Below are positions 1 to 64,000 of a DNA stretch of 64,000 bases, one piece after another; positions within the stretch are counted from its first letter, which is position 1; each line of letters opens with the position of its first letter. The position numbers and the translations under genes are program-made. Below the pieces are notes generated by a model. That model saw only the letters and a list, made by a program, of their open reading frames with translations. It searched no databases and was not told the DNA's origin. The stretch is from the NCBI GenBank assembly GCA_019391515.1, contig JAHXQP010000024.1, positions 1 through 64,000 of the forward strand, written 5' to 3'. The stretch comes from Clostridiaceae bacterium (GTDB taxonomy: Bacteria; Bacillota; Clostridia; Tissierellales; Sporanaerobacteraceae).

Positions 1-153
1 GAAACTTGCTGAGTCAATATTTAATGTTTGTACATCAATTAGTATTTCGTTGTCATAGATTTCCATATCGTTACTAATTTTAAATGCTGGTTGTGGTAAT
101 ACACCCTTTGGTTCTAAAACTCTGTGTGTTCCATAAGGACAACCTTTTTTCAT
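1..153 (-). CDS. kdd: L-erythro-3,5-diaminohexanoate dehydrogenase, N-terminal 51 residues
   Basis: This is the 5' end of a gene that runs off the left edge. The peptide begins MKKGCPYGTHRVLEPKG and continues with a PQPAFKISNDMEIYDNEI segment, which I recognise from memory as the start of Kdd. Kdd is the NAD(P)-dependent dehydrogenase that deaminates 3,5-diaminohexanoate in lysine fermentation. The start is an ATG at 151-153 behind a strong AGGAGG site at about 161-168. A consensus sigma-54 promoter lies about 80 bp upstream and a sigma-54 activator gene comes next, which fits control of a catabolic operon. Only 51 residues are visible, so the assignment rests on N-terminal similarity. Confidence 0.8.
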   Translation of the reverse strand, partial: MKKGCPYGTHRVLEPKGVLPQPAFKISNDMEIYDNEILIDVQTLNIDSASF

Positions 154-233
154 TATGCTCTCCTCCTTATTATAAAAGTAGATAAACTGTGTTTGCCAAT
201 ATATTAACAATTCACAACGCAACTATAAAATAA

Positions 234-249
234 TGCAACTAACGTGCCA
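234..249 (-). promoter_or_regulatory. Sigma-54 (-24/-12) promoter for kdd
   Basis: On the minus strand the sequence reads TGGCACG, four bases, then TTGCA. This matches the sigma-54 consensus TGGCACG-N4-TTGCW exactly. It lies about 80 bp upstream of the kdd start and points into that gene. The neighbouring gene encodes a sigma-54-dependent activator. Confidence 0.85.
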
Positions 250-315
250 AAAAATATGAAAACTTGTTAAACCTCTTTAAATTGGGTATAAGTATTTTTT
301 GAAGGAAAATAAATT

Positions 316-373
316 GTGCCAAAAACGTTTTTTTAGCCTAATATTCGGCATTATTCTACTAAAGTTTTGGCAC
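316..373. promoter_or_regulatory. Inverted GTGCCAAAA/TTTTGGCAC repeat, candidate upstream activator sequence
   Basis: GTGCCAAAAAC at 316-326 faces GTTTTGGCAC at 364-373. The pair lies roughly 70-140 bp upstream of the -24/-12 promoter, a usual distance for a bacterial enhancer. A second copy of part of this sequence (actaaag..t.ggcacta, 358-375) recurs at 1821-1838 upstream of the activator gene. Binding is inferred from position and symmetry only. Confidence 0.45.
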
Positions 374-380
374 TAAATTT

Positions 381-1781
381 TCATTTTAAATTATATTTAT
401 TTATTTTGTATTGAAGGGTTTGTCTTGGAATTTTAAGCATTTCCGCTGTATGAGTTATGTTTTCGTTATTTGTTTTTAAAGCATTTAATATTATATTTTT
501 CTCAGTATCTTCTAAAGTCTCTTTTAAGGATTTTGTTCCATTCTGTCTAATATTCTTTTTATAATTTCTAAATTTAGGAGTTAGATGTTCTACTTCTATT
601 GTTTTTACATTATAAATACTCATTATCCCTTCAAGTAAATGCTCTAATTCCCTAACATTTCCCTCCCAATCATATTCGAAAAATATTTTCATAACCTCAT
701 TAGAAACATTTTCTACATTTCTCCCTAATTTTTCATTAAATTTTTTGATGAAAAATTTAGTCAGTATAGGAATATCATCTTTTCTTTCTTTAAGAGGAGG
801 TATTTCGAAGCTCACTACATTTAATCTGTAATATAAATCTTTTCTCATTTGCTTCATCTCTACTGCTTCTTCTGGAGGTACATTGGTAGCTGTAATAATC
901 CTTACATCTACATCTATAGTTTTTATGTCCCCCACTCTTCTTATAACATTGTCTTGCAACACTCTAAGAAGTTTTGCCTGTAATTCTAAAGGCATTGAGT
1001 TTATCTCGTCTAAAAACAATGTTCCACCATTGGCTAATTCAAATAACCCCGGTCTATCTTCAGCTCCTGTAAATCCTCCCTTTACAGTTCCAAATAGTAT
1101 TCCTTCTAATAAATTGGCGGGTAAAGCTGCACAATTTTGAGCAATAAAAGGTTTACCTTTTCTAGAGCTTGCATTATGAATAGAGTGGACAAACAATTCC
1201 TTTCCCGTTCCTGTATCTCCATATACTAGAACAGGGGCATCTGTGTCCGCAGCCCTAAGTGCTAAAGATTTAAGAGCTAACATTTCTTTGTTCTCCCCTA
1301 TTATATCCATGAATGTGTATTTAGCTCTTTTATTCTTTTTTTCCTTTTTTTCTTTATTCTCTTTTTTCTTTCCATTGTATAATTCATCTTGTAATTCTAC
1401 TATAGTTTCTGACATTTGTTTTACTTGGGTTATATCTCTTGATATTTCTAGCGCACCTACAATTCTTTTTTTAGACTTTATAGGTATGGATGAATTTATA
1501 GTGGTTATTTTTTTACCTTTATAGTTTATAAAAGTCTGTTCTACATTTAATATAGGTTCTCCGGTTTTCATAACGGTGAGAAGGGTACTGGTTTCATATG
1601 AAAGGGAAGGATATACCTCTAATATATGTCTTCCTATAGCTTTGTCCCTATCTATATCGTCGATAAGTTGAGCAAATCTATTATAATAGACTATTCTACC
1701 ATTCTTATCGATAATATGGATGCCTTCATCGATATAGTCTAATATCTCATAAACATTTTCCTTTATAAAACTATCGTTCAT
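381..1781 (-). CDS. Sigma-54-dependent transcriptional activator (PAS-AAA+-Fis)
   Basis: The 466-residue protein has a PAS domain at about residues 10-110, a Lys/Glu-rich linker and an AAA+ sigma-54 activation domain. The AAA+ domain shows Walker A (GDTGTGKE near 188), the sigma-54 contact loop as GGFTGA near 235 instead of the common GAFTGA, and Walker B LFLDEIN. A Fis-type helix-turn-helix closes the protein. I chose the ATG at 1781 because AGGAGGTG precedes it; the frame is open six codons further upstream without a site. The layout is that of RocR-like regulators of amino-acid catabolism. Its position next to a sigma-54 promoter on kdd suggests that it activates lysine fermentation genes. 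The PAS ligand is unknown. Confidence 0.85.
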   Translation of the reverse strand: MNDSFIKENVYEILDYIDEGIHIIDKNGRIVYYNRFAQLIDDIDRDKAIGRHILEVYPSLSYETSTLLTVMKTGEPILNVEQTFINYKGKKITTINSSIPIKSKKRIVGALEISRDITQVKQMSETIVELQDELYNGKKKENKEKKEKKNKRAKYTFMDIIGENKEMLALKSLALRAADTDAPVLVYGDTGTGKELFVHSIHNASSRKGKPFIAQNCAALPANLLEGILFGTVKGGFTGAEDRPGLFELANGGTLFLDEINSMPLELQAKLLRVLQDNVIRRVGDIKTIDVDVRIITATNVPPEEAVEMKQMRKDLYYRLNVVSFEIPPLKERKDDIPILTKFFIKKFNEKLGRNVENVSNEVMKIFFEYDWEGNVRELEHLLEGIMSIYNVKTIEVEHLTPKFRNYKKNIRQNGTKSLKETLEDTEKNIILNALKTNNENITHTAEMLKIPRQTLQYKINKYNLK

Positions 1782-1820
1782 TCTACACCTCCTATACATG
1801 CTAGGTTTTGGGCAGCAACT

Positions 1821-1848
1821 ACTAAAGATTAGGCACTATTTAGTGCCT
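1821..1848. promoter_or_regulatory. Palindrome AGGCACTA-TT-TAGTGCCT upstream of the activator gene
   Basis: An 8-2-8 palindrome at 1831-1848 overlaps a copy (16 of 18 bases) of the sequence at 358-375 beyond the other end of the activator gene. It lies about 40-65 bp upstream of that gene's start, so autoregulation by the activator is possible. A T-run follows on the plus strand, so it could also act as a plus-strand terminator, but no plus-strand gene leads into it. Confidence 0.4.
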
Positions 1849-1865
1849 TTTTTATATTAATAATA

Positions 1866-2672
1866 CTAAAGTACTTCTATATTAACCTTTTGAATTGTGG
1901 CAATTTCTTTTCTTAGTATATTTCCTCCTATTCTTCTAAACTTTTCTGGATCATCACTGACATAGAACTCATATTTAGCTCCATCTACTTTTTCGGATAA
2001 AAGTCCTTCTTCTTTAAGAAGTTTTTTAGTACATTTTGCTGTTTCATAGGCTGGATTTATAAGTTTAACTCCATCTCCTGCAACTTTTCCTACAGTATAT
2101 CTAAGTATTGGATAGTGGGTACAACCTAAAACTAAAGTGTCAATAGTATGTTCTTTTAATTCTGAAAGATATTTTTCCGCTGTTATAAAGGCCACATCTG
2201 TATCTTCCCAGCCTTCTTCTACTATGGGAACAAATAGAGGACAAGAAATTCCAATTACTTCTGATGAAGGATGAGCTCTTCTTATTTTCTTCTGATAAGC
2301 TTCACTATTTATCGTTCCTGTAGTACCTATGACACCTATTTTATTATTCTTTGTTGAAGATACTGCTGCATTAGCTCCTGGATCTATTACTCCTAGTATA
2401 GGAACTTCAAAAGCTTTCCTTGCTTCTTCCAAAGCCATAGCACTAGCGGTATTGCAGGCTATTACTATTGCTTTTATGTCTTTACTTAAGAGGAATCTAA
2501 TGCATTGAAAAGAATATTTTATAACTGTTTCCCTCGACCTAGTCCCATAAGGGATCCTAGCTGTATCACCAAAATATACTACATCTTCTCCTGGAAGTTG
2601 CTCCATTATTTCCTGAAGGACTGTAAGTCCACCGATTCCTGAATCAAAAACACCTATGGGCCTATTGTCCAT
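1866..2672 (-). CDS. murI: Glutamate racemase
   Basis: This enzyme interconverts L- and D-glutamate to supply D-Glu for peptidoglycan. The 268-residue protein has normal family length. The N-terminal VFDSGIGGLTV motif, the first catalytic cysteine in ACNTAS (Cys73) and the second in GCTHYP (Cys184, with His186) are all present. The ATG at 2672 follows AAAGGGGGAATTTTA. That ribosome site lies inside the 3' arm of an 18-bp hairpin (2675-2719), which may limit translation. The gene lies downstream of ypeB in the same orientation. Confidence 0.95.
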   Translation of the reverse strand: MDNRPIGVFDSGIGGLTVLQEIMEQLPGEDVVYFGDTARIPYGTRSRETVIKYSFQCIRFLLSKDIKAIVIACNTASAMALEEARKAFEVPILGVIDPGANAAVSSTKNNKIGVIGTTGTINSEAYQKKIRRAHPSSEVIGISCPLFVPIVEEGWEDTDVAFITAEKYLSELKEHTIDTLVLGCTHYPILRYTVGKVAGDGVKLINPAYETAKCTKKLLKEEGLLSEKVDGAKYEFYVSDDPEKFRRIGGNILRKEIATIQKVNIEVL

Positions 2673-2674
2673 TA

Positions 2675-2719
2675 AAATTCCCCCTTTTATCTATATTGTA
2701 CAGATAAAAGAGGGAATTT
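2675..2719 (-). promoter_or_regulatory. 18-bp hairpin enclosing the murI ribosome binding site
   Basis: The arms at 2675-2692 and 2702-2719 are complementary over 18 bp with a single G-U pair and a 9-nt loop. The 3' arm on the minus strand contains the GGGGG Shine-Dalgarno sequence and ends two bases before the ATG. No long U-tract follows, so it is a poor intrinsic terminator. Occlusion of the ribosome site is inferred. Confidence 0.6.
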
Positions 2720-2731
2720 ACAACTACTTTT

Positions 2732-4096
2732 TTAAAATGTCAATGTGCCATTTTCGCTTTTAATTATTTGAAGTATGTCTTCTTCCTTTCCATTAAGAGC
2801 ATTTATATAAATAATAAAATCTGAACCTTTATATTTTCCTTTAAATTCATAACAAAGTATTTCTTTACTTCCTCTTGGTATCATTGCCAATCGAGTACTG
2901 TCTATATCAAAATCTATTTTTACAGATTCTCTTGCTTTTTCTGGAGTAATCTTTGGCTTTGGTATATCTCTTTTTTGATGGTTCATAAGGTAAGCAGATG
3001 AATCAAAGCCTATTATTTCTCCATTGTCTAATGCTACCTTTAATTTTATGAGATCTGGATAAACCGTTACATCCCCTTCTTTATGAGCAAAGTTAAATAC
3101 TGCTACGCCATCATATTTTAAAGAATAATTAGGCTCCATATTTGTAAATCCTTTTTCTTTTAAAAATTTTGCCGCCTCTTGTTCTGCCTGTTTCATGGAT
3201 AGGTTGTTTTTAGAAACCCTTCTAGGGTTTACCATCCATACTACATTGCCTCCTTGTTTACTTACTCCCATATATATGGCCATATCTTTTGAAGTGTTTT
3301 TAGGTAATACATTAAATGTATGGGATGGTATGGCAACTTTAGAAATATCTTTTCCTTCTTCAAAGGAAGTTATTTTATCTACTTTTTTATCTCCTACAAA
3401 TTGTTTTGCAATTCTTTTGGCCTCATCTCTTGTAACTTTTTTATTTCCTAATCCTACAGGCTTTTTGTTTAACCTTTGATCTGAATAAGGTCCATCATAT
3501 ATTAATTCTGGGGATTTCCCCATCTGTTTTTCAAAACTTACAAGCCTTGTTTGTAACATTTCTTTGTTTGCCTGTTGTAATTTATTCCTTTCCCTTGCAC
3601 TAGTTCTTGAAGCATTAAAGTCTCCTTCTAATACTTTATCGTGTAAAGCAGATAGTTCTTTATTAAAATTTGATGTATTTCCTTGAAGGTTAAATAACGT
3701 CTCTCTTTGTTTATTAGTCAGTTCTTCACCATCTAAATGATTTTGTATAAGAGAATAGCTATAGTCCGCTACTTGGGTTAAAAACTTTTGTGTTTTTGCT
3801 ATATCTGCATGGGTTACTGGCATTTGTGATAATTTATCTTGAGCAAAATAAGCTTCATTCATAACTTGAGATAACAATAGAATATTTTGCTCTTTAGAAT
3901 CTGACACTAAGGCTTTAGAAAGAGATACTTGCACATTTTCCACATGCTTTTTTGTGTCATAAAAAAGTCTTTGATAGTGGTTGGTTAGTGCTTTTTCATA
4001 GTCATTCTTTTGATTGAACTGATTATATCCCCATACCAATGCTATAACGAGTACCAAAGACAACACGGTAGGAATTATCCATCTTCTTTTATCCAC
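2732..4096 (-). CDS. ypeB: Spore germination protein YpeB
   Basis: YpeB partners the cortex-lytic enzyme SleB in the spore; each protein stabilises the other. The 454-residue product has one N-terminal membrane helix (about residues 8-24), a long helical region and PepSY-like repeats in the C-terminal half. The start is a GTG at 4096 behind AAGGAGGG. It lies 12 bp after sleB, the usual sleB-ypeB arrangement. Transcription late in the forespore is expected from the family; I did not identify a sigma-G promoter with confidence. Confidence 0.92.
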   Translation of the reverse strand: MDKRRWIIPTVLSLVLVIALVWGYNQFNQKNDYEKALTNHYQRLFYDTKKHVENVQVSLSKALVSDSKEQNILLLSQVMNEAYFAQDKLSQMPVTHADIAKTQKFLTQVADYSYSLIQNHLDGEELTNKQRETLFNLQGNTSNFNKELSALHDKVLEGDFNASRTSARERNKLQQANKEMLQTRLVSFEKQMGKSPELIYDGPYSDQRLNKKPVGLGNKKVTRDEAKRIAKQFVGDKKVDKITSFEEGKDISKVAIPSHTFNVLPKNTSKDMAIYMGVSKQGGNVVWMVNPRRVSKNNLSMKQAEQEAAKFLKEKGFTNMEPNYSLKYDGVAVFNFAHKEGDVTVYPDLIKLKVALDNGEIIGFDSSAYLMNHQKRDIPKPKITPEKARESVKIDFDIDSTRLAMIPRGSKEILCYEFKGKYKGSDFIIYINALNGKEEDILQIIKSENGTLTF

Positions 4097-4108
4097 TAAA
4101 ATCCCTCC

Positions 4109-4852
4109 TTATATTCCAAACCAGTGTTTACCTATTTTAAGTGTTACTTTTCTAGACCAAATCCATTTACTAGTAGCTGTGGCTGGATTCCAATAGTAGA
4201 TACAACCATAAGTTGGATCCCACCCATTTAAAGAATCTCTTGCTGCCTTAATAGAGTCTTTGCCAGGTGCTAAATTTATCTGACCATCTGCTACTGCTGT
4301 AAAAGCTAGCGGTTGATATATAACTCCTGCTACTGTATTAGGAAAAGATGGATGTCTAACCCTGTTTAATATTACTGCTCCTACTGCTACTTTCCCTACA
4401 TAAGGCTCTCCCCTTGCTTCTCCATGTATTGCTCTTGCTAGAAGATATACATCGTCTTTTCTATTGATTCCTGCCGTAGACGTAGCAGGAGCTGCACCTC
4501 TTGAAGCAGTTGCAAAGTTTAGTCCCATAGCCCTTGCTGTAGACAATCCTACAACTCCATCTACCTTTAGTCCATTTTTACTTTGAAATCTTCTTACAGC
4601 CCTATAAGTATCTGCTCCATATATACCATCTACCTTGCCGTTATAATATTTCCAATTTCTTAATTTCCACTGAACATCTTTAACATCTTGACCAGTAGTT
4701 CCCCAATATAGTACTTTTGAACCTTGATAATATTCATATTTTGATGAACTTTCTACAGGTTTTTTAAATTCATAAAAAGTAATTATGGAAAAAAAACTTA
4801 TTGCCGATAAAAATATGGCAAGAAATCTTTTATTAAGTAATCTTTTTTTCAA
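4109..4852 (-). CDS. sleB: Spore cortex-lytic enzyme SleB
   Basis: SleB is a lytic transglycosylase that degrades spore cortex peptidoglycan during germination. The 247-residue protein has an N-terminal membrane or signal helix, a peptidoglycan-binding domain (GTTGQDVKDVQWKL and following) and a C-terminal Hydrolase_2 domain containing HGEARGEP with the expected catalytic Glu. I set the start at the TTG at 4852 because GAGAGGAGG precedes it. The frame is open for 46 more codons, but that stretch carries the terminator of the upstream gene. ypeB follows closely. Confidence 0.93.
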   Translation of the reverse strand: MKKRLLNKRFLAIFLSAISFFSIITFYEFKKPVESSSKYEYYQGSKVLYWGTTGQDVKDVQWKLRNWKYYNGKVDGIYGADTYRAVRRFQSKNGLKVDGVVGLSTARAMGLNFATASRGAAPATSTAGINRKDDVYLLARAIHGEARGEPYVGKVAVGAVILNRVRHPSFPNTVAGVIYQPLAFTAVADGQINLAPGKDSIKAARDSLNGWDPTYGCIYYWNPATATSKWIWSRKVTLKIGKHWFGI

Positions 4853-4948
4853 AAGTATCCTCCTCTCAATTAACAAATTATTTTCTTTCTTATTTTTTGT
4901 AAAATTGCAATTTTTATTCAAGAATATCAAGAATATAAATTTAATATA

Positions 4949-4982
4949 AAAAAGGCGAGCCAAAGTTACTTGACTCACCCTT
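4949..4982 (-). terminator. Intrinsic terminator after spoIIR
   Basis: On the minus strand a GGTGAGTCAAG / CTTTGGCTCGCC stem with G-U pairs is followed by TTTTTT. It separates spoIIR from sleB. Confidence 0.7.
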
Positions 4983-5762
4983 TTATTCAATTACAAACAT
5001 TCTCGCCATTTGAGTTTTTGTTTTCTCAAATAATTCTGCTATTTTTGATTTTAAAACTATCTCTTGTTCTTCTTCCTCTTCTTTTTCTACTACTATAGTG
5101 CCTGTTTTTTGTTCACTTTCTTGTTTTATTTCTTCTTCTAAATTTTCTTCCTCCATCTCTTTTACTTCAGTTTCTTCTTTTTCAGTTTCTTCTTTTTCTG
5201 CTTCTTCATCTTCCTTTTCTTGTTTGCTAATTTCTTCTTTGAATTCCTCTTCATCTACTGAAGATACACTATGGGTTATATCTACAAAGCATAGGGGCGG
5301 AAACATTACACACCACCAATTTTTGCCTTTTCCTTGTCCTATGACTACTTTCAATGCTTCATATTCTCCCGCAGGCAATGTTAAATCTCCATAGGTCTTT
5401 GTAGGGAAATTGTCATTTCCCAAGGAAACTTCCACTTTATAATCCTTCCCCTCTTTTTTTATTTGATCTTCTGCTATGTTTTTAATCTTATTTAAATTTT
5501 TTTCTATTATTTTTCTAGATTCATCTATATTTTTGGATTTATCAAATTCTCCTCCAACTTCTTCTAATATCCTATCCCTGACTTCTAGTTTTAGTTCTTG
5601 GTCAGGTGTCGAATCACTATTTGCTATAACATGAAACCTTATTATATTCTCATTTTCCTGAAAAGCCGCTTCTTCTTTTTCTAAAGATATATATGGGAAT
5701 ATTATGTATATTATTAAAACTGTAATTAAAGAGCATATAAGAATTGTCTTTTTATGTTTCAA
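4983..5762 (-). CDS. spoIIR: Stage II sporulation protein R with a Glu-rich insertion
   Basis: SpoIIR is secreted by the forespore and triggers SpoIIGA to process pro-sigma-E in the mother cell. The 259-residue protein has an N-terminal membrane helix (about 7-24), the conserved FHVIANSDS..DQELK segment and the WWCVMFPPLCFVD signature (149-161). Residues about 171-235 are an unusual Glu-rich stretch between the signature and the C-terminal KIAELFEK helix, making the protein longer than most homologues. The start is a TTG at 5762 after AAAGGAGG. Confidence 0.9.
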   Translation of the reverse strand: MKHKKTILICSLITVLIIYIIFPYISLEKEEAAFQENENIIRFHVIANSDSTPDQELKLEVRDRILEEVGGEFDKSKNIDESRKIIEKNLNKIKNIAEDQIKKEGKDYKVEVSLGNDNFPTKTYGDLTLPAGEYEALKVVIGQGKGKNWWCVMFPPLCFVDITHSVSSVDEEEFKEEISKQEKEDEEAEKEETEKEETEVKEMEEENLEEEIKQESEQKTGTIVVEKEEEEEQEIVLKSKIAELFEKTKTQMARMFVIE

Positions 5763-5857
5763 TTTTATTTCCTCCTTTTTCCAACCTTGTCCATCTTCTT
5801 TTTCTTTATCTATTACTAAGTATTGGCTGTTTTAATTTTTTTATTCATTTTTAACAA

Positions 5858-6982
5858 TTATTTTGTAAGTCCAGTTCTCCTTATCTTAACATCAGCATGG
5901 ACATTTATATTTAAAGTAGGAAATATTTCATCCCAATCTCCTTCTACCTTTTTCCAAAGATCAGGCTCAAATTTACTTATATGTTCCCCTATACATAAGA
6001 TATCTGCATTATATTTATTTTGAAGTTCTCCTATTATCTTTTCTAAGTCTTTCTCTATCTTATTCTTAACCCTTTTTTCCACTGTTTTTAAAAATTCTTG
6101 ATTAAAAGCGTTGGTATCTCCTTCATATTTATATTCTTGGAGATAGCCTTCGGTAAATATATTTATATCTACATTTATATTTTCATTATCTAGATAAACA
6201 TCTTTTTTACACATGCCATTAGATATTACATAGGAGACTACAGTATCTTTATAATAAGTATCTATTATATCAGACGTAAGATTCCCTTTAGCCAGTGCAA
6301 CTAAACTATTTTCATATTCTCCAAGCCATCCTATCAATTTATAGTCTTTTATAATAGCCGCCCCGGATAGTTTAAACTCGTCTTTTTTAGGTACAGTCCT
6401 AGGAGCCATAGAGACATTAGAAACTTGTAAATCTTTCATAATATCTGAAAAAGTTTGGGCTGTAAATCTTGAAGCTACTTTTTTATTTCTAAGCATACTA
6501 TTTAAATATCCACCTACTACAAGCTCTTGCTCAGTCTTTGTACTCAGAACATCCTTAGCTTTTCCTTGGGCTACAACTATTTCAACCTTCCTATTTATCC
6601 TAGGATCTCTTCCTAATCCATCAAAAAACTCTTTTATTTTATCTGGTTCTTTTAACAATTCTTCTCCTATAACTATTACTTTCATATGTCTAAAAAATAG
6701 AGGTTTATCTAATCTAGTAGTTAGCTGCCTACTACCATCAAAAGGTGTTTTTGCAACGGTAGATTTCATAAATTTAGCTTCTTTTTGGCTTTCACCTTTT
6801 TTTATGGAAGCAATATTCGGATAGACATATGTAATTAAATAGTCGTTTTCTATATTTGGATCTTCGTTCAAATCTACTCCCACCGCTGTGACAAATATTC
6901 TTTCATTTATTTCCATTACATCCCAGCAACCTGTGAGAAAAACTGCCATCAAAGCTATTATTATTATTAAGTATTTTTTCAT
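5858..6982 (-). CDS. gerC: Germinant receptor C subunit, Ger(x)C lipoprotein
   Basis: This 374-residue protein is the lipoprotein subunit of a tripartite spore germinant receptor in the inner spore membrane. It has a signal peptide ending in the lipobox LTGC followed by WDVMEINE, the typical start of the Ger(x)C family. Its ATG overlaps the gerB stop codon (ATGA), so translation is probably coupled. It is the last gene of the operon 2TM gene-gerA-gerB-gerC. The germinant cannot be predicted from the sequence. Confidence 0.92.
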   Translation of the reverse strand: MKKYLIIIIALMAVFLTGCWDVMEINERIFVTAVGVDLNEDPNIENDYLITYVYPNIASIKKGESQKEAKFMKSTVAKTPFDGSRQLTTRLDKPLFFRHMKVIVIGEELLKEPDKIKEFFDGLGRDPRINRKVEIVVAQGKAKDVLSTKTEQELVVGGYLNSMLRNKKVASRFTAQTFSDIMKDLQVSNVSMAPRTVPKKDEFKLSGAAIIKDYKLIGWLGEYENSLVALAKGNLTSDIIDTYYKDTVVSYVISNGMCKKDVYLDNENINVDINIFTEGYLQEYKYEGDTNAFNQEFLKTVEKRVKNKIEKDLEKIIGELQNKYNADILCIGEHISKFEPDLWKKVEGDWDEIFPTLNINVHADVKIRRTGLTK

Positions 6983-8070
6983 GCCCTTTTCCTCCTCTTC
7001 AGAAGGGATACTATAAGTAATATTATCGGCCCTATGATTATGGCAAAAATGGCTAAGTATCTTACCATCATATCCATAGTTGAATACACTTGGCTTAAGC
7101 TTTCAGGGATTAATGATATTATCATCACTATAGGTATAAGAGGCAGTACAAAAAAATTATGTTTTCTAGTATTAAACAAACTAGACAATACAACCCCCCC
7201 TGTATACATTAAAGGTCCCATAGTAGCAAATACTATAAGTACCCAGGTAGCCATCATAATTCCATCTAAATTTTCTATGAAAAATCCTGGTAACTCTATT
7301 TCTCTCATAATAGAAATAGAGGGCCATATTTGTTTTTTTAGTTCATGTATTCCAAATTGGCTAAGGGTTATAAAAAATGTAACTAGATATATAAGGGTAG
7401 TATAAAATATACCAATAAAGCTGCTTTTTAAAGCAGATTTGCTATCTTCCACATATGCTAAAGCTATAAGTATTATTTCAAATCCTACATAGCTAAAAAA
7501 AACAGTTCCTATTCCTTCGGGTATATCTTTTATATTAAATCTAAAAGCAGGGAGTAAATTAGTGAGATCTAGTGTAGGCAATGAAAGTATAACAAAAATT
7601 ATAGTTGATATAGCTATAATATGTAGTATCAAAAAAGCCATTCTAGATATACTTTTAATATCGCCTCTTCCTATATAAGATGTAGCCAAAAGCATTGTAA
7701 ATATTATAACTTCTATTGGTGTGTTTGGCAGAAGATAGGCTTTGATAACCTCTCCAAAAATTCTAACTACAAAGGATAATAAAACCATAAAATAAAGTAA
7801 ATATATAGTACTGAATATTTTAAATAACATATTTCCAACCACTTCTTTTCCATATTCATAAAATATTCTTCCTCTATACATTTCTGCTAATTTGTTCATT
7901 ATATATACAAAGGGTAAGGTTGCTAATCCTCCAAGTATAATAGCAATCCATCCAGCATTATTCATAATATCAGCTATAGAACTAGGTAAGGACAGTATTC
8001 CTACACCTATATTAGTAGTTATAATAAGTGCTTTTAATTGACCATTAGATACCTTACTATGTTCTTCCAT
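6979..8070 (-). CDS. gerB: Germinant receptor B subunit, endospore permease family
   Basis: The 363-residue integral membrane protein has about ten hydrophobic segments and belongs to the amino acid/polyamine/organocation transporter-like GerAB family, which binds small germinants. It begins with a short cytoplasmic stretch before the first helix (LKALIITTNIGVGILSLPSS), typical of GerAB proteins. It lies 9 bp after gerA and overlaps gerC by 4 bp. Confidence 0.92.
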   Translation of the reverse strand: MEEHSKVSNGQLKALIITTNIGVGILSLPSSIADIMNNAGWIAIILGGLATLPFVYIMNKLAEMYRGRIFYEYGKEVVGNMLFKIFSTIYLLYFMVLLSFVVRIFGEVIKAYLLPNTPIEVIIFTMLLATSYIGRGDIKSISRMAFLILHIIAISTIIFVILSLPTLDLTNLLPAFRFNIKDIPEGIGTVFFSYVGFEIILIALAYVEDSKSALKSSFIGIFYTTLIYLVTFFITLSQFGIHELKKQIWPSISIMREIELPGFFIENLDGIMMATWVLIVFATMGPLMYTGGVVLSSLFNTRKHNFFVLPLIPIVMIISLIPESLSQVYSTMDMMVRYLAIFAIIIGPIILLIVSLLKRRKRA

Positions 8071-8079
8071 ATTATCACC

Positions 8080-9576
8080 CTATCTAATCCTCTTTTTATC
8101 TTTTGGAAATGTAAAATCTGGTCTATTCCTTATTTTCCTCATAGGTGCTCTAATCAATATATCTTTTAAGTCGCCAGTAGTAAACCCTAATCCTGAGAAA
8201 GGAGCTGTAAAAGGTATCCCAAAACTATTCAATCTAACTAGATGAGTCCCCATAACAATAAGACCTAGCATGACCCCATAGATTCCTAATATAGCAGATA
8301 AAATCATGATAATAAATCTATAAAATCTAAGTCCTGCAGCAAACTCATAACTAGGGAGAGTAAAAGAAGCAATTGTAGTTACAGCTACTATTATAATCAT
8401 TAAAGGACTAACTATGCCTGCTTCTACTGCTGCCTGACCTATTATAAGCCCTCCTACTATTCCAATAGTTGTACCAATAGGTCCAGATATTCTAGTCCCT
8501 GCTTCTCTTAAAAACTCTATAGTCAATTCCATAGAAAAAGCTTCTATAACTGCTGGAAAAGGTACATTAATCCTAGTTGAAGCTACATAAAAAGCTAATC
8601 CTGTAGGAAGTAATTCTGGATTGAATGCTGTTGTGGCAATATATAATCCTGGTGCCAATACAGCTACAAATCCAGCAATATACCTAATGATTCTAGCTAT
8701 ACTAGCTATTGTCCACCTTGTATAATAATCCTCCGATGATTGCATAAGAGTCCCCAAAGTAGCTGGCACTATTAGGACAAATGGAGTATTATCTACTATT
8801 AGAGCGATCCTACCCTCTAATAGAGAGGCTGCAACTGAATCTGGTCTTTCTGTATTTTCTATTTGAGGAAAAGGAGATATCCAATTATCTTCTATAAGCT
8901 CCTCTAAAATAGCGCTCTCTAGAACCCCATCTGTCTTTATATTCTCCAGCCTTTTTTTTACTTCAGATAATATTTTTTCATTTACTATATCTTCTATATA
9001 CAAAACAGCTACATCGGTTTTACTCCTTTCACCTATTTCAACCATCTTTACCTTTAATCTTGGATCTTTTATTCTTCTTCTAATTAAAACTGTATTGGTC
9101 CTTAAAGTTTCCGTAAATCCGTCTCTTGGTCCTCTAACTACAGTTTCAGTTTCTGGCTCATCTATGCCTCTCTTTTCCCATCCCCTTGTAGATAATATAA
9201 CTATTTTTTCATAGCCATCTATCAGTAGGGCCGTTTCTCCTACTAAAACAGCATCTACTGCTTCATCAATAGTTTCTGCTTCTTTGATTTCACTTATAGA
9301 TATATTTCCTTCTGTAATTAAACCATAGAGATTATCCCTTACAGTTAGAGGGGTTGGCTCTACTTTTCTGGCAGCTTCTAAAAGGGGCTTTAAAGCAAAG
9401 TCACTAATTGCATCACTCTTTACAAGACCGTCTATGTATGTTATCGCTAAGGAAAACTCCTGATTTATTCCTACTTTAAACTGTCTATATACAACATCAT
9501 CACAGTTTTTAAATATATCCTTTATTTTTTCCATGTTTTTATCTAATTTTTTATGTACAGGATCGCCTTTTTCCAT
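8080..9576 (-). CDS. gerA: Germinant receptor A subunit
   Basis: This 498-residue protein is the GerAA-type subunit, which oligomerises in the inner spore membrane and may form an ion channel on germination. It has a soluble N-terminal half with the DNLYGLITEGN and RGPRDGFTETL segments typical of the family and several membrane helices in the C-terminal half. I prefer the ATG at 9576 over the adjacent TTG because it lies six bases from AGGAGG. It follows a small two-helix membrane gene. Confidence 0.93.
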   Translation of the reverse strand: MEKGDPVHKKLDKNMEKIKDIFKNCDDVVYRQFKVGINQEFSLAITYIDGLVKSDAISDFALKPLLEAARKVEPTPLTVRDNLYGLITEGNISISEIKEAETIDEAVDAVLVGETALLIDGYEKIVILSTRGWEKRGIDEPETETVVRGPRDGFTETLRTNTVLIRRRIKDPRLKVKMVEIGERSKTDVAVLYIEDIVNEKILSEVKKRLENIKTDGVLESAILEELIEDNWISPFPQIENTERPDSVAASLLEGRIALIVDNTPFVLIVPATLGTLMQSSEDYYTRWTIASIARIIRYIAGFVAVLAPGLYIATTAFNPELLPTGLAFYVASTRINVPFPAVIEAFSMELTIEFLREAGTRISGPIGTTIGIVGGLIIGQAAVEAGIVSPLMIIIVAVTTIASFTLPSYEFAAGLRFYRFIIMILSAILGIYGVMLGLIVMGTHLVRLNSFGIPFTAPFSGLGFTTGDLKDILIRAPMRKIRNRPDFTFPKDKKRIR

Positions 9577-9586
9577 CAAAATCCTC

Positions 9587-9790
9587 CTATATTATTTTAA
9601 AGAATAAGTAAGTTGCAGGGCCTACTATTATGTATGTAGTAGCAATTATTTTTGCAATTTTAGCTTCTTTATTTAGATTTTCTCTTTTCAGATTTGGTAA
9701 ATCCACAAAAAAAATAAATAAGGAAGGAAGCAGAACGGATATTAAAAAATGAGTGTTAAAAAAATTTTTAAGTGCAATTTTAAAATACAA
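9587..9790 (-). CDS. Small two-helix membrane protein, germinant-receptor D-subunit-like
   Basis: This 67-residue protein has two hydrophobic helices (about residues 10-29 and 44-63) separated by a charged loop. It is the first gene of the germinant-receptor operon, 10 bp from gerA. Small two-helix D-subunit proteins that modulate receptor function are known next to receptor genes in spore formers, and this one fits by size, topology and position. I chose the TTG at 9790 because AGAGGTGG precedes it. An upstream GTG overlaps that site. The start lies at the edge of a 20-bp hairpin. Confidence 0.65.
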   Translation of the reverse strand: MYFKIALKNFFNTHFLISVLLPSLFIFFVDLPNLKRENLNKEAKIAKIIATTYIIVGPATYLFFKII

Positions 9791-9848
9791 TATTCCCACC
9801 TCTTGTAGTTATTGCTCATATATATTTTCTACAAGAAGTGGGAATATT
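9789..9848 (-). promoter_or_regulatory. 20-bp hairpin covering the ribosome site of the germination operon
   Basis: The arms at 9789-9808 and 9829-9848 pair over 20 bp with one G-U pair. The 3' arm on the minus strand contains AGAGGTGG and the first two bases of the TTG start; the 5' arm touches the ispE stop codon. Only a weak U-tract follows. It may hold translation of the operon closed or act as a poor terminator for ispE. The role is inferred. Confidence 0.6.
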
Positions 9849-10701
9849 ATTCAATAGTTTTAGTTATTATAATTTTAGATACTTTTTTCTTTATATACTC
9901 TTTACATTTTATTAGTTTTTTTTCATCATCAAATAGTCCAAATACTGTAGGTCCACTGCCACTCATTAAACTGCCCAAAGCTCCATATCTTATCATATCT
10001 TCTTTGATTGTTTTAATTTGGTTAAATTCTTCAACAGTTACTTGTTCCAACACATTTCCCATATTTTCACCCAGAGTATATATGTCATCATTTTCTACCG
10101 CCTGAACCAACATGTTCATATCGGGACGTTTTTCTATCTTATCTAGCCTTAGACTATTATAAACATAAGCAGTAGATACTGATATTCCTGGATTAGCTAA
10201 AAGAATAAGTTTATTCGAGAAACTTTTTAATATTTTTAACTTTTCTCCAATACCTTCTGCTAAAGCTGTTCCTCCCATTATACAATAGGGAACATCTGCA
10301 CCTATACTAACACCTATATCCATTAAATCTTCTGTTGAAAGATTTAATTTCCAAAGCTTGTTCAATCCTTTAAGAACTGCCGCTGCATCTGTACTTCCTC
10401 CAGCTAGTCCAGATGCTACCGGAATATTTTTTTCAATTATTATATGGACACCTCTATCGATTTTAGCTTTTTCTTTCATCTTCTCCCAAGCAGCATAGAC
10501 TAAGTTAGAGGAATCTACTGGAACTTCTGGATTATCACATTCTATCTTTATTCCTTTCTCTCTATCCTTAATAGTTACAATGTCTTTTAAATCAATTTGC
10601 TGCATAATTGTATTTATATCATGATATCCATCATTTCTTTTCCTTATAACATCTAATGCTAGATTGACCTTTCCATAAGCCTCTATTATGAGTTCTTCCA
10701 T
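9847..10701 (-). CDS. ispE: 4-diphosphocytidyl-2-C-methyl-D-erythritol kinase
   Basis: IspE phosphorylates CDP-methylerythritol in the MEP isoprenoid pathway. The 284-residue GHMP-family kinase has the N-terminal AYGKVNLALDV motif, the ATP-binding PVASGLAGGSTDAAA glycine-rich loop and the C-terminal SLMSGSGPTVFG motif. The ATG at 10701 follows AGAAGGAG. ispE lies near veg in B. subtilis as well; here sipL and other genes separate them. Confidence 0.95.
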   Translation of the reverse strand: MEELIIEAYGKVNLALDVIRKRNDGYHDINTIMQQIDLKDIVTIKDREKGIKIECDNPEVPVDSSNLVYAAWEKMKEKAKIDRGVHIIIEKNIPVASGLAGGSTDAAAVLKGLNKLWKLNLSTEDLMDIGVSIGADVPYCIMGGTALAEGIGEKLKILKSFSNKLILLANPGISVSTAYVYNSLRLDKIEKRPDMNMLVQAVENDDIYTLGENMGNVLEQVTVEEFNQIKTIKEDMIRYGALGSLMSGSGPTVFGLFDDEKKLIKCKEYIKKKVSKIIITKTIE

Positions 10702-10775
10702 ATATCTTTCTCCTTCTATCTTATGTTTTAATAAATTTATTATAACATATATAAATCTTGTAAGAAATAATAAAG

Positions 10776-10800
10776 GCCTTTAGGCAAAGCTCCTAAAGGC
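10776..10800 (-). terminator. Terminator after sipL
   Basis: A perfect 9-bp stem (GCCTTTAGG / CCTAAAGGC) overlaps the sipL stop codon and is followed on the minus strand by CTTTATTATTT. The U-tract is interrupted. Confidence 0.55.
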
Positions 10801-12347
10801 TAAAAATTCATATCTACATTTTTTTCTATTATTATTTTTTCTCCTGGCATCAGCGTATCTGGAGACGAAATATCATTGGAAGAAACAATATCATCTACCG
10901 TAGTATTATATCTCTTAGCTATATTCCATAGAGTGTCTCCACTTTGTACTATATATATAGTAATACTTGGTCTTTTACTTTTATCTATATACTCTTCTTT
11001 TTCTTCCAAGTTCAAAATAATATTTATATTTTTTCTTCTATTTAATTCGATTAAATTATTTAAATGGACTTTTAATATCAATTTATTATCATTGATTTCA
11101 TATTCTATATCTTTTATCATGCTTTCTACTTCTGGATCCATAGTTTCATCTATTCCTTCAGATTCTATATAAGATTTAAAAGGTACTTCTTCCCTTAATG
11201 TATTTATTTCTCCAGAATCAGAATCTAGATATATAATATTTAATATGAGAAATCCTTCTAATATTAGTTTATCTTCTACTATTCTACTATCCAATATTGT
11301 AGAACTTCCTTCTATACTATAGACTTCTTTAAAATGAGAATGATCAATACCTCCCTCTATAGTTTCTTTGTTTTGCAATTCCTTTACATTTTCTACAACC
11401 TCTATATTTTTTCTTTCAAGATCTATTTCTTTCTTGGTAGAATATGCATCTAAGGTTATGTCTTTTTCTCTTTGTTCATATACTTTTCCATCTATTCTAA
11501 CCTTTATCTCTAAATCTAAAATTCTTAAATTTCCTTCCAGATTCTCCTTTATTTCGTAATTTGCAAACTCTATGTCCATTTTTACCTGGCTTTTTGAATC
11601 CTTAACTGCTCCTTCTATGTCTACAAAATGGTTGAAAGATATTTCTTTTTTTATAGCGTTTATTTTCTTATTACCATAATACACTAAAGAACACTCTAAA
11701 GTCCCCGAAACTATTATCTTGTCATCTACTACTTTAGACTCATTTTCATAGGCCATTAAATCAAATTTTAACACATCATCAATATCTGGCATACCATCAT
11801 CCACTTCAAAGGCTTCATGAACAAGAGTATGGGTATAACTTTCTCCCAAAAGATGATTGTACCTTACTTTTTCTTTTAATGTCTCTAACCCTTCTCCGCC
11901 TTTTATGTCTTTAACTATTTCTATTGAATTGCTACTTTCTACCTTTCCTTCAATATTGACTAAGGCTCTTAATGATATTTTCCTTTCATCTTCTTTTTCG
12001 TATTCTATATGTTCTATATTAGCTTTTCCTTTGCCTATCATTTCTTTATTTATTCCTTCTATGTCTATTTCTTCTCGAAAGTCACTAGTCGTCTCTACAT
12101 TCTGTATAGGTGAACTTTCTTCAGTTGATTTGTAAACTACCTTAAAATTTACTACTCCGCTAATTAACAACTTATCTTTGACTATTTTAGCGCTAATTAT
12201 TTCTGGCTTGCCTTGAGCCCAAAGTATTTTATCTATGTCTGGCTTAGTTTGCTCTAGGTATATTTCTGCCTCTGCTAGTGTTTGTACTTCTTCTCTTCCT
12301 TTTATCTCATCAATACTTAAACTATCCTTTATTAACTCTACAGCCAT
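10800..12347 (-). CDS. sipL: SpoIVA-interacting coat morphogenesis protein SipL
   Basis: The 515-residue protein consists of repeated DUF3794 units followed by a C-terminal LysM domain (YIVQSGDTLWNIAKRYNTT and on). This is the architecture and size of SipL, which in Clostridioides difficile binds SpoIVA to anchor the spore coat and takes the place of B. subtilis SpoVID. It has no signal peptide, as expected for a mother-cell cytosolic coat factor. It starts at an ATG behind ATAGGGGGGATATA and lies just upstream of ispE. Confidence 0.85.
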   Translation of the reverse strand: MAVELIKDSLSIDEIKGREEVQTLAEAEIYLEQTKPDIDKILWAQGKPEIISAKIVKDKLLISGVVNFKVVYKSTEESSPIQNVETTSDFREEIDIEGINKEMIGKGKANIEHIEYEKEDERKISLRALVNIEGKVESSNSIEIVKDIKGGEGLETLKEKVRYNHLLGESYTHTLVHEAFEVDDGMPDIDDVLKFDLMAYENESKVVDDKIIVSGTLECSLVYYGNKKINAIKKEISFNHFVDIEGAVKDSKSQVKMDIEFANYEIKENLEGNLRILDLEIKVRIDGKVYEQREKDITLDAYSTKKEIDLERKNIEVVENVKELQNKETIEGGIDHSHFKEVYSIEGSSTILDSRIVEDKLILEGFLILNIIYLDSDSGEINTLREEVPFKSYIESEGIDETMDPEVESMIKDIEYEINDNKLILKVHLNNLIELNRRKNINIILNLEEKEEYIDKSKRPSITIYIVQSGDTLWNIAKRYNTTVDDIVSSNDISSPDTLMPGEKIIIEKNVDMNF

Positions 12348-12480
12348 TATATCCCCCCTATAACTCCATTTATATATTCTATGAAGAAATATATGTTTTA
12401 ATGTCCCAAAAAATTACTAACTTATTTTTTTCTAATACTTTAACAAAAAAGTGAATTAATCCCAAAGGCCTATTTACTTA

Positions 12481-12613
12481 CATGGACAATCTCATATATA
12501 ATTAACTTTGGAAGACTTCCAAGTGGTCTTTCTTCCCCGTAAGAGCTAGCTATATAGCCAGGCTCATTTCCCTATTTTATATGAGATACCGACTGAAGAG
12601 TCGGTATTTTTTT
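12481..12613 (+). ncRNA. Predicted structured RNA of unknown class with its own terminator
   Basis: A CTCATATA / TATATGAG closing stem (12491-12498 with 12578-12585) encloses a TTGGA/TCCAA hairpin (about 12509-12523) and a GAGC..GCTATATAGC..GGCTC hairpin (about 12544-12565). A strong intrinsic terminator follows (12586-12613, ATACCGACT / AGTCGGTAT plus T-run). Only sipL (12347) and the transpeptidase (12670) flank it, both on the minus strand, so no plus-strand gene follows. It resembles neither the riboswitches I know nor clearly 6S RNA. Structure and strand are inferred by eye, and the 5' end is not defined. Confidence 0.4.
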
Positions 12614-12633
12614 ATCCAAAATACTCAATAATA

Positions 12634-12669
12634 AAATATCTCTGCCCTTATATAAGGGCAGAGATATTT
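12634..12669. terminator. Bidirectional terminator after the L,D-transpeptidase
   Basis: A perfect palindrome (AAATATCTCTGCCCTTA / TAAGGGCAGAGATATTT) has A- and T-rich flanks on both sides. It ends the minus-strand transpeptidase transcript. Confidence 0.75.
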
Positions 12670-13473
12670 TTATTCTATAATAACTAATGCTCCATCTGGT
12701 ACTTCATCATATATATATTTAGATATATTTATTGGCAATCTAATACATCCATGGCTAGATGGTTCTCCTAATTTCTTTGCTTCTTCTTCTATAACTTCCT
12801 GATCTTCTGTAAAAGGAATAGAGTGGAATAAATATGAGCCCTTAAATCCAACCCAATACTTCATACCTTGCTTAAAGCGAGGAACATAAGCCCATTCTCC
12901 TCTTCTTTCTTCTTCTATTTGAAATATTCCTTTAGGAGTAAAACTATCTTTTAATCCTCCAGAAGCTAAACTTTTTAATAAAAGCTTTCCTTCCTTATAT
13001 ATCTGTACAGTTTGGTCCTTTTGATTGAACTTTAAAACCCATTCTGAAGAGTTTTCATCATATTTATGAGGCGGAATCTTTTCAGATCTTATGTACCTAG
13101 CATCCCCATAGCCAATTTGTCCACTTTTTAATTTAACTTTAAACCAGCCATCAGGCAAAGTCTCTAACAATTCTATTTTTTCATAATTATTAAGCATGGC
13201 AATTACTTGGCTTTCTTCATCATTCTTTTCATATATTTTGGTCTCACCATTATTTTCAATAGTATTTAGAACTTCCCCTTCATATTTTACTTCATCAGTT
13301 ATGTCTCTATTGTCACTTTTAGATCTATTAGCAATCACATTTTTTTCATTTTCCGAGTTTTGCACATGCTGTTCTCTTGCTTCTTTTATTTTCTGTCTAT
13401 CAATATTATTAAGAGCAACAGATGTGATAATAATAGCTACAATAGTTAAAGATATGAAGATTTTCTTTTTCAT
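12670..13473 (-). CDS. L,D-transpeptidase (YkuD) with SH3-like domain
   Basis: The 267-residue protein has an N-terminal membrane or signal anchor, an SH3-like domain in the middle (INTIENNGETKIYEK.. to ..GDARYIRSEK) and a C-terminal YkuD domain with the catalytic SSHGCIRLP motif. Such enzymes cross-link peptidoglycan through 3-3 bonds or attach proteins. I chose the ATG at 13473 (MKKKIF) because AAGGTGG precedes it. It is a single gene between terminators. A role in the spore or vegetative wall cannot be decided. Confidence 0.85.
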   Translation of the reverse strand: MKKKIFISLTIVAIIITSVALNNIDRQKIKEAREQHVQNSENEKNVIANRSKSDNRDITDEVKYEGEVLNTIENNGETKIYEKNDEESQVIAMLNNYEKIELLETLPDGWFKVKLKSGQIGYGDARYIRSEKIPPHKYDENSSEWVLKFNQKDQTVQIYKEGKLLLKSLASGGLKDSFTPKGIFQIEEERRGEWAYVPRFKQGMKYWVGFKGSYLFHSIPFTEDQEVIEEEAKKLGEPSSHGCIRLPINISKYIYDEVPDGALVIIE

Positions 13474-13570
13474 AACATACCACCTTATCTTTAGTCGTTC
13501 TTTCATTATACCATAAAAAGTATTATTTTTATTACTTTTATATACTATATCAAAAATTTTACTAAAATTA

Positions 13571-13604
13571 AAGGAAGAACAAAGTAGATACTTTGTTCTT
13601 CCTT
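13571..13604 (-). terminator. Terminator after veg
   Basis: AAGGAAGAACAAAGTA pairs with TACTTTGTTCTTCCTT directly downstream of the veg stop codon. A short T-rich stretch follows on the minus strand. Confidence 0.65.
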
Positions 13605-13608
13605 TATC

Positions 13609-13872
13609 TTAACTTATTTTTGTTTTTTGCTCTCCACATATAGTTACTTCAACAGTTTCTGTCAGTATATCTGAATAGGTATAAGATACTCTTCTGATGC
13701 TATTATATTCATTAGATATTTTAACAACAAATATACTTGGATATGCACTTTCTAATATTCCTTCTCGTATAGTCGTCTTTTTCCTCCCTTTGTTAGCTTT
13801 TAATATAACTTTCTTGCCTACCGAATCTTCTACGTTTTTTTTAATTTTGGCTAAAGAGCTTTTTTCTAACAA
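13609..13872 (-). CDS. veg: Veg protein
   Basis: Veg is a small conserved protein of Firmicutes linked to biofilm gene control in B. subtilis. The 87-residue product contains the family's KVILKANKGRKKT, YPSIFVVKI and RVSYTYSDILTETVE segments. The TTG at 13872 lies five bases after AAGGTG and gives the usual length. Its place between the ksgA and ispE clusters matches B. subtilis order, although other genes are interleaved. Confidence 0.9.
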   Translation of the reverse strand: MLEKSSLAKIKKNVEDSVGKKVILKANKGRKKTTIREGILESAYPSIFVVKISNEYNSIRRVSYTYSDILTETVEVTICGEQKTKIS

Positions 13873-14030
13873 AGTTATCACCTTCCCTAAAATTCTCCCT
13901 ACTATAAGGGGGCAGAAGAAGTGCGATTAGACACTCATAGTTGATATTATAACATAAAGGCCTCGTTCTGTCAAATAAAACATTATTATACTACTAATAC
14001 TGGATGTTGTCAATCTTTTTTCCCTAAAAA

Positions 14031-15452
14031 CTAATATTCGAAATATTGTAATATTCCTTTTCTTACAGCTTCAGAAAATTGTTTTATAAATTTTTCATTT
14101 GAAAATTTCCTTTCTTCTTCTACATTAGATAAATATCCTAATTCTATAATAAATGAACTAATATTTAAATTTTTCAACAAATAAAAATTGCCTTCTCTTA
14201 CCCCTTTATTTTTTATATTCATATCCCTTTCTATTTCTTCTAAAATCTTGGCTCCTAATTTTTTACTTTCTTCATCCCCTCTGAAATAATAGGCTTTACA
14301 ACCTCTATTATTGGAATTGGCAAAAAAGTCCATATGAAAAGATATAAAAAAATCTGGTCTGATATTATCAGCCATTTCTGTCCTTTTATTTAAGAGTACA
14401 TTTTCATCTTTATTTCTTGTTAGATATACCTTTGCCCCTAATTTTTCTAATTTAGGTTTTATTTCTTTTGAAAGAGATAGTACTATGTCTTTTTCTTTTA
14501 AACCGTTATTTCCAATATATCCAAAATCATCTCCTCCGTGCCCAGGATCTATTAATATTACTTTTCCCACTAATGGCTTTTTTATACTTGGAAGTAAGCA
14601 CCTTTCCACCTTAGTTCCTGTATAATAATAATCCAATATTTCTTTGTAGGTATGTCCTCTTCTAGCCATTTCATTGCCTCCATACTGACAATATCCTAAT
14701 CCTTCCCCACTACCTCTTGATACAATTTTTATTGATACAGGACATATATAAAATCTGTTAGAATTTAAGTTAAGCAATTCAACTATTTCTTTTCCTGTGA
14801 ATTCCTTACCCCCCATTTTTATCTTTCTAACCCTATTTTCTTCATCCCTTATTATATTATCTATATATCCACTTATCTCTCCTTTTTTAAAAAGATCATC
14901 CTTAGAAAATTCTATATTTAATTTTTTTTCAATTTCTTCTATAAAATATTCTTTACCTTCTTCCCAATTCGGTGAGTCTATACAATAATCACATAAAACC
15001 TTCCTTAAATAAACAATTTTATTTTTCATAATATTTTCTGAGTTTTCTGTGCTTCCTCCGCAAGTATCATGATATAAGGCCATAATAGGTTTTCCCTCTA
15101 TAGTGAGAATATCTCCTTCCGTCTCTTTGACTGCCTTTTCTATCTTTTCTATATTCATTTCAAAATCTTCTTTCCAAACATTTTTTAATTCTTCTAAATA
15201 ACAAAAATTATGGCAATGGTCTGATTTACATAGGTCTACATTTTCATATTTTCCACAACCTTTGCCACCTAGTTTTAAAGAATTCCTAATTAGATTTGTT
15301 CTTATTATAACTGCTTGAGCTTTTAAAGACTCTAATTGGAATTTTATATCTATCTGAGAAGGAAGTAATATCTTAACCATTTCTTCAAGGGGCCTTTTAA
15401 CAATTTGCTCGTTTTCTGGATCAAAAAAATAAATTAAGAAATCTTCATTCAT
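14031..15452 (-). CDS. SpoIID-like domain fused to N-acetylmuramoyl-L-alanine amidase
   Basis: The 473-residue protein joins two peptidoglycan enzyme domains. Residues about 15-285 are SpoIID-like (LESLKAQAV near 40-48, HDTCGGSTENSE near 128-139, GLGYCQYGGNEMARRGHTYKEIL near 251-273). Residues about 295-473 are an Amidase_3 domain with its metal and catalytic residues in place (His305 in DPGHGG, Glu320, His373 in SFHMD, Glu437 in IIELGYLSN). No signal peptide or membrane helix is visible. By eye, Gln33 stands where the SpoIID family has the catalytic Glu of its EMP motif, so the transglycosylase half may be inactive. Many cysteines (66, 75, 80, 84, 131, 154, 157) suggest bound metal. It starts at an ATG after AAGGGGG and stands alone. 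Confidence 0.8.
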   Translation of the reverse strand: MNEDFLIYFFDPENEQIVKRPLEEMVKILLPSQIDIKFQLESLKAQAVIIRTNLIRNSLKLGGKGCGKYENVDLCKSDHCHNFCYLEELKNVWKEDFEMNIEKIEKAVKETEGDILTIEGKPIMALYHDTCGGSTENSENIMKNKIVYLRKVLCDYCIDSPNWEEGKEYFIEEIEKKLNIEFSKDDLFKKGEISGYIDNIIRDEENRVRKIKMGGKEFTGKEIVELLNLNSNRFYICPVSIKIVSRGSGEGLGYCQYGGNEMARRGHTYKEILDYYYTGTKVERCLLPSIKKPLVGKVILIDPGHGGDDFGYIGNNGLKEKDIVLSLSKEIKPKLEKLGAKVYLTRNKDENVLLNKRTEMADNIRPDFFISFHMDFFANSNNRGCKAYYFRGDEESKKLGAKILEEIERDMNIKNKGVREGNFYLLKNLNISSFIIELGYLSNVEEERKFSNEKFIKQFSEAVRKGILQYFEY

Positions 15453-15558
15453 ATCGGATTCCCCCTTTTTTTTAAAGTACTACTACTATATAGTATGAAA
15501 AGACTATTCATAAGTGAATATTGTGATATAATAATAATTATTATGGGGAGGTGATCAC

Positions 15559-17361
15559 TTGAAGGGAACCATAGTTTCTGCTTGGGTAAAAACTTGTAGA
15601 AAACTTTATGGAGATGAATTAACCAATGAGGCAATGGAACATTTTGGTATGAGCTCTGATAAAATATTTACTCCTACTGAAAACATTGAAGATAATAAAG
15701 CTATAGGTATTTTAGACTATATAGCTAAAAAGCTGGACAAGCCTTCTTTTGATGTTTGGAAGGAAATGGGTAAAAATAATGTTATAACTTTCTCAGAAGA
15801 TTATCCTGCTTTTTTTAAATACAATAGTTTATATTCTTTTTTAAAAGCTATGTATGACATTCATGTGGTAGTAACTAAAATAATACCAGGATCAAAGCCT
15901 CCTATCTTAAATGTAGAGCCTATAGGGAGCCATAAGGCAGCTATGACTTATTCATCTCCAAGAGGAATGTTTGGATACTTTCAAGGTCTATTAGAAGGGG
16001 CCAGTAATTTTTATGGAGAAAAAATAGATATAGAGATTATTGAAAAAGAGAAGGATTTCATTAAACTACATATAACCTTTCCTGAGAAAATTCATGAGCA
16101 TAAGGATTATAAAATAAATAATTTTTTCTCCTTTGGACTTACCAGAAGTTTAGAATTAAAAATAGGATTAGGTTCTTTAATATTTTTAGGTATTCCATAT
16201 ATTATAGGGACAAGGTTTTTACAAGATAATATACTTATACCAGTGACTCTAATTTTAACTTTCATTATACCTTATATAATCAGCAAGCTTCTTTTCCTAC
16301 CTAAAGATAATATACTTAAATCTTTAGATAATATGGAAGATAGGAATATATCTATGGAATCTACTATTTCTACAAAAGACTTTTTTGAAGATATCAATGT
16401 AAAAATTAACAACATAAAAGGGGTAATCAAATCAGATTTCGTAGGGTATAACGGAACTACTGATGAGTTAAATGTTTTTGCGGATAAATTTAATGAAATA
16501 TCTGCAAATATGAACTACACATCTCAGGAAATTTCCAATGTAATGGAGCAAGTTGCAGAAGGTGCTGTAAGCCAAGCTGATGAAACTGAAAACTCTGCCC
16601 ATCTACTTAATAATAGTATCAGTTCATTAAACAATGTAGTCAATAGAGAAAACAAAGGAAAAGAAGATTTAGAGCTTGCTGTTAAAAATATAAGTAATGG
16701 ATATGAAAACTTAAAAAATACTTCAAAGAGCTTAAACAATATTCTTAAAGAGTTTTCTTTTGTTAAAGAAAGAGGATTTAAACTTCAAAACAAGGCAAGA
16801 GATGTAAACAATATTGTAGATACTGTAGAAAAAATTTCCGATAAAACTAATCTGTTAGCTTTAAATGCTAGTATTGAAGCTAGTAGGGCTGGGGAATATG
16901 GCCAAGGCTTTACAGTAGTGGCTATGGAAATAAGAAAATTAGCTGAAAACTCTAAAGAAGCAGTAAAAAGTATTAATGATAATTTGGAAACCTTTATTGA
17001 AGAGATAAATGAATTGGTAAAAGAAATTGAAGAGCAATATTTTGTGCTGGAAAAAGAAAATGAAACTCTTTCTGATGTTGCCAATGAAAACTATAAAACT
17101 GTTACATCTATAGAAAATGTATCTGATTTAATAATTGAGCTTATAAATGAATTAAATAATGAAAGCAGAGCTTTAAATAAGATTTCATCAAATATTGAAT
17201 CTTTAGCTGCCATTGCCGAAGAAAATTCCGCTTCCTCTGAAGAAGTAAGCGCAAATATAACTACTTATACAGAGGAAATTAAAAAAATGATTGAAAATAT
17301 TGATGAATTTAAAAAGGTCTCTGAGCAATTTGGAAAAGAACTCGAAAAATATATAATTTAA
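15559..17361 (+). CDS. Methyl-accepting chemotaxis protein with N-terminal H-NOX haem sensor domain
   Basis: The 600-residue receptor begins with a complete H-NOX domain (residues 1-180). The proximal haem ligand His102, Pro115 and the propionate-binding YxSxR motif (Tyr131, Ser133, Arg135) are present. The distal residues Trp9, Asn74 and Tyr140, which hydrogen-bond O2 in the Caldanaerobacter H-NOX, are also conserved at the same numbers. Two membrane helices (about 201-218 and 225-247) follow, then a cytoplasmic methyl-accepting signalling domain with the hairpin tip [18 protein letters not shown]. It starts at a TTG after GGGGAGGTGATCAC. It probably steers flagellar motility by O2 or NO. 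Confidence 0.92.
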
Positions 17362-17405
17362 AATAAGCTGTCTTAAACTAATTAGTTTAAGACAGCTTAT
17401 TTTAA
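17362..17405. terminator. Bidirectional terminator between the chemoreceptor and the carboxypeptidase gene
   Basis: AAATAAGCTGTCTTAAACTA pairs with its complement ending in GACAGCTTATTTT directly after the chemoreceptor stop. It serves two converging genes. Confidence 0.8.
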
Positions 17406-17417
17406 ATTATTAAATTT

Positions 17418-18353
17418 CTACTTAACCCCACTTTCCAATACATATAGCCTTTTGTTATCTGCATCTAATCTAGCTTTAACCCCTAAGGGTAATGTAATCA
17501 TAGGTTTACAATGGCCCGATTTTAAATTATATATAGTTGGTATATTAAGTGGTTTTATTATATCTTCAAACACTTCTATTAAAGTTAAGCTTTCGTTATA
17601 TTCATCCGATTTGGCTTCACAGCCATTCCAATCACCAAGTATAATCCCATTTGCCTCTTCTAATTTACCTGATAACCTCAATTGAGTAAACATTCTATCT
17701 ATATTGTAAGGTTCTTCTCCTACCTCTTCAAGTAAAAGTAATTTTCCCTTAGTATCTATTTCGTAAGGGGTTCCTAAAGTATCTACTACTAGAGATAAAT
17801 TTCCCCCTACAATTTCTCCTTCTCCAATACCACCACTAATAGTTTGTATTTCTGTACCTTCAGGATTTTCCACAAGCCCTATAGGTTGATTATTAAATAT
17901 ATTTTTAAATAAACTTTCCTTTGAAAAGTCATCAAATCCATTTATCATATTAGAGGCAACCATCGGACCATGAAAGGTTATTAGACTACATATTTGATTC
18001 ATAGCTATATGTAAAGCTGTGATATCACTATACCCTATAAATATTTTAGGATTATTTTTAATTGCTTCATAATCTAATAATTCCAATATTCTAGGAGCTC
18101 CATAACCTCCCCTAATACATATAATTCCTTTAACTTCATCATCTAAAAACATATTGTTTAAATCCCTCGCTCTATCCTCATCAAAACCTGCTAGATAGCC
18201 ATAGGTTTTGTATACACTTTCTCCCATCTTAACTTTAAAGCCTAGTTCTTTCAACTTCTTTTCAGACTTTTTAATGTTTTCCTTGCTAGTTGGACTAGAA
18301 GGAGATATCACACCTATTGTATTCCCTAATTTTAAAGCTTCTGGTCTAAACAT
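17418..18353 (-). CDS. LD-carboxypeptidase, peptidase S66 (LdcA/MccF family)
   Basis: The 311-residue protein matches the S66 serine peptidases, which remove the terminal D-Ala from murein tetrapeptides (LdcA) or detoxify microcin C-like nucleotides (MccF). IGVISPSSP near the N-terminus, IRGGYGAPRIL, the nucleophile in GYSDITALH and the final KSGHCKPMITLPLG histidine are present. I start it at the ATG at 18353 (MFRPEAL) after TTGGAGGG; the frame is open 15 codons further upstream. LdcA and MccF functions cannot be separated here. Confidence 0.87.
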   Translation of the reverse strand: MFRPEALKLGNTIGVISPSSPTSKENIKKSEKKLKELGFKVKMGESVYKTYGYLAGFDEDRARDLNNMFLDDEVKGIICIRGGYGAPRILELLDYEAIKNNPKIFIGYSDITALHIAMNQICSLITFHGPMVASNMINGFDDFSKESLFKNIFNNQPIGLVENPEGTEIQTISGGIGEGEIVGGNLSLVVDTLGTPYEIDTKGKLLLLEEVGEEPYNIDRMFTQLRLSGKLEEANGIILGDWNGCEAKSDEYNESLTLIEVFEDIIKPLNIPTIYNLKSGHCKPMITLPLGVKARLDADNKRLYVLESGVK

Positions 18354-18573
18354 TAAGCATCCCTCCAAATTATACACCAAAGAACAATCTAGAAACATAT
18401 ACTATAATACACTATTATTTCAGCACAATTAATATGTCAAATAAAGTTCACTATATAGGATGTAAAGTTGTAGGGCTTATTTAGAATACTTTAAAATTGC
18501 TTTCATTTTCATGGAAAGCAATTTGTTGCTAAAGGCCTTCTTGCTAGATAATTGCAATAGTAGATTGTCTCTA

Positions 18574-18611
18574 AATTTAAATGCCAGGTTTAAAAACCTG
18601 GCATTTAAATT
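18574..18611. terminator. Palindromic terminator after mgtE
   Basis: AATTTAAATGCCAGGTTT pairs with AAACCTGGCATTTAAATT just downstream of the mgtE stop. It has only weak T-tracts. Confidence 0.6.
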
Positions 18612-18628
18612 CATTAAATATTTTTATA

Positions 18629-19972
18629 TTATAAAACTAATATGGAACTAGCAATATAGAAGTATATAAGTAAACTTAATGCATCTACTATTGTTGTAAT
18701 CAGTGGTCCCGCCATAATAGCAGGGTCAATTTTCATTTTTTTGGCTAGTATTGGAAGTAATCCTCCAATAACTTTTGATATTATTACAGTAACAACTAAA
18801 GTCATTGAAACTGTTAATGCAATTTTAAAATCAACTTTTTCTAAATAATATATTCTTATAAAATTAACAAATCCTAAAACCAAACCTACGATAATACTTA
18901 TTCTAAATTCTTTCCATATAACTTTACTTACATCTCTTAGTCTAATATCTCCTAATGCTAGACCTCTTATTACTAAAGTGGAAGATTGGCTCCCTGAGTT
19001 TCCACCGGTATCCATAAGCATAGGTATAAAGGAAGCTAAAAGTACTGTAGATTGAAGTACACTTTCATATCTTCTTATAATGCCTCCTGTAAATGTAGCT
19101 GAAATCATAAGGACCATAAGCCAAAGTATTCTATGTTTTGCCAAAGTAAAAACATTAGCTTCAAGATATTTTTCTTCTGATGGAGACATAGCCGCCATCT
19201 TTTGAAAGTCTTCTGTAGTCTCTTGGTCTATTACTGCCATTATATCATCAACAGTTATGATTCCAGTAAGTCTATTTTCTTTATCAACTACTGGAAGAGC
19301 TAAAAATCCATATTTTTTGAACAAATCTGCTGTCGTCTCTTGGTCATCATGTGTATTTACAAAGATTACTTCTTCATTCATTATGTCTTTTATCTTTTCA
19401 TTTTCTTCACTTACTACTAGTTTCCTTAATGATACTAGTCCTTCTAACTTTCTATTTGAATCTGTTACATAACAAGTATAAATTGTCTCTTTTGTAAGAC
19501 CTATTTCTTTTATATGATCTAAAGATTCCTTTACAGTCATTTCTTTCTTAAGATCCACATATTCTATAGTCATCAAACTACCAGCTGAATTTGGTGGATA
19601 GTTTAAAAATTGGTTTATAAGTTTACGTTCCTCATAATTGGAATTTAACAATATTTTCTTTACCACATTGGCAGGCATTTCTTCTAGCAAATCTATCATA
19701 TCATCAAAATTTAACTCATCTACAATATATTGCAATTCTTTATCTGTAATACAGGCTATTATTTCTTTTTGCTTATCTGCTGGAAAATAAGAAAAAACGT
19801 CAACTGCTATGTCCTTGGGAAGCATTCTAAATAACATTAAAGCTGTAGTAATGTCTATTTCTTCAAGTACTTCTGCTATATCTATAGCATTCATTTGAAT
19901 AAGGTCTTCTCTAAGCTGTATATATTCTTTGTTCTCTAATAATTTTTCAAATCTTCTTTCGTCTATTTTCAA
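18629..19972 (-). CDS. mgtE: Magnesium transporter MgtE
   Basis: The 447-residue protein has the MgtE layout: an N-terminal helical domain (about 10-125), two CBS domains (about 135-255) that sense cytosolic Mg2+, and five membrane helices with the conserved TGGNSGSQSS motif. It imports Mg2+ and closes when internal Mg2+ is high. It starts at a TTG behind AAGGGGGGG. No classical M-box is visible, but a small upstream reading frame and alternative hairpins cover its leader. Confidence 0.93.
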   Translation of the reverse strand: MKIDERRFEKLLENKEYIQLREDLIQMNAIDIAEVLEEIDITTALMLFRMLPKDIAVDVFSYFPADKQKEIIACITDKELQYIVDELNFDDMIDLLEEMPANVVKKILLNSNYEERKLINQFLNYPPNSAGSLMTIEYVDLKKEMTVKESLDHIKEIGLTKETIYTCYVTDSNRKLEGLVSLRKLVVSEENEKIKDIMNEEVIFVNTHDDQETTADLFKKYGFLALPVVDKENRLTGIITVDDIMAVIDQETTEDFQKMAAMSPSEEKYLEANVFTLAKHRILWLMVLMISATFTGGIIRRYESVLQSTVLLASFIPMLMDTGGNSGSQSSTLVIRGLALGDIRLRDVSKVIWKEFRISIIVGLVLGFVNFIRIYYLEKVDFKIALTVSMTLVVTVIISKVIGGLLPILAKKMKIDPAIMAGPLITTIVDALSLLIYFYIASSILVL

Positions 19973-20084
19973 TTTGTGTCCCCCCCTTGGAAGAACTACA
20001 ATCAGAGGTAATGATTATAGTTCTTTCCTTCCTATTCAATTCTTGTATCAATTTCATCCGCTCACATAAGGGTCCAGAATCCAT
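19947..20084 (-). CDS. Putative 45-residue leader peptide of mgtE
   Basis: A short frame beginning MDSGPLCERMKLIQELN starts at an ATG six bases after AAGAGGTG and runs over the mgtE ribosome site, ending 26 bases inside mgtE in another frame. I do not recognise the peptide. Its strong ribosome site and its overlap with mgtE suggest a translated leader that affects mgtE start-site access. It could be chance, since only position and ribosome site support it. Confidence 0.4.
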   Translation of the reverse strand: MDSGPLCERMKLIQELNRKERTIIITSDCSSSKGGTQIENRRKKI

Positions 20085-20097
20085 AATCATCACCTCT
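19993..20097 (-). promoter_or_regulatory. Alternative hairpins in the mgtE leader
   Basis: A 12-bp hairpin (19993-20004 with 20012-20023, one mismatch) stands just upstream of the mgtE ribosome site. The segment at 20004-20018 can instead pair with 20083-20097 (14 of 15 bases), which is the ribosome site and start of the small leader frame. The two pairings share bases and exclude each other, as in attenuators. The function is inferred. Confidence 0.45.
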
Positions 20098-20185
20098 TTC
20101 TTATTAAAAGTCTTCCTCAGGAATAAATATTATATCATATTATACTTATAGAGTATGATACTTTACATATTTTTTCAAGAAATTT

Positions 20186-21223
20186 TTAATTTTTTTTCAC
20201 TATTTTTTCACTAATTTGTCTATAAATTTTTCCTATCTCCGAATTTAAATCATTAGTTAGTATAACACCTTTATCACTTCCTACCCTTATCTCTTTAAGA
20301 AGAGGAATTTCTCCTAAAAAGTCTACTCCTAGTTCTTTACTTAAGTTTTCTCCTTCTCCACTGCCAAATATATAGTGCTTTTCATCACAATTATCACAGA
20401 TGAAATAAGACATATTTTCTATAACTCCAACTATTTCAGTATTAGTTTTATTCGCCATAACTCCTAATCTCTTCGCCACACCCTTAGCAGTGATTTGTGG
20501 TGTAGTAACTATTAAAAACTTAGCTTCTTTAACTTCTTGCATAATACTTAAAGGTATGTCTCCAGTTCCCGGTGGCAAATCCAATAATAAGTAATCCAAT
20601 TCTCCCCAATGCACTTCTGTTAAAAATTGATTTAATATTCCAGAAAGTACAGGACCTCTCCAAACCAATGCTTCATCTTCTCCCACTAGATTGCCCATAG
20701 ACATAACTTTTACCCCTTCTACTTCTACTGGGATAATAATTCTTTCATCTATTGCTGTAGCTCTTTCTTGTTTTATGCCCAATATTTGAGGAATACTATA
20801 ACCTAATATATCAGCATCTATTAGACCTACTTTATAACCCATATGGCTTAAAGTAATGGCTAAGTTTGCAGTTACTGTAGACTTTCCTACTCCACCTTTT
20901 CCACTTCCTATAGCTAATATAGTTGTATTTTCGAAAGAGTTTAGACTTTCTGGTTGTCCAAAAAGCTTGTCTTTTTCTTCTTTTGTCATTTCACCAAACT
21001 TGACTTCTATACTTTTTACTCCTTCCAAGGAAGAAACTTCTTTTATAATATCAGCTTCCATTTTATTTTTCATAGGACAACCTATAGTAGTTAAAGCAAC
21101 TTCTATTTTAACATTCCCATTTTCCTCTAAAATATTTTTTATCATATTCAATTCAATTAAATTTTTATTTAGCTCTGGATCATAAACTTTTTCCAATGCT
21201 TTTACTATCTGTTCTTTATCCAT
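20186..21223 (-). CDS. Mrp/NBP35-family iron-sulfur carrier ATPase
   Basis: The 345-residue protein has an N-terminal DUF59 (MIP18-like) domain (about 1-80) and a ParA-like ATPase domain with the deviant Walker A GSGKGGVGKST (106-116). A CDNC pair near residue 270 can bind a bridging Fe-S cluster. Proteins of this family (ApbC/Mrp) carry Fe-S clusters to apoproteins. A HesB-like selenoprotein gene lies immediately downstream in the same orientation, consistent with a shared Fe-S or redox role. Confidence 0.9.
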   Translation of the reverse strand: MDKEQIVKALEKVYDPELNKNLIELNMIKNILEENGNVKIEVALTTIGCPMKNKMEADIIKEVSSLEGVKSIEVKFGEMTKEEKDKLFGQPESLNSFENTTILAIGSGKGGVGKSTVTANLAITLSHMGYKVGLIDADILGYSIPQILGIKQERATAIDERIIIPVEVEGVKVMSMGNLVGEDEALVWRGPVLSGILNQFLTEVHWGELDYLLLDLPPGTGDIPLSIMQEVKEAKFLIVTTPQITAKGVAKRLGVMANKTNTEIVGVIENMSYFICDNCDEKHYIFGSGEGENLSKELGVDFLGEIPLLKEIRVGSDKGVILTNDLNSEIGKIYRQISEKIVKKN

Positions 21224-21310
21224 CTAAATCATCTCCTTTTAATATTTTCTTCCCACATTTAATTATATCCTACTAATTATATAATTAAATGGGTTTTTGC
21301 CCAAAAAACA

Positions 21311-21340
21311 AAAAAAGATAGGCAATGCCTATCTTTTTTT
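21311..21340. terminator. Terminator between the selenoprotein and Mrp genes
   Basis: AAAAAAGATAGGC / GCCTATCTTTTTTT forms a perfect stem with T-runs on both strands, immediately after the selenoprotein stop codon on the minus strand. Confidence 0.85.
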
Positions 21341-21343
21341 GTT

Positions 21344-21643
21344 TTAACAAGTAGAACCTCCTCTTCCAACACTTACTTGGAAGCCTCTTCTTAGCCAACT
21401 ATCTGAATAATCTATTGTAAAATCACTAAAGTTATTAGCCATGTCTTCGTCTAATAAAAACGTAAAGTCTTCTACTTGAACTTTTTTGTCTCCATCTTTT
21501 TGCTCATCCAGAGCTAAGCCAAAACTTGGCCCACCTCAACCAAAACCTGCTATATAAATTCTAAGTGATTTACTTAAGTCATTCTTTTTTTCTAAAAACT
21601 TTTTAAGCTCTTTTGAAGCTTTATCAGTTATTTCTATTGACAT
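21344..21643 (-). CDS. HesB/IscA-like selenoprotein (UGA read as selenocysteine)
   Basis: The 99-residue frame is open from an ATG (21643, after AAGGAGGG) to a TAA, apart from one in-frame TGA at 21536-21538. The reading is RIYIAGFG-TGA-GGPSFGLALDE. In HesB-like proteins this position holds the conserved Cys, and selenocysteine forms of this family are known. The TGA is therefore codon 36, Sec. The flanking sequence on both sides is fully conserved for the family and ends GRGGSTC with one more Cys (99). A hairpin just after the TGA fits a bacterial SECIS element. A role in Fe-S or redox chemistry is likely but not established. Confidence 0.88.
21516..21538 (-). promoter_or_regulatory. Candidate bacterial SECIS element
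   Basis: Directly after the TGA codon the minus strand reads GGTGGGCCAAGTTTTGGC. GCCAA pairs with TTGGC around a small loop that begins with G, the feature SelB recognises. The exact fold was judged by eye. Confidence 0.55.
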
Positions 21644-21756
21644 GATAACCCTCCTTATTTTCATTGTAATTTACAAATACCCCATATAGGTATTTGTAAA
21701 CACATTCTATATTATTATTTTAAATAAGTCAAGTTTTTTATCCTGGCAATAAAAAA

Positions 21757-21790
21757 CTGTCTCAAAATAATATATTATTTTGAGACAGTC
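21757..21790. terminator. Terminator after the holin-like gene
   Basis: ACTGTCTCAAAATAATA pairs with its complement ending TTTTGAGACAGT, just downstream of the holin-like stop. A-rich flanks give a U-tract on the minus strand. Confidence 0.75.
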
Positions 21791-21796
21791 TCCTTA

Positions 21797-22192
21797 CTAC
21801 ATTGCACGCCCAGGAATTATAGCATCCAATACACCAATAACTAAGGCACCAATTATAGCTCCCCATACTGATATATTAAACCCTGGGACAATAAACTTTG
21901 TAACGTATAAAATGATTGCAGCGACAATGAAGCCTGTAAGCCCCCTTCCAAAAGGCGAAGCATCCACCCCTGCAACCTTTTGAACTAAATAATCAAGAAG
22001 CGCAATAACAACAGATGCTAAAATAAGACTCCAAAGTCCATTAATTCTAAATCCAGGAGTCAGTAAAGCTGCTACTCCAACTACTATAGCTGTAACAAGA
22101 ATTCTTAAAAGTATCTCACCTAATGCACTAGTATTGTCATCTTTGGTTCTAGTATCTCTATTTCTATCTTTATTATTATCGTTATTATCCAT
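21797..22192 (-). CDS. Phage-holin-like four-helix membrane protein (YvlD family)
   Basis: The 131-residue protein has a hydrophilic Asn/Asp-rich N-terminus (residues 1-25) and about four hydrophobic helices, with segments such as GLTGFIVAAIILYVTKFIVPG and GALVIGVLDAI. This fits the superfamily IV holin/YvlD-type proteins found in many bacterial chromosomes. I chose the ATG at 22192 because AAGGAGGTGATTTA precedes it. There are no phage genes around it, so a lysis role is unlikely. The actual function is unknown. Confidence 0.75.
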   Translation of the reverse strand: MDNNDNNKDRNRDTRTKDDNTSALGEILLRILVTAIVVGVAALLTPGFRINGLWSLILASVVIALLDYLVQKVAGVDASPFGRGLTGFIVAAIILYVTKFIVPGFNISVWGAIIGALVIGVLDAIIPGRAM

Positions 22193-22346
22193 TAAATCAC
22201 CTCCTTTTATAATGGTCTCCATTATATTTTTTTTTATGCAAATTGGTTAATTTTTTTAAAATAATATAATGATATAATAAGACTACAAAGGGTATAAAAT
22301 ATATGTTAAGATACTCTTAAAGTATTTTAAAAGGAGGAGTTAAAAA

Positions 22347-22532
22347 ATGGAAATAACTAAAGATATGCTTATTGGCGAATTAATCCGTCAAAAACCAGAA
22401 GCTATAGAAACTCTTATGAGATTTGGCATGGGATGTGTTGGTTGCCCATCAAGCCAAATGGAATCTCTAGAAGAAGCAGCTATGGTCCATGGTTTAGATC
22501 TTAATGAACTTTTAAAAGCTTTAAACCAATAA
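22347..22532 (+). CDS. DUF1858 small redox-type protein
   Basis: This 61-residue protein has the DUF1858 pattern, a small helical domain found alone or with hybrid-cluster proteins and believed to carry a redox disulfide. The CVGC pair lies at residues 30-33 in the GMGCVGCPSSQMESLEEAAMVHG context. It starts at an ATG after AAAAGGAGGAG, stands alone on the plus strand and ends in a terminator. The specific role is unknown. Confidence 0.85.
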   Translation: MEITKDMLIGELIRQKPEAIETLMRFGMGCVGCPSSQMESLEEAAMVHGLDLNELLKALNQ

Positions 22533-22542
22533 AAGAAAAACA

Positions 22543-22580
22543 AAAGGAGGAGCAAAAGCTCCTCTTTAGTTTTTTGTTTT
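22543..22580 (+). terminator. Terminator after the DUF1858 gene
   Basis: AAAGGAGGAGC-AAAA-GCTCCTCTTT followed by AGTTTTTTG lies directly after the gene. Confidence 0.75.
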
Positions 22581-22590
22581 TTAAATTTTT

Positions 22591-22992
22591 TTATTCATTT
22601 CTAACTTTTTTCATTTGTTTTGCGTCCTCTGCTGCTTTTATAATGTCTTCTATATTATTAGATATTGAAGCCTGTACTGCTACTGCTATACTACCTTCTA
22701 TAATGGGAGTATCTAATATTAAAACACTTCCTTTTATTTCTTCATCTAACATATCTATTGCCATTTCTGCATTCATTATTGAACTTCCTATATCTGCCAA
22801 TACCACTACTTCATTCCCAGTATAGACCTCTTCAATTCCTTCTTTTATCAAAAAGGCATCTGTTCCTATTCTTCCATCTTCAGTACCACCAGCAGATACT
22901 ATTTTTAAGTCCTTATCTGCCATTTCGTAGCACAATTCTACTGCACCTTTAGAAACTTTTTCACTATGAGATACAATAACTATACCTACCAT
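22591..22992 (-). CDS. dhaM: Dihydroxyacetone kinase phosphotransfer subunit
   Basis: This 133-residue EIIA-like protein passes phosphate from the PTS to DhaL-bound ADP. The likely phosphorylated His is near the N-terminus in IVIVSHSEK (His9), and AGGTEDGRIGTD is conserved. It is the single-domain form, without HPr or EI domains, as in Lactococcus. It is the last gene of dhaK-dhaL-dhaM, 22 bp after dhaL. Confidence 0.92.
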   Translation of the reverse strand: MVGIVIVSHSEKVSKGAVELCYEMADKDLKIVSAGGTEDGRIGTDAFLIKEGIEEVYTGNEVVVLADIGSSIMNAEMAIDMLDEEIKGSVLILDTPIIEGSIAVAVQASISNNIEDIIKAAEDAKQMKKVRNE

Positions 22993-23014
22993 ATAAAAAC
23001 CTCCTAAAATACAA

Positions 23015-23647
23015 TTAAACTTTATCTAGAGTACACCATATAGTCTTTAATAATAAATAACTAGATGTAGCTCCTGGATCCTGATAGCCTATACTTCTTT
23101 CTCCTAGATAACTAGCTCTTCCTTTTCTTGCAATTATTTCTTTTGTATATTCCACGCCATTATAAGCTGCTTCTTGGGCTTTAAAAGATGCCTTAACCAT
23201 GTCTTCTCCATTTTCGATAGATTCTTTAAATACTTCATAAGCAGGAATAAGTGCATCTAACATAGTTTTATCTCCCTTTTCTGCCTTCCCTCTCATTTTT
23301 ACTCCTTTTATAGCTTCATCAAATACAGCTATTGCATCTTGACCACCTATTTCCATCTTATCTTTCACAACTGCTGCAGATTTTAAGAAAGCAGTTCCAT
23401 ATAATGGACCTGAAGCTCCACCTACTTTAGAAATCAATACCATAGCTACAGTTTTTAATATGGTTCCACAATCTTGCCCTTTTAGACTTGATAGTTTTTC
23501 CAATACTGCACTAAAACCCTTATCCATATTAATCCCATGGTCTGAGTCACCTATCTTTGCATCTAATTCCGTTAAGTACCCTTTATTTTCTTTCATAACA
23601 TGAGCCATATTTTCTATTATATTTAATAACATATCTGAAGTTATCAA
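23015..23647 (-). CDS. dhaL: Dihydroxyacetone kinase ADP-binding subunit
   Basis: The 210-residue protein holds ADP and Mg2+ and transfers phosphate to dihydroxyacetone bound on DhaK. Its signature is present: KIGDSDHGINMDKGF with the Mg-binding aspartates, GASGPLYG and GDKTMLDAL, and near the C-terminus YLGERSIGYQDPGATS. It lies between dhaK (31 bp) and dhaM. The operon supports glycerol or dihydroxyacetone use. Confidence 0.94.
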   Translation of the reverse strand: MITSDMLLNIIENMAHVMKENKGYLTELDAKIGDSDHGINMDKGFSAVLEKLSSLKGQDCGTILKTVAMVLISKVGGASGPLYGTAFLKSAAVVKDKMEIGGQDAIAVFDEAIKGVKMRGKAEKGDKTMLDALIPAYEVFKESIENGEDMVKASFKAQEAAYNGVEYTKEIIARKGRASYLGERSIGYQDPGATSSYLLLKTIWCTLDKV

Positions 23648-23678
23648 GTTATCACCTCTTTATCTTTTATTCCATTTC

Positions 23679-24677
23679 CTAAATTATTTTAAGGACTGGT
23701 GTATTGGCTTTAAAATCTAAAAGTTCTTTCAATTCATTATCCAATTTCAATACAGTCAGAGAAAATCCAGCCATCTCCAATGAAGTCATGAAGTTACCTA
23801 CTAATGTCTTATATATTTTAATATTCTTTTCTTCTAATATTTCATGTACTTCTCTATTTACAATATATAGTTCCATAATAGGGGTTCCGCCTAGTCCATT
23901 TACTAATACTGCTACTTCTTCATTTTCTTTAACTTCTATGTCTTCTAAAATCTTTTCTAATAGTAGCCCTGTAATTTCATCTGCATTCATTATCTTTCTT
24001 TTATAAATCCCTGGTTCTCCATGAATCCCTAAACCTACTTCCATTTCATCTTCTTCTAATTCAAAACTAGGCTTTCCTGCCTGTGGCACTGTACATGGAG
24101 TAAGGGACATACCCATAGATCTAGTATTGGCGATAACTTTTTCTGCTACTCTCTTTACATTTTCTAAATCCATTCCCTTTTCTGCAGCTGCACCAGATAT
24201 CTTATGGACTAAAACTGTGCCAGCAATGCCTCTCCTCCCTGTAGTATAAGTACTATCTTCTACTGCTACATCATCGTTTACAACTACAGTTTCTACTTTT
24301 ATACCTTCCATTTCTGCCATATCCTTAGCCATTTCAAAATTCATTACATCACCAGAATAATTTTTTATAATAAGAAGTACTCCTTCACCACTATCTACAA
24401 CTTTTATAGCTTCAAATACTTGATCTGGAGTTGGTGATGTAAATACCTCCCCTGCTACCGCCCCATCTAACATACCTTCTCCTACAAATCCTCCATGAGA
24501 TGGTTCATGTCCACTTCCACCTCCACTTACAAGGGCTACCTTACCTTTTACTGGTAAGTCTTTCGTTACTAATACATCAAATCCCTCCAGTCTTTTTAAA
24601 TATTCAGGATAAGCCTTTACAATCCCTTGAAGCATTTCATCCACAACATTCTCTGGATTGTTAATAATCTTTTTCAC
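23679..24677 (-). CDS. dhaK: Dihydroxyacetone kinase substrate-binding subunit
   Basis: The 332-residue protein binds dihydroxyacetone covalently through a histidine, here in GLGIHGEPG. The VSGGGSGHEPSHGGFVG loop near residue 50-66 is typical. It begins the three-gene PTS-dependent kinase operon. It ends with the usual VLKLDNELKELLDF segment. Confidence 0.95.
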   Translation of the reverse strand: MKKIINNPENVVDEMLQGIVKAYPEYLKRLEGFDVLVTKDLPVKGKVALVSGGGSGHEPSHGGFVGEGMLDGAVAGEVFTSPTPDQVFEAIKVVDSGEGVLLIIKNYSGDVMNFEMAKDMAEMEGIKVETVVVNDDVAVEDSTYTTGRRGIAGTVLVHKISGAAAEKGMDLENVKRVAEKVIANTRSMGMSLTPCTVPQAGKPSFELEEDEMEVGLGIHGEPGIYKRKIMNADEITGLLLEKILEDIEVKENEEVAVLVNGLGGTPIMELYIVNREVHEILEEKNIKIYKTLVGNFMTSLEMAGFSLTVLKLDNELKELLDFKANTPVLKII

Positions 24678-24746
24678 AATAATACCCCCTATATTATTAA
24701 GTTATTAATATTTTACCCATTTTTATAATTAAATTTACTTAAAAAT

Positions 24747-24785
24747 AAAAAAAGGAAAGGTTCATCAAACCCTTCCTTTTCTTTT
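24747..24785. terminator. Terminator between glutaredoxin and dhaK genes
   Basis: AAAAGGAAGGGTTTGATGAACCTTTCCTTTT is seen as an imperfect stem on the minus strand with a T-rich tail, about 22 bp downstream of the glutaredoxin stop. Confidence 0.6.
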
Positions 24786-24806
24786 TCTCAAAGTTTATAT
24801 TATTTT

Positions 24807-25037
24807 TTATAGATTAAGTAACTCATCTAATCTTGCTCTGTCAAATCCTACTATTTCTTCTCCATCAACAAGTATCACTGGTACTCCCATGTGACCCATA
24901 GACATTAATTCTTTTCTAGCATTTATGTCTTTTTGAACATTTTTTTCAGTATATGGTACATTCTTTTGAGAAAGATATTCTTTTGCTGCTACACAATGTG
25001 GACATGTATCTGTTGAATAAACTGTTACATTTGCCAT
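24807..25037 (-). CDS. Glutaredoxin-like protein, CPHC type
   Basis: This 76-residue thioredoxin-fold protein has the active site DTCPHCVAAKEYL, the cis-proline loop GVPVILVDGEEI and the GFDRARLDELL C-terminus. Members of this small glutaredoxin group in anaerobes can be selenoproteins, with Sec at the first Cys; here it is Cys. It is a paralogue of the gene 67 bp upstream. Its partner proteins are unknown. Confidence 0.9.
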   Translation of the reverse strand: MANVTVYSTDTCPHCVAAKEYLSQKNVPYTEKNVQKDINARKELMSMGHMGVPVILVDGEEIVGFDRARLDELLNL

Positions 25038-25104
25038 TTAAATTCCTCCTTTTATTCATCTATATAGATGATACCCCTAGAGGGTATGATTGTCAAGGGC
25101 ATTT

Positions 25105-25332
25105 TTAATTAATAGCCTTATCTATTCTACTTTTATCAAATCCTACTATTTCTTCATCCCCTACAATTAGAACTGGAACTGTACGATAGCCCATGGACAA
25201 CAATTCATTTTTAGCTTGAGAGTTTTCTTGTACATTCTTTTCATCGTATTTTATACCTTTTTCCGAAAGATACTCCTTTGTTTTAATACAATAGGGACAT
25301 GCATTGGCGGTATAAATGGTTATATTCTTCAT
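25105..25332 (-). CDS. Glutaredoxin-like protein, CPYC type
   Basis: The 75-residue paralogue of the next gene has active site CPYCIKTKEYLSEK and the cis-proline loop TVPVLIVGDEEIVGFD. The two proteins share roughly half their residues, so they arose by tandem duplication. CPYC is the classical glutaredoxin active site. The ATG at 25332 follows GAGAGG. Confidence 0.9.
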   Translation of the reverse strand: MKNITIYTANACPYCIKTKEYLSEKGIKYDEKNVQENSQAKNELLSMGYRTVPVLIVGDEEIVGFDKSRIDKAIN

Positions 25333-25540
25333 TGTAAGTCTCCTCTCATAATTTTACTCAAATAATATATTATTATACCAGTTATTTTTATATTACCCGA
25401 TAAATATATCTTTAATCAATTTGAAATATCTCTTTTTTTGAAAAAAAGCAGTTTTTGTAGGTCTAAAGTCTTAAGGCTTGTAGTTCTTATGTATTATATG
25501 ATATACTGATATGGTACCATTTTAGGAAAGGCGTGAGATA

Positions 25541-25828
25541 ATGGTAAAAAATTATATGGAATTGTTAGTATCAGAAACACTTAATGATATAATTAAAGAT
25601 TATGATATTTGTACATGTAATGATTGTATAAATGATATTGAGTCTATTGCACTTAACAATCTACCGCCAGTATATTTTTTATCTTATACAGATGAAGCCC
25701 AAAAAAAAGCTTTTCTTCTAGATAGACAAAGAAAAATATCTGTACTTGCAAAGGTTGCAGAAGCTATACAGATTGTATCAAACAATTCTCATAACAAAGG
25801 CAGTAAAAAAATGAGGGAAAACCTCTAA
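25541..25828 (+). CDS. ComFB-family protein
   Basis: The 95-residue protein matches the late-competence ComFB domain: NYMELLVSETLNDII at the start, a CTCNDC triad (Cys24, 26, 29) and the core DIESIALNNLPPVYFL (32-46). ComFB domains in other bacteria were recently shown to bind cyclic dinucleotides. No competence operon is near it. Its ATG follows AGGAAAGGCGTGAGATA, a weak ribosome site. Ligand and role here are unknown. Confidence 0.85.
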   Translation: MVKNYMELLVSETLNDIIKDYDICTCNDCINDIESIALNNLPPVYFLSYTDEAQKKAFLLDRQRKISVLAKVAEAIQIVSNNSHNKGSKKMRENL

Positions 25829-25846
25829 CCCCCCATTTTTTTATGT

Positions 25847-26215
25847 CTACTGATGGTTTACATGGTCTAGCCCTTGACTAAATAATTCTACTACATGGTA
25901 GTCATCTAATGAATAAATAACCATTTTCCCTTCTTTTCTAAATTTAACCAGTTTTAAATTTCTAAGAAGCCTTAAATGATGAGATATAGCTGATTGAGTC
26001 ATGTCCAAAAGCTGTGCTATATCGCATACACATAGTGGACTTATTGAAAGAACGTATATTATCTTAAGTCTAGTTGGATCTGCCAATGCTTTAAAAGTTT
26101 GAGAAAGAAGGTTTATCTTTTCTTCTTCTAACATAGTCTTCTTTATTTCTTCCAGCTCATTGACACCTGATGCACTTACTTGACATATTTCTTTATCTTC
26201 AGTTCGTTTTTTCAA
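25847..26215 (-). CDS. ArsR/SmtB-family metal-sensing repressor (CadC-like)
   Basis: This 122-residue winged-helix protein carries the LCVCD pair in the third helix region and an N-terminal Cys (EICQ), as in CadC Pb/Cd/Zn sensors. It also carries the C-terminal zinc-type set Asp-Tyr-His ... His-Val-Asn-His (DYHVVELFSQGLDHVNH). The recognition helix reads TQSAISHHLRLL. It starts at a TTG, with the GGGAGG site unusually far upstream and a CTGCAAC palindrome between them. No metal transporter gene is adjacent, so it is an orphan here. Confidence 0.88.
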   Translation of the reverse strand: MKKRTEDKEICQVSASGVNELEEIKKTMLEEEKINLLSQTFKALADPTRLKIIYVLSISPLCVCDIAQLLDMTQSAISHHLRLLRNLKLVKFRKEGKMVIYSLDDYHVVELFSQGLDHVNHQ

Positions 26216-26223
26216 TTTAAATA

Positions 26224-26240
26224 CTGCAACAAAGTTGCAG
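26224..26240. promoter_or_regulatory. Palindrome CTGCAAC-AAA-GTTGCAG in the arsR leader
   Basis: A perfect 7-3-7 palindrome lies between the GGGAGG site (about 26246-26251) and the TTG start (26213-26215). It may be the repressor's own operator, or an RNA hairpin that brings the ribosome site nearer the start. Confidence 0.5.
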
Positions 26241-26288
26241 ACTATCCTCCCTTCACAAGGTTATATATATTTATTATATCATACTTTA

Positions 26289-27707
26289 CTAATATGATGG
26301 TATCATAGGGTTCAAGGGATAGATGACTTTGCCCATTAGAGGATCTATATACATAATCCAATATCCAAAGCCATTTTCAGTTTCATACCATGTATTAAAT
26401 CCCGTAACCCCTTTAAAAGGATGTTCTAAAGAATCAAACCTTCCAGGCACACCATAGATATAATATTTTATTTCTCCTCCATCCCTATATACTCCAAATA
26501 AATAATTGCCATATTTTTTTATTAGTTCATGACAGGTAGAAGCTCCCTTCATAAAAGGATAACTATTATAGGTATTGAACAAATAATTATAGAAAGGCAA
26601 AAACCCTCTATGTATATTTTCCCCACTATAATCTATTCTCCACCAGTCATAACCTTTCAATTCTATTTTAAAAGGGTTTACATAAGGAAAGAACCTTAAA
26701 ATACTCAGTACATATTCAGACATTTGCCTTTTATATTCTAATCTCTTCATATAATATATATCCTTTTGGCTATAAGTCGGCTTAACTCTTGGTGCTTCTT
26801 CTACGTTTTCTATTTCATGATTATCTAAATCTTCTGCAAGTTTATCTATCTCTTCCTTTTCAGGTTCAACTAAATCTCTATCTGATTCAATATTTGAACC
26901 GATATCCTCTGAAGTCGTCTCTATTTTTTCTTCTTCTATTTCTTTTTCCATATCCTTGAAATCATCTCTATCCTCTGTTTCTAAAGTAACATCTTCTTCC
27001 TCTACCCCTTCTAATTCTTCTACTTCTTCTTGTACTTCTTGTACTTCTTCTACCTCTTTTACTACCTCCTTAAAATCACCTCTGTTCTCTATTTCTAAAG
27101 TACTTTCCTCTTCCTTTAGCTCTTCTGTTTCTATTTTTTCTTCTACTTCTTCCAATTTTTCTATTTCTTTCAGTTCTTCCTCTACTTTTTCTGGTTCTTC
27201 ACTTTCTATTCTTTCCTCTTCTGAAAGTTCTGGTTTGGCTATAGATTCCTCCTCAGTTTCTACTTTTTCTTCCATTGCTTTTGATTTCTCTTCTTTTCTG
27301 CTATCCAATGCAGAAATATAACTATCCAATATACCATCTTCTTTATCAATATAGCCTGTCAATAGTATATTTATTCCACGTCTTATAACCAATGAAGTGA
27401 ATTTTTCAATAGAATGTCTTGAACCTTCCACATTTCTTGGATTAAAAGTACCCTCTATTCTACCTTTTCCTCTAGTATCGGTAATGATTCTACCTAAATT
27501 TACTTCCACAACTTCTCCATTATCTACACCAACTAAATAGATATTATAAATCTGTTCTTTTTCTCCCCTATTTACATTTACGTTTATTCTGCCAATATTT
27601 TCTCTTGCTTCTATCATTCCATGTCCCTTTGGCTTTATTTTTGGTATATTAGTAAAATCTTCTTTTAAAATAATAAACTTTCTACTGTATATAAATTTTT
27701 TAGACAA
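26289..27707 (-). CDS. Unrecognised protein with Glu-rich central region
   Basis: The 472-residue protein has three parts. Residues about 1-135 form a globular N-terminal domain (FIILKEDFTNI, NVNVNRGEKEQIYNIYLVG). Residues about 138-305 are almost entirely Glu with Val, Lys, Ser and Asp. Residues about 310-472 form a second globular domain rich in Trp, Tyr and Phe. No signal peptide is seen. It occupies a place near ksgA where B. subtilis has the sporulation protease gene yabG, but it does not resemble YabG. I recognise similar proteins only as clostridial unknowns. The start is a TTG after AAGGGGGGTTTCTC. Confidence 0.75.
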   Translation of the reverse strand: MSKKFIYSRKFIILKEDFTNIPKIKPKGHGMIEARENIGRINVNVNRGEKEQIYNIYLVGVDNGEVVEVNLGRIITDTRGKGRIEGTFNPRNVEGSRHSIEKFTSLVIRRGINILLTGYIDKEDGILDSYISALDSRKEEKSKAMEEKVETEEESIAKPELSEEERIESEEPEKVEEELKEIEKLEEVEEKIETEELKEEESTLEIENRGDFKEVVKEVEEVQEVQEEVEELEGVEEEDVTLETEDRDDFKDMEKEIEEEKIETTSEDIGSNIESDRDLVEPEKEEIDKLAEDLDNHEIENVEEAPRVKPTYSQKDIYYMKRLEYKRQMSEYVLSILRFFPYVNPFKIELKGYDWWRIDYSGENIHRGFLPFYNYLFNTYNSYPFMKGASTCHELIKKYGNYLFGVYRDGGEIKYYIYGVPGRFDSLEHPFKGVTGFNTWYETENGFGYWIMYIDPLMGKVIYPLNPMIPSY

Positions 27708-27712
27708 GAGAA

Positions 27713-27757
27713 ACCCCCCTTTTTAAATCCTATTATTAATATATGTTAAAGGGGGGT
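27713..27757 (-). promoter_or_regulatory. Hairpin pairing the Glu-rich gene's ribosome site with the end of rsmA
   Basis: ACCCCCCTTT (27713-27722) is the exact complement of AAAGGGGGGT (27748-27757). On the minus strand the 5' arm is the last coding part of rsmA (Pro-Pro-Phe codons) and the 3' arm is the GGGGGG ribosome site of the next gene. Confidence 0.55.
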
Positions 27758-28605
27758 AATATTGCACTAATCTTTGAAAAATCTTCAATTGTTAAATTCT
27801 CTGCTCTTAATTTTGGATCTATATCCGCCTTTTCCAGTATAGCCCTTATTGTAGCTTTGTCTGTTTTTAAACCTGATGAAAGGGAATTCAATATGGTTTT
27901 TCTTCTCTGGGAAAAAGCTGCTTTTACTACTTTAAAAAAGGTCTCCCTATTTTCTAATTCTATTTTTTCCTTCCTAATTTTTAGTTTTATAACAGCAGAG
28001 TCTACATTTGGTCTAGGCATAAAAGCATTCTTAGGAACTGAAAGGACTATTTCTGGCTCGGTATAATACTGAACAAATACTGACAATGAGCCATAGTCTT
28101 TAGTTCCTGGACTAGCTTTCATTCTCTCTGCTACTTCAGATTGTACCATAACCAATATACTGTCTATATCTAACTCTTCTTCTAAAAGTCTACCAATTAT
28201 AGGGGTTGTAATATAATAGGGAAGATTGGCTACAATTTTTATATTTTCACTTTCAAATTTCTCATGGAATAGCTTAGGCAAATCTATTTTCAGTATATCT
28301 CCAGGTACTATTTCAACATTATTACATCCATCTAGCGTTTCATCTAGTATAGGAATAAGTGATTTATCCAACTCTACTGCTACTACCTTGTTAGCTTTAT
28401 AGCTAAGCTCTTCTGTAAGGGTGCCTATACCTGGACCTATTTCTAAAATATCATCTTCTTTTGAAACTTCCCCTTCTTCACATATTTTTCTAACAATATT
28501 TCCGTCTATGAGAAAGTTTTGTCCCAAGCTTTTAGAAAATCTAAAATTGTATTTATCTATAATCTCTTTTACATAACTGGGGGAATAAAGCCTTTTTCTA
28601 TCCAT
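27736..28605 (-). CDS. rsmA: 16S rRNA dimethyladenosine transferase
   Basis: RsmA (KsgA) dimethylates A1518 and A1519 of 16S rRNA late in 30S assembly. The 289-residue protein has the SAM-binding DDILEIGPGIGTLTEEL motif, the catalytic NLPYYITTPII motif and the C-terminal FMPRPNVDSAVIKL segment. It overlaps rnmV by 8 bp, an arrangement conserved in Firmicutes. Confidence 0.96.
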   Translation of the reverse strand: MDRKRLYSPSYVKEIIDKYNFRFSKSLGQNFLIDGNIVRKICEEGEVSKEDDILEIGPGIGTLTEELSYKANKVVAVELDKSLIPILDETLDGCNNVEIVPGDILKIDLPKLFHEKFESENIKIVANLPYYITTPIIGRLLEEELDIDSILVMVQSEVAERMKASPGTKDYGSLSVFVQYYTEPEIVLSVPKNAFMPRPNVDSAVIKLKIRKEKIELENRETFFKVVKAAFSQRRKTILNSLSSGLKTDKATIRAILEKADIDPKLRAENLTIEDFSKISAILPPFNIY

Positions 28606-29143
28606 CTTCCCTACCCATCCTCTCTATTCCAGCTAAAAATTCTTCTCTTTTAACTCCATAGTTATTTAATCTATTTAAAAACTGTTTAGAATTCGCATAG
28701 CCAATTCCCAATACTTTACCAAGAAATTCTCTTCTCTTTCTTGAGTCTTCCACTCCAACCAATCCATATTCAATTAAATCAGCTTTAGTGAATTCTTCTC
28801 TTTTCTCTGTAACTACAGGTCTAGCCTTTTTTAAGGCCTCTTGAATATCTTCAGCATTAGCATTTTCTACCCCTATATCACCTTTTTTTAGTGCCTTACC
28901 TCTAGGTAAAAAAGCGTGTTTACAATTCTTAAGATTCTTTGATATATCTCTTCTTATTTTATCTCCCGCAAAATCTGGATCTGTAAGTATGATTACTCCT
29001 CTTTTTTCAGATATTATCTTCAATCTATTTAAAAATTCTTTACCAAACCCATATCCTCCAGTGGCTATAACTTCTGCATCTACTGCATTTTTTACTGCTT
29101 GAATATCATCTCTGCCTTCTACTACTATTATTTCCTTAATCAA
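28598..29143 (-). CDS. rnmV: Ribonuclease M5
   Basis: RNase M5 matures 5S rRNA. The 181-residue protein begins with a TOPRIM fold (EIIVVEGRDDIQAV, then ILTDPDFAGDKIRR) and has the usual C-terminal segment ending GVKREEFLAGIERM. It sits between tatD and rsmA as in B. subtilis, where yabE also lies nearby. Confidence 0.95.
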   Translation of the reverse strand: MIKEIIVVEGRDDIQAVKNAVDAEVIATGGYGFGKEFLNRLKIISEKRGVIILTDPDFAGDKIRRDISKNLKNCKHAFLPRGKALKKGDIGVENANAEDIQEALKKARPVVTEKREEFTKADLIEYGLVGVEDSRKRREFLGKVLGIGYANSKQFLNRLNNYGVKREEFLAGIERMGREDG

Positions 29144-29164
29144 AATAACATCTCCTTACAGATT

Positions 29165-29932
29165 TTAATCTATATTAAATAGCCTCTTTGTGTTTTCACT
29201 GGTTATTCTTCCTACATCTTCAAAATCCATTCCTCTAAGTTCTGCTATCATACTTGCTACATGTCTTACATAAAGAGGTTCATTCCTCTTACCTCTATGG
29301 GGCTCTGGTGTTAAGTAAGGAGAATCTGTTTCAATAAGAAGTTTATCTATTGGTACTACTTTAGCTACTTCCTTTGGTTTTCTTGCATTTTTAAAAGTAA
29401 CTGGACCCGCAAGAGATATATAAAAACCTAGGTCTATATAATCTTTAGCCATTTCTGCACTACCAGAATAACAGTGTAGTACACCTCTCAATCTTTCATC
29501 TGCTTCCTCTTTAAGGATATCAAAGGTTTCTTGATCTGCATCTCTTGAATGTACTATAATTGGCATATCTAATTCTTTTGCCAATTTAATCTGTTCAATA
29601 AACCATTTTCTTTGAATATTCCTAGGAGAATTGTCATAATGAAAATCTAGACCAATCTCTCCTATGGCTACTACTTTATCCCTTTTAGCAAAAGCCCTTA
29701 AAACGTCTATAGTACTATCATCCATTTCTTTTGCTGAGTGGGGATGAACCCCCACTGCAGCATATACATTTTCATATCCATCTGCTAGTTTAACAGATTT
29801 TATACTACTGGAAACATCAGCACCTACATTTATTACTAATGATATATCATTTTGTTTTAATGATTTAATCAGTCTGTCCCTATCTTTATTGAATTTACGA
29901 TCATCTAAATGTGCATGACTATCAATAAGCAT
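29165..29932 (-). CDS. tatD: TatD-family metal-dependent DNase
   Basis: The 255-residue TIM-barrel hydrolase has all expected metal ligands in motifs: LIDSHAHLDD at the N-terminus, GEIGLDFHYD, PIIVHSRDAD, LHCYSGS and the final ETDSPYLTP. It lies 13 bp downstream of metG, as in most Firmicutes. The physiological substrate is uncertain. Confidence 0.95.
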   Translation of the reverse strand: MLIDSHAHLDDRKFNKDRDRLIKSLKQNDISLVINVGADVSSSIKSVKLADGYENVYAAVGVHPHSAKEMDDSTIDVLRAFAKRDKVVAIGEIGLDFHYDNSPRNIQRKWFIEQIKLAKELDMPIIVHSRDADQETFDILKEEADERLRGVLHCYSGSAEMAKDYIDLGFYISLAGPVTFKNARKPKEVAKVVPIDKLLIETDSPYLTPEPHRGKRNEPLYVRHVASMIAELRGMDFEDVGRITSENTKRLFNID

Positions 29933-29944
29933 ACTTTCACTCCT

Positions 29945-31885
29945 TTATTCAATCTTTGCTCCAGAAGGTATATCTTCTAAAGTACTTACCAATGTAAGAT
30001 TACCTTTTTCTTCTGCAGCTAATATCATACCATGGGATTCTTCTCCTCTCAACTTAACAGGTTTTAAGTTAGCTACAAGGACTACTTTCTTTCCTACCAA
30101 ATCTTCTGGAGTATAGTATTTCTTAATTCCTGATACTACCTGTCTTGTTTCTTCTCCCACTTTAACCTTTAGTATTAGTAGTTTATCTGCATTTGGATGT
30201 TCTTTTACTTCCAATATTTCTGCTACTTTTAAATCTATTTTATCAAAATCATCAATAGTTATATAGTCCACTTCTTCCTCTTTCTCTACTTTTTTATTCT
30301 TTTTAGTTCTCTCTTTTATAAGTTTATCATTGGCAGCATTTAGCTTTTCCAATTCTTTTTTAATATCTAATCTTGGGAATATAGGTTTACCCTTTTCCAC
30401 TTTCTCACCAGATACAATTATACCCCATTTTTTAGAATCCTCCCATGAAATATTTTTATTTGAAATTCCTAACTGTTTCATTATTTCATCAGAAGTTTTT
30501 TCCATAAAAGGTCTAATTAATATAGATGTAATCCTTAAGCTTTCACATAGGTTGTAAAGTACTGTATCTAATCTTTCACTATTTTCTTCTTTTGCAAGTA
30601 TCCATGGAGTAGTTTCATCTATATACTTATTGGTCCTTCTTATAAGTTTCCAAATCTCTTCTAATGCTCCACTAAAATTCAACTTATCCATCTTTGCTTC
30701 CACTATATTAGCTACATCTATTGCTAATTCTTTTAAATCCTCGTCAAATTCACCAGGTTTTGTGGGTTCTGGAATGCTTCCACCATTATATTTTTCTACC
30801 ATAGTTACAGTTCTGCTTACTAAATTTCCTAAATCATTGGCTAAATCTGAATTTACCCTTGTTAAAAACTTTTCCCTAGAAAAAGAACCATCTTGACCAA
30901 AAGTAAATTCTCTAAGAAGGAAATATTTAAATACATCTACCCCATATAATTCAATAATTGGTTCCGGGTATATAACATTTCCTTTAGACTTTGACATCTT
31001 GTCATCTTCAAATAATATCCAGCCATGCCCAAATACCTTTTCAGGTAATTCTATACCTAATGCCATTAGGACAGCAGGCCATATGATAGTATGGAATCTA
31101 ACTATTTCCTTACCCACTAAATGGACATTGCAAGGCCAGTATTGTTTAAATTTCTCATCATTGTCTGTACCATAGCCTAAAGCACTTATATAACAAATTA
31201 AAGCATCTAACCATACATAGACTACATGTTTTGAGTTAAATGGCACTTTAACTCCCCAATCAAAAGTAGTTCTAGATACACAAAGGTCTTCTAGTCCAGT
31301 TTTTAAAAAGTTATTCAACATTTCATTTTTTCTAGATTCAGGTTGTAAAAATTCTGGTCTTTCTTCAAATAGTTTTATTAAATCATCACTGTATTTAGAA
31401 AGTTTGAAGAAATAAGCTTCTTCTTCTGTCCACTCTACTTCTCTTCCACAGTCTGGACATTTTCCATCTTCTAATTGGCTCTCTGTCCAAAAAGCTTCAC
31501 AAGGAGTACAGTACCATCCTTCATAATTAGATTGATATATATCCCCTTGCTCATATAATTGATTAAATATTTTTTGTACTGTCTTTTCATGTTCTAAATC
31601 AGTAGTCCTTACAAATTCATCATAGGATATGTCTAATATTTCCCAAAGTTTTTTAATGTCTTTAACTATTCCATCAACATATTCTTTTGGAGTAGTTCCA
31701 TTTTCCTCAGCTTTTTGTTGAATCTTCTGTCCATGTTCATCTGTACCAGTTACAAACAATACATTATAACCCATTAACTGTTTAAACTTCTTTAGTGAAT
31801 CTGCAGCTACCGTTGTATAAGTATGGCCTATATGAAGATTGTCACTTGGATAATAAATAGGTGTAGTAATATAATAATTTTTCAA
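29945..31885 (-). CDS. metG: Methionyl-tRNA synthetase
   Basis: The 646-residue class I synthetase has the HIGHTYTT motif, a zinc knuckle (CTPCEAFW and CPDCG), the KMSKSKGNV motif and a C-terminal EMAP/Arc1p-type tRNA-binding domain (from about 545, [23 protein letters not shown]). A T-box leader precedes it, so its expression should respond to uncharged tRNA-Met. tatD, rnmV and rsmA follow and may be co-transcribed. Confidence 0.97.
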
Positions 31886-31907
31886 TATACTCCCTCCTTA
31901 AATTTTT

Positions 31908-32185
31908 ACAAATAAAAAACCTCCATCTCTAAAAATAGAGACGAAGGTAGATTTCGTGGTACCACTCTAATGTGCCCAAACTTTACAGTTAGGACCTCTA
32001 TAGGTTACATATATATAACCTTGCAATTATAACGGCTGCAAGCCCGCTATAGCTTACTTGATTTTCAGCTATAAGGTTCCAGGACCATCTTCAGCTTATT
32101 TTTAAATACTGGCTTTCACCTAATCCAGCTCTCTTTAATTTAAATTTAAGCTTACTCTTCCTTTCATTACCTTTAGTCTCATATT
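31908..32185 (-). promoter_or_regulatory. T-box leader of metG
   Basis: The minus strand carries the T-box core AGAGTGGTACCACGAA (about 31952-31968) followed by a terminator hairpin (CTTCGTCTCTA / TAGAGATGGAGG then TTTTTT, about 31915-31945). Upstream lie the stem I elements GGTGAAAGCCAG and GAAGATGGTCC with a possible AUG specifier. Binding of uncharged tRNA-Met should favour read-through. The 5' limit is approximate. Confidence 0.85.
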
Positions 32186-32420
32186 AATTTATTTAATCTT
32201 ATTATGTTATATATTTTTAAAAATATTTTATATAAAATTTGTATTCATAATTTTTTTTGAAAATATATATATTTTATATTATATACTATTTATTTAGATA
32301 ATATATAGTAATCCATAGATTTTGTCAAGATTGAAAGGTTAAAACTAATATTAGCTATCACATTTTTAACCATCTACATATAATGTTATTAAGTAAAAAA
32401 ATAAAGGAGTTGATATTTTT

Positions 32421-32828
32421 ATGTATCCAACTATGGAACAAGATCCTTATATGCCTGCAGTACCATCATTATATCCAATGGATCATGAATTTTCTGATTA
32501 TCATATGTATTCTGAACCTGATATGCAAAACAACCCTATGTATCCCGAAACCTATACGCCATGTCCTGAAGCTCCTATGTATTCACCTCAACATTATATG
32601 GATCCATATATGGAAGATCCTATGGATAGCTATATGAGATGTCCTATGATGGATCCAATGGTTAGACACTGTGTAGCTGTATGTATGAGGCAATGTAGGA
32701 GATATGTAAATCCAATTGAGCCTCCTATGGATATGCCTATGGAAGCAAATGGAATGAAAGAAATGCTACCTGAAGAAATTAATGATGATCCATCTATAGA
32801 TCCTTCTAATGCTGATGAAATAGAGTAA
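32421..32828 (+). CDS. Met/Pro/Tyr-rich protein, possible spore coat component
   Basis: This 135-residue protein is very rich in Met, Pro, Tyr, Asp and Glu and has no signal peptide or known domain. Short units such as DPYM, DPMD and PMY recur, and a cysteine cluster C-x3-C-x3-C lies at residues 84-92 (HCVAVCMRQC). The composition is that of spore coat or other self-assembling structural proteins. The ATG follows AAAGGAGTTGATATTTTT. No promoter for a sporulation sigma factor was identified with confidence. It is an inference from composition; I recognise no close family. Confidence 0.65.
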   Translation: MYPTMEQDPYMPAVPSLYPMDHEFSDYHMYSEPDMQNNPMYPETYTPCPEAPMYSPQHYMDPYMEDPMDSYMRCPMMDPMVRHCVAVCMRQCRRYVNPIEPPMDMPMEANGMKEMLPEEINDDPSIDPSNADEIE

Positions 32829-32880
32829 TTTGTCCATATCATTAAAAAAACTTTAAAACTTTTTACCTTTTGTGAATAGG

Positions 32881-32937
32881 GCTCTCGAGTTTTCGTTGAA
32901 ATCATGAGACTCGAGAGCAATAAGTTTTTTTGAACAA
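32881..32937 (+). terminator. Terminator after the Met/Pro/Tyr-rich gene
   Basis: GCTCTCGAGT pairs with ACTCGAGAGC around a 19-nt loop, followed by AATAAGTTTTTTTG. Confidence 0.75.
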
Positions 32938-33050
32938 TTATTTCCACTCCCTAAATATATTGGAATAATCTTTTTTAAAATTGGTTATAATAGCCTTTTA
33001 CATAGTGTTTTTGTGAATTAAAAAAATTATTAGATAATTTAGCAAAAAAT

Positions 33051-33079
33051 TTGACAAACATTTTTATTTATTCTAGAAT
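33051..33079 (+). promoter_or_regulatory. Sigma-A promoter of the YabE-like gene
   Basis: TTGACA, a 17-base spacer and TAGAAT lie 30 bp before the start codon. Confidence 0.8.
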
Positions 33080-33108
33080 ACTATAAGCGAACCAGAGGAG
33101 GGAAAATA

Positions 33109-34215
33109 ATGGAAGAAAATTCATGGTTTAATAATCGCCATCTGAAAATTTTAACTATCCTCACTATGGCAGCTATGCTTGTATTTGGCATTTATAAGTA
33201 TGAGACAAAAAAGGTAACCATTAGCATAGATGATGATAAAAAGATGACAGTTAAGACTTTAAAGGGAACAGTAGGGGAAGTTCTTAAAAAAGAAAATATT
33301 CAGGTTGAAGAAGGAGGTTATGTAGAACCTAAACTTGATGCTAAGTTAAAAGATGGAGATAAGATTATAATTAAAAACCCAAAAACTTATAAAATTAAAT
33401 TAGGCAAAAAAGTTACTAAAATGCAGTCAACTGAAAATATAGTAAAAGATATACTAAAAGATTTGGATATTAAGCTAGATGAAAAAGACTATACTAAGCC
33501 TGATATAAACAAAAAAGTTAAACCTGAAGACCAAATTGAAATAGTAAAAGTTGTTGAAAAAATTGACGTGGTGAAAAATGACATATCTTTCGAAAATATT
33601 GTTAAGAATAATAATAAATTAGAAAAAGGAAAGTCAAATGTTGTTCAAGAAGGGAAAAAAGGTGTTAAAGAAATAAAAATTAAAAAAGTATTTGAAAATG
33701 GAGATTTAATTTCTGAAGATGTAGTTTCTGAAGAAGTAGTTTCAGCACCTGTTTCAAAAATAGTTGAAAAAGGCACAAAAAAAATTGAAAAGCCTAAAAC
33801 TATTCAAGTTGCTTCTAGAGGAACTACTCCTTCAAGGAGAACTACAAGTACTTCTAGAAGTACTACATCTACTAAAAATGGAAACATAAATTATAAAAAA
33901 TCTTTCAATGTAGTAGCAACTGCTTATGACTTATCTTTTGCAAGTTGTGGCAAAAATCCAGGGGACCCTGGCTATGGAATTACTGCCTCAGGTACTAGGG
34001 TAAGACCTGGAGTAGTGTCGGTGGATCCAAGAATTATTCCCCTAGGTACTAGGCTTTATGTTGAGTCTCTTGATGGTACAAGAGATTATGGTTTTGCTAC
34101 AGCTGAGGATACAGGTGGTGCAATTAAAGGAAATAGGATTGACTTATTCTTCCCTAGTGGTTCTCAAGCTAGGGCTTTTGGAAGAAGACAAGTAAAAGTC
34201 TATATCCTTAAATAG
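33109..34215 (+). CDS. YabE-like cell-wall hydrolase (DUF348, G5, 3D domains)
   Basis: The 368-residue protein has an N-terminal membrane helix (about 13-27), two DUF348 repeats (about 32-150), a G5-type segment (about 155-235), a Ser/Thr/Arg linker and a C-terminal 3D domain (FNVVATAYDLS, DPRIIPLGTRLYVES, AEDTGGAIKGNRIDLFF) with the conserved aspartates. This is the YabE/resuscitation-factor-like architecture; the 3D domain is related to lytic transglycosylases. B. subtilis yabE also lies next to tatD and rnmV. The gene has its own sigma-A promoter and terminator. Confidence 0.9.
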   Translation: MEENSWFNNRHLKILTILTMAAMLVFGIYKYETKKVTISIDDDKKMTVKTLKGTVGEVLKKENIQVEEGGYVEPKLDAKLKDGDKIIIKNPKTYKIKLGKKVTKMQSTENIVKDILKDLDIKLDEKDYTKPDINKKVKPEDQIEIVKVVEKIDVVKNDISFENIVKNNNKLEKGKSNVVQEGKKGVKEIKIKKVFENGDLISEDVVSEEVVSAPVSKIVEKGTKKIEKPKTIQVASRGTTPSRRTTSTSRSTTSTKNGNINYKKSFNVVATAYDLSFASCGKNPGDPGYGITASGTRVRPGVVSVDPRIIPLGTRLYVESLDGTRDYGFATAEDTGGAIKGNRIDLFFPSGSQARAFGRRQVKVYILK

Positions 34216-34255
34216 GCAGATTAAAAAGTAATAAAATAAATATGATTTGTTAAAT

Positions 34256-34296
34256 ATAGATTTGGCTTTTTTGGCCAAATCTATATTTTTTTAAAA
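34256..34296. terminator. Bidirectional terminator between yabE-like and spmB
   Basis: ATAGATTTGGC pairs with GCCAAATCTAT, with a T-run after it on the plus strand. It separates two converging genes. Confidence 0.75.
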
Positions 34297-34809
34297 AAAT
34301 ATATTCGATATAAATATAGAAGCAAATATTGAAGATATGTAGGATATAAGGGCTGCTTTTAAAGTATGTCTATGATCTTTTATGCCAATAGAGCCAAAAT
34401 AAACAGCCATAGTATAAAAAATCGTCTCAGAAGAACCTGCCATAATAGAAGCTACTCTACCTGGATATGAGTCTGGCCCATATTCTTCAATTATAGATTT
34501 GACTACAGCTAATGCTCCACTACCTGATATAGGTCTTAAAATCACAAGTGGAAAAATCTCTTCAGGAAATCCTACTATCTTCATAATAGGACTAAAGACA
34601 TATAGGAGCATATCCATAGCTTTGGAGCTTTTAAATATACCTATGGATACAAATATTGCTATTAGATAAGGCATTATCTTTAAGGAAGCTTTTAAACCTT
34701 CCTTAGCTCCTTCTACAAAAGAATTATATATATCTACATTTTTTATATACCCATATAGAAGGATAATTAAAACTAAAAATGGAACCAATGCTGCAGAAAA
34801 TATATCCAT
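34291..34809 (-). CDS. spmB: Spore maturation protein B
   Basis: SpmB acts with SpmA in dehydration of the spore core. The 172-residue membrane protein has about five helices and the Gate/nucleoside-recognition segment RPISGSGALAVVKSIIEEYGP, followed by MAGSSETIFYTMAVYFGSIG. I chose the ATG at 34809 after AAGAGGTATTGAT. The start slightly overlaps the spmA stop region, so the pair is coupled. Confidence 0.93.
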   Translation of the reverse strand: MDIFSAALVPFLVLIILLYGYIKNVDIYNSFVEGAKEGLKASLKIMPYLIAIFVSIGIFKSSKAMDMLLYVFSPIMKIVGFPEEIFPLVILRPISGSGALAVVKSIIEEYGPDSYPGRVASIMAGSSETIFYTMAVYFGSIGIKDHRHTLKAALISYISSIFASIFISNIFF

Positions 34810-34810
34810 A

Positions 34811-35386
34811 TCAATACCTCTTTTCAAGAAGTTTTACGGCTACTATTCCTACTATTGTAGAAATAAATGTTGCCAAAATACCTGGCCCTACAATTTGTGA
34901 AGGATTTGCAGAGCCATAATCATATCTTATTTTGAGCACAGTTAAAGGAACCAATTGGACAGATGACATATTTATAACTAGAAACATACACATAGCATTT
35001 GTAGCTCTTTTTTTATGTCTATTTAAACTATCCATTTCCTCCATTGCCTTTAAACCAAAAGCTGTAGCACCATTCCCTATTCCAAACATATTTGCAATTA
35101 GATTCATAACAATCCACCTTTCAGCGGGATGGTCTTTTGGAATATCAGGAAATAAAAATCTCGTAACAGGCCTTAACCCTTTAGAAAATTGTTTTAAAAG
35201 TCCTGATTTTTCAGCTACATTCATTATTCCAAGCCAAAAAGACATGATCCCTATAATACTTATGCAGAACATAACCCCTTCTTGAGCTTCTTTCAATATT
35301 ACATTGTTTATTTCTATCAATGTACCATTAAAAACAGAATATATTATACCTGTAAATATTAATAAAAACCATATAGTATTCAGCAT
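34811..35386 (-). CDS. spmA: Spore maturation protein A
   Basis: The 191-residue membrane protein pairs with SpmB. Conserved segments include SFWLGIMNVAEKSGL, NLIANMFGIGNGATAFGLKAMEEM and FLVINMSSVQLVP. It starts at an ATG after AAGGAGAG and leads directly into spmB. Confidence 0.94.
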   Translation of the reverse strand: MLNTIWFLLIFTGIIYSVFNGTLIEINNVILKEAQEGVMFCISIIGIMSFWLGIMNVAEKSGLLKQFSKGLRPVTRFLFPDIPKDHPAERWIVMNLIANMFGIGNGATAFGLKAMEEMDSLNRHKKRATNAMCMFLVINMSSVQLVPLTVLKIRYDYGSANPSQIVGPGILATFISTIVGIVAVKLLEKRY

Positions 35387-35440
35387 AAAAAAACTCTCCT
35401 TCCACTAAAATATATGAAAGGAGGAGCATTATAATAACTT

Positions 35441-37276
35441 CTATTTGTACATATCTCCAAAGGGGGTCGTTACCTTTTCTATCTTCCCCCTCAACACTAA
35501 ATTTTCTAATCTCTCTTTAAATTGATCCATATTTAAAACTTCACCAGATTCTTTCTCTATTTCTGTCAATGTAAAAAGAATTTGTGAATCATTTATAGGG
35601 AGTTTATCTTTTACAAGTCTATAAAATTTTTCTTCTCTTTCTTGACTATAATTTAAAAGCTCGTCAAAAGGATTTTCAGTATGAGGACTACTAGTTTTGG
35701 AAGCCCTGATTCTTACATATATAGTTCTTCCCATAGTAGCTGAAGATATAAATACATCTCCAGATTGTAAATAAGGTAGCCTTCTTGCCTCTTCTTCCGT
35801 AATATCTGTTTCTTCTTTTATAGTTTGAATATCTGAAGCCCTTACAGTTCTAAATATAAACTTAGTATTTAACTGTGCGGTTATAGTTTCATCTAGTAAT
35901 GTAGGTCTTTGAGTTGCAAGTATTAAAAAGACCCCATATTTTCTACCTTCTTGGGATATTTCTTTGAGTATAGACTTTGAAGGAGAATCGTATCCTTTTG
36001 GTGCAAAATTATGAGCCTCGTCAGTTACTATTATAAATGGTGGAAAATAGTCTGCTGTAGTATGCTTGTACTCAGCATCTTTAAAATCCCTTCTCCTATG
36101 ATATAAGTTGTTTAAGAGATAGGTACTAAATACCTGCAACATTCTAGTACTACCTTGAATAACTATTAGTTTACCCATCTTCAAACCTTCTTCTATCTCA
36201 TGTATGTCATTAGAAAATATACCTTCATTTTCTAGTCTCTTTAACCTCCAAAATATACCTCTTACTGAACTATAGGGACAGATTTTATCATAGGTTTCAT
36301 ATAGTTCCTTTCTCCTTTTCCATCCATCCCTTTCTGCATCTGTTTTTGCTTCTTCAATCCTTCTCCTTATTTTGTCTGGAGAGCCTTCTTCTTGCGCTTC
36401 TGAAAGCATCTTCAATCTATCATGGAAACTTTGGAAAGAATCATTCTTTTTAAATAGTATATCTACTACATTATTCATGGCATCTGTTAGTGGACTTGAG
36501 GCATCTAAAAGGTTTTTCAAGTCTTGAGGATTTAACTCCTCAAATCTAACCCCTACATGATAGCCTACTTGGAGACATCTAAACCTTTCATTAAAATCCT
36601 CTATTTCGTCTTCAGGCATATAGTCTTGGCTTTCAGAAAAATCCATTTCAAAATGTGGATCTAATATTATAGTAGGTATATTAAGCTTCATTAATTCTTC
36701 AAGTACTACTCTAAGTCCAAAAGACTTCCCTGAGCCTGAACCCCCAAATACACCTATATGAGGATATTGATGCATAGACTTTAAGTCAAATATAAATGGT
36801 ATACCCTTTTGAGAAATCAATTGATTATCTTCAAATAAATACAATAGTTTTTTAAATTCCTCATCCATATCTTTTTCCATTTGATCCGTATTCTTTATGG
36901 ATCCAAGAACTAAACCTTCTTCTTTTGTCGATTTCACCATAAGATTTTTAACCTCTTTAAATTTAGGTACTCTAACATCTGAACCAGTCTCTATAGGATA
37001 TTGAGCTTCATTTAAAAGCCTTACTTTAGCAATATATATAGTGTCTTCATCTACATTGTATCCTATAGCTTTTAAGGATTCTAAAACAGATGAATCTACT
37101 AAATCCCCATTTATATTTAAGGGTATATACCTATTGTATGTTTTAGCTTCCACAACTTCTCCCATTAAATCGCCTTGATATTCATCCATTATAATTAAAA
37201 ATTCATTTATTCTAAAATTTCTATCCTTTGATCCAACATACACTTCTTGTTGAGTTGTAATCCCTACAACCTTCAT
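35441..37276 (-). CDS. herA: HerA-type FtsK-like DNA-translocating ATPase
   Basis: The 611-residue ATPase has an N-terminal barrel (HAS-like) domain, Walker A GGSGSGKS (residues 178-185), the TIILDPHFEMDF segment, Walker B IIVTDEAHNFAP and sensor ATQRP, as in archaeal HerA hexamers. HerA translocates on DNA and works with the nuclease NurA in end resection. The nurA gene lies 11 bp upstream in the same operon. Bacterial HerA proteins can act in repair or anti-phage defence. The surroundings here are chromosomal core genes, which favours repair, but this is not decided. Confidence 0.88.
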   Translation of the reverse strand: MKVVGITTQQEVYVGSKDRNFRINEFLIIMDEYQGDLMGEVVEAKTYNRYIPLNINGDLVDSSVLESLKAIGYNVDEDTIYIAKVRLLNEAQYPIETGSDVRVPKFKEVKNLMVKSTKEEGLVLGSIKNTDQMEKDMDEEFKKLLYLFEDNQLISQKGIPFIFDLKSMHQYPHIGVFGGSGSGKSFGLRVVLEELMKLNIPTIILDPHFEMDFSESQDYMPEDEIEDFNERFRCLQVGYHVGVRFEELNPQDLKNLLDASSPLTDAMNNVVDILFKKNDSFQSFHDRLKMLSEAQEEGSPDKIRRRIEEAKTDAERDGWKRRKELYETYDKICPYSSVRGIFWRLKRLENEGIFSNDIHEIEEGLKMGKLIVIQGSTRMLQVFSTYLLNNLYHRRRDFKDAEYKHTTADYFPPFIIVTDEAHNFAPKGYDSPSKSILKEISQEGRKYGVFLILATQRPTLLDETITAQLNTKFIFRTVRASDIQTIKEETDITEEEARRLPYLQSGDVFISSATMGRTIYVRIRASKTSSPHTENPFDELLNYSQEREEKFYRLVKDKLPINDSQILFTLTEIEKESGEVLNMDQFKERLENLVLRGKIEKVTTPFGDMYK

Positions 37277-37287
37277 TAAAATCCCTC

Positions 37288-38289
37288 CTAAAGTGTTCTC
37301 TTATCCCTTTCAGATATAAAAAACTTTTCCAACACTTGTCTATCTAAATATCTTGCTAAAAGACTTCTCATCATCTTGTCTGATACTTTTACTTGACTAT
37401 CAACTATGTCCAGCCATAGGGGAACCCCTCTACTACTAGATGGAGTCAAAGAAAAGACCAGTCTTGCCATTTCATCTAAATATTCTCTTTGACTATCCAA
37501 TATATCCATTCCAATAATATTAGGCGCCTTTGAACTTCTCATAAATATAGAAGTAAACCCTTCCTTAGATTTTTTAGTCATACTATCTTCTAATCTAATC
37601 ATTTCGCCATATTTAAGCAAACCATAGAGTATTTCTCTATCATATAAAAATTCTTTAGTATTTAAGTTGTTCTGTTCAACTAAACTTTGTCCTATAATAG
37701 AAGTTTTAATATCCTTTATAACTCCTATTAGGATAATACCTCTTTTTTCACATTCTTTTCTAAGCTCTATCCATTTATCAAAACATTCTATATCGTATCG
37801 TATCAATGAACCATCCATCATTATGGCATAAGGGCTAAATTTTTCAACTGCTTCTAAAGCCACTTCTACTTCTATACCAGAAAGCTTATAATCTCTAATT
37901 GCCTCTTCTTTATTTTCTTCTTCTTCAAATTTTTTAAGTAGTTCTCTCTCTCCTTCTAAATAAAGAGGTGTATAAAAATCAGCTTTAAAAATAGGTTTTT
38001 CTTTATGTAGGGTACTTTTAGCTAGCCCTTGGAATATCTCTACATAATGAGGATATGCCCCTCCTACCCTATTCTTAGAGCCATCTACCCCTACAATACC
38101 TCCTTTTTCCGAGCATTTAGTCAATTCATCTTTTGTAAGTTTTTTTATTTCAACTATTTCACCTACATTTCTATCTATAAAATCTCTTAATTGAATACTA
38201 TCCATATTAAAAAAGTCCTTATACTTATCTACTAGTGTAGAATTTAACTGGGTTACTTTTTCTTTAAGCTCTTTACTTATTTCATACAT
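37288..38289 (-). CDS. nurA: NurA-domain 5'-3' nuclease
   Basis: The 333-residue protein has the NurA motifs: GIVGVDGSKN with Asp69, MMDGSL with Asp159, ILIGVIKDIKTS and the late LDIVDSQVKVS segment. NurA processes DNA ends within the HerA-NurA machine. It is the upstream gene of a two-gene unit with herA. The Asp residues expected to bind Mn2+ are in place, so it should be active. Confidence 0.85.
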   Translation of the reverse strand: MYEISKELKEKVTQLNSTLVDKYKDFFNMDSIQLRDFIDRNVGEIVEIKKLTKDELTKCSEKGGIVGVDGSKNRVGGAYPHYVEIFQGLAKSTLHKEKPIFKADFYTPLYLEGERELLKKFEEEENKEEAIRDYKLSGIEVEVALEAVEKFSPYAIMMDGSLIRYDIECFDKWIELRKECEKRGIILIGVIKDIKTSIIGQSLVEQNNLNTKEFLYDREILYGLLKYGEMIRLEDSMTKKSKEGFTSIFMRSSKAPNIIGMDILDSQREYLDEMARLVFSLTPSSSRGVPLWLDIVDSQVKVSDKMMRSLLARYLDRQVLEKFFISERDKRTL

Positions 38290-38397
38290 AATATAAATAC
38301 CACCTCATTTATGAAGATTGTATATTAAGTATATCAAAATTTTTAAACTAAATATAAATAATTTGTAATATATATCCTAATTTATTTATAAAATGGG

Positions 38398-38426
38398 TTG
38401 ACTTTATTTGGTATATATGGTACTAT
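38398..38426 (+). promoter_or_regulatory. Promoter of the AbrB-like gene
   Basis: TTGACT, a 17-base spacer and TACTAT lie about 45 bp before the GTG start. Confidence 0.65.
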
Positions 38427-38469
38427 TTCTTTGTAGAAAAAAGTCGATTTATAATAGGAGGAATGAGCT

Positions 38470-38709
38470 GTGAAATCAACTGGTATTGTTAGAAAAGTAG
38501 ATGAACTTGGAAGAGTAGTCATCCCAATCGAACTAAGAAGAACATTAGAAATTGCCGAAAAAGATGCATTGGAAATCTATGTAGATGGGGAGCAAATTAT
38601 ACTTAAAAAATATGCGCCTGCTTGCATCTTTTGTGGACAAGCTAAAGATGTAATTGTATTTAAAAACAAAAATATTTGTCCTGCTTGTCTTGAAGAACTT
38701 CATAAATAA
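38470..38709 (+). CDS. abrB: AbrB-family transition regulator with C-terminal zinc ribbon
   Basis: The 79-residue protein has an N-terminal AbrB/SpoVT swapped-hairpin DNA-binding domain (STGIVRKVDELGRVVIPIELRRTL). The C-terminus carries two CxxC pairs (CIFC and CPAC), so a zinc ribbon replaces the usual AbrB tail. AbrB represses transition-state genes. It starts at a GTG after ATAGGAGG and sits beside rsmI as in B. subtilis. Target genes are unknown. Confidence 0.88.
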   Translation: MKSTGIVRKVDELGRVVIPIELRRTLEIAEKDALEIYVDGEQIILKKYAPACIFCGQAKDVIVFKNKNICPACLEELHK

Positions 38710-38714
38710 TTAAT

Positions 38715-38750
38715 TAAATCATCCCTTTCTATTAGATCGGGATGATTTAA
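38715..38750. terminator. Bidirectional terminator between abrB and rsmI
   Basis: TAAATCATCCC pairs with GGGATGATTTA between two converging genes. Confidence 0.75.
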
Positions 38751-38751
38751 T

Positions 38752-39579
38752 TTAAAGATCAATACTTTCTTTATATACTTGATTTTTAGGCAATTTTCTT
38801 TCTAAAGCAACTTTTTTTACTGCATCTTTTTTAAAATAACCTTCCGCTATATACATCCTTATATGATCTTTTATTGAAATCTTTTCAAAAGGATTTTCTT
38901 CTTCTATTTTTCCACCTTCAACTATTATTACAAATTCCCCTTTTTTCTGATCCTTAAAGTTTTTTATTCCTTCTTCTACTGTACCTCTAAAAGTTTCTTC
39001 ATAAACCTTGGTAAGTTCCCTAGATATAGAAATTTGTCTATTTCCTAGAACTTCTTTTATATCTTTTAGCGTACTTACCAATCTATAAGGAGATTCATAT
39101 ATAATCATAGTTCTTTGTTCATTTCGGAGTCTTTCTAATTCTTTAATCCTATCTTTTTTGTTTGAAGGTAAAAATCCTTCAAATGCAAATTTATCTGTTG
39201 AAAGTCCAGAAAGAATCAAAGCGGTTATAGAGGCTGTAGGACCTGGTAGTACTTCGACTTCTATATTTTCTTCAATAGACGATTTTATAAGCTCTTCTCC
39301 TGGATCCGATATACCTGGCATTCCTGCATCTGAAACCAATCCTATATCATCTCCACTTTTAAGTTTCTTTAAAAGTATTTCTCCTTTTTCCCATTTGTTA
39401 TGCTCATGATAGCTTGTAAGTGGTTTTTTAATTTTATAATGATTTAATAATTTAATAGTACGTCTTGTGTCTTCTGCTGCTATTAAGTCTACCTCTTTCA
39501 GTATTCTTAAAGTTCGTAAAGTTATGTCTTCTAAATTTCCAATAGGAGTTGGACAAACAAAAAGGGTACCTTTAGTCAT
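38752..39579 (-). CDS. rsmI: 16S rRNA (cytidine-2'-O) methyltransferase
   Basis: RsmI methylates the ribose of C1402 in 16S rRNA. The 275-residue tetrapyrrole-methylase-fold protein has TPIGNLEDITLRTLRIL near the start, AAEDTRRTIKLLNHY, VSDAGMPGISDPG and PGPTASITALILSGL. I chose the ATG at 39579, which follows GAGGAGAATAAAG. It overlaps the upstream methyltransferase gene. Confidence 0.95.
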   Translation of the reverse strand: MTKGTLFVCPTPIGNLEDITLRTLRILKEVDLIAAEDTRRTIKLLNHYKIKKPLTSYHEHNKWEKGEILLKKLKSGDDIGLVSDAGMPGISDPGEELIKSSIEENIEVEVLPGPTASITALILSGLSTDKFAFEGFLPSNKKDRIKELERLRNEQRTMIIYESPYRLVSTLKDIKEVLGNRQISISRELTKVYEETFRGTVEEGIKNFKDQKKGEFVIIVEGGKIEEENPFEKISIKDHIRMYIAEGYFKKDAVKKVALERKLPKNQVYKESIDL

Positions 39580-40330
39580 CTTTATTCTCCTCATCTATTC
39601 CATATATTTTATAGATTTCATCAGTATATGTATTATCTCCATTATATACATATAGGGGTTTTCTAAACTTAAGCTCTGGTTTACCACATTTTCTGCTCTT
39701 TAAAAGTAGTAAATTAGGTTTTTCCTCAACTTTAGGATGGACAAATTGTATCTCCTTTGGCTCTAGATTATACTTTCTAAGTAGATAAACTATATCAACT
39801 AGTCTATGAGGTCTATGAACTAAAAAGAAATTTCCTCCATTTTTAAGCAAAAAACTGGAAATTTCTATTATATCTTCTAATGTACAAGCAATTTCATGAC
39901 GGGAAATAGCAAAATTATATTCACTATTTATAATTCCTCCACCTTTATTCATATATGGTGGATTTGAAGTAACGATATCAAATTGGTTGCTATTAAATAC
40001 TTGGGGAATATTTTTTAAATCCATATTCAATATTTCTATCTTTTCATCTAAATTATTTAAATGAACACTCCTAGTAGCCATATTAGCTACTTCTTCTTGG
40101 AATTCTACTCCATATATTTTTCTTGGTTTATATCTGGATTGTAAAAGTAATGGTATGATCCCTGTACCAGTGCCTAAATCTACTACTTTATCTTCCTTCT
40201 TCATAGAGGAAAACCCTGATAAAAGTACAGCATCCATACCATAACTAAATTTCTTCCTATTTTGAATTATTTTTAAATCACTTCCTGGAATAATATCAAT
40301 TCTTTCATCTTTCTTAATCTCTATTTCCAT
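39572..40330 (-). CDS. tRNA1(Val) (adenine-N6)-methyltransferase-like protein (YabB)
   Basis: The 252-residue Rossmann methyltransferase has the SAM-binding motif VVDLGTGTGIIPLLL and the amino-methyltransferase motif SNPPYM. It is the YabB homologue, of the TrmN6 family that modifies A37 of tRNA-Val. Its place upstream of rsmI and downstream of the ricT-holB group matches B. subtilis. Confidence 0.9.
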   Translation of the reverse strand: MEIEIKKDERIDIIPGSDLKIIQNRKKFSYGMDAVLLSGFSSMKKEDKVVDLGTGTGIIPLLLQSRYKPRKIYGVEFQEEVANMATRSVHLNNLDEKIEILNMDLKNIPQVFNSNQFDIVTSNPPYMNKGGGIINSEYNFAISRHEIACTLEDIIEISSFLLKNGGNFFLVHRPHRLVDIVYLLRKYNLEPKEIQFVHPKVEEKPNLLLLKSRKCGKPELKFRKPLYVYNGDNTYTDEIYKIYGIDEENKDD

Positions 40331-40380
40331 ACTCTACTCCTTTCAATAAACTAAGGGTTTGAAATTAACCGATACATACT

Positions 40381-40411
40381 AAAAAAGACCCTTAAATAGG
40401 GTCTTTTTTTA
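40381..40411. terminator. Bidirectional terminator after the ferredoxin gene
   Basis: AAAAAAGACCCT-TAAAT-AGGGTCTTTTTTT is a perfect stem with T-runs on both strands. Confidence 0.85.
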
Positions 40412-40429
40412 TACTAAGACTAAGTACAA

Positions 40430-40600
40430 TTAAGCTTGTTGAGGAGCATCTACAGGGCATACGTTAGCGCATGCTCCACATTCAATACACTTTTCTTCAT
40501 CTATAACGTATTGATCATCTCCTGCGCTGATAGCTTCAACAGGGCATTCTGCAGCACAAGCACCACAGCTAATACAAGCATCACTTATTTTATAAGCCAT
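40430..40600 (-). CDS. Clostridial 2[4Fe-4S] ferredoxin
   Basis: This short gene encodes 56 residues with two complete CxxCxxCxxxCP cluster motifs: CISCGACAAECP and CIECGACANVCP. Ferredoxins of this size carry electrons between oxidoreductases in anaerobic metabolism. The start is an ATG (40600) after AAGGGGGTGAAATAG. It is monocistronic and ends in a strong terminator, as expected for a highly expressed protein. Confidence 0.95.
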   Translation of the reverse strand: MAYKISDACISCGACAAECPVEAISAGDDQYVIDEEKCIECGACANVCPVDAPQQA

Positions 40601-40734
40601 CTATTTCACCCCCTTAGACATTATGTCTATGCAACTGTTAATATTCTATCATTTATTTATAAAGAATAAAAGACTTATTAATTATATTTATATGATTTTT
40701 TTTATACTTTTTCTTGAAATTTCTCATTATCTCC

Positions 40735-41736
40735 TTATTTATCACATTTTTTTCTATCTTCAATAGGGTTATCTGTCTCTAATTCCTTGTCCTTAACTTC
40801 TTCATTATGCATAGCTTCTTTTACAGGACAGTTGTTCTGACATTTTCCATGACATTTCTTTTCCTCATGACCATTCACTTCTTCCTTATCATATTCATCC
40901 CCTTTAAAATACTGGGAATCTTTTTCTTCTGTTATTTCAATTTCATCTACTTTATAGGTAAATACATCTTCTGTATCATCTTCTAGTCTTACTTTTACCT
41001 TAACAGTTTCCAAAAGAGTATATACTTCTATTATTGTCCCTTTGCCTAAAGGTGTCATGGCTATTGTACCTACAGTAGGTAACTTTTCAATTAACTCTTC
41101 ATAAGTTTCATGTTCATATTTTAAACAACACATAAGTCTACCACAAAGTCCTGAAATCTTTGTTGGATTTAAAGACAATCCTTGTTCCTTTGCCATTTTA
41201 ATTGAAACAGGGTCAAAATCTCCTAGAAAAATAGTACAACACGCTGAATTCCCACAAGGACCTAATCCTCCTAGCATTTTAGCTTCATCTCTTACTCCTA
41301 TTTGCCTAAGCTCTATTCTAGTTCTAAATATAGCTGCCAAATCTTTAACAAGTTCCCTAAAATCTACTCTTCCATCAGCTGTAAAATAAAAGATAACCTT
41401 ATTGTTATCAAATGTATACTCTACATCTACTAACTTCATTTCAAGACCATGTTCTTCTATTTTATCTATACATATAAAGAAAGCTTCTTCTGCCTTCTTT
41501 TTATTTTCGTTGTGGACTTGTACATCTTCTTCTGTAGCAATCCTAAGAACCTTTTTCAAAGGTGGAACTATCTCATCCTCTGTAACTTCCTTAGGACCTA
41601 CTACTACATGACCAAACTCTATGCCTCTTGCAGTCTCTACTATAACCCTATTATTTTCTTCTATCTCCCATTCATCTGGATCAAAATAATAAATCTTTCC
41701 TGCTTTCTTAAATCTTACTCCTACAACTGTAATCAT
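40735..41736 (-). CDS. ricT: PSP1-domain protein RicT (YaaT)
   Basis: RicT belongs to the RicA-RicF-RicT complex, which binds Fe-S clusters and promotes RNase Y processing and Spo0A phosphorylation in B. subtilis. The 333-residue protein has the PSP1 core with cysteines in GPCGNSACC and GLCGRLMCCLKYE. A hydrophilic tail adds more cysteines (CHGKCQNNCPVKEA). It lies 3 bp after holB, the conserved order. Confidence 0.92.
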   Translation of the reverse strand: MITVVGVRFKKAGKIYYFDPDEWEIEENNRVIVETARGIEFGHVVVGPKEVTEDEIVPPLKKVLRIATEEDVQVHNENKKKAEEAFFICIDKIEEHGLEMKLVDVEYTFDNNKVIFYFTADGRVDFRELVKDLAAIFRTRIELRQIGVRDEAKMLGGLGPCGNSACCTIFLGDFDPVSIKMAKEQGLSLNPTKISGLCGRLMCCLKYEHETYEELIEKLPTVGTIAMTPLGKGTIIEVYTLLETVKVKVRLEDDTEDVFTYKVDEIEITEEKDSQYFKGDEYDKEEVNGHEEKKCHGKCQNNCPVKEAMHNEEVKDKELETDNPIEDRKKCDK

Positions 41737-41739
41737 ATA

Positions 41740-42717
41740 TTATACCTCCTGCATTTTAAGAAGCATTCCTTCTATTGAAAGTTGATAGTTTACCCTTCTC
41801 TCTATATTCTGTCTTGTCTTTTCTACATCTTTTATTATATCATTTATTTTATCATTAGATAAGGATACTTGAGTGGATAATAAATCTAGTTTATCCTTAT
41901 TTATGATTAAATCATTGTTTCCTAGTTCTTTAAATATATATAAATCCCTAAACCAATATATAATTATATCTAAAAGTTCATCAATAAAATCTTTATTCTC
42001 ATCAAAAAAGTCTATAGAAGCAAATACTTTTAATTTATCTCCTTTAATTATATTATCAATTATTTTTATCAATTCTTCTCTTCTATGAAAAAACTCCTCA
42101 TTGGTAGATAAGTTTATTGCCATACCTATGCTTCCTTTGGAAAAAGAAGAAATAAATTCAGTTTCTTCTACAGCTTTATTATAGTTTTCTTGTAAAAAAA
42201 TAGATATATCATCTTTTCTTATTGCATTAAACTTTATAATTTCACATCTAGAAAGGATGGTAGGCAGAAGCTTTTCAGTGCTTGTACTTATTAAAATCAT
42301 GTTCACATAGCTAGGTGGCTCTTCCAATGTCTTTAAAAAACTATTCTGTGCCTCAACTCTCATCTTAAAGCTATTATCTATAATATATATTTTTCTCTTG
42401 CTTTCAAGAGGTTTAGTAATCATACTTTTTATTGTTTCTTCTATCTGTTTCTTTCTTATAATATTTCCGTCTTCTTCAATTAAATAAAAATCCGGGTGAT
42501 TTCCTGAATCAAATTTGATGCAAGAACTACACTTATTGCAAGGTTCTAACCCTCCCTTTTCACAAAGGAGGGTTTTAGAAAACGCCATAGCTACTTTTCT
42601 TTTACCGATAGCTTCTGGCCCCTGAAATAAATAGCTATGGCTTATACTATCTTTTTTTATAGAATTTTTAAGGTTTTTTATAATTCTTTCATGTCCTACT
42701 ATATCATTAAAATCCAT
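41740..42717 (-). CDS. holB: DNA polymerase III delta' subunit
   Basis: This 325-residue clamp-loader subunit has the SHSYLFQGPEAIGKRKVA region in place of a full Walker A, a zinc module with CEKGGLEPCNKCSSC, and the SRC motif in LSRCEIIKF. It lies between the darA genes and ricT, as in B. subtilis, apart from the absence of yaaR. Confidence 0.94.
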   Translation of the reverse strand: MDFNDIVGHERIIKNLKNSIKKDSISHSYLFQGPEAIGKRKVAMAFSKTLLCEKGGLEPCNKCSSCIKFDSGNHPDFYLIEEDGNIIRKKQIEETIKSMITKPLESKRKIYIIDNSFKMRVEAQNSFLKTLEEPPSYVNMILISTSTEKLLPTILSRCEIIKFNAIRKDDISIFLQENYNKAVEETEFISSFSKGSIGMAINLSTNEEFFHRREELIKIIDNIIKGDKLKVFASIDFFDENKDFIDELLDIIIYWFRDLYIFKELGNNDLIINKDKLDLLSTQVSLSNDKINDIIKDVEKTRQNIERRVNYQLSIEGMLLKMQEV

Positions 42718-42732
42718 GAAACTCCTCCAATA

Positions 42733-43017
42733 TTAAATCCTTCTAAACTCATCTGTATCTATAACAAAGATTGTAGCTCCTCCTACTTCTACATCTTTGC
42801 TTCCATTATCAACTTTCGTTCCATTACATAGATCTTTTATAGTATCTATAACTTCATCTACCTTTTCAGCTTCAACACCTATTAAAAGAGTGGTATTACC
42901 TGCTTTTAAAAATCCTCCTGTTGAGGCTAGTTTTGTAACCCTATATTTTTTATCCATTAAAGCTTTTACAATTTTTGCTACATCCTTATCTTGAATTATA
43001 GATATTATAAGTTTCAT
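42733..43017 (-). CDS. DarA-like PII-family protein with shortened loop
   Basis: This 94-residue protein is a paralogue of the adjacent DarA. It keeps the core MKLIISIIQDKDVAKIV, YRVTKLASTGGFLKAGNTTL and the final GGATIFVIDTDEF. The stretch between the two halves is about 14 residues shorter, which in DarA forms the large B-loop over the bound nucleotide. I chose the ATG at 43017 after GGGGGATGTATTT. Whether it binds c-di-AMP is unknown. It lies 15 bp upstream of holB. Confidence 0.85.
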   Translation of the reverse strand: MKLIISIIQDKDVAKIVKALMDKKYRVTKLASTGGFLKAGNTTLLIGVEAEKVDEVIDTIKDLCNGTKVDNGSKDVEVGGATIFVIDTDEFRRI

Positions 43018-43035
43018 AAATACATCCCCCTTCAA

Positions 43036-43362
43036 TTAAACCCTAATATATTTTTCTACATCTAATATAAATATAGTAGCCCCACCTATTTTAACATCTA
43101 AAGGATATGGTATATAAGTGTCTCCTGGCATAGTTACAGTCATTAAAGAAGTAGTAATTTCTCTAGTTTTACAAGTATCTTCTATTATATTCAATACATG
43201 ATCTACCTGTTCATCTTCTACTCCTATTAAAAGTGTAGTATTGCCTGATTTTAAAAATCCTCCTGTTGAAGCTAGTTTTGTAACCCTGTATTCTTCTTCA
43301 GTTAAATCCTCTATTAAACCAGGTGCATCTTCATCTTGAACAATAGCAATTATAAGTTTCAT
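43036..43362 (-). CDS. darA: Cyclic di-AMP receptor DarA (PstA/YaaQ)
   Basis: The 108-residue PII-like protein has full family length and the c-di-AMP-contacting segments YRVTKLASTGGFLKSGNTTL and KIGGATIFILDVEKY. DarA binds c-di-AMP as a trimer; its downstream target is unsettled. It sits between tmk and holB as in B. subtilis yaaQ, followed here by a second, shorter copy. Confidence 0.93.
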   Translation of the reverse strand: MKLIIAIVQDEDAPGLIEDLTEEEYRVTKLASTGGFLKSGNTTLLIGVEDEQVDHVLNIIEDTCKTREITTSLMTVTMPGDTYIPYPLDVKIGGATIFILDVEKYIRV

Positions 43363-43375
43363 AATATATCCCTCC

Positions 43376-43993
43376 TTAAAGTATTTTTTCTATCTCTTTT
43401 CTAACTTGCTCAAAAGTTTCCCTTACTGGCTTAGAAGCATCTATTACTTTTATATTTTCTGGATACATAGAAATAAGCTCCTTATATCCATCATATACTT
43501 CTTTGTGGAAATTAAGTCCTTCTTTTTCTAATCTATCTCCTTCTTTTTTATTTGTCTTCCTATTTAAAGCATATATTGGATCTATATCGAAAAATAGAGT
43601 AAGATCTGGATTAACTCCTTCTATAGCAAATTCATTTATAGAATTAACATCTTCGATTCCTAATTTTCTTGCCACTCCTTGATAAGCAAGACTAGATAGT
43701 ACAAATCTTTCACATATAACCACTTTTCCCTCTTCCAACGCAGGCTTTATCTTTTCAGAAATATGTTGGCTTCTAGAAGCTGCATAGAGCAATGCTTCTG
43801 TTCTAGGGGACATATGTATATTTTTATTACTAAGTATTATATCCCTTATATCTTCTCCAATAGGTGTTCCTCCTGGTTCTCTGGTAAATATAAAATCTAT
43901 TTTCCTTTCTTCTAAGTAGTTTGAAAGCAATTTTACGATTGTACTTTTCCCTGAACCATCTGGTCCTTCTAAAGTTATGAATATTCCTCTCAT
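43376..43993 (-). CDS. tmk: Thymidylate kinase
   Basis: This 205-residue enzyme phosphorylates dTMP. It has the P-loop EGPDGSGKST near the N-terminus, the FTREPGGTPIGEDIR motif with the catalytic Arg, and the RSQHISEKIKPAL and ERFVLSSLAYQG segments. The order decarboxylase-tmk-darA-holB is conserved in Firmicutes. Confidence 0.97.
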   Translation of the reverse strand: MRGIFITLEGPDGSGKSTIVKLLSNYLEERKIDFIFTREPGGTPIGEDIRDIILSNKNIHMSPRTEALLYAASRSQHISEKIKPALEEGKVVICERFVLSSLAYQGVARKLGIEDVNSINEFAIEGVNPDLTLFFDIDPIYALNRKTNKKEGDRLEKEGLNFHKEVYDGYKELISMYPENIKVIDASKPVRETFEQVRKEIEKIL

Positions 43994-44011
43994 TTACTGG
44001 TCATTCCTTTC

Positions 44012-45424
44012 TTATATGGCTACATTTATCTTTTCTTTATTATAATCTAGTAGTCCAATTATTTCTACATTGTTTTCCTTTAAAAAGTTTATATATTCGT
44101 ATATTTCTTCAGTAATTATTTCTCCTGGCACTACTATTGGTATTCCTGGTGGATAGGGAATGATAAAGCTGGTAGAGACTCTACCTATACTGTCCTTTAA
44201 TTTACAAGGCTGCTTTTTACTGAAAAATCCTGCCCTTATTGACCTAGATATAACTGGTTTAAACCCTTTAAAATTAAAATCTCTTTTTTCTTCATATGGT
44301 GCCCATTTAGATATGTCTTTTAAGGCAGATACGAGAGTATTTAAATCTTCTTCTGTATTCATAAGGGTCGTCAAAGCCAGTGCGTAATAATAATCTGACA
44401 TTTCCAATTGTATATTATATTTCTCTCTTAATATATTTTCTAGCACAGTCCCCCTTATTCCTTCTATATTTAAAAGCATTTTAGTTATATCAATATCTTT
44501 AATAGTAGGATCTTCTATATCGCCTGTAAATATAGATACTCTATCTATTTCTTCTATTTCAGATATACATTTCTTTACATTTCGTATATGTTTATTCAGT
44601 CTTTCCTTCCCTTCTTCAGCCATATAAGCTCTAGCTATATCTAATGAAGACATAAATATATAGGAAGGACTAGTAGTTTGATATAGATTATACATATCTT
44701 TCAATTTATCTATATCTACCCTATCAGACCCTACATGAAGCATAGAAGTCTGTGTAAAACTAGGTAATGTTTTGTGAGTACTTTGGACTACTATATCTGC
44801 TCCTACCTCTAATGAAGATTTCGGAAGAGTATTAGAAAATACTAAATGGCTACCATGGGCCTCATCTACTAAAAGTATTTTGTCATATTTATGGACTATA
44901 TCTACTATCTTTTCTATATAGCTACATATTCCATAATAATTAGGATAGGTAATAACAACTGCCTTTATGTCTGAATTTTCTTTTAAGCTATTCTCTATAT
45001 CTATTGGCTGGGTTCCTGTTATAATATTATGTTTTTCATTATAGTTTGGATAAATATATTTGGGAACAAGATTATTTAAAATAATTCCATTATAAACAGA
45101 TTTGTGACAATTTCTTTGAATAAGTACACTGTCTCCAGGATTTGTTATAGCAGACAATGCTATATATATCCCTCCTGTAGTTCCATTTACAGAATAGAAT
45201 GTTGCTTTTGATTTAAAAGTTTTAGCAGCTAAATTTTGACTTCTAAGTATTATCCCGCTAGGATCTTGTAAGTTGTCAAGACCTTCCACTTCTGTTAAGT
45301 CTATAGCTGGTATATATTTCTCCCAATTTATAGTAGTGTGCCTACCTTTATGACCTGGAGTATGAAAGGATATATTATCTTCTTTTATATATTGTTTAAG
45401 TCCTTCAAATATTGGAATTTGCAT
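44012..45424 (-). CDS. PLP-dependent Orn/Lys/Arg decarboxylase family protein (YaaO)
   Basis: This 470-residue protein is a fold-type I decarboxylase of the YaaO/SpeA group. It has the FHTPGHKG start, LLVDEAHGSHLVF and the PLP lysine in QSTHKTLPSFTQTS (Lys218). The substrate, arginine, lysine or ornithine, cannot be read from the sequence. In B. subtilis yaaO sits between csfB and tmk, as here. Confidence 0.92.
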   Translation of the reverse strand: MQIPIFEGLKQYIKEDNISFHTPGHKGRHTTINWEKYIPAIDLTEVEGLDNLQDPSGIILRSQNLAAKTFKSKATFYSVNGTTGGIYIALSAITNPGDSVLIQRNCHKSVYNGIILNNLVPKYIYPNYNEKHNIITGTQPIDIENSLKENSDIKAVVITYPNYYGICSYIEKIVDIVHKYDKILLVDEAHGSHLVFSNTLPKSSLEVGADIVVQSTHKTLPSFTQTSMLHVGSDRVDIDKLKDMYNLYQTTSPSYIFMSSLDIARAYMAEEGKERLNKHIRNVKKCISEIEEIDRVSIFTGDIEDPTIKDIDITKMLLNIEGIRGTVLENILREKYNIQLEMSDYYYALALTTLMNTEEDLNTLVSALKDISKWAPYEEKRDFNFKGFKPVISRSIRAGFFSKKQPCKLKDSIGRVSTSFIIPYPPGIPIVVPGEIITEEIYEYINFLKENNVEIIGLLDYNKEKINVAI

Positions 45425-45461
45425 TTTTTGCTCCTTTCAATTTATTATGTATATCTATTAT

Positions 45462-45502
45462 AACAAAAAAGAGTATCAGTTTAATAAACCTGACACTCTT
45501 TT
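45462..45502 (-). terminator. Terminator after csfB
   Basis: AAGAGTGTCAG pairs with CTGATACTCTT on the minus strand and is followed by TTTTTTG. The stem begins at the csfB stop. Confidence 0.7.
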
Positions 45503-45651
45503 AATATATCTTTAAAGATATCCATATATTTTTGATACTGTTCATCTTCAACCCTAGTCTTTGTAATATCATCTAAACATTCTTCACATAAATGGACCTC
45601 TAAAAATTTTATCCCTTCATCTTTATTTTGTTTACAAACTGCGCAGTACAA
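45481..45651 (-). CDS. csfB: Anti-sigma-G factor Gin (CsfB)
   Basis: This short gene encodes 56 residues with two zinc-binding CxxC pairs (CAVC and CEEC) followed by a helical tail (DEQYQKYMDIFKDIL). It aligns with B. subtilis CsfB, which holds sigma-G inactive and redirects sigma-K in sporulation, and lies in the same place upstream of yaaO. The start is a TTG at 45651, eight bases after AAGGAG. Confidence 0.87.
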   Translation of the reverse strand: MYCAVCKQNKDEGIKFLEVHLCEECLDDITKTRVEDEQYQKYMDIFKDILKECQVY

Positions 45652-45751
45652 ATAATCAACTCCTTAGCAAACTTTTATTATGATTATTGCCTATACATTA
45701 CATATTATTCCTATTCTAAAAAAATTGTGCCTGTTCTTGTTTACAAGGAGT

Positions 45752-46738
45752 TTAATATTCTAGTCTTATATTATATCCACAATTTGTACATTTGTTATCT
45801 TCAATACCTATGATCTCTATATTATAATTTCTTTCTACTAGTTTTATATTACATTCAGGGCAATAGGTATTAGCATCTGCTCCCCATACATTTCCTATAT
45901 AGACATAGTTCAAATATTTAATTGCTTCGTCTTTAGCATTCAAAAGAGAATCATAGCTAGTTGAAGGAGCATCCATTTTAAAAGCTGGATGATATCTAGT
46001 TAGATGAAGAGGAATATTTTTATCTATACTGGATAGCCATTTTGAAATTTCTCTAATCTTTTCTATGGAATCATTCTTGCCTTCTATAAGGAGGGTTGTC
46101 ACTTCAATTAAAGTTTTTTCTTCAGCCAATTTTATAGTTTCTAATACTGGTGATAGACTACCCTTACATAGTCCTTTGTAAAAATCATCATCTATAGATT
46201 TTAAATCTACATTCATAGCATCTATATAAGGTAGTAACCTCTTTAAAGGTTCTTTTTCTATATATCCATTAGTAATATAGACATTTTTAAGACCTTTACC
46301 TTTTACCTTTTTTGACATATTTAAAATATATTCATACCATATGGAAGGTTCATTATAGGTATAAGATACACCTATAGAAGAATTGGACTTTGCTAGTTTT
46401 AAAATATCTCCATCAGATATTTCTACTGTGACAGGATTAGAATGGGCAATTTCCCAGTTTTGACAAAACCCACATTCTAAATTACATCCAAAGGTTCCTA
46501 TGGAAAATATTTTGCTACCTGGATAAAAATGATATAGTGGTTTCTTCTCTATGGGATCGTAAGCATAGGAAGAAACTTTCCCATAGTTTAAAGTATATAG
46601 TATTCCGTTTTTATTCTGCCTTGCTTTACAAAATCCTAGATTTCCATCCTCTATAATACAGCCATGAGGACAGAGATAACATTTTACCTTTCTATCCCTA
46701 AGTTTTTCATAGTACAATGCTTCTTTAAGTTTTTCCAT
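45752..46738 (-). CDS. amrS: AmmeMemoRadiSam system radical SAM enzyme
   Basis: The 328-residue protein has the radical SAM cluster motif CNLECGFC (Cys85, 89, 92). Extra cysteines surround it: CYLCPHGC and FCKAR at the N-terminus and CPEC/CTNC pairs at the C-terminus, the latter probably binding zinc or another cluster. This is the AmrS type that occurs with MEMO1 and AMMECR1 proteins. Its substrate is unknown. It lies 15 bp after the fused partner gene, so both are probably one operon. Confidence 0.9.
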   Translation of the reverse strand: MEKLKEALYYEKLRDRKVKCYLCPHGCIIEDGNLGFCKARQNKNGILYTLNYGKVSSYAYDPIEKKPLYHFYPGSKIFSIGTFGCNLECGFCQNWEIAHSNPVTVEISDGDILKLAKSNSSIGVSYTYNEPSIWYEYILNMSKKVKGKGLKNVYITNGYIEKEPLKRLLPYIDAMNVDLKSIDDDFYKGLCKGSLSPVLETIKLAEEKTLIEVTTLLIEGKNDSIEKIREISKWLSSIDKNIPLHLTRYHPAFKMDAPSTSYDSLLNAKDEAIKYLNYVYIGNVWGADANTYCPECNIKLVERNYNIEIIGIEDNKCTNCGYNIRLEY

Positions 46739-46753
46739 GGAAAACTCCTCCTA

Positions 46754-48163
46754 TTATGAATGTCTTTCCACTTCAAATCTTTCTATAGTATAATCTTCCT
46801 TTTCATTTATACCTGCTTTTTGAAGAGCTATTTTAATCTGTTCTTCAGGACTAGTTATGCCTTCTAAATTAGGTAAAAGTAATCCCTTTCTAAAGCCCTT
46901 TGAAACTATAACACCATACTTTTCTACATCCAATTTATCTATAGAATCTACTTCTTCTGCTTCTTTTAATATATCTACAGAATATACTAAATCCTTTAAT
47001 TCTTCTTCATATACAACTGGGAATCTAGGATCCCTTGTACCTGCATTTATAGCATTTTCTACTATTTCTTCTGCTATAGAAGATTGAACAGGCTCTATTG
47101 TACCTATACATCCTCTTAGCTTTCCATCTTTTTTGATGGAAACAAATACACCTACTCTTTTGCCTGTTAAATCCTTGCTAAGATTATTAGGAATTTTCAT
47201 CTGTTTTCTGTTTTTTATATAGTATTCTAAACTTTTTCTAGCAAGGGATACATACTCGTCTTCATTTTCTCTTATAATTTTCAGTCTGTTTCTTTCCTTT
47301 TCTTCTAATTTATTATATAATTTTTTATTGTCATCTCTTCCCTTTATATCGACTTTCGCTGTACAATATCCAACTCCAAAAGGTCCTTCATAGGAGTAAA
47401 CTTCAGTTTTTACATCAAATCCATCTAGAAACCCTGACATAATCATTAAAGATCTTAATCCACATTCTCCTGCACTTTCTCCTAAGTTAATATCAAAGGA
47501 AGCTATCGATTCAAAATCATTGTTTCTCAAATATTCAACTATTTTCTTATCAAATACTTTTCCGTCTGATGAATAACTATAAGGTCCTTCATTAGAAAGT
47601 CTATGAGATAAATCTCCACTTGCAATAAATACTACTTCTTCTTTTGAATCCAAAACAATTTGTTGTAAGATGGTTCCAAATCTATACAGTTCTAAAGGTG
47701 ATATAAGTCCATAAGTAATATGAATTAATTCATAGTCTTCATATTCCTTATTTACAAAATATAGAGGAACCAATGTACCATGGTCTATTTCTGTTTCTAT
47801 ACTATAATCTAAAGCAAATTCCTTGTCTATAGGTGCAATGGCTATTCCTTCTTTTCCAGAATTTCTAACAATCTTATTTACTAGAGCTTTATTATTTCTA
47901 AACCTAAATTTTAGATCTTTCCTTCCAAATTTCTTAAAGCTTCCTTGAAGTCTTTCTTCACAAGATATAGCTAAAGCATCGTTAAAAACTGGACCATGAG
48001 GAGTGATTATAATTATAGTCGTTGGTTTCTTTGATTTTATATCTTTTGCTAACTTTTTTACTCCTACAATAGTATTTTTTGCTCCTTTTTCTTCACCTCT
48101 TCCTATTTCTTCAACTATTATTGGTGGATGAGGAAATAGATAGCCCCCTAATAATTTTCCCAT
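46754..48163 (-). CDS. Fused MEMO1-AMMECR1 protein (AmmeMemoRadiSam proteins B and A)
   Basis: The 469-residue protein joins two families. Residues 1-275 are MEMO1-like (class III extradiol dioxygenase fold), with putative metal His residues in FPHP (12), TPHGP (56), IDHGT (128) and GDLSHR (187), and a conserved GECGL (Cys234). Residues about 300-469 are AMMECR1 with the RGCIGTIEP motif (350-358). Human MEMO1 binds iron or copper; AMMECR1 biochemistry is unknown. With the adjacent radical SAM enzyme all three parts of the system are present in two genes. It has no export signal. Confidence 0.92.
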   Translation of the reverse strand: MGKLLGGYLFPHPPIIVEEIGRGEEKGAKNTIVGVKKLAKDIKSKKPTTIIIITPHGPVFNDALAISCEERLQGSFKKFGRKDLKFRFRNNKALVNKIVRNSGKEGIAIAPIDKEFALDYSIETEIDHGTLVPLYFVNKEYEDYELIHITYGLISPLELYRFGTILQQIVLDSKEEVVFIASGDLSHRLSNEGPYSYSSDGKVFDKKIVEYLRNNDFESIASFDINLGESAGECGLRSLMIMSGFLDGFDVKTEVYSYEGPFGVGYCTAKVDIKGRDDNKKLYNKLEEKERNRLKIIRENEDEYVSLARKSLEYYIKNRKQMKIPNNLSKDLTGKRVGVFVSIKKDGKLRGCIGTIEPVQSSIAEEIVENAINAGTRDPRFPVVYEEELKDLVYSVDILKEAEEVDSIDKLDVEKYGVIVSKGFRKGLLLPNLEGITSPEEQIKIALQKAGINEKEDYTIERFEVERHS

Positions 48164-48297
48164 TTTTTCACCTCCAATTATTTTAACATTGCTTAACTAG
48201 GATCAAAAATTAGGGAATAACGTTTTCCCCTTTTATCTTCTATTGTAAGCAAATAATGAAGAAATATCAAACAAGTTTAATAAACTTTACTAAAAAC

Positions 48298-48352
48298 AAA
48301 AGAGGCTGTCCCATGATTTCTCTTAAAACCATTTGAGGACAGTCTCTTTTGA
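48298..48352. terminator. Terminator after the small membrane protein gene
   Basis: AAAAGAGGCTGTCC pairs with GGACAGTCTCTTTT with a long loop, just after the 48.36 kb gene on the minus strand. Confidence 0.7.
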
Positions 48353-48354
48353 TA

Positions 48355-48528
48355 TCATTTCGTTTTGTAATGGCTGGGACTTGCTTGAAACTTTGAAGAA
48401 TTGATAGAAGATACTTTGCCTTTCTTCTTACTTCTTGAAAGTTTATAATCCTTTTCTAAATCTCTAAATGCATAGGTTAAGAAAATAAATATGCATATTA
48501 GAATAAGAATAGAAATAATGTATTTCAT
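48355..48528 (-). CDS. Small single-helix membrane protein, unknown
   Basis: The 57-residue product has one membrane helix (about residues 3-20) and a basic, Ser/Lys-rich tail. I recognise no family. The ATG at 48528 follows GGTGGTGAACTATCAT and a terminator follows the gene, which support a real gene. It is the only gene between the MEMO operon and rplY. Confidence 0.5.
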   Translation of the reverse strand: MKYIISILILICIFIFLTYAFRDLEKDYKLSRSKKKGKVSSINSSKFQASPSHYKTK

Positions 48529-48604
48529 ATGATAGTTCACCACCAGTGCAACACATTATTTCTATACATTATATCAAAAACTAATATCTATTACTATAAA
48601 TTAT

Positions 48605-49246
48605 TTATTCTTCATCAGTATTTTCTTCAGACTCTTCACCGATTACTTCTACTTCTGGCATTTCTTCATCTAAATCTTCTTCCACTTCTTCAGCTACTTC
48701 AGTCAATACAGCTATTGGATCTTTCACATCATCCAATATAGTTATATTTTTATCTTTAGCTATATCTAAGTTTTCAATAAGTAAAGGGGTGTTTAAATCA
48801 ATGTTAGAAACATCTGCCTCTACTAATTGAGGTATATTTGCTGGTAAACACTCAATATTAACTTCATCAATTTGCTGAACCAGTATAATTTGTCCTTTTT
48901 CAACATTTTCTCTTCCTACTATAGTTATAGGTACAGTAAGTTTAACTGTTTCATCCATGCGAAGTTTTTGAAAATCAACATGAAGATATTGATTTTTAAT
49001 TGGATGTTCTTGTATTTCTTTTATTATTACTGGAATCACCTTATCATTTAATTTTAAGTCCATTAGTGATGAGGAGCCATGTTCTCTCAACACTTTTCTA
49101 AATTCTGATTCATCTACTTTTACAGGTTGTGTTTCCATTCCTTTTCCATATAAAATACCTGGAATATAACCATTATTTCTTAATTGCTTAGATCTGTTTT
49201 TCCCCATCTCATTTCTTAATTCTGCAGCCATTTTAACTTCTGCCAT
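48605..49246 (-). CDS. rplY: 50S ribosomal protein L25/general stress protein Ctc
   Basis: The 213-residue protein has the L25 5S-rRNA-binding domain (about 1-92) and a TL5/Ctc-type C-terminal domain, ending in an acidic Glu-rich tail. In B. subtilis Ctc is a sigma-B-controlled stress protein. A 9-4-9 palindrome stands in the leader about 30 bp upstream of the start. Confidence 0.93.
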   Translation of the reverse strand: MAEVKMAAELRNEMGKNRSKQLRNNGYIPGILYGKGMETQPVKVDESEFRKVLREHGSSSLMDLKLNDKVIPVIIKEIQEHPIKNQYLHVDFQKLRMDETVKLTVPITIVGRENVEKGQIILVQQIDEVNIECLPANIPQLVEADVSNIDLNTPLLIENLDIAKDKNITILDDVKDPIAVLTEVAEEVEEDLDEEMPEVEVIGEESEENTDEE

Positions 49247-49277
49247 TTTTATAGCCCCCTTCGTGTGTTTTTTAGCT

Positions 49278-49299
49278 ATATCGTTTAGTAAAACGATAT
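49278..49299. promoter_or_regulatory. Palindrome ATATCGTTT-AGTA-AAACGATAT upstream of rplY
   Basis: A perfect 9-4-9 inverted repeat lies about 30-55 bp before the rplY start. It has no T-run on either side, so it is an operator or a leader hairpin rather than a terminator. Confidence 0.45.
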
Positions 49300-49349
49300 T
49301 ACATTAGTTATATCAGAAAAATTGAATATTTGCAAATTTCCAGTCAATT

Positions 49350-49610
49350 TTACAATATTATTTGAAGTATAAATAAGAGAATTACTCCTGGAATCCCCAG
49401 AAACCCTGCAACTAAAGCATTTAAAGGATTTATCACTATAGATAGTCCAAAAAGTCCTCCAACAAGGTTTACTAAGAAGAGTATCACTCCCCCTAATATA
49501 CCATTTATTATTAGCTTAATTATTATCTTAATAGGAATCACCAATAGCATCCCAATTAAATATAGAAGCATTAACCCAAAAGCATAAGCAAGTACTATAC
49601 TGAAATTCAT
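49350..49610 (-). CDS. bofA: Pro-sigma-K processing inhibitor BofA family protein
   Basis: The 86-residue hydrophobic protein has about three membrane helices and matches BofA (NGILGGVILFLVNLVGG, INPLNALVAGFLGIPGVILLF). BofA inhibits the protease SpoIVFB until engulfment is checked. In B. subtilis bofA follows yaaL and recR; here it follows yaaL. Its GGGGG ribosome site lies in a hairpin. Confidence 0.9.
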   Translation of the reverse strand: MNFSIVLAYAFGLMLLYLIGMLLVIPIKIIIKLIINGILGGVILFLVNLVGGLFGLSIVINPLNALVAGFLGIPGVILLFILQIIL

Positions 49611-49614
49611 GCTA

Positions 49615-49655
49615 TTCCCCCTTATTATATGTTTACACTATTATATAATAGGGAA
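49615..49655 (-). promoter_or_regulatory. Hairpin over the bofA ribosome site
   Basis: TTCCC-TATTATAT (minus strand 5' arm, 49655 to 49643) pairs with ATATAATA-AG-GGGGAA (49630 to 49615), leaving a small bulge. The 3' arm is the bofA Shine-Dalgarno sequence. Confidence 0.45.
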
Positions 49656-49661
49656 GTCTTT

Positions 49662-49964
49662 TTACAAGTATGATTTTGCTTTTATATCCTTTTTCTTAGC
49701 CTTTTTTAGAAAATAAATATATTTTGTTTTAGATGCTTCTATTTCATATATAGCATGATCTATTAAATCTGGTTCTGTAACAGATTCAAAGTAAATTTCT
49801 TTTTTTTTCCATTCTTCAAAAGCTTCCCTCAATTTGTTAGTTATCTCTTCTTCCTCCGTCAATCCCCTATTTCCACTTAACTCTTTAAACTTTTCTGAAA
49901 TAAGTTTTACTGTATCCATTATCCTTTCTGATCTTTTCTTATAACCTTCTTTTATATCAGCCAT
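49662..49964 (-). CDS. DUF2508 family protein (YaaL)
   Basis: This 100-residue soluble helical protein, rich in Glu and Lys, belongs to the YaaL family. It has the usual FEEWKKKEIYFESVTEPDLID and IYEIEASKTKYIYFLKKA segments. I chose the ATG at 49964 after GGGGGGATCATT. It lies directly upstream of bofA, as in B. subtilis. The function is unknown. Confidence 0.85.
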   Translation of the reverse strand: MADIKEGYKKRSERIMDTVKLISEKFKELSGNRGLTEEEEITNKLREAFEEWKKKEIYFESVTEPDLIDHAIYEIEASKTKYIYFLKKAKKKDIKAKSYL

Positions 49965-50032
49965 AATGATCCCCCCGATTTTTATATTAATATATATCTT
50001 TAACAAAAAAGGGGAATATTATACTTATTAAA

Positions 50033-50764
50033 CTATTCTAACCATTTACCTACCCCTTTTCTTATAGAATATGCAACTTTTTCCTTATATTTATCATTTT
50101 TTAATAAAGCTTTATCCTCTAGATTAGTTATAAAGCCAATTTCAACTAATACCCCTACACATTCCGTTTCTCTCAATATAAAATAATCATAGGGAAGATA
50201 TGTAGATTTCAAATCTTCTTTTAAGAAATTCTTATAAACATTTACATCTATTGAGTCACAGATACTTTTAGCTAATTTTTCGCTTTCAGATGAATTTGGA
50301 TGATAATATACTTGAATGCCTCTAGCTGAAGGATTTTTACTTGAATTAACATGAATACTTATAAAGGCAACTGGCTTATTTTTGTTTATAATAGTCTTTC
50401 TTGCATTTAAATCTCTTCTATATCTAGAAGCATTGATACTACTAAAATCTTCTAAAGATTCATCTGCTTCCCTTGTCATAACTATATTAAATCCTTCTTT
50501 TATTAACTCTTGCTTTAAGTATAGGCTTGTGTCTAAGTTTATGTCTTTCTCAAGTAATCCATCTTTATCACTTGTCCCTCCATCAATTCCCCCATGGCCT
50601 GGGTCTACTACAATTACTCCATTGCTGTTATATTTAAATATACTACGTGACTTTGAGTTACTAAAAAAAGAAATTATTATAACTAAAAATATTATTGAAC
50701 CCAATAGAGCCAATATTAACTTTCTATTTAACTTGATTACATAAATTCTTGGTTTTCTCTTCAT
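50033..50764 (-). CDS. N-acetylmuramoyl-L-alanine amidase, CwlD-like
   Basis: The 243-residue protein has an N-terminal membrane helix (about 14-30) and an Amidase_3 domain with all catalytic and zinc residues: DPGHGGIDGG, LLEKDINL, FISIHVNSS and VEIGFITN. Length and layout are those of CwlD, which makes muramic-delta-lactam in the spore cortex. Vegetative amidases can look similar, so the spore role is an inference. Confidence 0.85.
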   Translation of the reverse strand: MKRKPRIYVIKLNRKLILALLGSIIFLVIIISFFSNSKSRSIFKYNSNGVIVVDPGHGGIDGGTSDKDGLLEKDINLDTSLYLKQELIKEGFNIVMTREADESLEDFSSINASRYRRDLNARKTIINKNKPVAFISIHVNSSKNPSARGIQVYYHPNSSESEKLAKSICDSIDVNVYKNFLKEDLKSTYLPYDYFILRETECVGVLVEIGFITNLEDKALLKNDKYKEKVAYSIRKGVGKWLE

Positions 50765-50884
50765 TTTATTACCTACATCCTTAAAATAATATAGTTCTCT
50801 ATTATATCTATTTAATATTCTAAATATATAGACCTAAAAATATTAAATAGATATAATAAAAAAACTAGACTATAAATATAAAAA

Positions 50885-50937
50885 AGATCCTATGGAGTAG
50901 ACAATGAAAAAAAGTCTACTTCTACAGGATCTTTTTT
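50885..50937. terminator. Bidirectional terminator, left edge of the accessory zone
   Basis: GATCCTATGGAGTAGAC pairs with GTCTACTTCTACAGGATC, with T-runs on both strands. Confidence 0.75.
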
Positions 50938-50967
50938 GTACAATGTAATAGAAAGGTTGTGAATATA

Positions 50968-51189
50968 ATGAGCAAGAAACTATTTTCTGTTGAAGAGATT
51001 GATGTCTTATCAAAAAATAAATATGTAAAATCTGTAAGTAAACGTGGAATTACTTATACAGATGAATTTAAATCATTGTTTATTGCTGAATATAACAAGG
51101 GATATTTGCCAATTCAAATTTTTATTGATGCAGGCTTTGATATAGATATATTAGGTAATGATAGAATTTGGAGTGCTAGCAAAAGATAG
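50968..51189 (+). pseudogene. Truncated IS3-type transposase OrfA
   Basis: The 73-residue frame (MSKKLFSVEEIDVLSKNKYV..) matches the first part of the helix-turn-helix protein that precedes IS3-family transposases in clostridia (GITYTDEFKSLFIAEYNKG, IFIDAGFDIDILG). It stops right after that part, where the intact protein continues, and no OrfB follows. It is a remnant. The ATG at 50968 follows a weak GAAAGGTTGTG site. Confidence 0.7.
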
Positions 51190-51373
51190 CGTAAATCATA
51201 CAGAACCTTACAGAAATTAGCACGATTTAACTTCTTTTCTCCTGTTTTTGTTAAGTCTTTTAGTACTCCACATTTTTCTAATTCTATGTTATTATATTTA
51301 TACAAGTGAATCAGTCCTTTCTGTGAAACCAGAGTTGGTATTGCAAAATAAAATCTTATTAAAGGAGAATATT

Positions 51374-51547
51374 ATGGATATTATAAAAAAATTTGTTATT
51401 AGATATGTAGAATATTTTATTATATTTTTCCTTGCTGATTTATTAATTGATCGTACATTTAACATTGTAGGAAATTTAAAAATTTCATTTGTTATAACAG
51501 TCATAATAACATTATTTGTATATGTATCAAAAAAATTACCATCTTAA
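51374..51547 (+). CDS. Small membrane protein, unknown
   Basis: The 57-residue product has two hydrophobic helices and a basic N-terminus (MDIIKKFVIRYVEYF). The ATG follows AAAGGAGAATATT, a good ribosome site, which is the main support. No family is recognised. It lies between the IS remnant and wrbA. Confidence 0.45.
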   Translation: MDIIKKFVIRYVEYFIIFFLADLLIDRTFNIVGNLKISFVITVIITLFVYVSKKLPS

Positions 51548-51748
51548 TAAAATCTAAAAAAATGAGTAAAAAAAAGATTTAGTTTTATATAAAATAGCTC
51601 AGTTTTAATATTATAAATTTTTCCTCCTAGCAAAATCTACAAATCTAAACTTAGACATACTTTCACCCCTTAATTTAATTCTTTATGAAAATTCTTTTCA
51701 ATTTTACAAACCTATACCTATAAGTTTATCAAGTAAAAGATTAAAAGA

Positions 51749-51783
51749 GGTGAGTAAAGGCAAAGCCTTTACTCACCTCTTTG
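51749..51783. terminator. Terminator after wrbA
   Basis: AGAGGTGAGTAAAGGC pairs with GCCTTTACTCACCTCT around a 3-base loop, just downstream of the wrbA stop, with T-tracts on both strands. Confidence 0.8.
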
Positions 51784-51795
51784 TTTCTAAACTAT

Positions 51796-52407
51796 TTAAT
51801 TTTTCCCGTTTTTAAGCCATCCTGCTACCATAGCTGTTCGTTTACCTTGATGTTTTGCTGCTTCCTCTACATCTTCAACCATTTTTCCATCTTGATCTAT
51901 TGTTACGCTAGTTCCATATGGATTTCCTCCAGCCTTAAAAATAGATTTATCTGTATATCCAGGAGGTACAATTATTGCTCCCCAGTGCATTGCTGATGTA
52001 TATAATGCTTGAACAGTGGCTTCTTGCCCACCATGAGCATTTCCTGCACTAGACATAGCACTTACTACTTTGTCATTTAGTTTTCCTGCTGCCCACATTC
52101 CTCCCATTGTGTCTAAAAATTGCTTCATTTGAGAAGCTACATTTCCAAAACGAGCTGGTGAACTAAGTATAAATGCATCAGCCCATTCTATATCGGCTTC
52201 AGAAACAACAGCTACGTCTTTAGTCGCCTCTACATGAGCCTTCCATTCTGGTTTTGAATTAATTGCTTCTTCAGGTGCCAATTCCGGAACCTTTAACACC
52301 CTTACTTCTGCCCCCGCTTCTTTCGCTCCTTCTTCAGCCCATTTGACCAGCTGATAATTAGTCCCTGTGGAACTATAATATATAATCGCTAATTTAACTT
52401 TTTCCAT
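51796..52407 (-). CDS. wrbA: WrbA-type NAD(P)H:quinone oxidoreductase
   Basis: The 203-residue flavodoxin-fold protein has the FMN phosphate loop YYSSTGTNYQLVKWAEEGA, FILSSPARFGNVASQMKQFLD and HGGQEATVQALYTSAMHWGAI, typical of WrbA. WrbA reduces quinones by two electrons and limits radical formation. It stands alone with its own terminator in a zone of redox and stress genes. Confidence 0.93.
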   Translation of the reverse strand: MEKVKLAIIYYSSTGTNYQLVKWAEEGAKEAGAEVRVLKVPELAPEEAINSKPEWKAHVEATKDVAVVSEADIEWADAFILSSPARFGNVASQMKQFLDTMGGMWAAGKLNDKVVSAMSSAGNAHGGQEATVQALYTSAMHWGAIIVPPGYTDKSIFKAGGNPYGTSVTIDQDGKMVEDVEEAAKHQGKRTAMVAGWLKNGKN

Positions 52408-52583
52408 ATCTAAATTCCCCTTCCCAAAATAACTTTATTTCCACCTTATATAAAGGTTACCCTAAATAGTAGAATATAAACTTTATACATTAGAAACAAT
52501 TATTTCTATTCCATTAGAAAATATATTCTTATAAAAAGTAAATACTAACATTAAGCTTTAAATATAAAGTTGGAGGGATATTC

Positions 52584-53030
52584 TTGAAAATCAAAGGTTT
52601 TTTTGATAATTTAAAATCAGCAAATAAAGCAATTGACGAGCTTAAAAAAGAAGGCTTCAATAATGCCTATTTAGATGCTAATGATCATTATATAGGGAAT
52701 AGAAATGTTCAAACCAACCTTCCTGGAACTGATGGTGCCGGAAGTCTTTCAGATTTAGTAATAAATTCAGGTTCTAACAATATTGAAAGGGATGAAGCCC
52801 CACTAGCTGCAGCTAATCCAATGGTAAGTGGCATGGGCAGTTTTGAAGAAATAACAGATATAAATTGTAGTGTTATTGTAGAAACCGATGGAACAACTTC
52901 TGCCAAAGCTGAAGAAATAATTAAGAATATGGGTGGAATGACCGATGATCCTAATGTAAGCAGAAATAAAGCAATATCTAAGGCTGATATAGACTTTGGA
53001 AAAATAACAAAAAATATTAAAAAGTATTAA
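52584..53030 (+). CDS. Small YflT-like stress protein, paralogue 1
   Basis: The 148-residue soluble protein begins MKIKGFFDNLKSANKAIDELKKEGF and ends in a second alpha/beta segment (DINCSVIVETDGTTSAKAEEIIKNMGG). The pattern resembles the ferredoxin-like YflT/general stress fold, but I do not recognise a precise family. A TTG start follows TTGGAGGGATATTC. A shorter paralogue with a matching upstream sequence lies at 58592. Confidence 0.7.
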   Translation: MKIKGFFDNLKSANKAIDELKKEGFNNAYLDANDHYIGNRNVQTNLPGTDGAGSLSDLVINSGSNNIERDEAPLAAANPMVSGMGSFEEITDINCSVIVETDGTTSAKAEEIIKNMGGMTDDPNVSRNKAISKADIDFGKITKNIKKY

Positions 53031-53036
53031 TAGGTA

Positions 53037-53071
53037 AAAAGGTAGGTACTGTTAACAGCACCTACCTTTTA
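53037..53071. terminator. Bidirectional terminator
   Basis: AAAAGGTAGGT pairs with ACCTACCTTTT between two converging genes. Confidence 0.75.
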
Positions 53072-53539
53072 TACTGGATCTACACTTGCTTTCCCACTTA
53101 TTTCATCTATTGATATCTCAACTAAATTTACAATTTTTACATCTTCAAGAGAAAGGGGTTTGAATTCATATTCGCTAGCATGCTTTTCCATGAGCTCATT
53201 CATTATCATAAGCTTGAATTCATCATCGTGAACTATACTAGCTTCTCCAAAAACTAATACACTCCAAAACCTCATAGTGAAATTTTTGCCCTCAGGTGCA
53301 GAATATATTTTTCCCGGGCTACTAACTTCTAAACACACTTTAGGATTATATCCTATATTGTCTAGTTTTCTTCCTTTAAAATCTGTGTGAAGGTATATCT
53401 TTTCATTGTACAATACGAAATTAATAGGTGTTATATAAGGGTGTCCATCTTCTCCACAAGTTGCAAGTCTACCATAGACTGATTTGGATAGCAGATTTAA
53501 ACTCTTTTCTTTAGAAAACCATTTTGTAGGCATACCCAT
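53069..53539 (-). CDS. Pyridoxamine 5'-phosphate oxidase-fold flavin protein
   Basis: The 156-residue split-barrel protein has YGRLATCGEDGHPYITPINFVLYN and the GRKLDNIGYNPKVCLEV segment typical of small FMN- or F420-binding PNPOx-like proteins, often called NimA-like. It probably binds FMN. Its substrate is unknown. It lies alone. Confidence 0.85.
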   Translation of the reverse strand: MGMPTKWFSKEKSLNLLSKSVYGRLATCGEDGHPYITPINFVLYNEKIYLHTDFKGRKLDNIGYNPKVCLEVSSPGKIYSAPEGKNFTMRFWSVLVFGEASIVHDDEFKLMIMNELMEKHASEYEFKPLSLEDVKIVNLVEISIDEISGKASVDPV

Positions 53540-53642
53540 ATCCCCTTTCTTATTATAGTTCTTATTTAGATCATTATATAATATATATTCTATAATTACT
53601 ATTAATTGAAAAATTTATTGCAACTATCATAGGGATGCAAAT

Positions 53643-53676
53643 AAAAATCCGAGCCAAAACTAGCTCAGATTTTTAT
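53643..53676 (-). terminator. Terminator after the NifU-like gene
   Basis: AAATCTGAGC pairs with GCTCGGATTT on the minus strand, followed by TT. Confidence 0.7.
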
Positions 53677-53680
53677 TATC

Positions 53681-54061
53681 TTATTTTTCCTTCTTGCTTA
53701 AATAGTCTTTTATTGCACTTCTAAGCGCTTGAACTCCAAGATTGGAACAATGTAGTTTATTCTCAGGAAGACCATCTAATGCCTCAACTATATCTCCTTC
53801 TTGTATTTCTAATGCTTTTTCTATTGTTTTTCCTTTTGCAAGAACTGTAGTCATACTGCTTGTAGCAACTGAAGCAGTACAGCCAAATACTAAAAAAGAT
53901 ATATCTTCAATTACATTGTCTTTAACCTTTATGTAAATAGTTAAAGAATCACCACATCCAGGGTCGCCAAAAGTTCCTTTACCATCTGCATCAGCTATAG
54001 TTCCCACATTTCTTGGAGTCATAAAATGTTCAATAACCTTATCCGAATACATTTCCATCAC
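53681..54061 (-). CDS. NifU/IscU-like Fe-S scaffold protein
   Basis: The 126-residue protein has the three cluster-binding cysteines of the scaffold fold in DPGCGDSL, VFGCTASVATSSM and KLHCSNLGVQAL, as well as HFMTPRNVG. It builds Fe-S clusters for transfer. No cysteine desulfurase gene is adjacent, which is unusual for a scaffold. The short start near 54061 lacks a perfect ribosome site. Confidence 0.92.
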   Translation of the reverse strand: MMEMYSDKVIEHFMTPRNVGTIADADGKGTFGDPGCGDSLTIYIKVKDNVIEDISFLVFGCTASVATSSMTTVLAKGKTIEKALEIQEGDIVEALDGLPENKLHCSNLGVQALRSAIKDYLSKKEK

Positions 54062-54162
54062 ATCCTAATTTAAAGTTTATAATATACATGTCACTAGAAT
54101 GTTTTAGCTGTCGCATATTTTTAACCTTTATTTCTTGCTAAAACTTTCACTTATAAGTTTGC

Positions 54163-54669
54163 TTATTTTTCTTTATATCTTTTCATATAAACCTCGCTTC
54201 CATATTCATCTTTATAGGCATATATAAATCCATTTGATTCCCAAAATCTTTTATTATCTTCATTAGAAAAATTCAACTCAAAATAACTTGCTCCATTCTT
54301 TAAGTTTTTTCTTTCTATTAATTGAAAACACTTTGTCCCTAATCCTTGATTTCTCCATTTAGGTTCAATACAATATTCAACTATAAAACACTTTCCATCT
54401 TCCGAATGATAGATTACATAGGCAGCAAATCCAACATATTCTTTATTTTTCAGAAAAAATACAATGTGAAGTTTATTTACTTTCCGTTCATATGCATCTA
54501 TTATATGATCTCTATATTCTTGAGAAAAAAACCATCTTTTTTCTTCCCGAGTAAATGGTTCTGCAGAATTAGGAATAATATCTTCCACCATATACCTATC
54601 TCTATATTTCCAGAACAAATCAACGTCTTCATTAGTAATTACTTCATAAACTTCTAATTTATCATCCAT
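54163..54669 (-). CDS. GNAT-family acetyltransferase
   Basis: The 168-residue protein has a GNAT core with the acetyl-CoA loop KWRNQGLGTKCFQLIE and the beta5 asparagine-rich segment LNFSNEDNKRFWESNGF. The substrate is unknown. An ATG follows AGGAGGGACACA. Confidence 0.87.
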   Translation of the reverse strand: MDDKLEVYEVITNEDVDLFWKYRDRYMVEDIIPNSAEPFTREEKRWFFSQEYRDHIIDAYERKVNKLHIVFFLKNKEYVGFAAYVIYHSEDGKCFIVEYCIEPKWRNQGLGTKCFQLIERKNLKNGASYFELNFSNEDNKRFWESNGFIYAYKDEYGSEVYMKRYKEK

Positions 54670-54764
54670 TGTGTCCCTCCTATTTTTGGAGGATTAATCT
54701 ATGTGCACCCTCCTTACACATTTAAAATAATCAATTATTATATTCTTCATTATAATCACTCCTT

Positions 54765-55165
54765 TCATTTAGTATCTAACCATTCCGTAGCTTTTTTATC
54801 AATGTATTTTATAAATAAATCCTTACTAGCTAGTCCTTTTTTAAGTCTCCATACTCTTTTGATTCTTCAGGATAGACTATCATATACTCTCTAAAGTTCA
54901 AATGCCTTTTAATTCAGGATTATCGATTTGAAAAACATGAACATGATGTGTTCTCTCATATCTTCATTATAATTATCTATTTCATCAATATCCTTTACCT
55001 CTATAATAATATCTATAGTAGGTTTTGCATATATGTCAAGGTATAGATGTACTATCAATATAGTGAATTTCTACCATTTCATCCGTAAATATATTTTTTA
55101 ACTTTTCTGATCCCTTAATATATTCGTCTTTCCACTTAGAGTTATAAGTCCCTATTTACTTCCTA
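54765..55165 (-). pseudogene. Decayed GrpB/UPF0157 family gene
   Basis: Pieces of a GrpB-like protein appear in order but in shifting frames on the minus strand: SKWKDEYIKGSEKL, HYIDSTSIP, KPTIDIIIEVKDIDEI, then a HHVHVFQ-like region, a NFREYMIVYPEESKEYG-like region and a C-terminal KYIDKKATEWLDTK. Stop codons and frameshifts interrupt it. GrpB proteins are nucleotidyltransferase-fold proteins, often next to acetyltransferases. The limits are approximate. A 17-codon frame with a good ribosome site follows and is probably meaningless. Confidence 0.7.
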
Positions 55166-55199
55166 AAAATACAAACCTATTCTCTTTTAAAAATTATGT

Positions 55200-56069
55200 T
55201 CATTTTGCAATGTAACAGCAGTTTTCTGCTTTAATAATAAAACCTAATGATTGATAAAGTGAAATTGCAGTATCATTATCTCCATCAACGATTAATTCTA
55301 TTTCCTCTATTACATTTTTCTGAAAAGAAAATTCAAGTAAATGATTTAATATAGCTTTTCCATATCCTTTTCCACGGTATTTTTCATCTACTCCAATAAT
55401 TTCAGCAGTAGCAATTTTAGAATTTTTGTATAACCTTAAAACACTATAAGCTATTAGCTTATTATCATCTATAATAGAAAATACAAATCTATTTTTATTT
55501 ATATCCTCCACAATGTCTTTTCCAGAAACATAAATATTGGGGAAAATAAAATCGTGTAATTGAATAAATTGGTTATAATAAGTTTCATTTAAATTATTTA
55601 TTTCAACTGTATTTGGATATGGCATAAATGATTCTTTTTTTAATAGTAATTCATACTCATTTACTTTTCTGTCTGCATTGATAGACTCTAAAAAATTTCT
55701 GCATTCCATATTTTCTTTTGAAAAAAAGAAAGTATATTTCATTTCTACATCAACATGTCTATTTATAAAATCAAACAGTTGTTTGGCAAATGATAAATAG
55801 TCTTCGGTTGTTGAGTCAATAAATGGACCTGAACAATCAGCGTTTTTCTTCTCTATATCAAAATAACAGTTTAATAACCCAGTTAACTTATTATCCCTAA
55901 AACTTCCAACTATCATATGTTGTTTACTATCAATGGCTGTCTCAAATTCCATACGAATTGATTTTCTAGATATAGGACAGAAAGCAGAATAATGATCTAT
56001 TTGATTATTCAGTTGAAAAGCTAATTCCACCATTTGGTCTAAATCACTATTAGTACATTCTCTAATCAT
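55200..56069 (-). CDS. Two-domain GNAT acetyltransferase
   Basis: The 289-residue protein has two GNAT-like halves. The C-terminal half carries a clear acetyl-CoA motif (GVDEKYRGKGYGKAIL, with RGKGYG) and the IALSLYQSLGF-type ending; the N-terminal half is diverged. I set the ATG at 56069 (MIRECTNSD) after AAGGGGG. The substrate is unknown. Confidence 0.85.
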   Translation of the reverse strand: MIRECTNSDLDQMVELAFQLNNQIDHYSAFCPISRKSIRMEFETAIDSKQHMIVGSFRDNKLTGLLNCYFDIEKKNADCSGPFIDSTTEDYLSFAKQLFDFINRHVDVEMKYTFFFSKENMECRNFLESINADRKVNEYELLLKKESFMPYPNTVEINNLNETYYNQFIQLHDFIFPNIYVSGKDIVEDINKNRFVFSIIDDNKLIAYSVLRLYKNSKIATAEIIGVDEKYRGKGYGKAILNHLLEFSFQKNVIEEIELIVDGDNDTAISLYQSLGFIIKAENCCYIAK

Positions 56070-56434
56070 AAAATAATCCCCCTTATCAAATCCATATGCC
56101 AATATAAAGATATCTTTGGACACTGAAACTTGATATTTAAACGTTTTATATAAATTTGTCTGTATTTCCCACTCTTAATATATTTTTTGTCACCAACGTA
56201 ATATATTAAATAGAACCCCTGAGGAACTTAATTTTAGGTTATAACTGTAAAAAAATGTATCATTTCAAAGATTAGCATCAATTTTTCACTCCCAAATGTG
56301 ATTTTAAACTACTTAACACATCATTAACTAATCATATGCTATAAAATAGTGATTTCTTCCTTTTCTATTCAAAACAATATTTTTAATTCCTCTTTTTATC
56401 CTAGACTAATAAGTTGAACTTTCCTACACTTCCT

Positions 56435-56986
56435 TTAAATCTTCCTAATCATCTTACAAGGATTTCCTACAGCAACAACATTATCATGTATGTCTTTAGT
56501 TACAACACTTCCTGCCCCAATGGTTACATTATCCCCTATTTTTACTCCTGGGCATATTATTGTCCCACCACCAATCCACACATCATTTCCTATGACTACT
56601 GGTTTAGCAAATTCTTTACCAGCTATCCTTTCTTTAGGATCAATAGGATGAGTAGCAGTATATATTTGAACATTAGGTGCTAAAAGTACATTATCTCCAA
56701 TCTTAACTTTATTGACATCCAATATGACACATCCAAAATTGGCATAAAAATTTTCTCCAATTTCAATATTATATCCATAATCACAGTGGAAAGGTGCTTC
56801 AATATAAAAAGAACCTTTTGCCATAATTAACCTTCTTAATATCTCTTCTTTTTTTCTCTTTTCACTAGGTCTTGTATTATTAAACTCAAAAGTTAATTCT
56901 CTTGCATATTCCCTTTCTCTCACCAATTCTTTATCATTAGCATTATAAAAATCACCTGCTAACATTTTCTTCTTTTCACTTCTCAT
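56435..56986 (-). CDS. Sugar O-acetyltransferase, maltose acetyltransferase type
   Basis: The 183-residue left-handed beta-helix enzyme has the Maa N-terminal segment (KKKMLAGDFYNANDKEL), the active-site region VQIYTATHP and repeats (VWIGGGTIICPGVKIGDN). It should acetylate maltose or glucose-like sugars with acetyl-CoA. It stands alone. The 366 bp before it (56070-56435) show no gene or motif. Confidence 0.92.
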   Translation of the reverse strand: MRSEKKKMLAGDFYNANDKELVREREYARELTFEFNNTRPSEKRKKEEILRRLIMAKGSFYIEAPFHCDYGYNIEIGENFYANFGCVILDVNKVKIGDNVLLAPNVQIYTATHPIDPKERIAGKEFAKPVVIGNDVWIGGGTIICPGVKIGDNVTIGAGSVVTKDIHDNVVAVGNPCKMIRKI

Positions 56987-57034
56987 AGTACTTTCTCCTT
57001 TATAATTTTATAAAAAGTCCTAATACTATTATAT

Positions 57035-57538
57035 CTATAAACTTTTTTCAAAAGCTATTCTTTCACTTCCATCTCCTAAATAAATTATTCCACAATATGT
57101 GAATCCATTTTTCTTAAGCAGTTTCTGCATGGCTAGATTTTCTCTATGGGTATCTATTTTAATGCTATGTACATTCTTCTCCAAACAAATTTTCTCTACA
57201 TTTTTTATAATCAAACTTGCTAATCCTTTTCCTTTATATTTTGAATTAATAGCGATTCTATGAATAACAACATACTCATCATCACTAATCCATTCACCAT
57301 TATAAATATGTTCATAAGTTTTTTCTCCATCAAAGGAAACTGCTGCAGTACCAATTATAATATTATCTTTTAACAATACATATCCATAATTATTAACAAT
57401 ATCATTATAGACTGTATCATAATTAGGATAGTTATCCTGCCACTGGTTAATTTCTTGTTCTTTAAAATAGTTTTTTGCCTGCTTAATAATATTCATTATA
57501 CTATTGGCATCCGATTTAAAAGCTTTTCGAAATTCCAA
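57035..57538 (-). CDS. GNAT-family acetyltransferase
   Basis: The 167-residue protein has the GNAT acetyl-CoA motif NSKYKGKGLASLIIKNVEKI and an IDTHRENLAMQKLLKKNGF ending, typical of YkkB-like acetyltransferases. The substrate is unknown. It is 17 bp from the next gene upstream, so the two may be co-transcribed. Confidence 0.88.
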   Translation of the reverse strand: MEFRKAFKSDANSIMNIIKQAKNYFKEQEINQWQDNYPNYDTVYNDIVNNYGYVLLKDNIIIGTAAVSFDGEKTYEHIYNGEWISDDEYVVIHRIAINSKYKGKGLASLIIKNVEKICLEKNVHSIKIDTHRENLAMQKLLKKNGFTYCGIIYLGDGSERIAFEKSL

Positions 57539-57554
57539 ACTTATAGCACCTTCC

Positions 57555-58118
57555 TTACTCCATTCTACCCCATTTCATTTCTTCACCATGTATATCATAT
57601 TCTTTTCTCTTGGCACTGATTTCTTCTATATCTATTCTATATACATTGGTCCTTTTCAATCCTGCTTTAATAGCCATGTCAAAATAATCCATCTTTGCCT
57701 TAGTGTATTTCTCACATATTAACCTCATAGCTTTAATTTTTTCTTCCTCATCTTCTACTAATTTTACCTTACCTGTGACAACAGCAGACTCATATTCAGT
57801 TGTAAAAACCTTGCTAATAAGTAACACTGCTTTAGATTCATCTTTTACTATTTCATCTAATTCCTCTTCGGTATAGTTCTCTGGAATTTTTGTTTCTCCT
57901 ACAAAGGCTATGCTGACTTTGGGATTTTTTTCAAATATTTCAACCTTTTTCCCACCCATAGCCGAATGAAAATATAGGTTGTTTTCATCCCTTACAATAG
58001 AAAGAGGTATGCCATAAGGTTTATTATCTTCATCAATCATAGATATAACTCCATATTTAGATTTATCAATAACTTCCAAACCAAATTCCTTAGTCATTTC
58101 TCTGTCTTTTCGCCTCAT
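57555..58118 (-). CDS. PNPOx-fold flavin protein, NimA-like
   Basis: The 187-residue split-barrel protein begins MRRKDREMTKEFGLEVI and has YGVISMIDEDNKPYGIPLS and LYFHSAMGGKKVEIFEKNPKV, the pattern of clostridial pyridoxamine-phosphate-oxidase-like or nitroimidazole-reductase-like proteins. I chose the ATG at 58118 after TAGGTGAAAACA. The substrate is unknown. Confidence 0.88.
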   Translation of the reverse strand: MRRKDREMTKEFGLEVIDKSKYGVISMIDEDNKPYGIPLSIVRDENNLYFHSAMGGKKVEIFEKNPKVSIAFVGETKIPENYTEEELDEIVKDESKAVLLISKVFTTEYESAVVTGKVKLVEDEEEKIKAMRLICEKYTKAKMDYFDMAIKAGLKRTNVYRIDIEEISAKRKEYDIHGEEMKWGRME

Positions 58119-58166
58119 TGTTTTCACCTACCAAATTAGTATGTTTTTGTTTCTTTCTCCCATAAC

Positions 58167-58372
58167 CTACTCAAATATATCAGACAATTTAATTATCAAA
58201 TCTTTAAATATTACCGATTTTACTATATCTTCTTTAGAGTAAATAATTGGTGAATTGCAGAAGGAACAGATAGTAAATATATCTTACCATCTATAAACTC
58301 TAAATTATCATTACTCTTTTTATCTATTTCTAAAAATTCTTTATATGAAATTTCTTTTCCTTAAGGAATCAT
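58167..58372 (-). pseudogene. Truncated Uma2 (DUF820) family gene
   Basis: A good ribosome site (GGAGGTG) and an ATG (58372) lead into MIP-stop-GKEISYKEFLEIDKKSNDNLEFIDG, the N-terminal pattern of Uma2 endonuclease-fold proteins. A TAA interrupts codon 4 and the frame then breaks. The C-terminal end (EDIVKSVIFKDLIIKLSDIFE) follows in another frame, so most of the middle is deleted. It is non-functional. Confidence 0.7.
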
Positions 58373-58591
58373 ATTTTCACCTCCAGTTATATTTAATGTA
58401 TCTCTAAATAATATCTTCTATAATTATTTATATTTTATCATAAATTATAAACTTCACCATTATCATTTTAATATTTCATTTGTAGAACTCATTTAATTGA
58501 AATAACTTTTTGCCTTATTTAAGGAAAATATATTTTTTATAAAAAATAAATACTAATATTGATTTATGAATATAAAAATGGAGGGATATCT

Positions 58592-58915
58592 TTGGAAATC
58601 AACGGCTTTTTTGAAAACTCAAAATTAGCTAATGAAACAGTAAAAAAACTAAAATCAGAAGGATTTAAAGACGTTTATTTAGATAATAGTATCCATTATA
58701 TAAGGAATAGAAATTTTAAAACTAATTTTTCTAGTACTAATGGAACAAATCTTTCTTCAGATATAATTTTAAACTCTAGAGTAAATGATACTAATGATTC
58801 TGAAGAAATGACAAGTATAGGATGCAGTATCATTGTTAAAACAAATGAAACAAATTCTGATAAAGCTGAAAAAATAATAAAAGGTATGGGTGGAATAGCT
58901 AATAAATCTATCTGA
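58592..58915 (+). CDS. Small YflT-like stress protein, paralogue 2
   Basis: This 107-residue protein is a shorter relative of the product at 52584 (INGFFENSKLANETVKKLKSEGF; SIGCSIIVKTNETNSDKAE). A middle segment of about 25 residues and the C-terminal tail are missing. I chose the TTG at 58592 after GGAGGGATATCT, parallel to the other copy. The 70 bp upstream also match between the two. Confidence 0.65.
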   Translation: MEINGFFENSKLANETVKKLKSEGFKDVYLDNSIHYIRNRNFKTNFSSTNGTNLSSDIILNSRVNDTNDSEEMTSIGCSIIVKTNETNSDKAEKIIKGMGGIANKSI

Positions 58916-58935
58916 TAAGAATGAAAAAAATAATA

Positions 58936-58983
58936 GAAACCATAGCTCTAAGGTAATCATTCTCACCCTAGAACTATGGTTTC
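58936..58983. terminator. Bidirectional terminator
   Basis: GAAACCATAGCTCTA pairs with TAGAACTATGGTTTC between converging genes. Confidence 0.75.
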
Positions 58984-58998
58984 TAGTAAATTATATTA

Positions 58999-59340
58999 TT
59001 ATACTGGTCTATTTTTTAATACTTTAATATCTACTTCATGTCTTCCTATTATATCTTTTACTGCTTCAAGATTTTCATCTACATTCTTTAAATATCCTTG
59101 TATATGTGCTATATCATTAGACATTTTATCATGTTCTGCTTTATTTATTTCCGAATTGTGCATCAATGCCTTCAATATGGAGTGATCCTCTTTTTGTTGC
59201 TCTTTAATCCATTTTACTTCTTCCTTAATTAATGACATTTCACCTTTCATTGAAGTCATTTCATCTTTCACTGAAGTCATTTCATCCTTCATTGATGTCA
59301 TTTCCCTCAATATAGATTCTAATATTTCTCTATCTGTCAT
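58999..59340 (-). CDS. Coiled-coil protein with tandem heptads, unknown
   Basis: This 113-residue protein is predicted to be almost entirely coiled coil. Residues about 13-40 repeat the heptad EMTS(M/V)K(D/G) four times; the coding DNA has 21-bp tandem units (59234-59306). The rest (KWIKEQQKEDHSIL to LKNRPV) is also heptad-like. There is no membrane helix. No family function is known to me. Confidence 0.65.
   Translation of the reverse strand: MTDREILESILREMTSMKDEMTSVKDEMTSMKGEMSLIKEEVKWIKEQQKEDHSILKALMHNSEINKAEHDKMSNDIAHIQGYLKNVDENLEAVKDIIGRHEVDIKVLKNRPV
59234..59306 (-). repeat. 21-bp tandem repeat in the coiled-coil gene
   Basis: Three units of GTCATTTCATC(T/C)TTCA(C/T)TGA(A/T) with a partial fourth unit encode repeated heptads. 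The period keeps the reading frame. Confidence 0.75.
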
Positions 59341-59358
59341 AAAAGTTCACCCCCAGTT

Positions 59359-59958
59359 TTACAACTCTCTTCTACCTTCTAATGCCTTGGAAAGTGTAAC
59401 TTCATCATAGTACTCTAAGTCTCCTCCAACAGGTATGCCATGGGCTATTCTTGTTGTCTTAATTCCCATTGGCTTTAGAAGTTTTGAAATATACATTGCC
59501 GTTGCTTCTCCTTCTACTGTAGGGTTTGTTGCTAGGATTACTTCTTCTACTTCACCATCTTGAAGCCTTTTTAAAAGCTCTTTTATTCTTATATCATCTG
59601 GCCCTATATCGTCCATAGGTGATATGGCACCATGAAGAACATGATACATTCCATTGTATTCTTTAGTTTTTTCCATAGCTACTACATCTTTTGGTCCTTG
59701 TACTACACATATTATAGAGTTATCTCTTTTAGTATTTCTACAAAGATGACAAGGATCTTCATCTGTTAAATTACAACATATGCTACAGTATTTGATTTTT
59801 TCCTTTGCATTTACAATTGAATGTGCCAACTTTTCTGCTTCTAAAGGCTCCATTTCAAGAATATGAAAAGCTAATCTTTGAGCTGTTTTTTTACCTACTC
59901 CTGGCAGTCTAGATAGTTCATCTATTAGATTGGCTATAGGTAATGCATAATATTCCAT
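59359..59958 (-). CDS. recR: Recombination mediator RecR
   Basis: The 199-residue protein has the helix-hairpin-helix [16 protein letters not shown], a zinc finger ([16 protein letters not shown]) and a TOPRIM domain ([28 protein letters not shown]). It loads RecA with RecO and RecF. The order dnaX-yaaK-recR is conserved. Confidence 0.96.
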
Positions 59959-59971
59959 ACTTTATTGCCTC

Positions 59972-60307
59972 CTAGAAAAGACCTGGAATATTCATTCCTC
60001 CAGTAATCTTTTGCATTTCTTTTGAAACATAATCTTCTGCACTTCTTAACGCTTCGTTTACAGCTGCTAATACTAAATCTTGTAACATTTCTATATCATC
60101 TGGATCTACTACATCTTCATCTATAGTAATAGAAACTACTTGTTTTTTACCATTAGCTACTGCAGTTACTGCTCCTCCACCTGCACTAGCTTCTATTTCC
60201 TTTTCTTCTAATTTTTCTTGAAGCTGTGCCATTTCTTTTTGCATTTTTTGAACTTGTTTCATCATACCACCCATATTGCCCATTCCTGGGAATCCACCTC
60301 TAGCCAT
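59972..60307 (-). CDS. YbaB/EbfC nucleoid-associated protein
   Basis: The 111-residue protein has the family core with [26 protein letters not shown] and [23 protein letters not shown]. It binds DNA as a dimer and is the YaaK homologue between dnaX and recR. A Gly/Met-rich N-terminus ([13 protein letters not shown]) is usual. Confidence 0.95.
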
Positions 60308-60321
60308 AATTCTTTTCCTCC

Positions 60322-62001
60322 TTAATCATCTATTATTCGGACTAAGTCCTCTCCAAAAAAGTCTATTACTTCTTTAGCCATTTCCTTTATTTCATTGTTT
60401 TTTTTTTCTTCTTTTCCATCTTCATTTTCCATACTATTTGCCATAACAAATTTTATTTTTATATTTTTATTGAAATGGCTGGAAATAATTTTTTCAACAA
60501 ATTCTCTATTGTGATCTTTTTCTATAGCCTGTTTATGGAATCCAAAGCCATCACCATACCCTATTGTCAACATCTTATTATCATAGGACAGTGGCTGGCC
60601 TTCCTTTAGTAAAGCTTGTGTAGAAACTCTTTTACTCTTTACCAATTTTAAAACATTTGGCCATTCTTTTTTTATTTCATTGAAACTTATATCTTTTCCA
60701 TCATCTACTATATCTACTACTTCCTCTATTTCTTCAGTCTCTTCCTCATGAGTTTTTTCTTCAACTTGTTTACTTATATTCTGTTTTTTCTCTATTTTGT
60801 TTTTAGTATTTATTTTTTCATCTACTTTTTTTTCTGATACAGTTATATTTCCGCTTTGTATCATCTTTTCTAATTTATCTATTCTTTCTTCAAGGCCATC
60901 CTCTCCAGTTAATGATATAAGTCTTACAACTATCATTTCGAGAATTATCCTAGGTTGACTAGACCATTTAGCTTGATTTTCTCCTTCATTTAAAACTTGA
61001 ATTGCTTTTAATATGAAATTAAGAGATAGCCCTTTAGCTTGTTTAGTATATCTTTCTACTGTTTCAATTTCTAAATCTATTATATCCCATGGGTCTGTAG
61101 AAGTTTTTGATATCATTAAATTCCTAAAGTGATATATTAAATCCTTTATAAATTGGTTAATATCCTTTCCATTTTGTATGATGTCATCAACTATATTTAA
61201 TGCTCCTTCTAGTTTTTTATCTTCTATACTATCTATTAGATTAAACATTAGGTCATTGTTAGCTATACCTAATATATCCAGTGCATCTTCATAGGTTAAG
61301 ATACCTTCTCTAAAGGATATACATTGGTCAAGTAAACTTAAAGCATCTCTCATTGCTCCATCTGAATTTCTTGCAATAAGTTTTAGTGCACCTTCTTCTG
61401 CTTCAAGACCTATTTCATTGCATATATTGTTTAAATTTTTAATTATATCTTGTGTGCCAATCCTTTTAAAGTCAAACCTTTGGCAGCGGGAAAGAATAGT
61501 CTGAGGAAGTTTTTCAACTTCAGTAGTGGCAAGTATAAATATTAAATGTTTCGGTGGCTCTTCCAATGTTTTTAACAATGCATTAAAAGCTCCCTTTGAA
61601 AGCATATGAACCTCATCTATTATATAGACCTTATACTTTGCCCTAGATGGAGGGTATTGTACTTTTTCTCTTAATTCCCTTACATCATCTACACTGTTGT
61701 AACTAGCTGCATCCATCTCTATTACATCCATTATACTTTCATCAATAATTCCACTACATATATCACAATTATTGCATGGATTGCCATCCTTTGAATCAAT
61801 GCAATTTACAGCTCTTGCAAAGATTTTGGCTGCAGAAGTTTTTCCTGTTCCTCTAGTTCCTGAGAAGAGATAAGCATGGCCTATATTATCTCTTAATATT
61901 TGATTTTTTAAAGTAGTAGTTATATGTTCCTGTCCTAAAACTTCATCAAAGGTTTTAGGACGAAAGCGTCTATAAAGTGCTTGATACATATTATTTTCCA
62001 C
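60322..62001 (-). CDS. dnaX: DNA polymerase III gamma/tau subunit
   Basis: The 559-residue clamp-loader ATPase has Walker [11 protein letters not shown], a zinc module ([16 protein letters not shown]), Walker [14 protein letters not shown] and the SRC motif (LSRCQRFDF). The C-terminal tau-like part is Lys/Glu-rich. Near the end a run of ten A residues (minus strand; 60398-60407) could cause slippage about 25 codons before the stop. Confidence 0.96.
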
Positions 62002-62114
62002 CTTTATTGTACTTAATAAATATATTATACCAAATAACTCTTGTCAAATACATACCTTAATTATATTCTAAAGCTTTTTGTATATAAAAATTACATTTAA
62101 TGATAGAAATAAAT

Positions 62115-62143
62115 TTGACATACTCTAGTTTTTCTTGTATAAT
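62115..62143 (+). promoter_or_regulatory. Sigma-A promoter for tRNA-Ser and SRP RNA
   Basis: TTGACA, a 17-base spacer and TATAAT, both consensus, lie about 48 bp before the tRNA. Confidence 0.88.
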
Positions 62144-62191
62144 AAGAATCTGTAATCTATAATTTAAAGTTTTTAAATTTAGTCAAAATTT

Positions 62192-62282
62192 GGAGAGATG
62201 ACCGAGTTGGCTGAAGGTGCTCGCCTGGAAAGCGGGTAGACGTTAACGCGTCTCGTGGGTTCGAATCCCACTCTCTCCGCCA
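62192..62282 (+). tRNA. tRNA-Ser (GGA anticodon)
   Basis: A complete class II tRNA with acceptor stem GGAGAGA / TCTCTCC, anticodon loop CTGGAAA (anticodon GGA), long variable arm and T-loop GTTCGAATCC, with encoded GCCA. It reads UCC and UCU. Confidence 0.95.
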
Positions 62283-62293
62283 TAAGAAATTTT

Positions 62294-62561
62294 GCCGTGC
62301 TAGATGGGGAGGTAGCGGTGCCCTATAACCTGCAATCCGCTATAGCAGGATTGAATTCCTAGTTTCGGCTTATTTATTCTAGGGTCTGCCCTAAATAAGT
62401 GATGTTGACGACTGGGTCCTACGCAATGGAAATTCATGAACTCCGTCAGGTCCGGGAGGAAGCAGCGGTAAGTGAACACTTCCATGTGCCGTGGGAGTGC
62501 CTAGTCCGAGTTAACTGTTTAGGTAACGTCTAGGGTAATAAGTCTACGCTAGGTGCACGGC
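62294..62561 (+). ncRNA. ffs: Signal recognition particle RNA (large, Alu-containing form)
   Basis: The 5' GCCGTGC pairs with the 3' GCACGGC to close a long rod of about 268 nt. The helix 8 SRP54-binding region CAGGTCCGGGAGGAAGCAGC is clear. The size is that of the Gram-positive SRP RNA with an Alu domain. It follows tRNA-Ser directly, as in B. subtilis. Confidence 0.92.
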
Positions 62562-62573
62562 TTACATATGAGA

Positions 62574-62614
62574 AAAAACTGTCTTAATTTATTTTAAGAC
62601 GGTTTTTATTTTTG
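62574..62614. terminator. Terminator after SRP RNA
   Basis: AAAAACTGTCTTAA pairs with TTAAGACGGTTTTT, with T-runs on both strands. It separates the RNA genes from fliS. Confidence 0.8.
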
Positions 62615-62654
62615 TAAAATACAAATGACTAGCTAAAATTAGCTAGTCATTTTC

Positions 62655-63095
62655 TTATCCTTTAAAAGCTTTATTTTCTTTTAATTGATACTCAGCAAGA
62701 TTGGATTTTCCATAAGTAAGTCCTGTAACTATTTTAGGATCTATGTTTTTCTCTAATTCACTAAAGCCTTCTTTAAGTGGCATAGTTATCTTAATAGCTT
62801 TTTCAAAATAAGACCTATCCTTATTACTTTCCCCCATACTTATAATCTTGTTTATATAGATATATATTTCTTTTAAATTCTTTGCTATTTCTGAATCCCC
62901 TTGTAAGGTGGAAAAAAGCTCTGCTAAAATATCTCTGGAATTATTATTTATATAATTTAATTCATTATAATCTTTTTCATCTATAGCAACTATACTATCT
63001 TTAAAATTGTCTATCATTGCATCATATAATACAGTTACTAATCCTGCTTCATTAGTAGATAATATTCTCTTTTCTATTTCCTCTTTATTAAGCAT
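62655..63095 (-). CDS. fliS: Flagellar export chaperone FliS
   Basis: The 146-residue helical protein matches FliS (MLNKEEIEKRILSTNEAGLVTVLYDAMIDNF at the start, then helical pairs). FliS binds flagellin in the cytosol and delivers it to the export gate. It lies 14 bp downstream of flagellin in the same direction. Confidence 0.85.
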   Translation of the reverse strand: MLNKEEIEKRILSTNEAGLVTVLYDAMIDNFKDSIVAIDEKDYNELNYINNNSRDILAELFSTLQGDSEIAKNLKEIYIYINKIISMGESNKDRSYFEKAIKITMPLKEGFSELEKNIDPKIVTGLTYGKSNLAEYQLKENKAFKG

Positions 63096-63109
63096 ATCTC
63101 CATCTCCTA

Positions 63110-63967
63110 TTATCTAAGTAATTGTAATACCCCTTGTGGAAGTTGATTAGCTTGGGCTAGCATAGCTGTTCCTGCTTGTTGGAGTATATTTAGTCTTGTA
63201 AATTCACTCATTTCAAGGGCCATATCTGCATCTTCTATTCGTGACATAGAAGCTGTTAAGTTTTCAGCAGTGTTGTCAATATTTTTCATAGTATGTTCTA
63301 GTCTATTCTGATAAGCCCCAAGTTTTGAACGCATACCTGCTACCCTGTCTATGGCAGTATTGAAGATTTCTATACCATTTGCAATTTTTTCATTGCTTAA
63401 TTTCTCATCCTCTTCTGTCGCTTTTATTGCATCTTCTATTTCCTTTTTAAAATCATTAATTTCTAATCCGGAAGCTGTTGCATCTATGCTTTTCATATCT
63501 ACATCTATAATTTGTCCTTCATTTGCACCAACTTGCAACTGAACCTTTTCTTTTCCATTTAATAATTTCTTCCCATTAAATTCTGTTTCATCAGCTATTT
63601 GGCTTATTTGTTCTGTTAACTGTACTATTTCATCTCCTATAGCTTTTAAATCATCCTGTGTATAAGTACCATTCGCACCTTGTACGGAAAGCTCTCTCAT
63701 TCTTTGAAGCATAGCATGGATTTCATTTAGTGCTCCTTCTGCTGTTTGTATAAGAGATATACCATCTAAAGAGTTTCTACTAGCTTGTCTAAGCCCTCTT
63801 ACTTGAGCTTGCATCTTTTGTGATATTGCCATTCCCGCTGCATCATCAGCAGCTCTATTGATCCTTTTTCCTGATGACAATCTTTCTAAAGATTTTTGCA
63901 TAGCATTTGTATTTCCAGTAAATATTCTATGGGTATTTAATGCTGGTATATTATTATTTATTCTCAT
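63110..63967 (-). CDS. Flagellin
   Basis: The 285-residue protein has conserved D0/D1 ends (RINNNIPALNTHRIF, SLERLSSGKRINRAADDAAGMAISQKMQAQ at the N-terminus; DMALEMSEFTRLNILQQAGTAMLAQANQLPQGVLQLL at the C-terminus) and only a short middle region. It forms the filament. The ATG at 63967 follows AAAGGAGAGGAAGAAA. fliS follows. Confidence 0.96.
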   Translation of the reverse strand: MRINNNIPALNTHRIFTGNTNAMQKSLERLSSGKRINRAADDAAGMAISQKMQAQVRGLRQASRNSLDGISLIQTAEGALNEIHAMLQRMRELSVQGANGTYTQDDLKAIGDEIVQLTEQISQIADETEFNGKKLLNGKEKVQLQVGANEGQIIDVDMKSIDATASGLEINDFKKEIEDAIKATEEDEKLSNEKIANGIEIFNTAIDRVAGMRSKLGAYQNRLEHTMKNIDNTAENLTASMSRIEDADMALEMSEFTRLNILQQAGTAMLAQANQLPQGVLQLLR

Positions 63968-64000
63968 TTTCTTCCTCTCCTTTGTCTACTTTTTCTATAA

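Follow-up and report, generated by a model that had tools for sequence, protein, structure and literature searches.

The two genes at positions 45752-48163 of the window (the whole 64,000-nucleotide stretch of a Clostridiaceae bacterium contig that was analysed) are a known gene set, the AmmeMemoRadiSam system, in the form that is common in the Bacillota. Both open reading frames lie on the minus strand, exactly where the initial annotation had placed them, and are separated by only 15 bases, with the fusion gene first in the order of transcription. The downstream gene (45752-46738, minus strand, 328 aa) encodes AmrS, the radical SAM enzyme of the system, and the upstream one (46754-48163, minus strand, 469 aa) is a fusion of a LigB/MEMO-superfamily domain with an AMMECR1 domain (AmrB-AmrA). 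All three parts announced in that annotation are indeed present: the AmrS frame scores 310.1 bits against TIGR04337 (cut-off 220), and the fusion matches Pfam LigB (PF02900; residues 7-266, 3.6e-48; domain at 47366-48145, minus strand) as well as Pfam AMMECR1 (PF01871; residues 305-467, 7.7e-46; domain at 46763-47251, minus strand). With respect to the curated definition of the system (TIGR04335, TIGR04336 and TIGR04337), the A part (133.4 bits against TIGR04335, cut-off 99) and AmrS are both over their cut-offs and their genes are adjacent on the same strand; the B part is below that of TIGR04336, and it is joined to A in one protein, the usual situation in the phylum. The genome itself (2.84 Mb in 32 contigs) has one AMMECR1 match, one LigB match and one AmrS above cut-off, and a profile search of it gave no match to Pfam Memo. 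An AlphaFold model of the fusion, built with 30 aligned fusions, has a mean pLDDT of 93.8 and a pTM of 0.84. The fusion of Anaerosalibacter bizertensis (L006) is 92% identical over the 469 residues, and there AmrS and the flanking genes follow in the same order with no notable difference.

How ordinary this arrangement is becomes clear from a sample of 199 genomes drawn evenly from the phylum, in which 152 have a match to AMMECR1, 147 an AmrS over cut-off, 160 a LigB match and 30 a Pfam Memo match (26 of these over cut-off). We considered 150 listed AMMECR1 places, one per genome, the places in G011 and G156 lying outside this listing. If an open frame of at least 380 aa is taken as a proxy for fusion, 136 of the 150 places qualify; 142 have an AmrS above cut-off no more than 3 kb away in the same orientation, with a median gap of 40.5 bases, downstream in 139 cases and upstream in 3. 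The parts are thus encoded together at most places of the sample, as they are in the window, and the conserved linkage that had been proposed is borne out. A tree of the AMMECR1 domain with 51 rows (42 fused and 9 split, with the broken gene of G100 counted among the split ones) requires 5 changes between the fused and the split state. Well-supported branches force at least 3 of these changes; 18 of the 48 inner branches of the tree lack resolution. Where the genes are truly split (8 loci), the two of them and AmrS are still side by side. These counts and the tree indicate that fusion is the usual, though repeatedly changed, state; the set had been described as compressed into two genes, and while there are indeed two genes, the compression is nothing special. 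Since fusion and splitting have recurred with adjacency maintained, it is nevertheless likelier that the fused domains act together, which was the first half of a further suggestion, the second being that they form a complex with AmrS.

The exceptions to the linkage are of several kinds. In G168 and G104, where the fusion is near a contig end, and in G072, the best AmrS match is below cut-off and the place is not among the matches listed; in G143, G001 and G029 AmrS is on another contig. Finally, G177 (L051) and G023 (L068) have a fusion in which every key residue is present, yet their genomes contain no AmrS that passes the cut-off, the best match in G177, a genome of one contig, having an E of 4.0e-11 and G023 having none. 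Haloferax volcanii has an AMMECR1 match and none to TIGR04337, LigB or Memo, and these three patterns indicate that parts of the system can exist apart. They also bring to mind the possibility that the fusion has a function of its own, such as the handling of iron or copper, and that AmrS is linked to it by genome neighbourhood only. The fusions of G177 and G023 would fit such a division, as would human MEMO1, for which binding of iron or copper and a modulating effect on iron homeostasis are described (PMC11081632). Nevertheless, AmrS is adjacent at nearly all of the listed places in a sample that was evenly drawn, and we regard this possibility as unlikely. Two of the loci deserve a separate remark: in G100, which has no Pfam LigB match, the locus L056 (about 6601-7541) has a B domain without its middle (query residues about 48-179) and retains AMMECR1 and AmrS, and in G065 (L015) an extra frame between the fusion and AmrS resembles, by eye, a HicB-type antitoxin.

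The N-terminal part of the fusion had been called MEMO1, and here the initial annotation, correct about the fusion with AMMECR1, was less fortunate in its label. With 24.6 bits this part falls narrowly short of 26, the cut-off of TIGR04336 (the curated model for AmrB), and for this reason we file it as a LigB-type counterpart rather than as a member of that family; the fusion gave no match to Pfam Memo (PF01875) at E <= 0.001 and scores 56.3 bits against the dihydroxyphenylacetate dioxygenase model, far below its cut-off of 316. Its place in the LigB superfamily (PF02900) is secured both by the Pfam match and by fold Z-scores of 26-33 to TK2203, APD, DesB and LigAB. The fold comparison of the N-terminal half ranks TK2203 first (PDB 5hee; Z 33.0, rmsd 3.0, 260 residues aligned, 21% identity), ahead of aminophenol dioxygenase (29.1), DHPA dioxygenase (27.9), DesB (27.3), LigAB (26.1) and human MEMO1 (7kq8; 20.6, 15% identity). 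Both TK2203 and MEMO1 are unfused; the former has Pro-Asp opposite Glu233-Cys234 of the window protein in the HMM alignment, and the latter belongs to the same superfamily even though the window protein has no Pfam Memo match. The gap between dioxygenases and MEMO1 in this ranking is not a clean one, because E. coli JW3007 (2pw6), a relative of the dioxygenases, scores level with MEMO1 (Z 20.2). Nor is the LigB/Memo border a hard one: of the 26 Memo places above cut-off in the phylum sample, 13 are separate genes and 13 are LigB-type B domains like the present one, which makes the border soft. The best label is a LigB-type B domain of the LigB/MEMO superfamily, "MEMO1" being a loose one. As for the separate Memo-family proteins, 10 of the 13 (L058-L067) were inspected and have a hydrophobic N-terminus, by eye probably that of secreted proteins or lipoproteins, and share a conserved LD-P motif with no invariant Cys. 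The C-terminal domain is more straightforward, as it matches the stand-alone AMMECR1 proteins PH0010 (1vaj; Z 21.1) and MM0484 (1zq7; Z 18.5) with 35% identity, both deposited as hypothetical proteins.

We surveyed the conserved residues in 33 sources (the window and L006-L037), of which 30 hold a complete fusion, the others being L007, which is split, L020, which starts inside the gene, and L035 (G100), which is broken. Extended to 51 B domains from distinct genomes, the survey found H12, H56, D127, H128, D184, H187, D205 and C234 to be invariant in all 51, whereas E233 is Glu in 47 and Gln in 4. The AMMECR1 cysteine C352, within the invariant LRGCIGT motif, is retained in all 43 fusions and all 9 separate AMMECR1 frames, a count that omits one false alignment of the split L007. 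In human MEMO1 the iron ligands are H49, H81 and C244, with C244 in the place of the extradiol dioxygenase Glu, and no dioxygenase activity could be shown for the protein (PMC11081632). The H12, H56 and C234 of the window are likely to be the counterparts of H49, H81 and C244 and thus a putative metal site, near which, by analogy to MEMO1, H128, D184 and H187 would lie. In a profile alignment E233, the alternative third ligand, falls opposite the Glu ligand of APD (counted as E251) with C234 beside it; of these two neighbours C234 appears to be the better candidate, being invariant where E233 is not. A comparison of profiles with clostridial Memo proteins ended before the Cys position, and a phmmer search with one such protein gave a weak match to MEMO1 that did not reach C244. 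Another residue, E229, was discarded as the third ligand: it is Glu in 30 of the 30 first fusions but in only 41 of the 51 B domains, the remainder having D, S, G, N, K, Q or I.

Considering that the closest characterised folds are the class III extradiol dioxygenases (Z 26-29), and that E233 aligns with their Glu ligand, one might suppose that the domain is an oxygen-dependent dioxygenase that cleaves aromatic rings. This we hold to be very improbable. The Cys next to E233 is invariant, whereas the Glu itself is replaced in 4 of 51 domains. The distribution of AMMECR1 also argues against it: a strong haem-copper oxidase is a feature of 13 phylum genomes, all without AMMECR1, whereas 152 of the remaining 186 have AMMECR1 (Fisher p 1.7e-9, uncorrected for kinship), a contrast that depends on a threshold (E < 1e-140) picked after seeing the table and on 13 genomes from only 8 families. 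With any match to the COX1 model the figures are 15 of 32 genomes, against 137 of 167 without one, and the genome of the window has no COX1 match. The link to anaerobes is not a general one, however, since 2 of the 5 AMMECR1-bearing controls (Haloferax volcanii and Sulfolobus acidocaldarius) and those 15 phylum genomes combine AMMECR1 with a COX1 match. Overall, oxygen-dependent ring cleavage seems unlikely in this phylum.

The extra Cys groups that had been noticed in the radical SAM enzyme are real and, in part, strictly conserved. Besides the radical SAM cysteines C85/C89/C92, AmrS has an N-terminal set of four (C20, C23, C27, C37) and a C-terminal CxxC...CxxC ribbon; in the 30 of 33 sources that gave an AmrS (all but L010, L017 and L020), the first two sets are found in 30 of 30 and the ribbon somewhat less often (C293 and C296 in 26, C317 in 25, C320 in 24). 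Four proteins end before the ribbon, which suggests that it is dispensable, and a further one is cut by the end of its locus. From the C85/C89/C92 motif we infer that AmrS cleaves SAM. Outside its own family, the best matches of AmrS are YjjW and the pyruvate formate-lyase activases, at no more than 75.1 bits against a cut-off of 250.2 (TIGR04041), and the PADLOC matches to viperin are weak only. The nearest solved folds of its radical SAM core are those of pyruvate formate-lyase activase (3c8f), which has 18% identity and 245 residues to the 328 of AmrS. The activase presumably lacks the N-terminal and C-terminal cysteine sets of AmrS.

These resemblances could mean that AmrS is an activase of a glycyl radical enzyme, but 310 bits for TIGR04337 against 75 for the best activase model make this scarcely credible. 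Moreover, the strong Gly_radical gene of the same genome adjoins another, weakly AmrS-like frame (contig C31), there being a second, weak Gly_radical match on contig C1; and, among 14 controls, the 5 with AMMECR1 lack PF01228 while the 3 with PF01228 lack AMMECR1. On the score, the layout in the genome and the pattern in the controls, this reading was dropped. A different lesson could be drawn from the same kinship, since the activating enzymes that it most resembles beyond its own family, by sequence and by fold, act on proteins: AmrS might be a maturase of the fused protein, making a radical-based post-translational change in, for example, the AMMECR1 LRGCIGT loop, in the manner of activases and sulfatase maturases. 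The tight pairing of AmrS with the fusion and the invariance of the RGCIG loop would suit such a role. Nevertheless, the fusions of G177 and G023 keep their key residues where AmrS is not over cut-off, Haloferax has an AMMECR1 with no TIGR04337 match, and modelling of AmrS with the fusion gave no confident interface, so that we consider a maturase rather unlikely.

That modelling joined AmrS and the fusion in a single AlphaFold chain, whose parts are well folded (pLDDT 92.3) and connected by a disordered linker (pLDDT 52); the pTM is 0.59 and, with only 7 of 45 alignment rows paired, neither an interface nor an arrangement emerged with confidence. Given how few rows were paired, the model is weak evidence against a complex. 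The complex with AmrS proposed in the initial annotation is thus unsupported by this joint chain. In combination with the fusions of G177 and G023, the missing interface also argues against a tight three-way partnership.

The best explanation that we can offer, and we do so tentatively, is that the two genes encode a set that works without oxygen: AmrS would initiate radical chemistry, and the fusion would process what results by means of its putative metal site and its Cys. AmrS would reductively cleave SAM to a 5'-deoxyadenosyl radical, and this radical would activate a C-H bond in some compound that is common in cells. Burroughs et al., in 2019, reportedly named two candidate substrates, an RNA nucleobase and a prenyl compound. 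What follows could be carried out by the fused protein, again with no need for oxygen: a metal at H12, H56 and C234 (MEMO1-like, or with E233 as the alternative), probably Fe(II), may bind and polarise the intermediate, with H128, D184 and H187 as putative acid-base residues and the AMMECR1 C352 as a nucleophile or thiol relay. The fusion, in such a scheme, would hold the two later active sites together.

The neighbours of the pair offer little guidance in this matter. Upstream within the window are genes for ribosomal L25, BofA and a CwlD-type amidase, and downstream those for Gin, an Orn/Lys/Arg decarboxylase, thymidylate kinase, two cyclic-di-AMP receptors, DNA polymerase III delta', PSP1 and a methyltransferase (the thymidylate kinase and the delta' subunit being named by eye). 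In a comparison of 33 loci, some of them near relatives and some short, and with shadow ORFs among the neighbours of L046 and L077, the commonest neighbours were the CwlD-type amidase (14 loci), L13 (9) and S9, TruA and an ABC ATPase (8 each), followed by a diadenylate cyclase domain (6), YbbR, a CbiQ-type transport protein and one unannotated cluster (5 each), and the arginase family and a phosphoglucomutase-family enzyme (4 each). These recurrent neighbours are housekeeping genes and suggest a core role, but they point to no particular pathway or substrate. A promoter scan gave 21 promoter-like sites, shuffled sequences giving 17.5 (sd 4.0), and we claim no excess. Some features of the neighbourhood may be recorded in their own right. 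The gene for Gin, the inhibitor of sigma-G (45481-45651, minus strand), encodes 56 aa from a TTG start (PF10764, 1.4e-11), and the row that it heads resembles, we presume, the csfB-tmk-darA-holB region of Bacillus. The cyclic-di-AMP receptor family genes (42733-43362, minus strand; PF06153, 2.3e-46 and 6.1e-33) form a tandem pair, apparently a duplication. Between L25 and the fusion (about 48355-48550, minus strand) is a 62-aa ORF, with a start that is hydrophobic by eye, which is common to A. bizertensis.

The initial annotation attributed human relatives to all three families, and this stands for AMMECR1 and MEMO1, which are presumably the only two with human relatives. AMMECR1 is linked to disease (PMC5502304). 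The same annotation's remark that there is no established reaction agrees with our partial survey of the literature, which included PMC11081632, PMC7159879, PMC11926856 and, for a gene-expression list only, PMC7701253; it yielded no solved reaction for prokaryotes, which does not prove its absence. A broader and quite unlikely proposal is that the MEMO-type His-His-Cys iron site arose as the partner of a radical SAM enzyme in chemistry that needs no oxygen, and that it still has this role in the anaerobic Bacillota, treating a radical-derived intermediate together with the AMMECR1 Cys. In that case human MEMO1 and AMMECR1 would be what is left of a single ancient enzyme after the loss of its radical step. 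The locus itself is an ordinary one, but it makes a tractable test bed, as the three families are encoded by a pair of small neighbouring genes open to joint expression and joint deletion, and the invariant C234 and C352 are precise targets for mutation. Two of the three families have human relatives, and the chemistry of the set is worth more than this single instance.
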